Positions 1 to 64,000 of a stretch of DNA of 64,000 bases are shown piece by piece. Made by a program: the position numbers and the translations under genes. The stretch is from Brugia malayi. Its lineage: Eukaryota > Nematoda > Chromadorea > Rhabditida > Onchocercidae. The notes beneath the pieces are model-generated. The model ran no database searches, had not been told where the DNA came from, and worked only from the letters and a program-made list of their open reading frames with translations. The number at the start of each line of letters is the position of its first letter. Within the stretch, counting starts at the first letter, position 1. The DNA lies in contig NW_025062476.1 in the NCBI RefSeq assembly GCF_000002995.4, positions 1,917,001-1,981,000 of the forward strand, written 5' to 3'.

Positions 1-2709
1 AATTTTTTAATCTTCAGGGGATAAATCGACGAAATCAAACATATTTCTAAAACAAAAATGAATTGGCTTGTTAATTTTAGCTTTTTCCGCTTTAAAATTA
101 TTGGTTACAATCTTTTTTCAGTCATTTTCGATGGTATATTTGGTAAATTTAAGGCCTTTTAATGATTTTTAATTGAATTAGAAAAGAATTTTGTATTTGG
201 CATTTTGCATGACAATCGATGTGATTTTCCAATTTCTGTCAAAGATATTTATGCTCTCTACCTGAACTGTATACCTGTTTTGGGAGGATCAAAATTGTAT
301 CCATATCAGTGAAATCGGGAAGTTCTCTCGAATATAACTACACTTTTTATCTAATCAACATTTTTCAAAAAGGATTATTATTTATACAAATCAGGAAATG
401 ACTATTAACTTAAATTTACAGTTTACCAATGAAGAAGGTACTCAATGATGTGCTGAGATCCACTTCTAAAAAAAATACATTACAAACATTTCGACTCGAC
501 GTATTAACATAACGTTTTTACGTCGAAAGGCACACCTGTACTGCACAATTGAGTGACTGAGGTTAATACAATCCTATTAATTAATATCAATTAGTGCTAT
601 TTCACAAAGGTTTAATTTTGGAAAGAAATTATTTTCTAAAAGTGATCTTTTTCCAATCAAAGTTTAAATGTGAAACTTATCAAAATTAAAATTAATTGAA
701 TAAGAATGTAAAACAACTAACAGATGATCAAATGCATAATTAAAATGAATATTAACCATTGTTACACTGTGAATTTAGGAATAATTAGAGAAGATAATCA
801 GTATAGGATTCTTTGGTTTTATCTCAATTTAAATTTCTATTTTTAACAAAAGAGATCCAAGAAAAAAATATTGATTTGTTTACACATACGAGAGAATACA
901 TAAACACTGATTGTCTCTGTATGTATCACTTAATTAATACTTTTCACTTTCATACTCAGATGACTTGGTGTCCTGGCTATATTTGAAAAACTGCGAACTT
1001 TCATAAGCCCTTGGCCAAATAATGTGACTGAGTCGGTGGATTGTGATGGCATTAATCCAACTTTTCCATTTAAAGATGACACCGAACGTGACATCACGGT
1101 AGTTGCTGAGGAGCGACGTGCTGTCAATGATATTAAAACTGAATTATTTTACAAAATCCAAAGCAATTTTGAGATTTTACGCCAAAAAATAAACAAATGA
1201 ACAAACCATTTGTGTTATCAGCACTTAAACCAGTTGGAGGTTTTCCAGCTGAAGTTGTTGAACTTCTGCGACCTGTTGAAAGAGAAGATTTGGTTGTCGT
1301 CTGAGTGCTACCTCTGCGACTTGTTAATGGTAAGGTCCTGCTGACTGAAGATGTCGCTGGTGATGCTGTTGTTGTTGTTTTATGTTTTGTATCTACTGCA
1401 ATTTCAAAGAAAAAAAAATCGATATTTACCTTTAGATAACAAATCAATAGCACAATTGAAGCTGCTGAACTTTGCTTAACCTCTAGAATATATATATATA
1501 TATACTTACTCATAGCTTACTAACCAACTATTTAACTCCGTGGCTTACCAATCAATCGATATTTAATCAATCAGTGGACAATAATAATAATAAAAACAGT
1601 AACACTTACAATATCTGTTGTTTTGTGTGGTAGCTAATGGAAGTCGTGATTTTCGTTCTTCCACAGTAGTTCTAAAGTTACGTGGCATTGGACTTGGACT
1701 ACGCTGTGTGACAACAACTTGCGGTTGTGGTCGTACAATAGCCGTTTTGGAACGTTGTATATGTGTACGCCAAGGACCCTTATCTAAGTGACCATCGTTT
1801 TTGTCACTGAAAATGTTAAATTTTTAGCAGTGTACCATCAAATAAAAATAACTAGTATAAACATATAAACAAATCAGTAAATTAAAAAAGAAAGATAAAT
1901 TCACAGAACGAATTTTTTTGTTAAGCGATAAACAATCCTTCAAGTCAATTATTTTTAGGCCAATATTCATGATTGTCTAAGCCAGTATTTATATCTGATT
2001 ATTAGGCCATTATTCAATAACATACTTAATTCTCTTTTCACTTCTCAGGCATTTCTCTGAAGCATTACTGTCTGTTCCTTCGACAGTTGATTCCTTCTGA
2101 TTCCAAATCTCATTCTCCGCTTTTTGTTTCAATTCATCCGATTTATCATTCTTGTTTCGGGTTTCAGCTCGAGATAATTCACATGCATACTGGAAATCCA
2201 GTAGTTTGCATACAAATGTAAGCATTTTAGTTGGCTAAAGTTTCATAATGAGGATTAGTTTTAAAAAAAAATTTGAATATGAAAGAAAATTACAATAACT
2301 AAAAGTCTGAAAACTGTTCTCTATAAATACATACCGTTTGAATTAATTGTCGCGTTGATGAATTTTGCTCTTTGGAAAGCAAATCACGAATAATTCCTTC
2401 TACACGTAGCAAAATTTCCTCATCCTGGGGCAAATACAAATTTGCTTTTATTTTTGAAAGCATATGACACAATTGCAATCTGCAAAGTATTTTGTAAAAA
2501 GATCTTCAAAACTTTTTGAAATTTTAAATTTAAAAATCTCAAAAATAGGCAAAATATATTCTAAAATAATGCCTAACATTAAAGTCGACTAGAAGAATTT
2601 AAATCTTTAAAAAACACATACTAGAGAGCTAGAGCCAATAAGGAATTCAAAAATTGATTTTAACTTCAGATTTATTTACCTATTCTTACTTTATCAAATA
2701 TCATGTAAT
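1..2709. repeat. Segmental duplication, copy 1 (PPP4R4 3' end)
   Basis: This stretch is collinear with 19599-22308 in direct orientation. By eye I count about 20 base differences plus small indels, including a different (TA)n length near 1490. Similarity stops abruptly after 2709 (22308 in the other copy), inside what is an intron of PPP4R4. The left end lies outside the window, so the full size is unknown. It could be a recent segmental duplication or an assembly artefact from a second haplotype. Confidence 0.95.
930..2479 (-). pseudogene. Truncated PPP4R4 copy (last five exons only)
   Basis: The last five exons of PPP4R4 are repeated here: 2479-2335, 2189-2026, 1806-1610, 1395-1207 and 1120-930. 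Splice sites and phases match the parent and the frame stays open to the same stop. I see one replacement against the parent (Thr for Ile in the EGTDSN segment) and three silent changes. The copy lacks the upstream exon and every HEAT repeat, because the duplication ends in the intron just before. No start codon or promoter is obvious at the truncated end. It is therefore probably a non-functional fragment, although it could be expressed if joined to a new 5' exon between 2.7 and 4.6 kb. The open frame shows that the duplication is young, not that it is used. Confidence 0.8.
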
Positions 2710-4672
2710 GTACAAATTGGTTTGATTTCTTCGATGATTTCTTGTTTAATTGTTAAAAGAATAAACGCTGATAATTGCTTGCAGTTAATCAATAGTCGAT
2801 CATTAATCATTGATCATTTTCAATATTTCTGAAACTCTCTAAATTGCTATGTCGATGATTGAAATATCTTTGTATTTGAAAGTTATTAAAAAAGAAAACG
2901 AAAATTAAACAAATTTAATTTTTATTTAATATCATTCGTTTAATTTAATATAATTATTAAAGTTAGCAATAGCAATTTTAATCATTTAAAAAACTTATTC
3001 CATGGATGATTATTGTTTGAATAATGCCTACAAAAAAATAATAAAAAAAAAAAAATAAGTGCGAAGTGAAATGATCAATAAGTCATTTGGGAGAAGTGCT
3101 TTTCTCGATATGTTCTTTAGCACTTAAGTTAAAAATTAAAATTTTTGCTTTAAATAGCATTGAAATTTAAACTAAGTCAGAGAGCAATGATTGATTATCA
3201 TTAAAATGCTTTGCATATTTTTAAAATGCTTTCGTTTCATTTTAAACAATTCTTCAATTGCAATTAAATGAGCACAGATGATTGCATGCTGAATTTGATA
3301 AGTAAGTTTCATTTGTAATGTAAAAAGTTAATCTTCAATAATAATAATAATTTTTTCTCAAATAAGCTGTTAGATTATCTTACTTACTTTCATCATTTCA
3401 TTTTTTTTATCACTTATTATCACTTATTAAGTTTATCGCAATTTTATTTTATTAATAGCAATTTATTAAGTTATCAATAATTCGATTATTTCAACAATTT
3501 AATTAAATAACCTTTTGATAAATGTAATCAATTAACTTTCTATAAATGATTTATTTCAATCATTCTTTTGTCTATAATTCGTTAAAATAAACATTTATCG
3601 CATTTAATATTCAAGTTTCTCTCTCTAAAATACACATCAAAACAAAAACAAAGTTAATCTTTTACAAAAAAAATATGAAAAAGTATTGCGAATAATTAAA
3701 TAATATATGCATAACTTATTTTGAAAAAAAATGATATTTTTGAGCAAATTTATATGATAAAAACATGAAAGGAAGATAAAAAGAGAAAACCAACTTTTTT
3801 TTGCAACTAATTTTTTTGTATTAAATTAACAGAAATCAATAAAGAAATGATCGTTTATTAATTACACTTTTTATTTTTACTGAAATTACCGTATTAGCAA
3901 GGAAATAACTTTATCATAAATAATAAGAAACAACTGATAACGAATCATTTGCCTCAGTCATTTCATTTAAGTTCATTTATTTCTTTGAACATTCATTGTT
4001 AAAAATTTAGTTTCTTTAGAGCAGAAAAAGTATTCTTTTCTTCCTGTATAATTTTTTGAAATTAAAAAGTTTTTGATTGGAAAAAATTTTCTTCTTTATC
4101 TTTGGAAGTGATTTGTGATTATTTTTAGTTAGTACTCAATTTAATCAATAATTGATTAACTTTCATTAACTGTTACAGAATACTTCGGCCATGTTTGTAA
4201 AATGATTTAAATTTTAATCATTTTTGAATTATGTCATATAGACAAGATTGATTCATATTCTTCAATTTTATGATAAAGATTTAATTGATGATCTGATCAA
4301 TTATCGATTTGCTGCTGGCACTGTGACTCATGCTATTAGCTTTTTTCAAAAAAAAACATCTTTTCAATTTTACAATAAAATTTCACACAATGACGGCATT
4401 TCCTCAAATTTTTTTTTTAATATTTATAAATTGAATTAGATTAAAATATAATCAATTGAATGTTAATGGAACCTGAAATGAAAATGGCTTACAAATTATC
4501 TTTATTCATATGCTTTTATATTCATTTATTAGTAAATGATAATATCGTACCTAAATAGCTTTAATGTGAAATTTATGAAATTTAAATTATATCATAGTTT
4601 TTGTTACAAACATCAAAAAGTATTACATAATAAAATATTCATTTCTTACTTAATTCCAAATTTAAAGTAATG
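2710..4672. other. AT-rich intergenic stretch, no gene seen
   Basis: Unique AT-rich DNA with many short A and T runs lies between the duplication edge and the 3' end of the S28 peptidase gene. The short frames at 4248-4439 are low-complexity and have no splice or start context. I see no RNA gene. Confidence 0.7.
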
Positions 4673-7600
4673 TTATTGTTGCGCTGTTTTAATTGTTTTG
4701 TTATTGTTATTATTGTTTTTGCTATTGTAATTATCATTGGTTGTAGAGCTTTCCGCAATAAACATTTCTATTTTTTCATCAAGAAATATTCGATAATCAT
4801 CTAATGCTGGTAAATTGAAGAAATCGACAGAACATGAGTCAATGCAATGAGAACCACCTGAAAAGCTTCCAGTTAATATAGACAATAGTAAATTTTTAGC
4901 AATAATTAAGCTTAAAAAATAATTATTTTAACTTATTCAATCAATAAAATCAATAAAATTTAGAAAAATTTTCTTGAAATTTTAAAATAAGACTAGAAAA
5001 TATTTTTAAAATGTTGCAAGGTATTTATATCGGTGGGAATTTTTTTTTGTTTGCTCTAAGTCAATGAAACAATCGATTAATTAATTTTAAATTAAATAAA
5101 TTTTACCTTCAATTATAAAAGAGTAAACATTTCTTGTAACATCAGTACAATTCAAACAACAAGCTGATTTCCATGGATCATATGAACCAGTTACAAATAT
5201 CGTATTGCTACCCTTGAAAATTTCTCATAAATATATAAGATAAAAACAAAAATTCATACTGTGTGATTACTGTAGCCAAGGAATACAGTAACCTACTTTA
5301 TAATTATCATAACCTCCAAATGTACGCAATGTATTGCGCACGCCATCACGAACACGTTCCGCATCATATTGCACATCGAATACGTCCATGCATCTATCGA
5401 TAAAATAACTGCAATTTGAAAGATGTTTAATTCATTTGAATATTAAATTTTTAAAGATTTTTTTTTAAATTAGGAAGAAAAATAATTTTTAATATTTTTT
5501 TAACTTAAAAATGAAAAACTAATGAAAGTATTGAAAGATATATTATAATTATGAAGAAGGCTTCGTAAATAGATGAAAAAGAAAAAGATGGATTTTTTTA
5601 GTAATTAATCTTACTCAAGTGATACAGATGATCCAAATATGCTTTTTCCATTGTTTGTTGTAATGAAAAAGCCAAGTTCTGTACAGGAAAGCCATAGCCA
5701 ACTACGATATGATGCTAAAGTTGAAAATATAAAAAGTTGATTTTTACAAAAATAAATTTAAGCAATGTATTAGAAAATATGATCAACAAATTAGAAAGCA
5801 AAAATATTGTGTTAGCTGATGTTAAATAATTTAATAATACCTATCAGTGATATCATTTTTATGTTGGTTTGAAAAATTAACATTAATTGATTATCATAGC
5901 AATCAAGCTCACAAAATAAGAAAAGAAATTAGTATTTCCGTGTAAATTTTAGATTTAACTTTCTGAAATTTGTCAAATCTTTTATTACCTACTACTGCTT
6001 TCAATAAAAGAAAAAAATAATTAAAGATGTTTAAATTTTTTCAAAAAAAACAATACGAATTTCAATCAAACAAATAAAAGAAACCAAATTCATTATCCAC
6101 GAAACTGATATCACTCAAATCTTCCAAATAGCTTTCATAGCTTGGATCAAAGCATTCTTCAAATTGAAATACTTGATCATGAATTTTCCAGGCATTCCAA
6201 ATTATCCCAATACCATCTGTGTCATGTATTATTAGATCACAAAAATAAGACACATCGGGAAGTCGCTGCAATTTTATCAATTCTTTCTCTCACTGAAATC
6301 TTTTGTAAATAAAATTTTGTAAACAATTTTTGAAAAAAAAAAATAAAATAAAAATAAAAAAATTTACACATCCTCCTGCATACTGTATAAAACCACCAAA
6401 TACAGACAAAACATTTGCAAGAAAAAATTGTATATCTTTTGATATTGGTGGCTCCGTGAATGGTTCGCACATGCTGCAGAAGAAAAAAAAAATTGAGAAT
6501 TAAAATAATCTAAATAAATTGATAGCAAAAAAAAAATAAAATAACCGAGAAAGGATCGATCAAAGATTTGAAAAAATCAAAAAGAAAAAGGAAAGAAAAG
6601 ATTAAAGATTAAATTGACAAATTTTAATAAAAAAAAAACTCACTTAAAAACTTTTCCTAATTCTGCCCTACCATCTGCGGTATATGTTTTTTCAATCAGT
6701 GCTTTCATACTCAATCGAATAGTTTCAGCACACGGTGCATTCTCCTCCTTCAATACATATTCCAAATTTTTGGTATGATCTGAAATTTCCCTTTTTTTCA
6801 AAAAAAAAGTTCTATTTTAATTCTTTAGCTAGATTTATATTTCTTTTCTTTTTTGCACCTTAACAAGACGAAATTAATCTCATCCAAACAATTAATATTT
6901 TATACTTTCTAAGTTCTAAAACTTCAAAAAAAAAAAAAAAAAAAAACAGGATTAGATCGTAAATTTTTTTTTTTGAATTAATTTAATTTTACCATAATAA
7001 TCGACTTCAGCTTGAACCACACCAGATGATACAATTGCTGCAATAGTAAGATCTTCGTTCATTTCACGAAACCATGCTGCAAGTGCACCTGAAATTCATA
7101 TACAAAGAATTAATTCAAAGAAGAAAGTACTCAAATTTTTTGATCTGTTTAAAAATTTGATAAAAGTTACTACGAAACATATTTTATAATTTTACCATTT
7201 ATTTCATTTCATATTGTTAAAAAACTGAAAAATAAAAACCAACTAACTTACCAGAATAGGAACTACCAAATAGTATCCAACGTGGTTTTTCTATTCCCGA
7301 GAAAAATACTTCGTTCATATGAACAATGAAATTTTTTATATCAGCTAATGCTTGATTTATTGTTAAGTATTTATAGCTTTTGACTGAGTGATCTCTGAAA
7401 TTTCATATTTCAATTTTAGGATAATCTAAAATGTAATGAAAATTATTGCTCCTCCTTGAATATATGTTAGCTTTTTACTGTAAAAATTAATTACTGACAA
7501 AGTAATTAGTAAATTTTATGAATTACTTACTCAAATGGTTGACTTGCTCCAAAAAAACGATGTTCTAAACAAAAACATGCAGCGCCATATTTCTTAGCCA

Positions 7601-8291
7601 ATATCAGCAATGGATTCATTGTATTACCAATCTTTGATTCAGTAATTCCATTCTCGCCACCAAGTTTTAAAAATGCCAAACCAGAATTATTGTAAAATTC
7701 CAAATTAGACATATAACGCTGTAATTATTTGAGCTTTAAAAAATATTACAGTAAGATTTAAAATTGGAATAGAATAAATCTAAAATTATTGATAAAGCAA
7801 TGAAAAAATTCATCATTTTAAATTATGATATTGATTAATTTGGAAGTTATTAAAGAAAATGATTTAATAATTTGCAAATATTCTATGATTATAATTTATA
7901 TTCTTCTTTTTTTTTAAAAAAAAAAAAAAGTGAAAAAAGAAACTTGTTCGAATTCTCGTTTATCATCTGGATTAAAATTATCAATTCGTTGTGATATCCA
8001 ATCAGTTTTTACTTCTTGATAAGTATTTTTAAATGCTTCTGATTGTATTTGCATGATATTATTTACTATTGTTGAATTTTTATTCATTGAATTATTCAAT
8101 AAAATTGAATAATTTTGTGACATCGAAATATTATCCATTTCCATTTGATAAAAAAGATCATATCTTATGATCGGCAGATGATGCAACGATGATTTCCGAA
8201 TTATCGCACCAAATATGTTAGTATTGTTGCAAGATAATAGCAGAAGTAATAATGAAAAAATCTTTTTGGTTATTTCATTTAAAATCATCAT
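4673..8291 (-). CDS. Secreted S28-family serine carboxypeptidase (PCP/PRSS16-like)
   Basis: Eleven exons on the minus strand join in frame: 8291-7944, 7718-7531, 7394-7252, 7088-6993, 6779-6644, 6473-6368, 6265-6085, 5714-5615, 5408-5297, 5212-5107 and 4857-4673. They total 1701 nt, or 566 residues, the usual S28 size. Family members remove residues after proline in lysosomes or outside the cell. The chain opens with a hydrophobic signal peptide (residues 11-20 are mostly Leu). QRIDNF is followed by the GSSYSG nucleophile motif (Ser about 224), TGSYDPW (Asp about 482) and GGSHC (His about 509), so the catalytic triad is complete. The tail ends in a run of six Asn. The first Met (8291) was chosen because it precedes the signal peptide; a second Met follows directly. 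Donors such as CAA|GTTTCT are weak but the phases agree. A decayed relative lies at 9.5 kb. Confidence 0.93.
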
Positions 8292-11180
8292 TTTCTCCTA
8301 AATTTAAATCATATTGTTAAATATGCCTGATAATTATCAGATATTATCATTATGATAAAATATTTCCTTCAGTTTGTGACATTCTTTGAAACAAATTGCG
8401 CTATTATAAGAGAATTGCAATAATTTCTAATTCATTTGACTAGAAGAAATTAGTTTAAAAATAGCCTGAAAACCTGGAAATAATAAATAGTTTCTAAGCT
8501 ACTTAATTGTTAAATTCGAAAAATATTGGTTTGATTTTTTAACACGTTTTTTTCCTTTTACAAGTTTTGAGCAATTTTTTTCCCCTTGATTAAATCATAG
8601 CACTGCTATTCACACAAATAATTTATAACTCCTTGCTAAAATTCTAAATAAATTAGAAATGACACTGAAATGATATTTGAATCTAAACAAAATTAATTTC
8701 AAAATTTTTTTGTTTCTAACCAGTTATAAATTAAATGTTTTGTCATATTAAAAAAAAAAGGCGAAAATAAGGAAAGATTTTTTTTGTTGCCATTATTTGA
8801 TCAGTGAAAATTTTTAATTTGATTACAAATCAATAAAGCTATGAATAGAATGACTGAATCCAAATAAATTTTTTAACTGAAACATTTAATTTACATTTCA
8901 AATTAATTACACATTTCAAAACTTAAAAGTTTGCACTCTCTTTACTGTTAAATTTACACTACATGATGAGATATTCATATTTTGATAAATGCTTATATTT
9001 CAATAAAAGAAGTAATAATAGAAATATATTATGAATGATACTGAAATCATATTTGCAGTTAAATAAAATAATTTAAAAAAGAATTGTTGAAAAGTTGACA
9101 AAAATTATCTAATTTGAAGTGTGTTTGTGGCTGTGCTTTAAATAAATGAAAAAATTGCTAATCATGAGAATCTTATCAGTTTGTTTGTTTATAAGAATTA
9201 GCAGTTAGAAAGATCGCGATAGATAAAGGAATTTAGAAAAATTACGATATAGTAAGCACTAATAAATATAATTCAAATAATTATTTGTTGCATCCAAAAG
9301 AGAAATTTATTCGTTAGTAAAATTTAAGTAAACAAAGAAAAAGCCATTATATCATTCAAATGCTCAAAATTTTTTTGTTAAATTTGTCCATATCTTGATT
9401 TTTTCTTCATTATTTAAACTTCTACATTTTTCCTCGCATTTATTTTTAGAATTTTTTTACAATCAAAGATTTTGAGAGAGAGAGAGAGAGGGAGAAGACA
9501 GAAAAGGTTAAAGATTTAATTAACAAAGTCCAAAAGAAACCTTTGATAATTCCAAGTGACCATCTACTGCATAGGCCTTCTCAACTCAATTATTGCTTCT
9601 TTTAGATCAAATCAAATCGAATAATTTCTGCGTCCAATGAATTTTTCTCCATCAATAAATATTCTGTACTATTGAATTAAATTAAATAAAATATTCTTTT
9701 TATATTTTAATAGTAAGTTATTCCAGTAGTAATAAATTAAAATTTTTTTTAAATATTTTAACAGTAATAAATTAAACAAAATATTCATTTTACATTTTAA
9801 TAGTATGATAATCTAATAGTAATAAATTAAAAATTTTTTAAGACACCCTAACAATTGTAAATTAAATAAAAAATTCAAAAATATTTCAAAAGTTCGAAAA
9901 ATTAATCATATCATGTATAATAATAATTCGTAAACATTAATTATAGCATAAAAAAATTCAATGTATAAAGAATAAGCAAGTGAAAAAAATGTGATTAAAA
10001 TAAAAATCATGTAAAACAAATCTAAAAATGCATGCAGTAAGAAAAGAAATGAAAAAAAGTTAAAGTTAAAAGGCAAACAATGAGTAAAAAACTGTTCATA
10101 AATAAAAATATAATTTGCAGTCTGCAAATGCATTAAATTCAAAATTATAAAAAGATAAGAAAAAAACATTTTGAAATTTTCGAAACATAATCTTCCACCA
10201 ATTCAAACGACAAATTGAAATTTGAATACTGATTATTTTGTAAACATTTTTAACTATTTACTAAATGATTTACGGTAGATGAAGACTACGAAAAGTCACC
10301 GCATTTCATCTGTCAAAACAATAACTGTTGCATGCCATGAAATGCAGTTGGTATTGCATTGCATGCTGCATGATTTCTTCTTACATTTATTTCTCTATTT
10401 GTTTTTCCAATTAATTAATTGTTGTTTTACTTCAATGGAAAGAATTTTTAAATAAGGAAGTTTCTTTTTTAAAAAAAGATACTGAAAAACATCATTTTTT
10501 AATCTTTTAATTGCATATTTTTCATACGATGTTTCCATAAAAGAGAAACGATGGTAGTTATTGCTTTGTCATTTAATGTCACATTACTTGTAATAATTTC
10601 TAGTTCAACTTTCAATCCTTTTATTATCAAAATTAATCAAATTTTACCGATATATATGAGAATTTCAATTTCACATTGGATAAATGAACCTTGCGACGTA
10701 TTTGTTTAAAGTTTTGCCATTTTGCTAATTTCATTATAGCAGTCGCTTAAGTAGAAGCCACTTCTTGCTGTAATAAACTGTATATTACAACATTAAGTTG
10801 ATCAAAGCATAAAGATTTAATAAAGATTGGTAACGGTAATTTGAAAATTTTAGTATAAATTTCAAATCTCAATGTCTAACATTTATCAAATGTCATTGCG
10901 AATTTTTTGTTACATTGCAATTTGTTTACTTTTATTGAACTTTGACAATTAATTTCTTTACTTTCACTTTCCAAATTTCTCAAATTGTATATTTGATTAG
11001 TTATTAATACCGTTGTACAGTTGTCGGTTACTAGCTGTATCTTCGTTTCACCATTTTGCTTTCGAAATTGAGCGTTCCAGTTGATTCGACTTTTGCGTTT
11101 CTTGATTCAAATTATTGAAAAATTAAAAAAAAAAAAAAAAGCAAAACAAAAATTATACAAAGATAGGTAAAAAAAGTGGT
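8292..11180. other. Gene-poor interval upstream of the S28 gene
   Basis: AT-rich DNA with no intact gene. It contains an S28 relict exon near 9.6 kb, an AG microsatellite at about 9474-9493, and a short patch at 10327-10372 with several GCATG words. The minus-strand frame at 9906-10169 is Phe/Leu-rich and follows base composition only. Confidence 0.65.
9530..9672 (-). pseudogene. Relict exon of a second S28 carboxypeptidase
   Basis: On the minus strand this stretch matches exon 5 of the S28 gene (6779-6644). It first reads EYLLMEKNSLDAEIIRF, against EYVLKEENAPCAETIRL in the intact gene. After in-frame stops and a frame change it reads EKAYAVDGHLELSKV, against EKTYTADGRAELGKV. The flanking A/AG-rich sequence also resembles the parent intron. 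I could not find the neighbouring exons nearby, so this is an isolated, decayed piece of an old tandem copy. Its position upstream of and in the same orientation as the intact gene fits a former tandem array. Confidence 0.75.
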
Positions 11181-11279
11181 GGCTAAAGTTATCGAGAAAT
11201 AAAAACCAAATCAAAGTAAACATGCAAAAATAGTAATAAAACATTTAAATACAAATAATATAAGACGTGTAAGCAAAAG

Positions 11280-13075
11280 AAGGAAAAAGCATGCAAAACA
11301 AAAGTAAAAAACAGCATGCACAAGTAAAAGTCATTGAAATGTAAATCAAAAAAAAGCGCAAAAAAATGCAAATAAAAAAAAGGCATGCAGAGAATACAAC
11401 CAAAAAAATAAATAAATAATATAACGCTTAAATTAATTAATGAAAAATCATGCAAAATTAATAGTAAAAACAGTATAGAAAAATAGATAATCAAACACTC
11501 AAATGCAAATAATAAAATAAAAACAAACAAAAGAAAAAAAAGCATACAAAAAATAAATTAAAAAAGCACGCAAAAGTAAAAGTTACTGAGAAACATCAAA
11601 TCAAAAGAGCATGCAAGGAAAAAGTAAGAAAATGCTTAATTTAACTAAGAGAAAAACATACAAAAATAGATAATAAAACACAAAATTGCAAATAATAAAA
11701 AAAAATGCAAACAAAAAAAAAAAGAAATCTGCAAGACAGTGAGTGAAAAAAGCATGCAAAAAAACAACTTAGAAATAAAAAATAAATCAATAAGGCATGC
11801 ACAGATAAGTAGGAAAATAACTGAATCAATCAATAAAACTGTGAAAAAAAATAAGAAAAGCTAAAATACAAATTATCGTGAAATAGAAGAGAAATAAAAG
11901 TAAGCATGCAAAAATAATGAAATATTTTAATACTAATAATACAAGACATGCAAACGAAAAAAAAGGAAAAATCATACAAAACAAAACTGAGAAAAGGCAC
12001 GCAAAAGTAAAAGTTGAGAAATAAAAGGTTAATCAAAAAAAGCGTTCAAAAATGCAAGTAAAAAAAGGCATGCGAAAAATACAGTCAAAAAAAGTAAATT
12101 AAAAAAGCATGCAAAAACAAATAAGAAAATTAATAAAATTATTTGGTGGAAAACCATGCAAAATTAGTGATAAAAATAGGAAGAAAAGCATGCAAGAATA
12201 TGACTTATTGAGAAATAAAAAGTAAATCAAATAAAACACATATAAGTAAGCATGCAAGACAATAAGTAAAAAAAGGCATGCAAAGATCCAAGTTACTGAA
12301 AAATGAAAAAGTAAGCCAAAAAAGGATGCAATTGCAAGCAATGAAATAGACGCAACTAAATGAAGTAACATGCAGAAATGCAAGCTACAGAAATGCGAGA
12401 AATGAAAAGCAAAAGCAACATGCAAAATAGTAAAAAGAGGCATGCGAAAATAGGTAACAAGGCATTTAAGAACAAAGAATAAAACACATATAAGCAAACG
12501 AAGAAAAAAGGCATGCAAAACAATAAGTAAAAAAAGGCATGCAAAACAATAAGTAAAAATAGGGCATGCAAAAATTCGACTTACTAAGAAATGAAAATTA
12601 AATTGAAAAAAACATGCAAAAATTGGCAGACAAATCCTAAAATTAATCAGTAAAGAAGATGCAAAAGAGTAAAAAGGGACATGCAGTTACAAAAGAAATA
12701 AAAGTAAAAAAAAGCATATAAAAATAAGTAATAAAATAGATTAGTTAGTAAAAAATCGTGCAAGATAGTAAAAAAAAAAGCATGCAAAAATCATAGCTTA
12801 CAAATAAAAAGCAAATCAAAAAAATATGGAAAAGAAAAAATAAAGGAAAGCATGCATAAATACAAGTTGCTGAGAAATAAATAATAAAAAAGCATGCAAA
12901 AAAGTGAGATAAAACCATGCAAATCAATAAAAAAGATATGCAAAATTTAGTGAGAGATACGTCAAAATAATGAAAAATAAGTCAAAAAAATAATTTAAAA
13001 GAAATAATAAAATAATTAATTAGTAAAAAATTATGCAAAACATTAGGTAAAAAAAGGCATGCAAAAAGTACATTT
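11280..13075. repeat. Degenerate GCATGC(AAAA) array
   Basis: About 25 exact GCATGC palindromes, plus about ten near matches (GCACGC, CATGCA, GCATAC), are spaced roughly 20-60 bp apart. Most are followed by AAAA and embedded in runs such as AAAAAAGGCATGCAAAAA and AAGTAAAA. A few longer phrases recur, for instance around 12505-12565 (GGCATGCAAAACAATAAGT twice), so it looks like an old tandem repeat that has drifted while the palindrome persisted. It lies between the 5' side of the S28 gene and the 3' side of the zinc-finger gene. Frames on the minus strand here are Phe/Leu/Cys-rich by composition only. Confidence 0.85.
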
Positions 13076-16000
13076 ACTGCAAAATAAAATGTAATCAAAA
13101 AAAAAAAATGATCGAAATTAAATTGCACATACGTAAATAAAATAATCAATGATGCATACAAAGTTGATAATAGAGTAGGTCATGGATTAGAAGGAATTAT
13201 AAAAAATGAGAAAATGAGATAAATTTAATTTATAGCATCGAAAATTAAAATATGCAAAATTGGCATATTACTACGTGGTAGACAAAGCGTTCAAAGAAAG
13301 ACACAGAAAACAGAGAAAATTAAAAAAATTAATTTTTTTCCATTAATAATTAAAATTTTACAAATTAAATATGTTAGCGTTTTCTTTTAACATTAACAAG
13401 AAACAAAGAAAAGAAAAAAAAGAAAAATGTGCTATTTCCATTGTTTCCTATTAGTATCAATTTGCAAAAATTTAAGAGCAAACGACAAGAAAGCAAAAAA
13501 AGACAAACAAATTAATGTTTAAAGCGAATGAAAACAATCACAATAAAAATAATTTAATTGTAAGGAAACAATTAAATAATGCAAAAAGCTAAAAAATCAA
13601 GCAAACAACTTGGAAACCAAAATAGTAAAAGTTAAAAGTTAGGAAATTTAAACCTTTAAAAAAAATCGGATTGCTATCTTAAATATTAACACACAAAGAA
13701 AACAAAAATAAAATTTCGACTTCATTACAGTCATACTAATACCAAATAAGAAACTCTAATCTCAGACACTGTCATTCTTTCATTACTTTTATCAAGAAAA
13801 ACTTCTGCAATAAAAAAGCACAAATACTTATAAATATGAAAATAATAAATGTAATTCTTACAATTATATAATTTTAAAAGAATTAGAAACTATTTAAAAA
13901 AAATGATGAATATGATAAAACATTGATGAATTTAAAAAAAAAAAAAATCAAAAAAACACAATTCCAGATGCAATAAAAAAGGGAACTAAAAGAAATAAAA
14001 TGAAACCGAAGAATACTTACAAAAAAACACAATCAAATTACCTTTTCTTAAAACAAAGCAAATTTTCTAAAAATTGTTAAGCAGACATAACTAATATGGA
14101 ATCTTTAAAAAACTTATTAAATGTAAAAACAACTTACTAAAAATATAAAAACAGTATGAATGCAGCTAATACATCAACAATAAACAAATAAATAATAGTT
14201 AATTTTGGACGGCAATCAACAACCAATAAACAAATAGTCACCTAAGCAATAAACACATATTAATATACTGGAAAATTGAATAGCAAAAATGAAACACGAA
14301 TAAGTACTTTTCCTAGAAATAAAAAATGTTAATAAACAGTAAAAGATGCAACAACAATAACAGCAAAGACTGATAAAAAAGATGGAACAGCTTCCTGAAT
14401 AAGGGATATTATCAGTGGTTATCATTAATACTATCAGCACTATCACTTGACATTATTATTTACAACAAGCATACCAAAGTAGAATTTTGTTATAACAAAG
14501 TAAAAAATTTTGAGACAAAGAAATCTAGCTAAAATAAAGGTGAATATATTAAGTTATTAAACAACAAAATCAATCGTAACAATTGAACCCGTGCTAATAA
14601 TCATATTTTTAAGCTTAATTAATATTAAGTGAAAAGAGAAAAATTTAAAAAAAGGGGCTGAGATGAGCAAAAATAAACAAAAATAAAAATAAAATCATTC
14701 TGGTTTAAAAGAAAAACCATTCATATCATATTTCTAATTACAAAGGATACATTAGTTAAACTGAAAGAAGAATTAAGAAAGTAATGAATATTAAATTGCA
14801 AAGAAAAATAAAAAAAAAAAAAACAATTAAAAATTTGCACTTCACATCTCAAAAAATAGAAAAATATTGACATTTAAAATTTTGTAATATAAAATCTCAT
14901 GAGCAATTTGTAAATGAAAGACATCACTTCGAGTGATCCTAATTAATAACACTAAAATATTTACAATTTAACAGTCATTAAAATTATTAAATTTGTTGAA
15001 AATCTAAATATGTTATACTTAAAAGAAAAGACTAGTCTCCCATATCTGCTATGAATACAATTTGAAATATATTTACAAATCAAAGTTGATATATTTACAA
15101 ATCAGAGTTGAAATATTGATTCCTTCAGTATCAAAAAACAACCCCTAAACTTAAAAAAAAAAACTTAGAGACATCAAAATTTTAAATTCTTAACTCGGAC
15201 AAAAACAATAAAACTGAAACTATCAATCTGAAGGAAATAAAAAGAAAACTAAATTCAATCAGACCACCTAGTAGTTAAAAGCAAAAAATTTCATCCAAAT
15301 AATTTGGTGACCAAAAAACTATTATCAACCGATATGAAAGAAAAAAATCTATGTGCATAATTATAACAGTGATTCTTGACCCCCACACAAAAACAGTAGA
15401 AAGAATAATAATAATTACAAAAAAGAATATTAATAAAAAAACACTCAAAAAAATTAATAAAAAATGAATACTAACACTAATAAAATCCAGAAAGAATTAT
15501 TAACGGCATAAGTGAAACATGACAATATGATAGGGATAAGAAATATTTTGTGAAAAAGATAAGTAACATAAACAAAAAAAAAATTCAAGAATTAATAAAA
15601 CAACAAGCCAAGCATTAATAATGCCACTAAATCCTTTCATTTTTATTTTTTTATTTTTTTTATTCTTTTATTTTTTTTTTTTATTTTTTTATTCTTATTT
15701 TTTTTTTTTGTTTTTTCGTTTTTTTGATTTTTTTCTTTTTTTGTTTTTTTTGTTTTTTTGTTTTTTTATTTTTTGTTTTTTTTTTTTTACTTTCTTTTTT
15801 CATTTTTTGTTTTATTTTATTTTTGTTTATATTTTATATTTTTTATTTTTTTCTACTTTTTTACTTTTTTCTTACTTTCGACATATTAATAAACAAATCA
15901 AACATGAAAAAAGTAGAATTACATAATTAAAAATAAAAATCACAATGAAATAAAGAAATTTAAAGAGCCAAATTCGAATTTAATGCATCAAGGATCAAAA

Positions 16001-16260
16001 GCTATGTGCAAAAGAAGCGAAATTTTTTCGAAATTACAAATGGCAGAATAGTGAATTCGAAAAAATCTCACTAAATAGAAGGACGACAATCAAATTTTTC
16101 ATTGTGATTTTTCAATAGTTAATAAAAATCAAAAATTAGTAACAATTCAAAAATCTAATAATTAGTAACCAAGTAACAAAAAAAACTTAACATAATAACA
16201 AAAAACTAGCAAAAAAAAAAAAACGAAAAAATTAGATCAGTCCACCAGTAAGTAAATTAG
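13076..16260. other. AT-rich intergenic stretch
   Basis: No gene seen. The plus strand is strongly A-rich up to about 15.6 kb, switches to an almost pure T tract at 15640-15880, then returns to A-rich. The short frames here are composition artefacts. Confidence 0.65.
15638..15882. repeat. T-rich low-complexity tract
   Basis: About 240 bp of T runs are broken only by single A, C or G bases. It gives Phe-only frames in several phases. It stands out because both flanks are A-rich on the same strand. Confidence 0.9.
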
Positions 16261-16368
16261 GTTACCTGCGCAAGGAAAAGAAAACTGACTGAGTGGAGCG
16301 ATGTTGGACAGAGATGGTTCTTGAATTGGTGCATCGATTGAGTTGCGGCTTGGGTAGAGATTTCATTA

Positions 16369-17848
16369 TTATTGTGCACCTGAAAAAAGATAAAGGTTGA
16401 ATGAATCTCCCATTTTTTAAATAATTTTTTCAATAATTTCTTATATTTGAATCATTTAGACAGGAACATTTTACTTACTAGGAATATAGTAGTGCTCGGC
16501 CTCTTCGTTTCTACCCACCAACTCAAGTCTTCGTCGTTTAATAGCTCTGTCATTCATAACAGCCTTCGTGGCCCTAGGGCACCATTCCAAAGCATGTAGC
16601 TCCATCATGGCTGTAATTTCGTCATCAGAGCGAACATGCGGCATATCGACGAAATGGCCGCATTTTTGACAGAAGCCTGAAATAGATATATTACATTAAT
16701 AGGTAAATCTTTCAAAAATTACTCATACTCAAGCAGGTAGCACTAAAGATTGAAGATAAACTTACCATTTTTTTTGTGCACCTTGCTGGCGTGAATTCGC
16801 CATCCCTTCAAAGTTCCGAATTCCTTCGGACAAATTCCACACTCTGAAAATAAATTCGTACTAGACTCGTTCAAATCATTCACATAAAGCTTTTCAATGC
16901 ACTAATAAAATAAATTTAAATTTACAAATTGTGGTTGACCCATCAGCATTTCGAATAACTACGTATGGGTCAATCGGTGGCCTCACCAGCAGTTGTTGGT
17001 ACCGCGCCGGTAAACCTTGCACTGCCGGCGCATGAAAGGCTTCCGGCACTACTGGCTTTGCCTCACGTTGTGGAATCCGTATCGTCCGTGAACGCCTGAA
17101 ATACATTTATTATAAGATATCAAAATTTCAGTGTTTTTTTAACTACTTCTTGTAAGCTTAACTGCTCATCAAACACAAACATTTGCTAAACTGATTGCTT
17201 TGATTCAAAAACTCAGGCAGTTATGAAGAGTTAATTACTCGTATTACTAGAAATAAAACTTACAGTGCTATTTCGCAAATGCCTTCCGCTTCACTGCGTT
17301 CTGGAATTTCCGCAGACGTTCTTGGTACCGCATCGTAACCTTCCTCATCGTGCGATACTTGCCTCTCCTCCGCCATCTCCTCCATCTCCTCACAGCTCTC
17401 ATGAGCGTCTACCAGTGCCAGCACTGGTTCTTCCTCTTGCTCTAAAGCTTGTTGTTGTTGTTCGAGAAGGTGGAGGGCGATCTGGTCCTCATTTTCCGCT
17501 TCCCGCTCCAGATCGCACTGGATTTCCACAGATTGATGGAACGTTTCTATCTGTTCCCGAGATGGCGGAGTACTTGGGCGGATTCTCAAGTCTGCCGTTG
17601 GAACTTCATTCGTTTCATTGTCCAACTTCGCCCTCAAATCCTCAATCTGAAAAATCATACCAATTATTAATAGAGAGTTCAATGAATAATACCATAAATA
17701 AATCCAAGACCAAAATTAAACATACCAGTTTGGCCGTATTTCGCAGATATCCTTCCAATACCTGGAAGTAAAGCGGCTCCTTGCGCAGATGGTTCTTCAA
17801 ATCTGCAAATGTTGGCAGATTTGGACCGTACGCTTCAGCATGCGCCAT
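16369..17848 (-). CDS. C2H2 zinc-finger protein with acidic coiled region
   Basis: Exons on the minus strand: 17848-17726, 17646-17264, about 17106-16930, 16843-16766, 16676-16479 and 16379-16369. The product is about 325 residues. It starts [14 protein letters not shown], has a charged, Glu/Gln-rich middle (residues about 42-165, including QQQQ and EEEE-type runs, likely helical), then a Pro-rich stretch. One canonical finger follows: CGIC, 12 residues, H, 4 residues, H. A second divergent Cys/His cluster reads CQKC followed later by H-x4-C, next to a basic KRRR segment. It is probably a nuclear, nucleic-acid-binding protein; I do not recognise the gene. One junction is unresolved: joining the best donor after DGSTTI (16931) to the acceptor before the finger would create TAG. 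Either another donor or a micro-exon is used, or the gene carries a stop. Confidence 0.75.
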
Positions 17849-17887
17849 ATTTGCTGAAAAACCATAGATATAGGCGGCAAATACAAG

Positions 17888-18165
17888 AGTACAGTTAAAA
17901 CGTAACTTTGACAATACAACAATTTGCCCATTAATAAAGGTAAAAAACAAAAGTAAAAAGTTAAATGATAAGAAAAGGAATAAGTCAAATAAAGTCAGTC
18001 AATGAAGTTATCTTCCATTTTGCGCATAAAGTTGCTTCGGTGATGAGATCACATGCAGGTAATAATGGAGGCGGAATTGTCTTACTTAGTGCACACTCTC
18101 ACAGACACTCTGATTTGTGCATGTATGTGATTATTAAAAAAAGAAAAAAAGTATGCGATGAATGC
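17888..18165. repeat. Local direct repeat, copy 1 (pair with 18805-19080)
   Basis: Shares AACAATACAACAATTTG, GAATAAGTCAAATAAAG, a GATGAAGTTATCTT segment, AATAATGGAGGCGGAATTGT and GTGATTATTAA, in the same order, with the block about 915 bp to the right. Scattered substitutions and small gaps make it clearly older than the 2.7-kb duplication. It starts just upstream of the zinc-finger gene's first exon, so it covers that gene's likely promoter. Confidence 0.85.
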
Positions 18166-18203
18166 ATTTTTGCAACACTTGGCTGTATCAAATCGAATCT
18201 GAG

Positions 18204-18279
18204 CAGTTTAAAGGATGGTCATATGCTTATCTCATGGTCTACAGTTTAAAGGATGGTCATATGCTTATCTCATGGTCTA
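18204..18279. repeat. Two-copy 38-bp tandem repeat
   Basis: CAGTTTAAAGGATGGTCATA begins at 18204 and again at 18242. The two 38-bp units look identical. Confidence 0.95.
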
Positions 18280-18459
18280 AATAATTAATCAATTAATAGG
18301 TTCACAATTACAATATTATTTTTCGAAGAAAAAATTGCTTTGTCCACTTTATCTATATACTGTTGCCTTCTCTGTGTATTGTATGTTTCTTTGTAGTTAC
18401 TAATTTGCACATTCCTTTAGTCTATTATCGTTATAGATATTATGGGTTAATGCTATGGG

Positions 18460-18577
18460 TATAAAAGGTATAAATGTTTGTAAGTATAAGCATTGCGGGT
18501 ATAATTGTTTGTAGGTATAAGCATTGTGGGTATAAATGTTTGTTGGTATAAGCATTGCGGGTATAAATATCATGGGT
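18460..18577. repeat. 31-bp minisatellite, about 3.5 copies
   Basis: GGGTATAA begins at 18497, 18528 and 18559. A partly altered unit precedes these. Each unit carries GGTATAAGCATTG. Confidence 0.9.
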
Positions 18578-18804
18578 AAAAACTTATCCGTTAGACTTCT
18601 TCTATCAATTTACAGTCGCAAACTTTCTACAATCGTTGTATTGTATATGCAAGGTTTTTTATTCTTACGCTTCCTTTACGGAGCGAAAAGAGTCGATAAT
18701 TACGTGGGTACGTATAAATTCTTGAGCCTACTAGATTTGATCAAAAACTATTGCAGATAAACGTAAATTATTGATGACTTAACTATCACAACAACAAATT
18801 GAAT

Positions 18805-19080
18805 TGCAATTGAACGCAACTTCCAACAATACAACAATTTGCACATCGATAGTAAAAGTAAAAAGCTAAAAGATTCTAATAAAAAGAATAAGTCAAATAA
18901 AGCCAACCGATGAAGTTATCTTTCATTTCGCGCATAAAGTTGTTTCGGTGATGAGAAGATCAATGCAGACAATAATGGAGGCGGAATTGTTTTACTTCGT
19001 GCACACTCTCATAGACTCTCTAATCTGCGCATATACGTGATTATTAAGAAAGGAAAAGTATTCCGTTTAATTTTAGATGT
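18805..19080. repeat. Local direct repeat, copy 2 (pair with 17888-18165)
   Basis: The partner of the block at 17.9-18.16 kb, in the same orientation. The interval between the two holds the 38-bp and 31-bp tandem repeats. Confidence 0.85.
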
Positions 19081-19333
19081 CACCATATAGTTTTGTATTT
19101 CGATATAATCTTGTATTCTATTAATCCAAGAAATGAATTCGTAAAGAAAAATTTGATATTACATTGCTTTCTGAAAGCTTCGCAACGTGTAACTATAAGT
19201 TATTGTCGAAAAAGTGTGGGTGTTAATTTCAAATGTTAAAATATCAATAAGATGTTTCCCAAAATTTTTTAACTTTAAGCAAATCGACGAGACGAAATTT
19301 CGCATATTTAAGTTCTAATGCTTTTGAAATTTT

Positions 19334-19448
19334 CAGTTCGTATCATTTTCAACTAATTTGGACAACGAATTCGATAAAAATATGAATCAAAATTCAGTTG
19401 ATATCATTTCCAACTAATTTTCACAACGAATTTGAGAAAAATACGAAT
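19334..19448. repeat. Two-copy 61-bp tandem repeat
   Basis: Units starting at 19334 and 19395 share CAGTT, ATATCATTT, CAACTAATTT and ACAACGAATT with a few substitutions. They lie 150 bp before the start of the 2.7-kb duplication copy. Confidence 0.85.
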
Positions 19449-19598
19449 TGCAATTGAATTTTCAATAAACCATAATAACATTTTGATGTTTTTCAGCATT
19501 TTCCATGAGGTAATATTTTCAGTCCATATATTTTCTTCACAATGTTATAAACAACTTGAATTTTTAATTTTAAATGGTAAGAAAATGATGAAGTAAAA

Positions 19599-22308
19599 AA
19601 TTTTTTAATCTTCAGGGGATAAATCGACGAAATCAAACATATTTCTAAAACAAAAATGAATTGGCTTGTTAATTTTAGCTTTTTCCGCTTTAAAATTATT
19701 GGTTACAATCTTTTTTCAGTCATTTTCGATGGTATATTTGGTAAATTTAAGGCCTTTTAATGATTTTTAATTGAATTAGAAAAGAATTTTTATTTGGCAT
19801 TTTGCATAACAATCGATGTGATTTTCCAATTTCTGGCAAAGATATTTATGCTCTCTACCTGAACTGTATACCTGTTTTGGGAGGATCAAAATTGTATCCA
19901 TATCAGTGAAATCGGGAAGTTCTCTCGAATATAACTACACTTTTTATCTAATCAACATTTTTCAAAAAGGATTATTATTTATACAAATCAGGAAATGACT
20001 ATTAACTTAAATTTACAGTTTACCAATGAAGAAGGTACTCAATGATGTGCTGAGATCCACTTCTAAAAAAAATACATTACAAACATTTCGACTCGACGTA
20101 TTAACATAACGTTTTTACGTCGAAAGGCACACCTGTACTGCACAATTGAGTGACTGAGGTTAATACAATCCTATTAATTAATATCAATTAGTGCTATTTC
20201 ACAAAGGTTTAATTTTGGAAAGAAGTTATTTTCTAAAAGTGATCTTTTTCCAATCAAAGTTTAAATGTGAAACTTATCAAAATTAAAATTAATTGAATAA
20301 GAATGTAAAACAACTAACAGATGATCAAATGCATAATTAAAATGAATATTAACCATTGTTACACTGTGAATTTAGGAATAATTAGAGAAGATAATCAGTA
20401 TAGGATTCTTTGGTTTTATCTCAATTTAAATTTCTATTTTTAACAAAAGAGATCCAAGAAAAAAAATATTGATTTGTTTACACATATGAGAGAATACATA
20501 AACACTGATTGTCTCTGTATGTATCACTTAATTAATACTTTTCACTTTCATACTCAGATGACTTGGTGTCCTGGCTATATTTGAAAAACTGCGAACTTTC
20601 ATAAGCCCTTGGCCAAATAATGTGACTGAGTCGGTGGATTGTGATGGCATTAATCCAACTTTTCCATTTAAAGATGACACCGAACGCGACATCACGGTAG
20701 TTGCTGAGGAGCGACGTGCTGTCAATGATATTAAAACTGAATTATTTTACAAAATCCAAAGCAATTTTGAGATTTTACGTCAAAAAATAAACAAATGAAC
20801 AAACCATTTGTGTTATCAGCACTTAAACCAGTTGGAGGTTTTCCAGCTGAAGTTGTTGAACTTCTGCGACCTGTTGAAAGAGAAGATTTGGTTGTCGTCT
20901 GAGTGCTACCTCTGCGACTTGTTAATGGTAAGGTCCTGCTGACTGAAGATGTCGCTGGTGATGCTGTTGTTGTTGTTTTATGTTTTGTATCTACTGCAAT
21001 TTCAAAGAAAAAAAAATCGATATTTACCTTTAGATAACAAATCAATAGCACAATTGAAGCTGCTGAACTTTGCTTAACCTCTAGAATATATATATATATA
21101 TATACTTATTCATAGCTTACTAACCAACTATTTAACCCGTGGCTTACCAATCAATCGATATTTAATCAATCAGTGGACAACAATAATAATAAAAACAGTA
21201 ACACTTACAATATCTGTTGTTTTGTGTGGTAGCTAATGGAAGTCGTGATTTTCGTTCTTCCACAGTAGTTCTAAAGTTACGTGGCATTGGACTTGGACTA
21301 CGCTGTGTGACAACAACTTGCGGTTGTGGTCGTACAATAGCCGTTTTGGAACGTTGTATATGTGTACGCCAAGGACCCTTATCTAAGTGACCATCGTTTT
21401 TGTCACTGAAAATGTTAAATTTTTAGCAGTGTACAATCAAATAAAAATAACTAGCATAAACATATAAACAAATCAGTAAATTAAAAAAGAAAGATAAATT
21501 CACAGAACGAATTTTTTTGTTAAGCGATAAACAATCCTTCAAGTCAATTATTTTTAGGCCAATATTCATGATTGTCTAAGCCAGTATTTATATCTGATTA
21601 TTAGGCCATTATTCAATAACATACTTAATTCTCTTTTCACTCCTCAGGCATTTCTCTGAAGCATTACTGTCTATTCCTTCGACAGTTGATTCCTTCTGAT
21701 TCCAAATCTCATTCTCCGCTTTTTGTTTCAATTCATCCGATTTATCATTCTTGTTTCGGGTTTCAGCTCGAGATAATTCACATGCATACTGGAAATCCAG
21801 TAGTTTGCATACAAATGTAAGCATTTTAGTTGGCTAAAGTTTCATAATGAGGATTAGTTTTAAAAAAAAATTTGAATATGAAAGAAAATTACAATAACTA
21901 AAAGTCTGAAAACTGTTCTCTATAAATACATACTGTTTGAATTAATTGTCGCGTTGATGAATTTTGCTCTTTGGAAAGCAAATCACGAATAATTCCTTCT
22001 ACACGTAGCAAAATTTCCTCATCCTGGGGCAAATACAAATTTGCTTTTATTTTTGAAAGCATATGACACAATTGCAATCTGCAAAGTATTTTGTAAAAAG
22101 ATCTTCAAAACTTTTTGAAATTTTAAATTTAAAAATCTCAAAAATAGGCAAAATATATTCTAAAATAATGCCTAACATTAAAGTCGACTAGAAGAATTTA
22201 AATCTTTAAAAAACACATACTAGAGAGCTAGAGCCAATAAGGAATTCAAAAATTGATTTTAACTTCAGATTTATTTACCTATTCTTACTCTATCAAATAT
22301 CATGTAAT
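19599..22308. repeat. Segmental duplication, copy 2 (within PPP4R4)
   Basis: Matches 1-2709. This copy is the parental context because the reading frame continues into upstream PPP4R4 exons beyond 22308. Similarity may extend to the left of 19599, which cannot be tested because the other copy runs off the window. Confidence 0.95.
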
Positions 22309-25300
22309 TTAATGACAAAATTGATAGCGCTGCTCAAGAAACAACAAGTGAATACTAAAATTTCTAATAATTTATGCAATTTCGAAAGCCTCAAAATAAT
22401 TTAAAAAAGCAGCTGAAAACTTAAAATGAATGCGTTATCAGTAAGCGAAAATTCAAATAATTTAACTAAAAAAAAAAAAAGAAAAAGAAATAAACAATAA
22501 CCTAATACTTGCCACTTTGTCGTTTGCCATCTCCAAAATTGGAGTCAAAAAGTGCGCGTGAAAAAATTTGCGGCTAAAATTGACGATAATTTCCGGGATC
22601 ATATCCAAAAATAATCGACGTCGATGACAATTCTGATGATTTGCGACTGCTGCAGTTGTTTCTTTTTAAAATTTATTAACGAAATTGATTATATTTAAGA
22701 CAAAATTGAATTTCTAAAAATTTTGCACACTTCGGTATTTTTTTTATAAAATAGGATTTGAAAGAAAGTTTTTTTTTTTCCAAAAAATTCAAATTAATGA
22801 ATCGATTTACAGTGAATAAAAAAATCAATGATAGATTGGCGATCAATTTCATTTGGATTTTCTCGCATGAATAAGAGAAGTGTAATCGAAGCAGCAACAC
22901 GACATGGAATTGCACGCTAAAAATTATTAAAATTAAAAATTATTTGAATTTCACTGATCGATCACTCGGAATACTTCAATCTCATAAACATACATATATA
23001 TTCAAAGTAAAATAAAAGGAAAAACAGTGTTATCCATTTTTTTGTTTATGAACTTTTAGCATACTATTTAATTTCGAACTTATTTCCTATCAGAGTAAGT
23101 AAGAAATTTAACCCAACACTGATATTTTGATACCATCATGAAAAGTTCAACCAAACTTAGACAGACTAGAATGCAGAAGAAAGCTTTTCTAAGTGAAAAG
23201 TTAATTTTAACAGAATTTTTTTAAAAAGTCATTAATTGCAGAAAAATCAATAATAACAAAATGGTAACCGTCGTTAGAACTTCTTGCTTAAGCATTGGAA
23301 CAAAGGAGATAAAGAGATCCTTAACAGGGATCAAATGTCGCAGTACAGCGATATTTTGTAGATAGGAATATTGCGCCCTCCAAGAACTTGTTCTACGTAT
23401 TAATCGATTGCATCCTATGACAATATGATCCAACTGTAATCTGCTAATTTGCTGAAATTAAGTGAAAAGGAATTGATATTATGTTTTTTATACATCTCTA
23501 AATGTCGGAGGTATATTTTCTCCAAATTGAAATTGAGACTAATGTTGGAATCCATGTTACTTAAATATTAATTAATCCAAAAATATAATTTTATTAATTG
23601 TTGAAAGCTTTCAAGTGAAATAAAAATTAGTGGGAGTTTTCGAGTTGATCATAAAGAGGTATCGTGGAAATTCCTACACAATTATTTTGCTCAGAAACAC
23701 ATTTGTAAAGTGAGGGAAGAATTCGATCAAGGCTACCCATCAAATGCCCAACAACTTCGGCAGGACTTCCACGAATTAACTCGAAAAATGGTGGTAGAAG
23801 AGATGGTTCATTTGGCATCAATTTTACAATCTGAAATTAGTGAATAATTGATACAGGAATTGTCTCAATTTTCTTTTTTAAAATTAATCAAATCATAGAT
23901 TGCATCAAATGAATAAAAGTTTTTTTCTCTTCAAATTAAACAAGGTTAAAGTTAAACCTCATGAAATCCTGCAGCTGTTGCACATCGAATATCATCGTCT
24001 GGATCACAGCAAAAACCTTCCAAAATTGGTAACAAACGATCTTTGAAGAAATCTGCACCATATTTCAATACCATACACTATAAAGTTTGAGATTGGTATA
24101 CAAATTGAAAAAAAAAAAAAAAAAAAAAAGGAAAAGATAAAGAATCTTAATAGTTTCTTTTTCTATCTTTCGTAAGGATCAGTCTTCTAACTTCCGAAAC
24201 TATCAAATGCTAACTGCGCTTAAATAAGCGCAGTTGACAATATAAAAGTTAAACGAATTGAGGAAATAACAGTGATCCGTCATTCTCAAATCTTCGCAGA
24301 AAGTGGAAGCAAATATTTCAGAGTTTTTAAAATATTACAATTTAAAAGATGACACACATACAGGGAAATTATAAGCACACATTCGTCTCACAGATGTTTG
24401 AATATTCGATCGAGCGCTAATATCATTATCACTGGATGGAGGACATTCTGGTAGGTTAGCAATTTGAACATAGATATCCAAGAACCACTTATAGTCTCGT
24501 ATTGTCAATTCATTCTGAAAAAACTTTCTAGAATTTAAAACTAAAGCGTTCGTTTTAAGACTTCTGAAAAAGGAAAAAAAAAGATCTTCCTAAGAATCTA
24601 AATCTTCCATAGGATCTAAGTGTTTATTTATTTATTTATTTTTTTTTTTTAAATTTGAACACAACTTATTTTCTCTACAAATAACTTTTGTGCTATATTT
24701 TGTTAAGTGGAAAATAAAGAAATATCTTTACTTAAATTATCACTTCTCTTTCATATATAAATACCTGTAGTAAATCTATCCATTGGCCAAGATTTTTAGC
24801 TATCACATTGAGTGTTTCATCTTGAGTGCTTATTGCTTGCTCGGTGGAACGTTTCAAAAGTGGAATAATCGAACATTTGCGTTGTTCTATAAATCAGTGA
24901 GATTTAGTACACTAATTAAATAAGTAAGTCTAATTTGATGAATTCAAAGTAAGTTCATTTCCTACAATTCTGCTGAGAATGATTAAATAATATCCGCTTT
25001 CCGAGATTAAATATTAGATTAGATATAAATTAAATTTAAATAATTTTTAAAAAATTAAAAAACCTTTTTAAGACCTCTGAACAAGAAAAAAAGATCTTTA
25101 TTAGGATTTCTTCTTAATAAATGTTATTTTTTTCTTTTTTTAAATTTGAAAAAAAAAAATTTTTGTTAATTTTAAATTTGATTTGAATTATTATAAACAT
25201 TATTCGAGTAGTAAGATAATGCAATGAAAGAGAGAAGAAATTAACCTTTTGATAGGAATGGTATACAGAGCGCAATGGTGTTCAATGCCGCCTCACGTGT

Positions 25301-28300
25301 TCCAATTTCAGTGTCTTTGCACAACTGCACCAAACACGGTACTAACGCTGAACCACAATCACTTGGATTTCTTAAATAATTCATCGTTTAATTTTACCTA
25401 TCACTTTGTATGTACATCTGCGCTTCCTCAAAGGGCAGATTGTACCTTAAAGGTACCAATAGAATTTACAATATTTTTATGAGTAATTTACATATTATTT
25501 CATTTAATCATTTTGAAATAAAATACAGTTTTAAAAAAAGAAGCAAATTCCCGTATTCGATTAGAAGAAGAATACCTTAATGATTCGGCGACAACCGCCA
25601 GATGTTGAGCCATAGAGCTTCGCACATTTGAATTTGGATCATTACAAAGCATTTGTACACAAGGTATAATATCACGTCGAATACTGTAAAAAATATCATA
25701 TTCATAAACAAATAAAATTAAATAAATTAGTAATATAAAATAATTTTTATTTTTCTCTCTACAATATATCTTCAAAAAACAAAAAAAAAAAAAAAAAAAA
25801 GAAAGAAAGAAAGAATCGTTCTTTATTGAGAAAAGAAAATTAGAAATTTTAGAAATGAAACAAGAAAAAAATCATTTGTCACAATTTTTCAATAAACGAA
25901 TGAAAAATTTATTTAAAAAAAAACAACAATAAAAATAATTTGTTTTCATTTTTATTTCTTATTGAATAGTTAGGGATGAATAATGCATATCAATTATAAT
26001 TTACATTTAATTGAGCTCATTAAATAACTAATTGACATTTTAAATTTCACATTAATAAAAAATTCAACTCATTCGATGAAGTTTTTTACACACACATACT
26101 AAAGTACAAAAGTACAAAAAAGGAAGAAAAAAAAGAAACAAAAAAAAAAAAAGGACCCACTCAAAAGATTCTAAATTTCTGCACAATTTATCGACTAATT
26201 TTGTTGCTAATACACGTCGCTGTGCTCGTTGTGATGTTTCAGCTTGTGAAATAGTCAATGGTACAACCTATAATTAAAATTAAAATATTATAATTAATTA
26301 AAAAAAATTTTTTTTTAATGGTAGTTGAATTTATAAAAAAAAAAAAACAAAAACAATTCATTTTAATTTTAATCAAATGACTAATTATCATTCTCTTTTT
26401 TTCATCCTTTATGTGTAATTATTATTGTTACTGTGTAACAGAGTTTACGCAGCCCTAATTCAGATTTTTATTTTAGATTTCAAAATTCATTTTATTCATT
26501 CTTCAATATTTTCAATACTAACATTACTGCTATTATCTTTATCATTATCATTGATTAATAGCATAAGCAAAAAAAAAAAAAAAAAAAACGAATTTAATTA
26601 CAGATAAAAGCATCAGAATGAAGAATGGTATAAAATTGTTAAGATTTATTTAAAAAAAAAAAAAAAAAATTAATAAAGAACTTAAAAGCTGTTTGAGTTG
26701 TGATACAGGTGTCTGATCGATCACTTCAACAAGCGTTTCTAACCATGCTGCAGCTGTTACTGAACAACAAAAATTAAACTATCGTTCTAAATTCAATTTA
26801 ATACATTGAAAATTATTTGTGGAAATTAAATTTAATATATTAAAAAGATTTGGATGATATGATGAACTATTTACTGACCTATTTCAAATTTCCTTTACTA
26901 CCAATAAGTTAATTGTTGTTTTTGTGAACAAAGTGATAAGGAAGAAAATTTTAAAATTTTAAAAAATATTTTATAAAATATGATATGAAATAATTATTTA
27001 ATTCGATTATTTTGCAATGAGATTACATGAAGGAATAGGAATAAAGAATTAAATATGACTAATAAATATGACTAAACTCATAATATCTTTCATTTTTTTT
27101 TTTTTTAACATAAATAAGTAAAACTTGCAATTATCCTTTTGTTGTGCTGCATTCTGCAATATGTCATTGAGAATTACATCACTAATACCTCTGAAATTTT
27201 ACCTCTGCTGAATTTACTTCTTTGTTATATTGCGCAGTTTATTTTTTCTTCAAAAAAAAATAAGGTTATATTCTATTTAAATGGTGGCATTAAAACCATT
27301 ATTATTTTTTTTTTTTTTTTTTAGTAATTTTTAAAAAAAATAAGTGATTTTTTTTTTTAATTTTTGGATATAATCGAATTCAAAAAAAAAGTTTACGGAA
27401 CATTAGCGGTAAGTTTGCTATTTCGATAAATGTTTTTGTAGGTAACAGCTGCTTCACACTGTACATCCAAATTTGAACATTCCTCAACCAACATTTCCTA
27501 TATAAATATCATAAATTACTACAAATTTGAAAAATTAAATATTCACCACTTTTTTTTTTTTTAAACTATTAACATTCAATTTCTTTCCGTTCCAGAGATT
27601 ATTGAGATTTTAAGGGTTTATTCTATATAATTTTCTAAAAAGATCCTTTTTTCTAGATACTAATGGAATCTTTATAATTCTGTTATTTCTACTTCCTCAA
27701 CAAACGATCAACTTTTGATGATTTTTTCAAGTTTTAAATTTTGAATTTAAAATATGATATATTATCAAAAGCATAAATTTGATGATATTGCATAAAAGAT
27801 AATACTTTAGAATTTTCGATATCAAATGTAGCTTTGAATAGATGATAGTTAATATATGAAAGTACAAATTTAAAAGGATAATTATTAATTTTTAGAACAC
27901 AATGAACATTGAAGCCAACCTGAATGGCTGGCATAACTTTCTCGACCACTTGATCTCCATCAGTTTCTAATAAATCGTTCAATGTTCGAATTATTGACAA
28001 TTTCTGAATTTCTCGCCCTGTTCTTAAATTTGATTATAATGCAAATTCTAATTAAAATTTTTATACTTCATGAAATTGTTTGGATAATTTGTGCAACATT
28101 TTTGTTCATTTGTTTTTTGATCAATGAAAAAAGATTTAAAACGGATTAAACTTCAGAAAAATTAAGAAACAAAAAAAAGAAGAGGCAACGTTCATTTATC
28201 ATTTATTTTTTATTTATTTAATATTTAAATTTCAATCATTTATTTAATTGCTAGCAAAAATGAGGATGAAATGGAAAGGAATAGAATTTCAAAATAATTG

Positions 28301-28572
28301 AGAATTTAAATCGTTGATCAAATATTTATGCTAAAAGGAATTAAAAATTTTAATAAATTTTGTTTATGTGTGATGTAAAATAAAACGTTAGGTGTTGAAT
28401 TACGAAAAAAAAGAAAGTTGTAACACTTTAGAATATTGATTGCATCATCGATCGGTGATTGAAGTAATTCGTTAAAATCTGGATCATTTGCTACATTCAG
28501 CAATGATTCCCAATCAATCTTATTTTCCAATTGTTCAATTTCCTCATCTTTTCCATCTTCCGTGTTACTCAT
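20528..28572 (-). CDS. PPP4R4: PP4 regulatory subunit 4-like HEAT-repeat protein
   Basis: About 20 exons, near 900 residues, similar to human PPP4R4 (873). Exons: 28572-28427, 28022-27920, 27497-27397, 27190-27129, 26759-26681, 26267-26161, 25683-25576, 25370-25246, 24886-24765, 24514-24362, 24077-23958, 23830-23678, 23451-23269, 22916-22811, 22649-22502, 22078-21934, 21788-21625, 21405-21209, 20993-20805 and 20718-20528. Recognition rests on order and motifs: AWLETLVEVID, SVRRMCAYNFP, FLDMIPEIIVNFSRKFF, then EMANDKVASIRLQLC and a Ser/Thr/Arg-rich tail. The HEAT-type helices scaffold a PP2A-like phosphatase. The intron after 27129 appears to be GC-AG (GCAAGT); the 26759-26681 to 26267 join is one base out of phase in my model. 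The last five exons are duplicated at 1-2.7 kb. Confidence 0.88.
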
Positions 28573-31500
28573 TTTGTTTAAAATTTTAACTGTATCTTAA
28601 TTAGTCATCTAAATAATAAAAATATATTCAAAAAAAAAAAAAACAAACAAACAAACAAACAAAAAAATTTGATATAATCGAATCTATAAGATTGCTTTGA
28701 AAATTTTACATTCATCTTTTGCATTATTTGACAGCAGCAAAAAAAGAAAAAAGATTTGTTATTAATGTAAATTTTAAATACATATGATGATATCACATTT
28801 CGAAAAATATTTTTATCAATAAAATTCAAAAACAAAGAAGTTAGCAGAATTTTAAGCTTGAATTAAAAATGTTGGTGTTATAAGCAAAATAAAAAAAATC
28901 TTTTTTTAAGTTTAAAAGATACAAAAGAAAAAGAAAATTAGAGAGAGTGGAAAATCAAAAAAAAAAAAAATAGAAATAACCAAAATCTTTTTATAAAAAA
29001 TAATTCAATGCGGCAAAAGCTTAACTAGTTTGTGATATTTGTATTTATAAGACACCGATTGAATGAATAAATGTTTCATATGAAGTGCAATAAAATAACA
29101 TCTGTTGTTGTTTTATTGAAATGAACTAATAGGACAAAAAGGTAAAATGATAAGTGATAAGAGAGAAAGTAAAAAAGCAAGCAGCAAATAAAAGCATTTT
29201 TTTTTTTTGATTAGCTAAATTAAATATGTTTGTTTCTGATGTGAGTAAACATTGTCGGCACTTCAAAATGGCTTGCTTAGCAGCGATCTTTCAAATTTTC
29301 ATTTCATTTTTCTAGTTATTTGAAATGAAGAAAGAAGAGAAATTTAGCAAAAAGAAGAGATAATTGAAAAAGAAAAATGAACAATTTGTGATTAAAAAAA
29401 TGAAACAAATGAAATTATCTTTTATGGAAATTAATTTTATGAATATTTTAGACTAATATAAGAGATATTTTTTAATTGATATCGATAAGCTTGGAATGCA
29501 ATTTGAGTTAAAATAATTTGTAATTTGAAAAAAGTTTAAAAGAAAAAAAAAGAAATTGAAAATGAATGAAAAAAAAAAAAAACAAAGTATAGGATGAATA
29601 TTTGAAGATGTGGGTCATAATAAATACAACAGCACTCTAAGAGAGACACCTGTTCGAATAATTATCGCAGCTATTCTTTATTATTACAATTTTACTACTA
29701 CTACTACTGCTATTTGTGCATCTATAGATGTTGTAATGATCTTTCATGAATTATCATTATTATTATTTTTTTTTTAAAAGATCAAAGTGATAAAGTGATA
29801 AACAAACTAAGAAATCAACAGATATTGATAATATTTGCATGGTTTAATTATCTTAAAAGAAAGAAGAAAATGCATTAATACTATGCAACAATTTTAAATT
29901 GTAACAAATAATTTTTCCAAAATGATAAATCTGATAAAATAAATGCCTGATGCTATTATTAAAATTAACTTTCATTCATTTCGCCTTGTTAGATAATATA
30001 ACTTTTTGTAATTATTCAATATTTACTTTTCGGTACTTTTGCGCCTCTATATGATGCGTATTAGTGTGGGAGAAATTTCGATTTATAAACAGTTTGATAT
30101 AAGAATAAAATTGTTACACAAATCAAATAAACTATTAATGTTAGTAATTTAGGAAATGCTAAGGGACAAAAAAATAAACAAACAAACAACATTGTTTAGA
30201 TTGACATATGTGTTTTGATTAAAGGTTAACTAATTTAAACAACAACAATTCATCGTATTTCCGCATTTTTTAATAACTATTATTAAGGAACCATTAATGA
30301 CAGAGTGATTACTTTGAATATCAAATAGCAAAGATAAAACAGAGGAAATGAGTGATAAACTTTGGTGGAAGCAACTTTTCACTTATCACTTTAAGCGAAT
30401 TGCTTAGAGAAAGCGCAGTGATAAGAAGTGATAAGAAATGAGGTAAAGCTGAACAAAGGAAGGATGAAGAAATCAGTGCTACTGCTGCTGTTACTGCTAC
30501 TGCTACTGCTCAATGATATGTATTCTGTTGTCTTCAGATCTCGAACTTCATTTCTTTCTCTTATCAACAAAATGATTTATGAATTAGTTAATATGTGGCA
30601 GAAATGATTACTACAACATCAAACTAAAACGATGCAAAATTTAATTTAATTTCATCTTCCAAATGAATGCTATCAAAAAAATTCCATGCAATCGAGAACA
30701 AAAAAAAAAAAAAAATGCGCTAAAATTTCATAAACTGAAACTATAAGATTTATTTAAACTTCAAACTTAAAACTTTAAAAATTTGCAATAATTTAAAAGA
30801 TGTTATCTGAGTGATTAAATGATCTTATAAGAGTCAGCTGCAAATGTTAGCTACGCTACTTCATTATTCTTATGCGAACAATTACAGTTGAAAATTACAA
30901 ACGACTATTAAACTAATTGAAATTGAAGATTTTAAAAAGTTAGAAATATGTGAATAAATGGAGAAAAAAAGAAAAAACTTTAATCTTTCCTCAGCTTTTT
31001 ATCATTTTTATAATTTACAATTACTAAACTTAGTTGTTGGCAAAATCGATAAATGCAATCAGTTTTTTGTGTCTGTGAAAATAATCGAACTAATTCTGTA
31101 TTAAAGAATATAAGAATTTGTAGACTAAAGATTTTTCTTTTCTTTCCTTTTTTTTTTTTTTTTGAGAAAAATTAATAAATCTTTCTGTTACCTCAATCAA
31201 TCTATAAATTTGTTTTGTGTATCATAGTCTAAGCAAAAGAAAAATTTCAAAATTAAAATTCATTAATAGATTATAATTTTAGTATGAAATACAACTAGCT
31301 TTTTGGAATAGCCTTTACTCTTCTTGTGTTATTTATCAATTAAAAATAAGTTCTCTTCTCATGTTATTAAATTCTAATTTATTAAATTTTGTACTAATTG
31401 ATGTTAAGCTTTAAGATAATAGTAGAGACAAAATGAGATGGGTAAATCCTCAAGAAATATCAAAAGAAATTATTATTACTTTTTAAAAAAAAAAAGAAAA

Positions 31501-31789
31501 AAAGAAAAAATTATTACTTTCAAACAAAAAGAAAAATTGTTATTACTTTTGTTGCTGAAATATTTTTCCAATAATAGAAATTACTTTTTCGTTAATCATA
31601 GTACTATTCGTAGGTAGTTACTCATTTTATTAACTTGAAATATTCTCTTGGAAAATAAAAGTAAAATGCTTACTTATCTTTTTAAACCTTAAATTGCTTG
31701 ACAAGGAATAACTATGACAGCTTTAAAAAGAGAAAAATGCAGAGTGAGATCAGTGATTTCACAGCGCATTTCACGTTAGTTTCACAAAG
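28573..31789. other. Divergent intergenic region between PPP4R4 and TSC2
   Basis: About 3.2 kb separates the two gene starts. It is AT-rich with several poly-A runs, short CTA/CTG triplet runs near 29694 and 30477, and no convincing exon. Promoters of both genes should lie here, but I recognise no specific element. Confidence 0.6.
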
Positions 31790-32066
31790 GAGCACTCGAA
31801 AGTAGTCAGTTACGCTTGAGTGGTTAATTACGTTTGGACGGTCAGTTGCGTTTAAATGGTCAGTTACGTTTGAGTAGTCAGAGATGTTAAGTGGTCAGTT
31901 ACGTTTGAGCAATCAGTTACGTTTAAGTGGTTAATCACGTTTGAGCAATCAGTGACATTTAAGTTAATTACATTTGAGCAGTCAGTTACGTTTAAGCGGT
32001 CAATTACGTTTGAGCAGTTAGTTACGTTTAAGTGGTCAATTACGTTGAAGCAGTCAGTTACGTTTA
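31790..32066. repeat. 18-bp minisatellite upstream of TSC2
   Basis: About 15 diverged units of CAGTTACGTTTGAGCAGT type (variants AATTACG, TTTAAG, GGTCAG). The period is mostly 18 bp, so one minus-strand frame stays open and reads as repeats of NVTDCSNVI. It ends about 300 bp before the proposed TSC2 start. GC content is higher than in the flanks. Confidence 0.92.
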
Positions 32067-32373
32067 CTAATTGAGAAATCTTCGTTTTTTTCATTACCTT
32101 CTTTTTCCTATCTTTGTTCACTATTTACTCACTGCTGATATGTTCCTTTATATTTTGTTTTCAAAGATATTATAGACGAACTCATGTCTGAACTATAGTG
32201 GTTGTAAAAATCATAGGAACGAGTCGGACGGTGCATGCAAACGCTGAATTTGCCACCAAGTGGTATTCATTTATATTTTAACCTCTTCAGCAAACCTAAG
32301 AGAAATTCTGGTCTTAGCATTATGTGCTACTTCTAGGTAGACTACTGAATATTTGATAAGATGGGAAAGATTA

Positions 32374-35300
32374 ATGATAGCACTGCGAGACAACATTATC
32401 TTTTTTATTGATGAATTTAACAATAAGGATTTGAGAGGTACGCATGCGTTCGCGATTCCGACTCCGGTAGGCATGCCGTTATCGAGGCGAAGCTTCCTTT
32501 CAGCAGTATTCAGTCGGAAAGACAACGATGATATTCAACATTTCCTTAACAGGTTATTGCACTGTTATTTGTTTAGAATTGTGAACATTTAATTCTCTTT
32601 TCTGATCACTCCCACGAATAAGATAACACTAATATCTAAGAATTTTATATTAACTTTGTTCAGGTGGGTTTTGATTGTTATGAAGAAATCATCCGATTAT
32701 TTTATATTTCATATCTGCAATTTCAGTGAAGGTTCGATTAGTCAAGCAGCATGGTTTGAATTAGGATGTGGTAGTTCGTTGTCTACTCGGATGAAGGCAA
32801 TGGAGCAATTAGAGTCGGTACAATTTACTTAATTATCAGTCAGCTTATCTGAATAGTTGTTTAAAGAGGGATAAGATAGATTTAAATTAGGCTCATTTAA
32901 ATTAAATCTCAAGTTCTTCAATTACTGCTGCCTTGCAAAATTCTAAGCTTTCTAGTTATAAGTAGCTGACTTAAGAGTTTAAGAATTTTTAAAGTTTTTT
33001 TACCTCCAAATTTTGTAGCAAAATCCATGACTTTGAAATGTTTAGGAAAAGGGAAAAATTGCTTAAAGCTTTATCATAGAACTTACTAGATCGTTAGAGG
33101 CAGACGACTACAAATAAGCACCGTTGAAGCTCTATATCATGAGACCAAAGATCTATACGAAGTGGATGAAGCAAGGGATTCGTTCTTAAAAACATTTATT
33201 ACCCTCACTGAATATCAACTGGATCAACTCGGTTTGGCAATGCGCGACACATTTTTTTCCGTGGGTGATTTCACTTCACTTAAATTTTGTGCTTTTTTAG
33301 TAATATATAAACAAACTTAACATTATGTTGATATACGAATTTTATGGACACTTCTAAAGGATTCATTAAAAATTTTTTAGTTAATCCGTTCAATGGGTCT
33401 CAGTGATTTATCTTTGGAGTGGTTCATAGCTCTGTCAGTGAATGGCGATAAAGTAGCAGGTTTTGAATACGACTTCATGAGCCTTCAGCTTAATTGGCTA
33501 CGAGAAGTGCTAGATCTAAATAAGGTGGATCATCGACATGCTATCCGAGTACTTCAACTCACACAGCAAGCCATAAAGTTCGGCTGACATGATTGCATAA
33601 AATTTCTGTTTTGGAACAATAGGATTCATAAAAACATGTCTTTATAATTTTTTCACTTTTGTTGCAATTTGAACGGAGTTTTACTTCTGAAGTATATATT
33701 TTTCAAATAAGCTCGTGTTTTAAGAAATTTAAAGAGAAGAATTCAAACTTATCTTTTGCTGGTTGCTTTTAAAACTTCTAATTACGTGCCGCTTACTATT
33801 AGTGATTTTTTTTTATTTCCAGAACAAATGCTGGTTTTATTACAAATAAGGAGATTGATGAAATTGTTCATAATATTTGCTTAAGAATATGTCGTAAGGC
33901 AGATCATTTGACATACGAATGTTTATTATTACTAGGAATTATTTTAAAATATGGGTATGGCTATTTTTTCCATTTCTTTTTTCAATCCATTTTTTGCTGG
34001 TTTTCTATTAATCTGCTATTAGTACAAAAAAAAAAAAAAAAAACGGTTTATAGAAATACGGTATTATTGGTCAAAATTGTCAGCTAATATACTTAGCAGA
34101 TGTTTTATTTAAAATTACCATCCACTTAGTTACAAATGTTGTAATATAATTTATTATTTACAGTCGCATCCCAGATACGAAGTTGCTGATATTAATAACA
34201 ACATTGTGTTCGGTAATGAATGAACAGAAATGGGGTTCCACTGCATGGAACGTAATGAGAGGTTTATTGGGATCTCATTATGGTCATAATGTTATAAAGC
34301 TAATGCTTGATTTATTAAAAGATAGCGTCAATTGTCCGAAAACACAGGTTCTTGTAGGTGCTATATACTGTATACATACCGCTCTCTGGAGTCAGCAAGT
34401 AAGCTTCCTTTTCCGTTTATCATTTATGTAATATAATTTTGTTTATAACAGATTAAATAACAAGATTTTTCTTCTCTTTCTTTCAGTATTAATAGATTGG
34501 CTGGCAGTGTTCAAGATTTTTATTTAATGAGAATATGGTACATTTCGGAATGTTTCTCTTATTCATAGCTACAATTCTGATAAGTAACAGATATGAAGAG
34601 AAAGTAAAGCAATTTAAATCGTATAAGGAGTAATATTTGCAAGGCAACATTTTCTGTGATCTGAAATAGTGAGTGAATTTGAAAGCATTTGGTTTATTTA
34701 ACAGAATATTGGTAATTTACGCTGTCATCCAAGTGTTGCTCTTCCAAATATGTTGCCAGCAATGGAAGCAGGTCCTGAAGTTGTGAATGAAGTGTTGATT
34801 GCCATCCGACGGTTACTGAATGCCAGTGGAAAAAATCTACAGCAGCTGAGTTGGCACTGTATCTTGCAACTCCTTAAACAGGCTTTAAAGCTTTGTGAAC
34901 AGGTATTTATCATTGTGTTCCAGTTTTAGTGGTTTGCATATTTCGCTGAAATTTCTGTCAGCTACTTAAAAATTATCTAGTTTTTTCTTTTTTATTTTGA
35001 CGGTTTTATATGACAATTTTTATTAATAGAACAGAAAATCGAAGTTTCGATTGTGAGTGAATAATGAAAAAAGTTAGTGAAAAATGAAATCAAGTTTAGT
35101 CCAAAGCAAAAATTAGATATTTTTAAATTGTTTAATAGATATCATGGAAAGGAAAAGTTAGAGAGCAGCGATCACGTATTCATCATTTACTGAGCATTAT
35201 TGAGAATTTATATCATGATGGTAACTATGGTGGCTCCTCCGAAGCGCTGTATTCACTGATAGAAAGTTATATCGATGAACGTCCTGTTACAAGCATCATA

Positions 35301-38300
35301 GCATTATTTGATTACCGTGTAGCTGTAAGTTTTTTTTTTTTCTTGAATTTCGACATTTTTTATAGGACAGTTAATAGTATGATCGAATGTTATATTGTAG
35401 TTAATTAACTGTTATACAATCTAAGGTGGTCATTTCCTCATTGTAACTAAATGAACTCTACAATAAATCTTTTTAATTGTTTGCATTTTGAAGTGTTTGG
35501 ATCCCTTTATATCAAATTGGCTTCACACTCTTCAACAACTTGTCCAAAAGCATCTTCAAGACAACTACCCTTCTGCAGTTAGGTTCGTTAGTAGCTTTAA
35601 TTTCATGACTTTATGTTTCGGCAGAGCCTTTGAAGATTTTTAATGTATGAATCCTGTCATTATTGAGTTACTTATAGTTACTGGTTGATAATTTAAGGGA
35701 GAAAGCTGTTAGCGTCCTGCACACTGTTTATATGAAGTACCACTGGCTACATGAGAGAGCAGTTGTTACAGATTTAGTTTGTCCTATACTTAGAGGTTGT
35801 ATTCGTGAAAATAATGCCAAAATTCAGGTTTGTTTATTAATATTTTATCCAGTAAATAATTTGTCCCACTAAATTTTAAAACAATTAGCTGTAGGAATTT
35901 AAATAAGCTGTATATCAAGATCTAAAATATTTCATATCTAAGAATTTATTTGATCAGTTGCTCTCCAGACAAAGCGTATGCTATTTGGTTAGAATATAAC
36001 ACTCAAAAGATTCAGAAATGATTGTCTATATGTATTCTCAAGTTTTGGAAAAATTTATTTTAAATTTTAGTATCAAATGTTAAATGTTTTATTTGATGTT
36101 GCAAAAACGGTATCTTTACGTGAATCCGAAGATGATGACCTGTTTTTAATGGTAATGGAGATAGCCAATTCATTTCTTGCACTTGATCTCGACACTGCAG
36201 GTCTATGATTTCAAGGCTAATTAGCTCAAATTTCAAGCAAGACTAATTAGGACTCTAACATTTTTAAGTTCATGCAAATGAAACGGTGAAGAGTATTTTG
36301 TCTGTTACTTTGAGATTTTTTCAGAGGTAAAATTTTGAGGAAATTTCATCATATACCATTTACACAGTCCATTTCAGAAGTTTTTGAAAATATGGAAATA
36401 TTGACGGGGGATGTATGCCAAGTTTTAGCTGAACGTTTTTCTGATTTGCGAAGCTCTCATCTTCATTATATCATACATATACTTTGTGAACATCTTCATT
36501 CCCACTATCAACATGGACTTGTTCGCGAAATTGGTTGCGAAATACGGGAGCGCATATTTTCCGCATTATTGACTCTTGTTTGTAATCCACCTTCAGAGCA
36601 AATGGGTGTGTATATCATTTTCTTATCAGTTTTTTTTTTTTTTTAAATTTTACAAAGGGACAAATAATGAATTACGGAAACATGCTTAATTGTGCTGCAG
36701 TTGTCGACAGAAGGTACTCTTGATTATTTCTTGAACGCAAGTTACAGTTCTTTACATTTAATTGTAGTGTTTAAAATCTTCAAAGCTAATCCGTTTGTGT
36801 TCATCAAATACTTTGCTGCAGTTTGTATTGGTGAGTTTGATGACGTAACTAATGTACGAATATGTCGTGCTGGAGGTGATACTAATGGAAATTTTAAGTG
36901 GAGCGAAATATGCGTAGTGGTGACAAGAGCTATTGAAGAGGAGCTCTGGTAATTTCTGACTTTATTTTAATAAAATCTCAATCATTCATTGAACATTTCA
37001 TTGAATAACTAACATCATGAATGTTTTTAAAACCGGGTTGTTTACTCATATAGATATAGGTTATTTGGGTTGCTTACCGTGACAAATAAACTGTTTATAC
37101 AATCTAAGCTGGTAATCGTATCATATATGATTTCGAAGACAGTAAATAACATTTGTGCAGTTGCTTAAAACTTTTTTCCAGTGTTCTTAAAATATTATTT
37201 CAGGTTCCCGGTTATGAAAATAATTTTGCAACGGTTGTGTCGAATAGTAGAAGTGCGAGATTTGATTTTTACAGCGGGTACTGAACGCATAGAAAAACTT
37301 AAAAACGCTATAATTGCATTATATCACAAGTTTGTTTTGTAATTTATCAAGCCCGATCTGAATTCTTTTTTGTATTTTGTCATTTTCTGTGTTTTTTTCT
37401 TTTTTTTTTTTTGATATAAAAAGGGTTGCCGAAAAGTCGCTGCTATTTTAAATAGATATATGAAAGACAAGAGTATTGCTTGATTCTAACGAGTTTTAGA
37501 ACAAATAATTCGCATTCTTATCCTTTGTAAATTGAAGGTTATCTTAGTGGTGTTATGAATACTTTCATCCTTGTTGCAGGCGTAACACTTTGCTTTCTGA
37601 TGCCGATTTAACTATAAATCCATCACATAAGGGCGAAGTTGACCTACCGAAATATATTTGTCCTATTTTTAGTCGTCTAATTAATTATTATCATGATGAA
37701 AGTATTTGTAAAATTATGGTTGATTGCGTTCCTTCTCTTCCAAGCGGATGTCAGCAGGTATTGTGATGTTGAGGGTATTTTTTGTACCTTATGGATGAAT
37801 TATTTCTCATTGTTTATTTAGTTCATTTCTTCAAATGAATCTTAATTTTTTTCAGCAGCCAAAATTACATGGAGATAATCGTATGTTCTTCTGGAGTTAT
37901 AAAGAATATTAAAAAACATTTTTCAGGCAATAATGGCCTGTGACCTAGCAGTGCAGGTGCTGCCTGATTGTATGGCACCATTAGCCCGACAGTTAATATC
38001 CCATTTGGCAAGTCTTCATCCAAGTGCAGTTCTTGCTATCCCTATTATCGAATTAGCTTCGGACTGTTCCTCAGTGCCAGAGTTTTATCAATTTTTTGAG
38101 GTTTTGTTAATTGTAGACTTATTTTTGTTTTTCTTTTATATTCCACTTTCGTTGTTTTTGGATGTTTTTCCTAATTTTGTCTTTTCTGCTAACTTTACAT
38201 TGTAAAAAATATAATTAGGTACTAGGAAGACATTTTACTTTGATGAATATTTATATTAAAAAGTTTATATTGAAAAAAAAAAAGCCTCATTTCGTATTTC

Positions 38301-41300
38301 ATAACGTTTAAATATATCTGTGAAATATTTTTTGTATTTTTTTAGATTTTTTTGTTCAGCAATTGGATTGTTAAACTTGTGCAGTTGGAAAAAGCAGTAT
38401 AGAAACTTATATAACTATTAACGAAAAGCAGAATATTTTCACTCATTTTGATAATCAATTTAAACTGCAGATCAAGCATTTCAAATTTGTTATTGATATA
38501 CTGGCATCGTATACAAACGTTCATCGATATAACACATTTATTGTTGCTGCTGCGTTTCGTACACTAATGAGATGGTATACAAAAATGTCAGATGCAGTAA
38601 AACCAACGATATGCAACTATATTATAAATAAGGTATAAGAAAGTTTTTCTAAGATATAACCAGAAAAAATTAACCAAATTTTTACTTTCACATTCTTATT
38701 AACCTTGAAGTGTTTTGTAGATTGAAGAAGAAGCAAAAACTTGTCTACCGAACGTCATAAATGCCAAAGAGCATTCAGATGAACGGCAATCGTCTGATTC
38801 TGGCACACCAACCACTGCTGCCTTTTCCTTTGGTTCAGCTAATCGGAAAGACATGATTATAAATGAGGATACTAATATGAGAGATGAGGTTTGTTTTTCA
38901 ATGTTCGATTACTGTTTTCCTTTTACAGTTATGGAACCATTTCAAGAATCTAAATATTGAACAATTTGAAAATGCCTGGAAATGTGGGCCACATGAATTA
39001 TGTTAATTTATCCTTTTTTTAAGTTTCTGTTAATGTTATAGTTGGCTGAAGAAACAATTAAAGCACTGAAAACATTCATGAAACACAGCAAAATTAGTGA
39101 CGTAGCGCCCACTCAATCGATGCCAAATACAAAACTAGTGGAGCGCTGGTCAAACCATTGGGTTATTAATGATGTAGTTATTTCTGTTACCAGTTTTACT
39201 GAAACTCTATCAAGTGGGACAAGTAAGATGTTCGAATTGGGTAAATAACTGCTTGTTGTTTAGGTTTATTAGAACAGAAAAGATCTCAGTAAAGCACTTA
39301 TTTTGTCATGCTTTTTTAGAATTCCCAAGAGCTTGTCATTATAATAATGCAATTTTTCTACAATACCTTTAATTTATTTTGTTTGAGGAGGTTATTAGAT
39401 AATTCTTGAATAGATGAAGATTGATTTTTAGATAGTGGTGAAGAAAACCCATCAACGGAAATACCAGATAGAGAGATATCAAGTTTTGACAGGAGACGGC
39501 GTCATCAGTCAGCAATCCATCGCCCAAACGAGTACTATTCTTAATTTTTTGTTATTTATAAACTATAAATCAAGATAAGGGTATATGTTTATTTTCAAGG
39601 AAATATGTAGCTCCTTACCGTCCAACTCTGGATGACTTATGCACAGTGGCGAAATATGAATCGAAAAAAGTTCGTGTTCCGGTGGTGACGTGGATTCAGG
39701 TTGTTGTACGGCATATACTTGGTAAATATTCATGGTATATGCGATCACTAAAAGATTTTCCTGATGATTTTGGAGCAGGTTGTTTTTGGAATATTTATTC
39801 AATATCAATTTTATACGAATAAAAAAAAATGAAATGATAATGAAATTTTGTTCATCTTGATCTTTGTGCCTCAAGAACTAATACATACAATCAAGTAGCA
39901 TATTACTTTTCGTAATTTTTAATGCAAATAGCGTTTTTGAAAAGGCCAAACTGATTGAGTAGTTTAGACCAAAAATATATCGTATCATGAGACTATCATT
40001 TTTTTAATTCTTTTATTGAGGTTCATTGATTTTGTGTTGCTAAATGATTGTAGAAATGAAAATAAATTCATGCAATATTAATCTGTAATGTATATTTTAG
40101 CAGACAATTTTTATGGTATTGACGAGGGATTATCGATTTTAAAACTTCTCGTTGATGATAACAAAGCTGTTCAGATATCAGTTCGTGATAAGAACAAAAC
40201 GTATGACCTCATTGTTTTCAAGATTTCGCAGCTTCCTTCGAAAAACCAGAAAACCTTCGATAATACTACAATTATATGTTTATAGAAGATTTTTTATAGA
40301 TTGAGATCTTTGCGCAATATTGATCGGATATCATCACTTGAATTGCACACCGTTGGTGTTGTCTACGTAGCCCATGGGCAGACTAAGGAATCCGAAATTT
40401 TGGGGAATGTTTATGGTTCGGCGCGTTACTCTAGTTTTTTAAGGTATCTTTTGCTTAACATTCGTGATTGAAATATTGAATATTCAAGCAAATTGTAGTA
40501 TTTTGGAATTTTAGGCTTCTAGGCGAACCAATATCTCTGGAAGATTGTCCAGGTGGTCTTGCAGATGGTTTCTGTGGGACATTTACATACGTATATACGG
40601 ATGAGATTTCGAAAACCGTTTTCCATGTGGGTATGTTATAGTTAAAGTGTTATAGTTAAATTCATAAGGTGGATTTCGTATTAAATGAGTTATTTGTCAT
40701 ATACACTGTAAAAAATGAAATTTAAAATGTCGAACATATAGGAGAATATCATGAAGTTTGCTCAAATTTTTGGATCACATCTAAAATAATGATTTACTTT
40801 AGCAACTCTAATGCCAAAAAGCGAAATTGACCCGCTTTGCAACTGCAAGAAAAAGTTTATTGGAAATGATTTTGTTTCGGTCGTCTTCAACGACAGTAGC
40901 TCGCCCTATGTCCTTGGAACAATTAGTGGAAAATTTGCACATGTCGCTTTGGAGGTAATTGAATTTCGTTTTACTTTTGTTCGTACTTTTTTAAAAGAAA
41001 ACGAAAAGAAGAAGGTTCTGGATTTTAAGTAAAACTTTAAAATACTTGAGAAATAGAAAATTATACCTGGCGTTAAGCAAATCTTAGTGCTATAACTTGT
41101 ATTCGTAGGTAGTACCACAAGATAATGAGCATTTGTTGGTAACTGTCCATGCGCGTAAAGAAATTGCATTATGGTTGGCAATCTCACGCGCTTTTTTACC
41201 GGATCAACAGGCTGCTGTTCTTATACGGAAGCTAATCTTACGGGCACAACTATCAGTGAATGTTTGGAGACGTGAAGAGGAGGAAAAAGGGCCACCCTAC

Positions 41301-41369
41301 ATTGGACTCGTTGTTGAACGATTACGGGCAATTCGGGCACTTGCTGCACATGCTACACCTATTTCATAG
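32374..41369 (+). CDS. TSC2: Tuberin, GTPase-activating protein for Rheb
   Basis: About 27 exons, near 1400 residues (human 1807). With TSC1, tuberin switches off Rheb and so TORC1. N-terminal HEAT-like helices (32.4-38.6 kb) include WNVMRGLLGSHYGHN and DLIFTAGTERIEKL, like human WKLMRNLLGTHLGHS and KVLIFTSPCSVDQL. The Rap/Ran-GAP domain uses exons 40300-40443, 40515-40630, 40803-40954 and 41109-41369. It contains HVATLMPKSEID and IGNDFVSVVFNDS, which holds the asparagine-thumb Asn. The long phospho-linker of the human protein is mostly absent, but RRRRHQS near 39500 fits an Akt RxRxxS site. Exon 1 (32374-32552) joins in frame; its Met could also be 32471. Most phases check, but the join 36269-36326 to the exon ending at 36605 is unresolved: no acceptor gives an open frame. 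Confidence 0.93.
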
Positions 41370-42365
41370 CCTAAATATTTAGACTTTTAAAATTATTGAA
41401 ATTCGTGGCAAATTTTATGCTTATAGGAGAGTACTGGTGGGATACCTCCGCCTAATGAATGAAATTTGTTAAACAGTATTAAAATGACCAATAGAAGCAG
41501 ATAATACTAGAGGAATAACAGTTCAAATCCCCATCTCTCCCATCACTTTTCCAAGTTTCTAAGTTAACCCTAACAGAATGACTAGTAGAGTTTACTTAAC
41601 CTTAAAATGATACGCACACTTTTAACAGTTTGATAATTCAGTCCTCTTTACCTACCCTTAGTAGATTTCTATTTGTATGACAGAATCTCATTTGTAAATA
41701 GCTTGTGAGCCGTTTTGGCAAATACTCTTGTCTTTTTCAACGGGTTTTTATTCCATTATTGATTTGAAATACTTGCATTTTTTTTTTCTGTTGGTAGTGA
41801 ATTAATTTACAAAATTCTATGATGGTGCAAATTAATTTATAAAACTCTATGACACTCACATGTGTTTTATTTGACTATGAAAATAAATACAAAAAGTTAT
41901 AAAATATAAAATGTTATATTCAACATAAAATGTCATCATTGTTATGTTCGACGACAAAGAAACATAAAATGTACTATATTTTAAAAATTGGACGTATTGT
42001 TATCTGTTTATTATAGCCACGAAAATAGTCTCTGGCATGTTGGCTGATTTTATTAAACTTGGAATATGCTAGTAACTAAAAATGTAGGGAGTCAATACAT
42101 ACTGCTTTAATTTATACGCTACCAGTACTGCTAATTTAAAAATCTCTGTTTCCCTTCCAGAGACTGATAATTAAAAATTTAAGATAATACTATAAGTATC
42201 TTCAACACTCAATGCATTAAAACTTGCGATATTTGATGAATTTATCCTAAAACTGCCATAAATTTGATTGTAGAAATTTTGAGTTGAGAAAGGATGCATG
42301 TGCATAAAATATAGTCTGGAAGTGAATTTAATTAAAGCATGGAAAAGACAAGAGCAAGCAGATGC
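41370..42365. other. Convergent 3' regions of TSC2 and torsin
   Basis: About 1 kb between two stop codons facing each other. It should hold both 3' UTRs. I see no exon or RNA gene. Confidence 0.7.
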
Positions 42366-45300
42366 CTATAACATATCATCATCTTGAAAATTTTCAAAAC
42401 GCTGGCGCTCTTTTTCACGCTCTGCAGATATGAACAGTTCAGTCTTCTGAGCAACCCGTTTGCAACCAGATGAAGAATAGATCGGATTTGTTTTAGGAAA
42501 ATACTGGAAAAAAAGATAAACCGATAAGTTGGGAAAATTCAAATTTAATCCATCCTGACAGTTAAAATGTTTTCGATATTTTATACTAACATGAAAAAAC
42601 AGCATTTAGAGGTTGAATTCAGTTCTCAATTACGAAAAAAAAATCCCTTATAGGTCATCTCTTTTGACGATTTTAAAAGAAGACTTCATTTATTAACGGT
42701 AATTATGAGATGGATTTCGACTTTTTCTACAATACTATTTACTTCAACTCCAATATAAGCAAAAAGCAAACTACCTGCAAAGAATCGGCAATAGCAGTGA
42801 TACGTTCATCTGTCGGCGTGAAATCATGAGAAAGCATATAATCTCGAATACAAAGCAGTATATGCCTCCTTTCTAGGGGTAAGAAAGGAACAAAATGGTC
42901 AATCAAATGTGCTGAGATCAATTCACTCATTTTTAGCCCGCCTGAAGTTACCAATTTAATAGGGATTTTTTTTTTCTCACTATTTCAAAACTATGCAATC
43001 AATTTTGCTCTTTATATTTTGAATTAATCAATCTTTCAATAGTTGCTCATTTGATCTGAAAACTACTTCTTCTTTTCAATGTTATATCCAACAAGCATTT
43101 GAGAAATTAAACTAGTAATAATTAGAAATGATTCCTGCCTAAAACTTATGTACTTCATATTTTCTAAACGGAAAATTCAGACAAAAAGAAAGTCCTTGAG
43201 ATGTAAAAATAGTAAAAAGTACTAAAAAGTTTCGGAATTTCTGGATCTAAATTTCAACTGTCTCTTGAACTAATTATCCAATTACTACTACTTTAACAGT
43301 ACTTAAGCATTTTAGCAAGTTTTAAAACGACGTTTTCTGTTTTCTGTAGTAAGATAAGATGAAAAACAAGACTTACCTTCAGTGTTAAATGCACTTGCCA
43401 TAACAACGTCTTCCATTTCTTTCAATGTTAATTTTTCTCTTATTTTTCCATCTTCATAATGCTGAAGTGCTTTCTGGGCTATTTCATTACTTCCAGAATT
43501 ACTGCAAATGTTCATTTGTATCATAGATTTCTGATATACATAAAGTTATGTTAAAATGATACTGATGCATAGAAAATTCTGAATCTTATTCAAAGGCACG
43601 AATTTGAAATTTTGCTACAGTAAATGTTCTATTTCTTACTTTCCTCACAACTTTCAACTCCCGAAAAAAGTTATGTATATCGATTCTCATCGTCAAGCAA
43701 CAGCGTATTATAAAATTTAATTGAAGGTAACTCATTATGATTATGAAAATCTTGAAATTTTATTAGCATTGGTTTTTTTACTGAATCCTTACTCATTAAT
43801 TACTGCTATAAATAAAAAAAAGTTTAGCTAAAGCATATGTTTCTAGATGCTGGAAATGGAAATAATAGAAAAGTAAACAATGGAAGTCAACTCAAAACAA
43901 ACCGAAAGACTTACCTCAAAAAGATGAAAATACTTTTCCGAAAATCAACATCTTCCAAATATTCATAATGGTCAATAAAAGGCTTTATGGCATCAATTAC
44001 TTTAGCAGGCATTTTGTCTACTTCATCAAAGACGAACAAACTTCGTTCGCATTTCGATACATTTCCTTGTATCCATGAACGTAGCTGTACCTATAACGTT
44101 GCAACAAATTAAAATATCTAATCATATTTGCTAAATTTCCATATGTAAGGGGAAAATGAAAGGTAAGTATAGTGTACCTGATAAAGTGGTATTTCCAAAT
44201 AGTTTGAAAAATGTAGCGTCGAGACATAAACATGAACATAATCACTTTTCATTCCTTTCCTATAAGAGTTAAAGTAAACTAATCATGAAAATACTCGTTT
44301 AAATTTCGAAATAAAAAGAAATTTCTAAATAATAAACCAACTTGTACAAATTCTCGATAATCATCGAGCTAAGATAATTTTTACCACAACCAGTCCATCC
44401 ATGAAATGACATCACCAAAGCTTTTTTAGGACTTCTGGAAGTGCAATAAGAAAAATGTTATAAATCATATTAGAAAGAAATTTTTACTTCAAAAAAACTT
44501 CAATTTAAAATAAGTGAATATTCGTATACATTACAATAAACTGGAAAACGAACTTACGGATTTTTCCAGTGCGCAATTGCAGCTGTTATTATAGTTTCCT
44601 TGGCTAAATGCTGCCCATATAATCGCGTATGCATAGAATGCTGTAAACCTATAAAATAAAACTAAATTAAATTCATGCATTACTCTTATTTAATAATGAA
44701 AACATTTTCATAGCTAATACTACTCTCTTCACAGCATTTTTTTACACTGCTCTGAGTTTAACTGTATTTAAAATATATCTGAATTTAACAATTAAATCAA
44801 TTTCTAAATTATTATTTCGTTGCTATCTGCTGATTTTCAAAAAAAGAAAAGATAAAGTCACCGTAGGTTATTTTATATGAGTTCTTTTTGCGAATAGCCT
44901 CTCTGTTAAGAGTGTAAACTCATCACTATGGACACAAGAAAATAATCAACACGATGAATAAAATGTGAAGTGAACGAGGAAAGAATATATAATGTTGACA
45001 AATTTATACAAAAAAAATACAAACTAAAATGAAACAAAATATCAACTGAAACACTTTTGAACAGCAAAAAACTCAAACCATGAAATGAAAAACAATTAGT
45101 CATATAAAAAAAAAAAACCTTTATAATCTCCTCGTATCCAAGAACTATCACAACATTCAAGAAGTTTACATCGGGCATAATAACTGAAAATACTTAGCGA
45201 AGCGGCAATAGCTGAACCAGCACCAATTAAAAGACTCAGTGGTTCACCATATATCTATAAATAAAATTTACTCAATATCACTTCCTTAATAACATATTAA

Positions 45301-45804
45301 TAAAGACTGCACTCAGATATTATAATAAGAAATCACATCAAAATTTATTTAACTGCACTTAGTCGTCTTTCTCTACAGTATTAACTACATCTGCTCTGAT
45401 TTCTCAAGGCTTAGACTGATTCGCAATATCATTTCATATTTCTATTTCCTCTTCAAGAATGTGAAATTGGTTAATTACATATCAAATGTAATAACTGTTC
45501 GCTGATGACCTACCAAATTCTGACTACAAAAAAACCAAAGAAGCAGAACAGTGCCCTCTGCAATATTCATGATAACAGCCAATGTTACAATTAGTATTCA
45601 TACCAAACGAGATTTTTTGCTAACATCTCGTAAGAATGAATATAGTTGAAGCACATAAAAGGCCTGAAAATTTTGTATATGAATGAAATTTTGTTTCAAG
45701 CAATAAATTTCATTACTTTTCTTCATTTTAATTCATTACATAAAACTGCATACATCTAGACTTCTACAAGGATCAAAACTAGCACCATTCGCATCACATC
45801 TCAT
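42366..45804 (-). CDS. Torsin-family AAA+ ATPase
   Basis: Torsins are ER and nuclear-envelope AAA+ ATPases. Exons: 45804-45754 (tentative), 45663-45604 (tentative), 45254-45119, 44648-44558, 44434-44342, 44259-44178, 44090-43915, 43501-43377, 42941-42775 and 42503-42366. They join in phase to about 372 residues (human torsin-1A 332). Key motifs: RLYGQHLAKE, the torsin-type Walker A GWTGCGKN (Asn instead of Thr/Ser after Lys), Walker B FVFDEVDK, the FLSN sensor, and a C-terminal SGCK, which carries the conserved torsin Cys. The hydrophobic segment PLSLLIGAGSAIAASLSI before the ATPase domain is probably the ER/nuclear-membrane anchor. I see no cleavable signal peptide in the tentative first exon, so the true N terminus is uncertain. 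It is the last gene of the candidate operon. C. elegans relatives are tor-1, tor-2 and ooc-5; I cannot say which one this matches. Confidence 0.92.
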
Positions 45805-46297
45805 AAATATTAGATGTCCTATGTAAGTTTAAGTTTAGAATATTATTTATTGGCTAATTATGGAAAAGTAACCAAACCTATCGGTTGTAAGCTAACAGAG
45901 AGATGAAAAGTATTAATTTAACACCTGATGTTTTAATAGTATAAAGAAAGTTCATATAATATAAATGGATGTATCATCAAATCAAATGATCTCACATTTC
46001 ATGGAACATATGAGCATAAAAATTGAAAAGAAGTTTAAATTTGTCTCAAAAAACTTTGTTTAAAATTATCAAAATAGGAAGCTTGAGTGTAACAATAAAC
46101 CAACACAAATCTTGATTATTTTAACTGAAGTTTTTCATCATAACTATCTGGATATAATAAACGAAAGATACAATAAGCAGAAATTTAAACGATTTGAACT
46201 TCCTTCACAACAGTCTAATTTTAACATCATCATAAGTGAAAGTGACTGAATATTTTTATACTAGAGATCAAAATGAAATCATTTTCAGGATGCTTAT

Positions 46298-47262
46298 TCA
46301 ATCATCATCCCTAGCAAATGTTTCTGCAATATTGAGGTAATCGATTGCTTGAACGAGAGGTGACTGATGACCGATTTTACGATCATATTCCCATAGCATA
46401 AAGGATTTTGCTGAACCATTAACTTCAAAAACGCGACTGTTATCTGCAATTTCTTAAATTCACATTCAAATTTCAAATAGTTCTCAGTAACTTCATGTTA
46501 TAAGAATAACAATAAAATAAAAAATTTTCTCAATAAACTTCATAATGGAAAAATAACAATCGAAATATTTGGAAAACATAATCATACAATCTTTAATAAG
46601 ATTAGCAGAAAAATAAAAACTAATTGCAAACCTTTGATCTCTTTTTCTACAGCAACAAACAAACGGTAGCCATCTGGAAACTGTTGCTGCACTCCATTCA
46701 AGATTCGTCCTCGAAATGTTGCAATTCTCGTATCATCTACAAAGCATTATCATAATTTTCAGTAAACTGATCGTTCGTCAAAACAACTTAACAAACTTAA
46801 CAAATTCGACATTTACAAATAACTCAAATTTCACTGCTACCAGAACTTTTCAACTGCTTTAAAATAGCAGGTTTCAAAAATTTTGTAGTCTTAAAATGCT
46901 AAAAACATAAAAATTGTCAACTCTCCACCTTCATCCGTATGGTTTGTAATACGGTTAGCCACACTTCGCTAGAAATGTCGTAGTTAAAATAGATACAATT
47001 TTCTTCCGCTAATAATAGCAAAAATTTAATTTTATAATAAACAAGAAAAACCACCTCCCAATCTCTCGGTGATAAAGTACTGTGACACTTTTGCTGGTCC
47101 ATCGTATTCAATCCTACACGGTAACGAATGAAATTCATTGGTGAAATCATTATTACTCACATTTTCGAAAACGATTTTATTTACTTCCTCGGTTTGCTCC
47201 GCTACGATTACCACCTTTCTAGGTTTTGCCAGTTTTGTCACTTCTTTCTTTCTTTTCGGCAT
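46298..47262 (-). CDS. RNASEH2C: Ribonuclease H2 subunit C
   Basis: Exons 47262-47055, 46736-46632 and 46443-46298 join in phase to 152 residues, close to the human size (164). Subunit C is a non-catalytic scaffold that binds subunit B and keeps RNase H2 active; the enzyme removes ribonucleotides from DNA and RNA strands from hybrids in the nucleus. Family signatures are LPCRIEYDGPAKV (human LPCEVEHDGPAPV) and TFRGRILNG (human SFRGRCLRG), with SFMLWEYDRKIG in the C-terminal part. The N terminus is lysine-rich (MPKRKKEV), a possible nuclear signal. An optional exon at about 47005-46920 (reading EENCIYFNYDI) has splice sites but would insert residues not usual for the family, so I left it out. 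The reverse-strand frames at 47128-47371 are shadows. Confidence 0.92.
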
Positions 47263-47637
47263 CAGCAAATTCCTGTGCTACAGAAGCTTCTTCTTAGCAC
47301 AAACAAATGTTTATAAAAATGTAAAAATGAGCAATGCAGAAAGGCCTACATGGAGCAAGAATGTATATTAAATGCTTATTAAACTTCAAACAAAATATTT
47401 TACAGTAGAATTAGCTTTTATGCTGTGAATTTATGTACAATAAAAACTTGACATTGTACTTTAAATGTTCGAATTCATCCCAATTTCTCTTCAAATAGTA
47501 CTCAAATTTCAAACCGATTAAGTTATTTGGAATAAAAACACAGATAAAATCCATTTTTCATTGAAACATTTTCAAATAACTTACTGGTTATTTTTGGAAA
47601 ATTTACAATCACATGGGTTCAATATTCAAATAATGTC

Positions 47638-49120
47638 TTATGAGATCACATTACGGAAAATTCGAATCAGGTTATCAGCAAATAAATCTGATGAATCCCA
47701 TTCATCAAATCGCAAGCCCTGAAGGTATTCTGGAACAGAAGAAATGAGTCCACGCGGAAAAGTACTCGGTTCTAACCAATCAACTGCCAGAAATAACTGA
47801 AAGCTTTTTTTTGAACTCCATTCTTCGCACAACAATGTGATGGTTATCTGCAATTAGCCAGTACTAATCAAAAGGAACAGCAAAACTATATTTTAACAAG
47901 AATGAGAAATTAGAGAGAAATTACAACTGGGACTATAAATTTTTTCAGAGAAGTTTTGACATAAAGTGTGCCAACAATACTAATAGAAACTTAATTAATA
48001 GGAAGAAAAAAATATATATAGAAAAAACAATTTAGCTAATAATAAAAATATAAAAAAGAAAACTTGTGAAAAAAAATAGTAAACAATAACAACTGTAAAA
48101 TATAATAAGAATAAATACCACAGAAACATAAACAATTGAAATTACAATAAAAGAAAAATGCTTACACAAGTAGGTTCATCTTCATCAATTGTCCATTCCA
48201 TGAATGTAAATGGATATCTGACGTCCGAGCACAGTTTTACTGCTAGATCGATCCTAAAATTAATTTATATCATTGAAACATCAATTAAACAAAGTCACGG
48301 TGCTACTAACAACTAATCAGCAATCAATTACTTTAAGTCATAAGTCCCTTTTATCATATTTACTGTCCTGAACTAGAAAGAACTGAAGAGCATTAATAAA
48401 AGTAACATCGCCATACTTTAAACAACGTTCAACGAAGCTGTGATACAATGAACAAAGTGTATCACCACTTTGCCATGAATGCTCAAATGCAGAACCCAAG
48501 CTGGTCACAACTCCCGGACCAGTTGCAGGAAAAGATTCACTCCGCTGTAGCTTCAAAAAATAACTGCTAGCATCCAATCTACAAAAATGAATTTGCATTC
48601 CTCTACGATTATTTTTATTACGTTAGATAATTAATTATGTAAGCAGAAGCAATATTCGAAAGCCTTATCCCAACAAATACCCGCCCTGTCCCCTATGCAA
48701 AAGGCAAACCTTAGTTAGCGGTAAAGTTAGTAAATAGAAGTAACATATATTCCAATCAGGTTTGAGTCTAATAGAAATTTAGTTAATAGAAAAACATAGG
48801 GATAGAAAAATTTCATTTTCCTCATTTTCCCGCAATCATAAACCTTTTCAAGACCTATAAGCAGTACACCACCAGAACACCACGTCGACCTATTATTAAC
48901 GTGAGAGAATACTTGATTAGAAAAAAAGACACAACCTGAAAGTTATTGTTACTTGTTGAAATGAATTATTAACTTCCGAACAGCAATCCTCATCAGCCAA
49001 TTCACACAACTGTTTAAGCCATTCCCACTCAGATTCAACTAACTCAGACGTACCAGCTCCATTATTGATACTTGGACATTCTATCAAGAAATCAGCCCAC
49101 GGTTGCACTGGCACTTCCAT
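47638..49120 (-). CDS. Uncharacterised protein, possible RWD/UBC-like fold
   Basis: Exons 49120-48936, 48578-48364, 48242-48166 and 47847-47638 join in phase to 228 residues. The second acceptor is at the later of two AGs, because the first gives a stop. I do not recognise the family with confidence. The chain is acidic at the N terminus (ESEWEWLKQLCELADED) and has two apparent alpha/beta units. The end, FLAVDWLEPSTFPRG through FDEWDSSDLFADNLIRIF, faintly recalls the RWD/UEV-type units of FANCL or BABAM2. No RING finger follows, and the next gene starts 375 bp downstream, so there is no room for one. It sits second in the candidate operon. The start codon is the first ATG after a likely acceptor; an in-frame upstream extension without ATG exists. 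Confidence 0.7.
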
Positions 49121-49512
49121 CAACCTAACAATGGAATTCACTTAAATGAACTATGAAATCATTATGAGAAAGCACTTTGATAAGTCGCTCTCTAGTGAAT
49201 ACGCAGAATCACTGACTGAAATAATATAACACAAAACAAATTTCAAATGCAAAAAATTTTATTGCAAATCAACAATCCAAACAAAAACAAAAAATAAAAA
49301 ACAAAAAAATAAACAAAACAAACAACAATATTATGTTAGCCTTGAACAATATGTAATTAGTTTACTTATTATGATTTCTTACCACAATACTTCTTACAAA
49401 GACGAAATTCCAAAATAAAAAAAGACATCATTGAAATCATTCATATTCTGAATTTAGGGAAAACTGGAAGCCATTTAAGTTTACCAAAATCACATGTAAT
49501 ACTGGATTCAAA

Positions 49513-52254
49513 TCACAACACAATTTTATTCAAATTACTAAATCCGATACCCATACAAGTCATCAGTACCTTCTCATTAGAGCCCAATCTCTGTTCTTTA
49601 TCATCGCATAGCTCATCCCAATGGTCTATTTTGAATGTTATTTCGAAGTATTTCTTCAAATTCCGCAATGTGTACATACTGAAAAAAAAAATATATATTA
49701 AAAAGTACAGAAGAGGTCTTAATAAAATTATAAGCAAATCAGTCTGCACGCGCTAATCCAATTACTTGCTTAATTTTAGTGAGAACAAATGATAATTAAA
49801 TTGTCACAACAGCAATACTGGATGCCTGTTGACAATGTTCGTAACAAAGTTTGAGCTTCATATTGCAGAAAACTACGGTGTAAGGTAATGGAAAAATTTT
49901 TTCTTCATAGTAATACTCGAGAAAGAAACCAGAACTATGGATATGTTCTATATCTGAAGAAGATAAGGTAGCATTTGACATATTTCCAGGTAAGTAAACC
50001 AACAAACCAGTAAGCAGAGAGAGGTCCAAACAGATATGTACTAACATCCTTTTCGCAAAGCGTCATAAAAGTCACAGCTAAGGCTTGAGCTGTGGTGTCA
50101 ACACATCCTCCCTGGAAATATAATTATTAACTAAATTATGTAAAATGAGAGTATCATTTTTTCAATACAATTTATCAGTGAGAAGAAACGAAACTAACTG
50201 CAAAGATCTGATCCAACAACTGGCATGCAGCAACGTGTCCAACGTCTTCCGGCACAACTGGGTTGCCTTGTTCATCTTTCGGTTTTGATACGGCTTCACC
50301 ATGATAAATTATTCCTTCCGTTGTTTCACTAGTTAAAAAAAGACCAAAGCCAGGTGAACTAAAGAACCAATCATAATTATTCGGACAAAAAAGGTAGAAT
50401 TTTAAAAATTCATTTTTTTTTTTTTTGAATAAAGAACTATTGACAGCTATTAAAGAGCTATTTGTATTCAGACATCTACTATTTTATATTTGTCTTCCCA
50501 CTTTTTATTCTATTCCCTAACAATGAAAGTATATGTTGCTGATCTGCAGAACCATAAAAATCACTAAAAAAGAGTCTAAATTTATTTGCAAAAAAAATCA
50601 TATCGAATATACAACACTGACTGTCCTCAAAGTTCTGAAATGCTTGAACAAAGAAAAAATTCTTCAAGACAAGAAAAGCTAAAAAATGGAATAATACCAT
50701 ACTTTCCACCAGATGCTCCTTTTCTCTGATCAACAGTGATATAAATATCAGCAATGTAATCGCGAAGAGTGTGCTTTGCTGCATCAATCATACGATATGC
50801 TATAGATGGAGAAACTTTGGAAACAGACGCAATCCCTCGTATTTTACATATTTTTCCAACTGTTTTACACTAAATTATAGCAAAAAAAAATACAAAATTT
50901 AAGTAATTATAAGGTTTATCATTAAATATTTAAGCATAATGTTTATCATTAAAAATTAAGAAACAATGAACAAACAAGATATAAAGACAATCGTGTAATT
51001 GTATTTATGAAGAAGCAAAACTACGGGATGTCTCCGAATAAGAAAAAAATAATCTTATAGTAAAAACCTGCATTAAAAAAGATACCTGTACAGGACGAAA
51101 GGTTCTTATTGTTGGTAAAGTCAAAATTACACATCCACCACCGTCGGGTTTGTAACCTCGAGCAGTAATCTAAAGTTCGAAATTTCATTTCCCTAACAGA
51201 TTACAGCACAATGATATTAAAGTTTTCATACAGATAATACTATCAAAAATTAAATAACAATGGTAAGGATAGAACGATACTAGAAACAGATCAAAAATGA
51301 ATCAAAATAATGCTGAAACAGATTAATTCAAATAAATAAATGAACCTTAATTTCTGGCACATCAGATGCAAACACAAATTTATTGAAAACCGGAAGCCAC
51401 GTTGCACGAATGGCATCGACACTTAACTCACATGGAGCGTTGGTTATTCCTTCTAGTTTTACGTTAAGTGGATACTTACAAAAAGGAGCAATCATTAACA
51501 AAGGTTCCAGGTAGTAGCTGAAAAAATATATATATAATAATTCTATGAGGAATGATAGAAGAATGAGATGCTGAATATCAGTGACAAAGATGCAAACATT
51601 AAATGAATTTAAATTTAAATAAATTTAAATCTAAAAATATGAGAACCGGCCAAAAACAACCTTATGCATCGGTCATTGCCACAATCGAAAGTAAGTTTGC
51701 CACCCGTGATCATACCAGGTGAGAATGTAACTTCAGTACCTGGAACGGAAAAATTAAAGTCAAAGGTGTAGATAAAAAGTGTAAATTAAAAAAAGTAAAA
51801 GCTAGGCTAAAAAAATTAAACCTGTTTGACTGATTTTAATTCGTGTGCCATTGGTTATCTTTTCCAACATTAACAGAAGTTTTGACTCGAAATCTAAATG
51901 AACAATTCGGTGTTTTTTTTTTTTTCAAAAGGAAAGAACAATGGTTAGAAGAAACTGTAGTTTAAAAATTTTTAAATCGTTGGAATTTCAAAAAAAAAAA
52001 AATCAAACCAAGTTTTAGAATTATTATCTATTACTGAAATTATCTCTTACTGGAAAAAATATCAAGTTATTCGTCAAAGAAATAAATTAAATTATGTGAA
52101 ATATGACGTCAAATGAGAACGTACCTTTTATTCCTGGTTCATCATCATAACGACGTATCTCTGAAATGGTCACCGAGTGACCACTTAGCAATGAATAAGC
52201 AAGTCGCTGTCTGAAGAAGTTGCATCCCTCAAAACGTAATTCTTTCTGCTCCAT
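49513..52254 (-). CDS. RCL1: RNA 3'-terminal phosphate cyclase-like protein
   Basis: Nine exons join in phase to 377 residues (human RCL1 373): 52254-52125, 51893-51822, 51739-51661, 51517-51346, 51169-51086, 50869-50703, 50358-50199, 50111-50008 and 49678-49513. RCL1 works in the nucleolus with BMS1 in early 18S rRNA processing and resembles RNA cyclases without being one. Motifs in order: FEGCNFFRQRLAYSLLSG, GYKPDGGGCVILT, the SPGFGLFLTSET stretch, GGCVDTTAQALA, YLFGPLSAY and the C-terminal MTCMGIGFSNL. The position of the cyclase catalytic histidine is in the FGPLS region, which has no His, as expected for the RCL1 branch. It is the most upstream gene of the candidate operon, with 0.8 kb to the divergent gene at 53.08 kb. 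Confidence 0.95.
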
Positions 52255-53078
52255 AACTTCTCCTTAAAGTGACGTCAACAACGTAACGTTTTTACTAAGC
52301 ATATTCACGTATCACGCACCCTCATATCACGTCTGCCATCTTTCACACATCCTTTCCTATTGTCCTGATATGTTACACTTGCGTCTCATCTATTCCATAC
52401 TATTTCTTCGTATACATGCGTCTGTCAATGATTGTTCTCTGCTTGATTTGGCGCTATTTGAGAAGTGTTGGCGGTGTTGGCATGCATACTCAGGCGACAC
52501 TCTTGAATCACTTTCGGTTATTTTCAGCTATGCAGTCGAGATTTGTAATCATTAACGATAACAAACAAATTTCCTTTGAAGTTTTAAAATTTTTTAGAAC
52601 AGAAATTAGTTAATGAAAAAAAAAAAAAAACGAAAGCAAAAATAAATTAAATTAATCGTGTCAGAGGTAGCCAAATATTCATATCATAATTTTGGTAAGA
52701 AATTTGCTCCTCAGTTTTTTTTTTTTTTTTTTTTTTTAAACTATCAATTTGATTATCGAAATACAATTTAGACATCTATTTGCACTAATGGAATTCACCG
52801 GTAATGTATGATATAAACTTAAGTTTATTCTAACTAAAACCTCATCTAAAATAAATGTTTGTTTGTTTTTTCCTTCTACATTTAATGTTTAATACATTTT
52901 TTTTTTTTTTTTTTTTTTTTACATTTAAATTTTTACACTTAAAAATGGTTCCGTAAAGAATCTGTGATTATTCATGCAAATATTTCATTTTAAAAATTTT
53001 CAAAATGTTATTTAAAATTCCATTTGTATTAGCAATTAGTAGTATATACGGTGCATTGTATTCACTATTCTACATATT
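52255..53078. other. Divergent promoter region (RCL1 / small basic gene)
   Basis: About 820 bp between two opposite starts. It holds three T or A runs longer than 15 bases and the short frames 52370-52613, which look non-coding. I see no recognisable element. Confidence 0.6.
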
Positions 53079-54650
53079 ATGGACCGATCGGTGAAAAGTA
53101 TAAGGGAAATGTTACGTGAAAATGTTGCTCGATTTTTGGAGCACGCTAACGGACGTGAAGTGATCATCACTGTAACGGCACGACTTGTCAAGAAACGTCA
53201 GTCTTTTTTTTTTTTTTGTGCGTCTGAAAAAAAAAAAAAAAGGAGGTGAAATAAATTTGATATTTTATATTTTAAATCATATAATCATTAAATTTAAAAG
53301 ATTTGAATTGTTTACTAATTTTATTTGTTCTGATTAATGATGCATTTATTTATTACTTAAGTCCATTATTTTTAGATTTTATTATCATGATTTCTTGATA
53401 GCTTAGTAATTCTTGATTCTCATCCATTAGTATTTTTAGTATCTTAATAATTTTTGATTTTAATTATTGATGTGTTTGTAGCAAATTTGTTTCAATTGTA
53501 TTTATGCAAAAATCAAATTTGAAGTGAAAATAGTTATCATTTTTCATAAAGCTAATATTTTTCCAAAATTTCAGAAAATAAAGGACAAAAAAAGTTGGAA
53601 CAGGTTCAAATTTATTTAATTATTTGTGCTCTTTTTTTTTTTTTTTTGTTTTAAACAAATTAGGTCAAAATTGATGTCAAAATTTGTTTGTTTATTTTTG
53701 CATAGTGCATTTTATTCATAAATAAATTTACAAAAATTAAATTTTATTTCATTTAGGATGTAAAAATTGAACATCGAAAACGAAATCATACGAAATATGT
53801 AAACAATACTGCATCACAAACTGATAAATCAACCAGCGTTTACAGCCAGAATAACAATTCTGCCACTGTGAGAACATTTATTTGTAAATGGAAAAAAAAA
53901 AGTTTTAGTTTTTAATAAAACTGTAGATTGTTTTACTTTGAAATTAAATGAATTAAAATTAATCATTTTAATTATTGCTTTTAGAAAATATTACTTTTAA
54001 AATTTTGAATTTTGAATGAATTACTGACTTCTCCTTTAGCTCTCATTTATAGGCAATTCTGGAACTTTCTATAATAATAATTTTTAATTAACTATGATAT
54101 GAATTGCAGAAATGGTATGATAAAAGAAAGAATAGATATCACTATGGCAAAGAATAAATTTTTTACAATTCATCAAAAATGGAAGGTAAAATTAGGAAAA
54201 TAAGCAAAAATTTGATTCAAAGAAAGTTTTTCACTTTCAAATGTTTCTGAAAATGATACCTATATGAATGTTCCAATAAATTTGCTAAATAAAAATTAAT
54301 CTCAGCGCTTCTGTCATTTATCATTCAGTTACAAAGACCGCCAAATTAAATTTATTTCACCTTTATTTGTTCAATATTTTTTTGACATAAAAATTTACAT
54401 TCTATTTTCATTCAATGGTATTAACTAATTGCATTTGAACTGTTTCTCTTCATTATCCAACTATTTTTAAATTGTGAACAATCATGCTATCAAATTTATT
54501 TTTTTTATTTTCAAATTGCAGAAGCAGAAGAGTAATTGTGAAGTTAGGATGAGAGATTGGGATAGAATATCTGGTGGAGAAGAGATTATGCTATATTTTG
54601 AAAATGTCAACATTGTGTCAACTTTAAAAGAAGATTTCATTGGTACCTGA
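53079..54650 (+). CDS. Small basic protein of unknown function, alternative ends
   Basis: Exons 53079-53196, 53575-53603, 53757-53867 and 54110-54157 join in phase to 101 residues ending RYHYGKE. The first exon encodes a helical stretch (REMLRENVARFLEHANG) and a beta-like EVIITVTARLV; the rest is lysine/asparagine-rich. A further exon at 54522-54650 has a good acceptor (AAATTGCAG), starts in the same phase 0 and stays open to a stop (RDWDRISGGEEIMLYFENVN). It could therefore replace exon 4 as an alternative last exon, changing a basic tail for an acidic, hydrophobic one. There is no signal peptide or membrane segment. I do not recognise the family. Introns contain long T runs. Confidence 0.65.
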
Positions 54651-56016
54651 AGGTATTGATAAAATTCGTATAGAAATGTAGAAACTGCTAACTAATAAAA
54701 TTCGTATAGAATAAAAACTGAAGTAGTAAAAGTTTTTTTTTAAAAAAAAAAAAATTCAAGAAGAGTTCATAAACTACAAAAATAAGATAATCATTAATTA
54801 AATGTTAGTCAGAGAGTTTGATGAAATGATATTTGCAAATTTGAAGAAATGAAAGACACGGGGAAGAGAAAAAATAATTAATAATAAAATTAGGGAGGAG
54901 AGACTATCTTGTGACAATACTTTCAATTAAATTAAAAAAAGTCTTTTAAATTTATTCAATACATTGTTTTTCATTCGAAATTTTTAATCAATGTCGCCGA
55001 GTAGTAATGACAGCATTTTTTGTCAACGTAAAATAAATTTGATGTAAAACGAAGAAGAAATTAATTTTGAAGTGTTTAACATTAATTTTGAGGGTTTTTT
55101 TTTTTTAATGAAGTTCGTTTGCAAATTGGAAAGAAAAAAGTTCTAAATAGTTTTTGAATTTATAAATTTTAAATTTATTTTTATTCCTTATTTTTCTAAA
55201 AAGTTTACTACTATTGTTATTAACTTTAATAATTAACTAAAATAATACTATCACACTAACTTTTTTGCTATAATATCTTTTAACTAAGTAATAATTCTTT
55301 AATTTTATTATCAATTGTGTTTATCATTTCGAATTAAAGTTTACTTCGATAAATGAAAATTGTGAGATAGGAAAATTTTTCAAAATTAAATTTTTGCTAA
55401 AAAACAATCTTTACCAGTTTTTTTCTTCTTCAATTTACTGCATTCTTCATACAAGAAAAAGTGAAAAAGTGGATGAAAGACAGTCTGATTTTTTTTTTTT
55501 TTTTTTTTTAATTTATCATTTAAATTAATTATTTTTCAAAATTTCATTATTTTCTAAGTATTTCAAAAGTTTAATAAATTTCTCCAAACATTCCTACTAC
55601 TACCATAACTTATCTACTTACTTTCAATCTTTTCTTATTTCAATATTCATAGAGGAAAAAAAAAAATTATGACTGTATGATTGCATTTTATTTAATTTAA
55701 GAAATCTTACAGTTAATTGATGCTCAAACTTTGCAACATTTACAATTCATTTAATTAAGTTAATAATAAATTGAAAGAATTGAAAAATGAAATAATTAAT
55801 TAAATAAATATTTCAGTGATAATTTTGTGCGTACTTTGAATTAAAAATTATTATTTTGCAACTTTTTTTATCAACGGATGATGCTCAATTGTTGCATTAT
55901 TTTAAAAAGAAAGTGATATTTCATCTTTTTCATTTCTATGAGAAAATGAAATTTTTGTTTGTAAGATTTAATTTTGAAATTATCTTTCGTGGTACTTTCA
56001 TACTTTCAACTTTGTT

Positions 56017-56079
56017 ACCTTTGACCTTTGAAGAAATGTACTACTTCGTTCACCTTTGACCTTTGAAGAAATGTACTAC
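56017..56079. promoter_or_regulatory. Duplicated 28-bp block with DR1-like nuclear-receptor sites
   Basis: ACCTTTGACCTTTGAAGAAA starts at 56017 and again at 56052, the identical block extending 28 bp each time. On the minus strand each block reads AGGTCA-A-AGGT(A/G)A, close to the direct-repeat-1 site of HNF4/RXR-type receptors; the same bases also fit TCF-type CTTTGA. No gene start is close, so a regulatory role is only a possibility. Confidence 0.4.
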
Positions 56080-56680
56080 CATAGTTTTTTTTTTTGAGTA
56101 TAAGAAATATGATATACTGAAGAGTTCATTTGTTTAATGAATGAAATTGAACATTTAAATATATGATAATAATTAACATAAAGTATCAAGAGTAATTTTA
56201 AGTTTCGTGTTGAATTAAAAGTTAAAAAACATTCAAATAATTTCATCCCACAAATTTTAAATTCCATTCTTTTTCATTTACTTTTTAAAAATCATCTTTG
56301 TTGCCTATTTTATAAAAAATATTATTTAAAACTATATTTTATATGTCTAAAGAAAGTAGTTAATTTGAAATTGATTAAAAAGTTTATGATTAATTTTTTT
56401 TAAAATTGTTAAATGCGCTAATGTAACGTTTTGTTAGTAATGGGATATTTGACTAATAATGCACCAATTGCGCCTCTGCCAATAAGTAATCAAACTGTCA
56501 TCTTTTCAACGCTACAATAACGATTTTAAAAAATTTTGAATTGAAGTTTTGCATTGTCACTGCAACAACTTCTAAATGCTTTCTATCAATTCATGCAAAT
56601 TAAACAGTACAAATTTTTATGAAATATCAATTTAAAGTGTTTCAGATTCTAAAGCATGCATTTTTATAAAAAGTAAAATT

Positions 56681-56770
56681 CAAATTTTGATGGCTTTTTA
56701 TAAAAATTAAAATAAAAATTCAAATTTTGATGGCCTTTTATAAAAATTAAAATAAAAATTCAAATTTTGA
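56681..56770. repeat. 40-bp tandem repeat, about 2.3 copies
   Basis: CAAATTTTGA begins at 56681, 56721 and 56761. Units differ by one base (GGCTTTT against GGCCTTT). Confidence 0.92.
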
Positions 56771-57924
56771 TACTCCTATGGATTATCTCTTTTAAAGCCA
56801 TATCTTAATCAAATTTACAAATTCAAAAAATTACCCTTATTCGATTCCTTCAACAATTTGGTTGTCAAGAAGTCAATTCATCGCAATCTAATCATTACAT
56901 TTTTACAGCTATCGTACAACTGATATGGCCAATCAGTGATTATCGCACAGAGCCAAGAAACTACTGGGGGACTTGGCCATCGGTAATATTGATCTTTTGT
57001 TATAGCAATCAACATCCATCCAAAGAGATAAGTATTTATTTTTTTACATATATTACTAGGCATATTTTCAAATGCAAAATTTTAACATTATTCAATTAAA
57101 CAAAGTTTAAACTTACTTTCTACCAAATTCTGAGTTACTTTTTAGCCTAATCTTATTCCAATTAAAAATGAAATTTTTAATTTTTAATTGTATCACGATG
57201 GCTCATCATTCAAGCATTACTATATTGTTGAATTGCGCAAAATGGGCGCTTTTGACATAAATTCTAGAACTTTCGACTACCTTTATCAAATCTTACTTAC
57301 TAATTGCTATTTTATCAAAAATGAATAATGAATGTGTAAAATTTTTAATCAAAATTTAATTTTTTAATTGAAATTTTTTTTTTTTACAAAATTAAATAAA
57401 TTGAAATGATAAAAATATATACATTAGCTTACAATGAAACAAAAAAAGAAAAAAAAAATTGAATTAATAGAAATAGATTGAGAATGTTTGAATAGATAGA
57501 GCTAAACTTATTTACTTTTCATTGTATTTTGCTCATTAATTTCTATAAACGAATTAAAAATTAAAGAAATTTAAAGTTCAAACACAGTAATTTTAAACAA
57601 AAGAAATGTGAAATTCTATTTCTTTCATAAAAATTAATCTTTTGAATTTCATTTTTACATCTTTCCAACTTTACAAATTTCTCAGCGAAATATCTAATAA
57701 TCTTTTCAAAACAATTTTTTGCCATTTTTCACTTTTTTTTTTTTTTAAATATCAAAATTGACAATATCAGATGACAATTGTTTCTAAATGATTTCTATTA
57801 TCAATTTTAGCTGAAATAAATTGAATACAAAAAGAAAAAAATGCATAACAAATAGTACAGTATTAGCATATTATCATTTTCAAAAATTTCTATAAAAAAG
57901 TATCATAATGATATTTTCTGGTTG

Positions 57925-58380
57925 ACAATAGCTGAATGACAATATTAGAATGACAATATCAAAATGACAATATCAGTTGACAGTATCAAAATGACAATAT
58001 CAGTTGACAATATCAGAATGACAATATCAGTTGACAATATCAGAATGATAATATTAGAATGACAATATCAAAATGACAATATCAGAATGATAATATTAGA
58101 ATGACAATATCAAAATGACAACATCAGAATGACAATATCAGTTGACAATAGCAGAATGACAATACCAGAATGACAATATTAGAATGACAATATCAAAATG
58201 ACAATATCACTTGATAATATCAGAATGACAATATCAGTTGACAATATCAGAGTGACAATATCAGTTGACAATATCAGAGTGACAATATCAGTTGACAATA
58301 TCAGAGTGACAATATCAGTTGACAATATCAGAGTGACAATATCAGTTGACAATATCAGAGTGACAATATCAGTTGACAAT
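57925..58380. repeat. TGACAATATCAG minisatellite
   Basis: About 35 copies of a 12-14-bp unit (GACAATATCAGTT, GACAATATCAGAG, variants with AAA or TTAGAA). They settle into a regular 27-bp dimer from about 58235. The regular part is open in frames on both strands (TISVDNIRV and LILSTDIVT repeats). It stops about 15 bp after the stop codon of the cysteine-rich gene at 58395, so it forms that gene's immediate 3' flank. Confidence 0.95.
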
Positions 58381-58394
58381 AAAAAAAAATCCAT

Positions 58395-58660
58395 TTATGT
58401 TCTACGACCAGCAGAGTACTCTTTAAGTACATAATTAAATAAATCCATACAACTACCATTAAAATTAACATTTGGTAATTTTGGAATGTTATTTTCACGA
58501 CAAATTCTTAGAAATATCCTTTTTGCAACATAAACACAATACGGGCAATCATCATCGTAGCAGTAAACATTGCATCGTTTTCTTGCGCACGAATTCATGT
58601 GAAGCGCATCTTCTATGAAACATTGCTCCAAACAAGTTTCAATTTTTGGACATTCCATTT
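58395..58660 (-). CDS. Cysteine-rich small protein, first exon not found
   Basis: A terminal exon with ten cysteines begins after a strong acceptor (poly-T, then CAG at 58661). Its first ATG is three bases in. The pattern reads CPKIETCLEQCF, then CARKRC, NVYC, CPYC and later single cysteines at IC and SC, about 87 residues. It matches the neighbour at 59.9-60.8 kb in its opening (there CGKLVHCTIKRCF) and in the central Cys spacing, so the two look like tandem paralogues. I could not find an upstream exon with a signal peptide. Either it lies farther right, or the acceptor is a trans-splice site and the protein starts at this Met and is not secreted. Function unknown. Confidence 0.7.
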
Positions 58661-59872
58661 CTGAAAAAAAAAAAGCAAAAGCAAAAGCAAATAGTAAATG
58701 TTAAACTTTGTTATATGAGTTTATGAAATTTGATATTACATAATTTAATAAAAATTTAAAAATTTACATTTATATTTAATATATTTATATTTTTTCAAAT
58801 TTTAGCTAAAATTTTAGGTTTTTTTTTTTTTTTGAGAATAAATTAAAAAATATTAAATATAAATTCTTATTTATTACTATATTGCTAATTCATTTATTAC
58901 TTTTTTTAAAAAATTTTAGGTTTTTTTTTTTTGAAAATAAATTGAAAAATATTAAATATAATTTTTCATTTATTACTTTTAATTATTAAATATAATATAT
59001 ATATATATATAAGTAATTTTTCTAATTGTTAAAACTTTCCTCATTTATTACTATACTTTTTTCTTGTTCTTTGAATATCAATATTTTATCGCTAATTTTA
59101 TGATATGTTTTTGCACTTAGCTAAAAAAAATTTTTTTTTAAATTCTATTCTTTTTTTTAAAAAAAAAAAATTTAAGTTTTCCAACTTTTTGTATGCCAAA
59201 AATATTCAACGATGTTAGTTAGATAAATTAGCAAATAAAATGGATTAAGCTAGATTTTTTTTTTTTTTTAATTCAAATTTAATGCAAATTTAAAATGAAT
59301 TTATTGAGTATTAACTATTTGTTAGCAAATTTACACAAAAACTGAGAGGGAGAAAGAGAGAGAGAGAGAGAGAGAGAAGGAAAGAATAGGACAGAAAATT
59401 CATTCATGTAAATTTCTTTACATAATTTAATTTCTCGTTAACTCAATTTATACAATTGTATCGAATAAAGTTTAAACTCGATTTTGATTTAATTAAAAAA
59501 TTGAAAAAAACATCCATAATTTTTTTTTTTTTAATTTAAATCATCTGATAAAATTTGACAAGAATTACATAGCTAATTAAACTTATTCCCGTTTAAAAGT
59601 ACCAATCAGTTTTTTAAAAAAAAAAAATTTAAAAAATAAAACTATTAGTTTTTTTTTTTTTTTTTTTTTAAATAGCAAGATAGCTTAAAATTAAATGTAA
59701 TTGCATACATTGAAAAAATGAACTATGATCATTGATTAGACTAAATGAACAAAAATTAGAATCATTATCAGTTCAATTGATAAGAGCTAATGATATTATC
59801 AGTAATACCAATGGTCAAGATTGACTATTTGAATTGTTTTGAAATGCATAATTTGGAATCAAATTTTGTTAA
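58661..59872. other. AT-rich spacer between two cysteine-rich genes
   Basis: Many poly-T and poly-A runs, a (TA)n run near 58995 and an AG microsatellite at about 59346-59377. No exon recognised. Confidence 0.6.
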
Positions 59873-60824
59873 TTAATTAAAAATATCACTCAAGATAGTA
59901 CTTGTTTTAACACCAGAGGTAATTTTAGATATCTGATCCAAGGCATAATTGCATTGCTCGCATGCAGTGCATGCATCATGGCATTTTGTTGCAAGGCAAA
60001 CAAAACTGAATTGATCAACCATTGCTGAAAACATGCCAACAGCACTCATCGTATGCATTGCTGTCTCGGTTTTTTCTGAAATTATAAATGCAATATTTTT
60101 GTAAGTTGTAGAAATGCATGCAGTCAGGATTGCTTGCACTAAAATGCAAATATTTTTGTAAGTTGTCGAAATGCATGCAGTCAGGATTGCTTGCACTAAA
60201 ATGCAATATTTTTGTAAGTTGTCGAAATGCATGCAGTCAGGATTGCTTGCACTAAAATGCAATATTTTTGTAAGTTGTAGAAATGCATGCAGTCAGGATT
60301 GCTTGCACTAAAATGCAATATTTTTGTAAGTTGTAGAAATGCATGCAGTCAGGATTGCTTGCACTAAAATGCAATATTTTTGTAAATTGTAGAAATGCAG
60401 TTATGTTTACTTGTACTAAAATGCAATATTTTTGTAAGTTGTCGAAATGCATGTAGTCAGGATTGCTTACACTAAAATGCAATATTTTTGTAAGTTGTAG
60501 AAATGCATGCAGTCAGGATTGCTTGCACTAAAATCAATTTGAATTTAATTTATCTGAACCAATCTATAGTTTATCAACTTATCAGCATCAAATTATCAGT
60601 CTCACCTACTATTAACTTTATAAATTGTCGTAATTAGATATCTTTCAATCATTACCGATCATTTCCATTTCAAATATTTTATTAATTATTTTTTAAAAAA
60701 AAAGCTAACCTGTAGAGAAGCATCGTTTAATAGTACAATGCACAAGTTTTCCGCAAGAATTAGCATCAGCTAACGAAGAAGGTATAATGTCGCACAGTAT
60801 GATCAAAAAGGTTAGTTTTAGCAT
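59873..60824 (-). CDS. Secreted cysteine-rich small protein
   Basis: Two exons, 60824-60710 and 60075-59873, join in phase to 105 residues. The chain starts MLKLTFLIILCDIIPSSLA, a clear signal peptide, then SCGKLVHCTIKRCF, a Ser/Met/Ala-rich linker, and CLATKCHDACTACEQC. Eight cysteines follow the signal region (C-x5-C-x4-C, then C-x5-C-x3-C-x2-C-x2-C). An upstream in-frame Met exists at 60839, but TATTTCAG directly before 60824 looks like a trans-splice or UTR acceptor, so I prefer the shorter start. The protein is probably exported and disulfide-bonded. The only intron contains a 56-bp minisatellite that reaches almost to the acceptor. I do not recognise a named family; the gene at 58.4 kb appears related. 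Confidence 0.82.
60088..60535. repeat. 56-bp minisatellite inside an intron
   Basis: Eight units of 56 bp (ATGCAATATTTTTGTAAGTT, then GAAATGCATGCAGTCAGG and TTGCACTAAA), nearly identical; one unit near 60390 is shortened. Each full unit contains TGCATGC. The minus strand is open in more than one frame, and because 56 is not a multiple of three the frame changes from unit to unit. It lies 13 bp from the 3' splice site of the host intron. Confidence 0.96.
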
Positions 60825-60839
60825 ACCTGAAATATTCAT

Positions 60840-62640
60840 TATTTACCTGTATAAATTAATATCAATTAAAGTTAATTACAATTTATTCCTATTTAATTAA
60901 ATTCAAATCTTATTGATAAAATAAAAAATTATTTAATTTTTCATTTGTTTTAAACATTTTGTAATAATAACAATTGTATTGTTATATGTTAAGATAAATC
61001 ATTCATTTTTCTTATCTTTTTAACTTTTTAATGATACTTATTGAAAAAAAAAGCTTTTAAATTTGATTGTATTTAAATTAATCAGTTTGTAAATTTAAAA
61101 TTTTAATACTTTCTAGAAATACCGCTGAAAAATGCGTTCCAATTATAAACAATTACTTTCTATGAATAATATTTTATACTAACTTTTTTTTTTTTAAAAA
61201 AAAAATTATTGCACTTTTATTTGCCATTTGTATATTGTTTCCATAATTTAAAATCAAACTTAAAAATTTTTGATAAATTTGCTTTCATATGGCAATTTAA
61301 ATTTATAAAATCATTCATCACTTTCACATAATTCTAATAACCTAAAACAGCGATAACCAATGATTTAATTAAAATTCTTATCATAACATAAACTTTCATA
61401 CAGCACTGATTTTCAGTTTAAATAAAAATTCTAATAATTTGAATCATACATTTATATTGTCACATTAATACAGCATTTGTTGACATAATTGAAAAAAGTA
61501 AAAATTAACAGATTAATTTTTTATTTTTTGAAAATTAATAGAAAATTAACTTTTGAAAAATTAACAGATCAATTTTTTATTTTTGAAAAATTAACAGAAA
61601 TTTTTTTTTTCTTTTTTTGAAAAATTAACAGAAAATTAACAGATGAACAAAAGTAAAACAGATTAATTTTAAAGTTTCAGTTACAAGAAAGATAACTATT
61701 AATCAAAAATTAAAATTTATTTGATCAAAATTATAATCAATGATGATTCATCACATCTAGCTTTTTAGAAGTATCCATTCATCGAAAAAGTAAAGTTTGA
61801 AGATAAAAAATTCAATTTTTAGATTTTATTTTATTTTTTATTTAAAAATATATTTTAAAAATTTAAAAATCACTGAAGAAATATTTTGATTTCATCAATT
61901 CTCATTTTCTGATTGATCATTTTCTAACTCATTGTTTTTATTGATTATTAGAAAATGTAAAAAGGAAGTACTTAAATACAAATTTAAATTTATCAATTTT
62001 AAATTACAATCTATCAACCATTACAGAAGATAACAAAAAAAAACAGAGATTAGTTAAATTCTTCTTGTTAAGAAGTGTCACAGAATTTAAATTTATGTCA
62101 ATGAAATTCACTTCTTTGTTTATTTCATATTATCATTATAATTGAAGCAAAAAATTTCACTAAATTATTCGATAAAAATTCACAAAAAGTTAAATAAAAA
62201 TTTCCAAAACAACTAACTAAACAAAATTATAAGTATTTAAATAATACAATTAATAGAAAATCAATTTAAATTTCAACATCTGAGTGTTTTTTTTAAGTCC
62301 CAAAAAAAAAAAAAAAAACCAAAAATCACTGAACAATTTTTATTAAATCTCAAAATAAATCAATGACATCTTTTTTTTTTTTTTTTTAAGCATAAAATAA
62401 ATAAATAAATAAATGGTATTAAAACATATGCAAATAAAAATATAAAGTATGAAAAAGTTTTTTTTTTTTTTTTTCTTATGAAACTAACATTTAACAAATT
62501 TAATAATGAAACAATTATCAAATTTATCAATTACTTTAGTCAAATTCATGAAGAAAAATAATTAAATGACAATAACAGAATAAAGCTAAAAAGCAAAAAC
62601 AAAAAAAAAAAAAATTGTTATATAATTCAAAAGATAATAA
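60840..62640. other. AT-rich intergenic stretch
   Basis: No gene seen. A short family of GAAAAATTAACAGA phrases recurs between about 61500 and 61660, and long A and T runs are common. Confidence 0.6.
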
Positions 62641-62663
62641 TTCAAATGGTATAGCATTAAGAA

Positions 62664-62943
62664 ACAATGCTAATGATAATACTAATAATGGTTATGATGA
62701 TAATAATGATAAATGATAAAGAAAACAATGCTAATGATAATACTAACAATGGTTATGATGATAATAATGATAAAGAAAACAATGCTAATGATAATGCTAA
62801 CAATGGTTATGATGATAATAATGATAAAGAAAACAATGCTAATGATAATACTAACAGTGGTTATGATGATAATAATGATAAAGAAAACAATGCTAATGAT
62901 AATACTAACAGTGGTTATGATGATAATAATGATAAATGATAAC
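62664..62943. repeat. 54-bp minisatellite, about five copies
   Basis: Unit AAAGAAAACAATGCTAATGA with ACTAACAATGGTTATGATGA and TAATAATGAT. Because 54 is a multiple of three and the unit lacks stops in several phases, repeated frames are open on both strands (for example KENNANDNTNNGYDDN on plus and IIIIIITTVS on minus). The frame has no gene context. Confidence 0.94.
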
Positions 62944-64000
62944 GAAAACAATGATAAAACAATGATAATGATTATCAGTGATATAAATTGACATAATAAT
63001 TTGAATAATTGTAATGATATATAATAACTGTTCAGAAATGGTAAAAAGCGAAAGAGAAGATGAAGAGAAATGTTTTCAGTTTGGTATTTGAAGAAGAGTA
63101 ATTGGCGTAATAGCATGAAAAATGTTTTGTTAATTTCAACGTCAACCAAATTAAAACATGATTTTTGAGAAGATGCCATATAACCCTTACAAAGTACATT
63201 CATAACATTTGAAAATTTTACAACAGAACGAAACGAACTTTTTCGTATGATCACATTTCATGTTTGCTTTAGAATTATTTGATAACAAGTTTGAATTATC
63301 ACTAAAATAAAGTTCTACAAAAGTACAAAATACAATTTTAAAAAAATTAGGAAGAAAAGATTTATTACATTGTTATCGTTGTCGTCGTTGTTGTCGCCGT
63401 TGTCGTTCGATATTATATCAATAAGAAATTTTGTTCCAAAAACTTTTCCTTTTTTTTTTTAATATTATTATAAATAATCTGATTGTCAAATATTTTTATA
63501 ATTTAAAAAAAAAAAAAAAAAATGTTTGAGTTTTTTTTATTGGAATTTTGTAGTTTATTTACTGAATAACTACAATTATAGTAATTTGTCAATTTTACTT
63601 TATAGTTTAACTCTTTGAATATGTATATATTTTCTTTTAAAACATTCTTTGTAATTAATTTTAATGCTTAGAATTAATTTTAATTAAATTTTAATTTCAA
63701 TGCAAATTTATTCAGCAGCTAAAAAGTATATTATGGTTGTAAAAATTTATGCCAATAAAATAGGAAATATTAAAATGAGCCAAGTTTAAGTCTAATATAG
63801 CTATGGTACTTTATATTTCAGTAAAGTACCATATTCAATTTCAATTTTTAAAAATCGATGTAATTTGGAAAAAATGATCGTTTTCTCGAATTATCTCAAA
63901 TTTTTATTTATTAATGAGTAATGTTATCTGTTCATTTGCATCATTTTCAAAATTTATTTAATTGCTATGTGATTTATTATTAAAAAGTTTACGCTGATAT
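62944..64000. other. Right-end AT-rich stretch
   Basis: No gene recognised. It includes a GTT/GTC/GCC triplet run at 63370-63412 and a small inverted match (GGTACTTTA and TAAAGTACC near 63805-63831). Confidence 0.6.

What the first reader, a model, noticed from the sequence alone, without database searches (positions are those of the whole stretch)
32374..41369. Tuberin (TSC2) in a probable nematode
The frame keeps the helical N-terminal part and an intact Rap/Ran-GAP domain with IGNDFV. C. elegans is known to lack TSC1/TSC2, so a tuberin here means the TSC arm of TORC1 control was kept in this lineage, if the host is a nematode. The protein is several hundred residues shorter than human tuberin, mainly in the phospho-linker.
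Basis: partly seen in the sequence, partly recalled or inferred. Interest (0 to 1): 0.8.

Follow-up and report, generated by a model that had tools for sequence, protein, structure and literature searches.

The report
Tuberin (TSC2) gene of Brugia malayi
The stretch is a complete, ordinary tuberin (TSC2) gene of the filarial worm Brugia malayi, whose genome also carries the partner gene TSC1 and the target Rheb; that spirurid worms keep this growth brake although C. elegans lost it was published in 2014.

Summary
Window 32374-41369 (+) holds a 26-exon gene, introns GT-AG, giving 1,383 aa with no internal stop. Pfam finds the three tuberin domains (DUF3384, Tuberin, Rap_GAP). The best solved structures are human tuberin, in three long stretches; RalGAP-alpha2 and Rap1GAP match only the GAP part. 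The Asn motif IGNDFV is intact.

The host is Brugia malayi: a database protein named B. malayi BM9251 (UniRef: Hamartin) lies on a contig of 24,943,668 bases, exactly the length of contig C139 here. The same genome carries TSC1, a Rheb gene and a separate RalGAP-alpha-like gene. Ten nematode TSC2 clusters were returned by two searches.

The claim is not new. PMC3969279 (2014) reported Tsc1 and Tsc2 in spirurid nematodes, lost together elsewhere. One small addition: the shortened linker keeps one Akt-type motif (RRRHxS), present in 10 of 11 nematode rows. It was not tested as a phosphosite.

The parts
32374..41369 (+). TSC2 (tuberin) gene of Brugia malayi, 26 coding exons, 1,383 aa
   Evidence: splice model; identity
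32374..32552 (+). exon 1 (start Met; relatives P0002-P0004 start at the Met that is residue 34 here)
32727..32817 (+). exon 2
33090..33260 (+). exon 3
33381..33577 (+). exon 4
33823..33954 (+). exon 5
34164..34398 (+). exon 6
34705..34902 (+). exon 7
35139..35324 (+). exon 8
35494..35582 (+). exon 9
   Evidence: 3' edge set after P0001
35698..35827 (+). exon 10
   Evidence: 5' edge set after P0001
36071..36200 (+). exon 11
36378..36605 (+). exon 12
   Evidence: 5' edge set after P0001
36822..36948 (+). exon 13
37204..37329 (+). exon 14
37580..37757 (+). exon 15
37927..38100 (+). exon 16
38471..38632 (+). exon 17
38721..38888 (+). exon 18
39042..39240 (+). exon 19
39432..39531 (+). exon 20
39600..39778 (+). 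exon 21
40101..40200 (+). exon 22
40300..40443 (+). exon 23
40515..40630 (+). exon 24
40803..40954 (+). exon 25
41109..41369 (+). exon 26 with stop TAG 41367-41369
32779..35568 (+). span coding DUF3384 (PF11864, N-terminal tuberin helical part), introns included; coordinates worked out by hand
   Evidence: 2.9e-49
36890..38584 (+). span coding the best stretch of the Tuberin domain (PF03542), introns included; coordinates worked out by hand
   Evidence: 6e-34
39491..39511 (+). RRRRHQS, Akt-type RxRxxS motif (Ser1060) in the short linker
   Evidence: motif in 10 of 11 nematode rows
40397..41261 (+). span coding the Rap_GAP domain (PF02145), introns included; coordinates worked out by hand
40865..40867 (+). 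codon of the Asn in IGNDFV (aligned with the Asn of LGNDFV of human tuberin; its role as catalytic 'Asn thumb' is recalled)
   Evidence: alignment; codon read

Best explanation
This is the intact TSC2 orthologue of Brugia malayi, the only Tuberin-domain match found in its genome. Its product most likely pairs with the TSC1 (hamartin) encoded elsewhere in the genome. Through its Asn-containing GAP domain it speeds GTP hydrolysis by Rheb and so restrains TORC1, as in flies and mammals. Shown here: the gene, its domains, the Asn motif, the presence of TSC1 and Rheb genes, and conservation in related nematodes. Inferred: complex formation, GAP activity on Rheb, and control of TORC1. The one Akt-type motif left in the linker may carry insulin/Akt input (inferred, weaker).
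For: 26-exon open model, 99.5% identical to the B. pahangi protein. All three tuberin Pfam domains. GAP domain 123 bits to tuberin against 70 to RalGAP-alpha2 and 56-58 to Rap1GAP. One Tuberin-domain match at E <= 0.001 among 5 candidates scored in the genome, and it is exon 12 of this gene. Hamartin hits on C139, with a 960-aa draft matching Pfam Hamartin at 6.1e-50 and human hamartin at 5.7e-30. Rheb at C135:7258248-7259083, four joined pieces 128.5 bits to Rheb against 88.7 to Rap2A. TSC2 returned for other filariae, Parascaris, Ascaris and Syphacia. TSC1 and TSC2 present or absent together among nematodes according to PMC3969279.
Against: No expression, binding or enzyme data. A TBC1D7 query found nothing, but it was recalled human sequence without a positive control, so it shows nothing; PMC5745459 calls TBC1D7 vertebrate-specific. 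The TSC1 draft's C-terminal coiled coil aligns to human hamartin only insignificantly (1.1 bits), though it contains a recognisable LLYER segment. A second locus, C139:5091716-5092441, also matches the Rheb query at 47-48% and was not classified. Vertebrate Akt-type motifs at frog 935 and 1423 have no RxRxxS/T counterpart here, and in that alignment the worm motif does not line up exactly with the frog pair at 1089/1091.
Confidence: 0.93

Rival explanations
1. The gene is a RalGAP-alpha/beta, RapGAP or SIPA1-type GAP rather than TSC2.
For: It shares the Rap_GAP domain; RalGAP-alpha2 matches the GAP part at 70 bits. PMC5839386 says that RalGAP (HGAP-1/2) was described as TSC-like in C. elegans (passages).
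Against: Tuberin and DUF3384 domains are present; RALGAPB_N is only at E 0.6, below its cut-off. Human tuberin matches in three long stretches. A distinct RalGAP-alpha-like gene is at C137:8882373 and a Rap1GAP-like gene at C138:5810483.
Confidence: 0.02
2. It is a TSC2 orthologue by descent, but works without TSC1 or on a substrate other than Rheb.
For: No interaction was tested; the TSC1 coiled coil is diverged.
Against: TSC1 and Rheb genes are both present; TSC1 and TSC2 loss is correlated among nematodes (PMC3969279).
Confidence: 0.05

Closest known systems
Human tuberin/TSC2 (PDB 7dl2, 9ce3)
   Same: Matched in three long stretches covering the N-terminal, Tuberin and GAP parts; GNDFV motif
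   Different: 1,383 aa against 1,692-1,792 in the solved chains; judged on frog tuberin, most of what is missing lies in the linker before the GAP domain, and the motifs at frog 935 and 1423 have no RxRxxS/T counterpart
Tuberin of other nematodes (P0001-P0008, P0016, P0017)
   Same: Brugia pahangi 99.5%, other filariae 74-87%, Parascaris 52% over the aligned part; Ascaris and Syphacia also found
   Different: Nothing essential seen; the Ascaris model P0016 carries no precomputed Rap_GAP domain and has gaps in the GAP region, probably a gene-model fault
RalGAP-alpha2 (PDB 9qwp)
   Same: Rap_GAP domain with a GND motif
   Different: No match outside the GAP part; a separate RalGAP-alpha-like gene exists in this genome
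Tsc1/Tsc2 of spirurid nematodes as reported in PMC3969279 (2014)
   Same: The very claim of the finding: spirurid nematodes keep Tsc1 and Tsc2
   Different: The passages I read do not name B. malayi among the Tsc-positive species; Figure 7B and Table S4 were not seen

Membership tests
TSC2 / tuberin | N-terminal DUF3384 plus Tuberin domain | tested here: met
   (2.9e-49 and 6e-34, both over the curated cut-off)
TSC2 / tuberin | C-terminal Rap_GAP domain with Asn in GNDFV | tested here: met
TSC2 / tuberin | closer to TSC2 than to RalGAP-alpha or Rap1GAP | tested here: met
   SIPA1 has no chain in these lists and was not compared directly
TSC2 / tuberin | partner TSC1 encoded in the same genome | tested here: met
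TSC2 / tuberin | substrate Rheb encoded in the same genome | tested here: met
   (partial exon set)
TSC complex | third subunit TBC1D7 (vertebrate-specific according to PMC5745459) | tested here: inconclusive
   empty, no positive control; 28 TBC-domain exon matches exist and were not classified
TSC2 / tuberin | GAP activity on Rheb; binding to TSC1 | not testable with these tools
   needs biochemistry
RalGAP-alpha/beta | match outside the GAP domain, or RALGAPB_N domain | tested here: not met
   RALGAPB_N E 0.6, below cut-off; RalGAP-alpha2 on residues 1177-1340 only; RalGAP-beta has no chain in the list

The most novel reading that the evidence does not exclude
In these nematodes the TSC2 linker has been cut down to a single Akt-type switch (RRRHxS, Ser1060 here), so insulin/Akt input to TORC1 runs through one site instead of the several found in vertebrates: a minimal natural version of TSC2 regulation.
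Probability: 0.25. Interest if true: 0.4.

Novelty: already known. Interest (0 to 1): 0.15.

Why it matters
C. [quoted passage not shown] That bears on how these long-lived parasites regulate growth and autophagy, and on how far C. elegans results carry over. PMC3969279 already drew attention to the link with long lifespan. The present result adds a checked full-length gene model and the conserved linker motif.

Tried and rejected
RalGAP and RapGAP identity: rejected and by the separate loci. The SIPA1/RapGAP-like reading of the C136:10860606 locus is from eye and recall, not searched.

Stop between exons 22 and 23 (TAG 40283-40285 in the same frame, seen): looked like a possible pseudogene mark, but a GT-AG intron 40201-40299 removes it, and the 4 of 4 relatives printed show the same join.

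Horizontal transfer or contamination: not pursued. Identity falls from B. pahangi (99.5%) through other filariae (74-87%) to Parascaris (52%) ([quoted passage not shown] No tree was built here.

TBC1D7: one search without result, uninformative. Rfam on the window at gathering thresholds: 0 matches. No structure was predicted. Nematodes that the two TSC2 searches did not return could not be surveyed; the absence in Caenorhabditis is taken from PMC5745459 (passages) and PMC3969279 (section 11 and passages).

Paper searches on whether this is in print. The deciding paper is PMC3969279. PMC5839386 and PMC10154236 were read as passages only.
Full report
Observation. After comparison with the database protein P0001 of Brugia pahangi, three exon edges were moved (end of exon 9, start of exons 10 and 12), giving 1,383 aa without internal stop, 99.5% identical to P0001 along its 1,383 aa. 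An in-frame TAG at 40283-40285 lies in the intron between exons 22 and 23. The start codon remains the least certain point, since P0002-P0004 begin at the Met that is residue 34 here.

Identity. Pfam finds DUF3384 (2.9e-49), Tuberin (6e-34) and Rap_GAP (3.4e-28), each over its cut-off; RALGAPB_N is at E 0.6, below its cut-off. Against solved structures the best match is human tuberin (7dl2, 6.8e-102, 345 bits; 9ce3, 7.2e-97), in three long stretches of 7dl2; RalGAP-alpha2 (65 bits) and Rap1GAP (51-53 bits) match the GAP part only. With the GAP part alone the order is tuberin 123, a GTPase activator-like protein (6ssh) 94, RalGAP-alpha2 70, Rap1GAP 56-58 bits. IGNDFV aligns with LGNDFV of human tuberin. 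In the frog row P0018 the same place reads VGNNFV.

Host. The genome behind the window has 86.8 Mb in 139 contigs. A TSC1 draft from its contig C139 (24,943,668 bases) hit P0021, named 'Uncharacterized protein BM_BM9251 [Brugia malayi]' (UniRef: Hamartin), at 97% identity; its longest contig is also 24,943,668 bases. Brugia malayi is a spiruromorph filarial nematode. The host question is therefore settled.

Pathway. Hamartin (PF04388, asked at E <= 10) rings at C139:21628139-21633082 with three colinear pieces, best E 6.3e-7, two of three over the cut-off. A 960-aa draft joined from 21 exon peptides of L012 (edges approximate) matches Pfam Hamartin at 6.1e-50 and human hamartin at 5.7e-30 over residues 6-265. 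Of the 38 proteins returned for it, 14 are named nematode hamartins or their fragments (filariae, Parascaris, Dracunculus), one comes from an unnamed source, and 23 are from fishes. The coiled-coil half aligns to human hamartin only at 1.1 bits. Rheb: two exon pieces at C135:7258248-7259083 match a recalled human Rheb at 44% and 54%; three weaker matches, one at C135:2252842 (37%) and two at C139:5091716-5092441 (47-48%), were not classified. Four joined pieces of the first locus score 128.5 bits to Rheb, 95.7 to RhebL1 and 88.7 to Rap2A, the best 60 of 367 matches being shown. The eight Rap_GAP exon matches in the genome fall into four loci: TSC2, a RalGAP-alpha-like gene, a Rap1GAP-like gene, and one that by eye looks SIPA1/RapGAP-like (not searched). 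The Tuberin domain gives one match at E <= 0.001 among 5 candidates scored, exon 12 of this gene. TBC1D7 was not found, with a recalled query and no positive control, so this is not evidence of absence; PMC5745459 calls TBC1D7 vertebrate-specific.

Distribution. The first protein search returned 15 proteins: 8 nematode TSC2 clusters (Brugia pahangi, Elaeophora, Cercopithifilaria, Onchocerca, Dirofilaria twice, Acanthocheilonema, Parascaris), 5 proteins with the three tuberin domains (four named as arbuscular fungi, one an unnamed JGI record), one Pythium Rap_GAP protein and one cockroach RalGAP-alpha2. One Dirofilaria entry is named 'Tuberin', the other is misnamed 'Heterogeneous nuclear ribonucleoprotein Q'. 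The search with an alignment returned 12, of which 9 are nematode, two of them new (Ascaris, Syphacia), with a frog tuberin, a fungal tuberin fragment and a RalGAP-type protein. That makes 10 nematode clusters; that all belong to the Spirurina is recalled for Ascaris, Parascaris and Syphacia. The searches are word-limited and say nothing about nematodes that were not returned.

Linker. Against frog tuberin the worm protein lacks segments of 29, 97 and 175 aa between frog residues 1090 and 1452, and 29 aa near 642. RxRxxS/T motifs: frog has five (935, 1089, 1091, 1423, 1758); the window protein has two, RERIFS 641 in the helical part and RRRHQS 1060 in the linker. The worm motif lies near the frog pair 1089/1091 but is not aligned exactly with it. 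Of 11 nematode rows (window plus 10, two of them Brugia and two Dirofilaria), 10 have the motif at the 1060 column; the Ascaris model P0016 has no sequence there. With P0016 left out, 25 of 186 linker columns (905-1090) are invariant in the 10 rows, and the two best 8-residue windows (6 of 8 invariant each) are those holding RRRHQS. P0006 has gaps in this stretch, which lowers the counts. That Akt uses RxRxxS/T and that vertebrate tuberin is controlled through such sites is recalled. Whether Ser1060 is phosphorylated is unknown.

Mechanism. Most likely TSC2 joins TSC1 and acts as the GAP for Rheb, holding TORC1 down when growth signals are low. The parts list is shown; the actions are inferred from the family.

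Literature. PMC5745459 (passages) states that TSC1 and TSC2 are absent in five Caenorhabditis species and that neither Rheb nor TSC is found in six flatworm species. [quoted passage not shown] it also points to the long life of spirurids. This is the finding's claim, dated 2014. PMC5839386 (passages) notes that RalGAP (HGAP-1/2) has been described as TSC-like in C. elegans.

Verdict. A correct reading of an ordinary orthologue whose presence in this group is already published. The gene model, the finding of TSC1, TSC2 and Rheb genes in one genome, and the conserved linker motif are modest additions.

Noticed in passing
window 1-1837 and 19599-21436: A direct duplication of at least about 1.8 kb, copies 19.6 kb apart, 92-100% identical in the four blocks reported; the first copy starts at the window's edge and may reach further. 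Nature unknown.
   Followed up: no
window 31800-32066: Tandem array of a 36-base unit (7.4 copies, 80% matches) ending about 300 bases upstream of the TSC2 start codon.
   Followed up: no
window 57923-58381, 60086-60538, 62662-62936: Three further tandem arrays with units of 14/27, 56 and 54/108 bases.
   Followed up: no
window 50175-51624 (-): Exons of an RNA 3'-terminal phosphate cyclase-type gene (RTC and RTC_insert).
   Followed up: no
window 58395-58700 (-): Exon matching DUF5332, family of unknown function, E 2.2e-27.
   Followed up: no
P0006 (Dirofilaria immitis): A database TSC2 protein named 'Heterogeneous nuclear ribonucleoprotein Q' by its source, evidently a naming error.
   Followed up: no
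L012 1435-9631 (C139:21627434-21635630): The B. malayi TSC1 gene (approximate coding span of my draft); its product is 'uncharacterized protein' in the NCBI name and 'Hamartin' in UniRef.
   Followed up: yes
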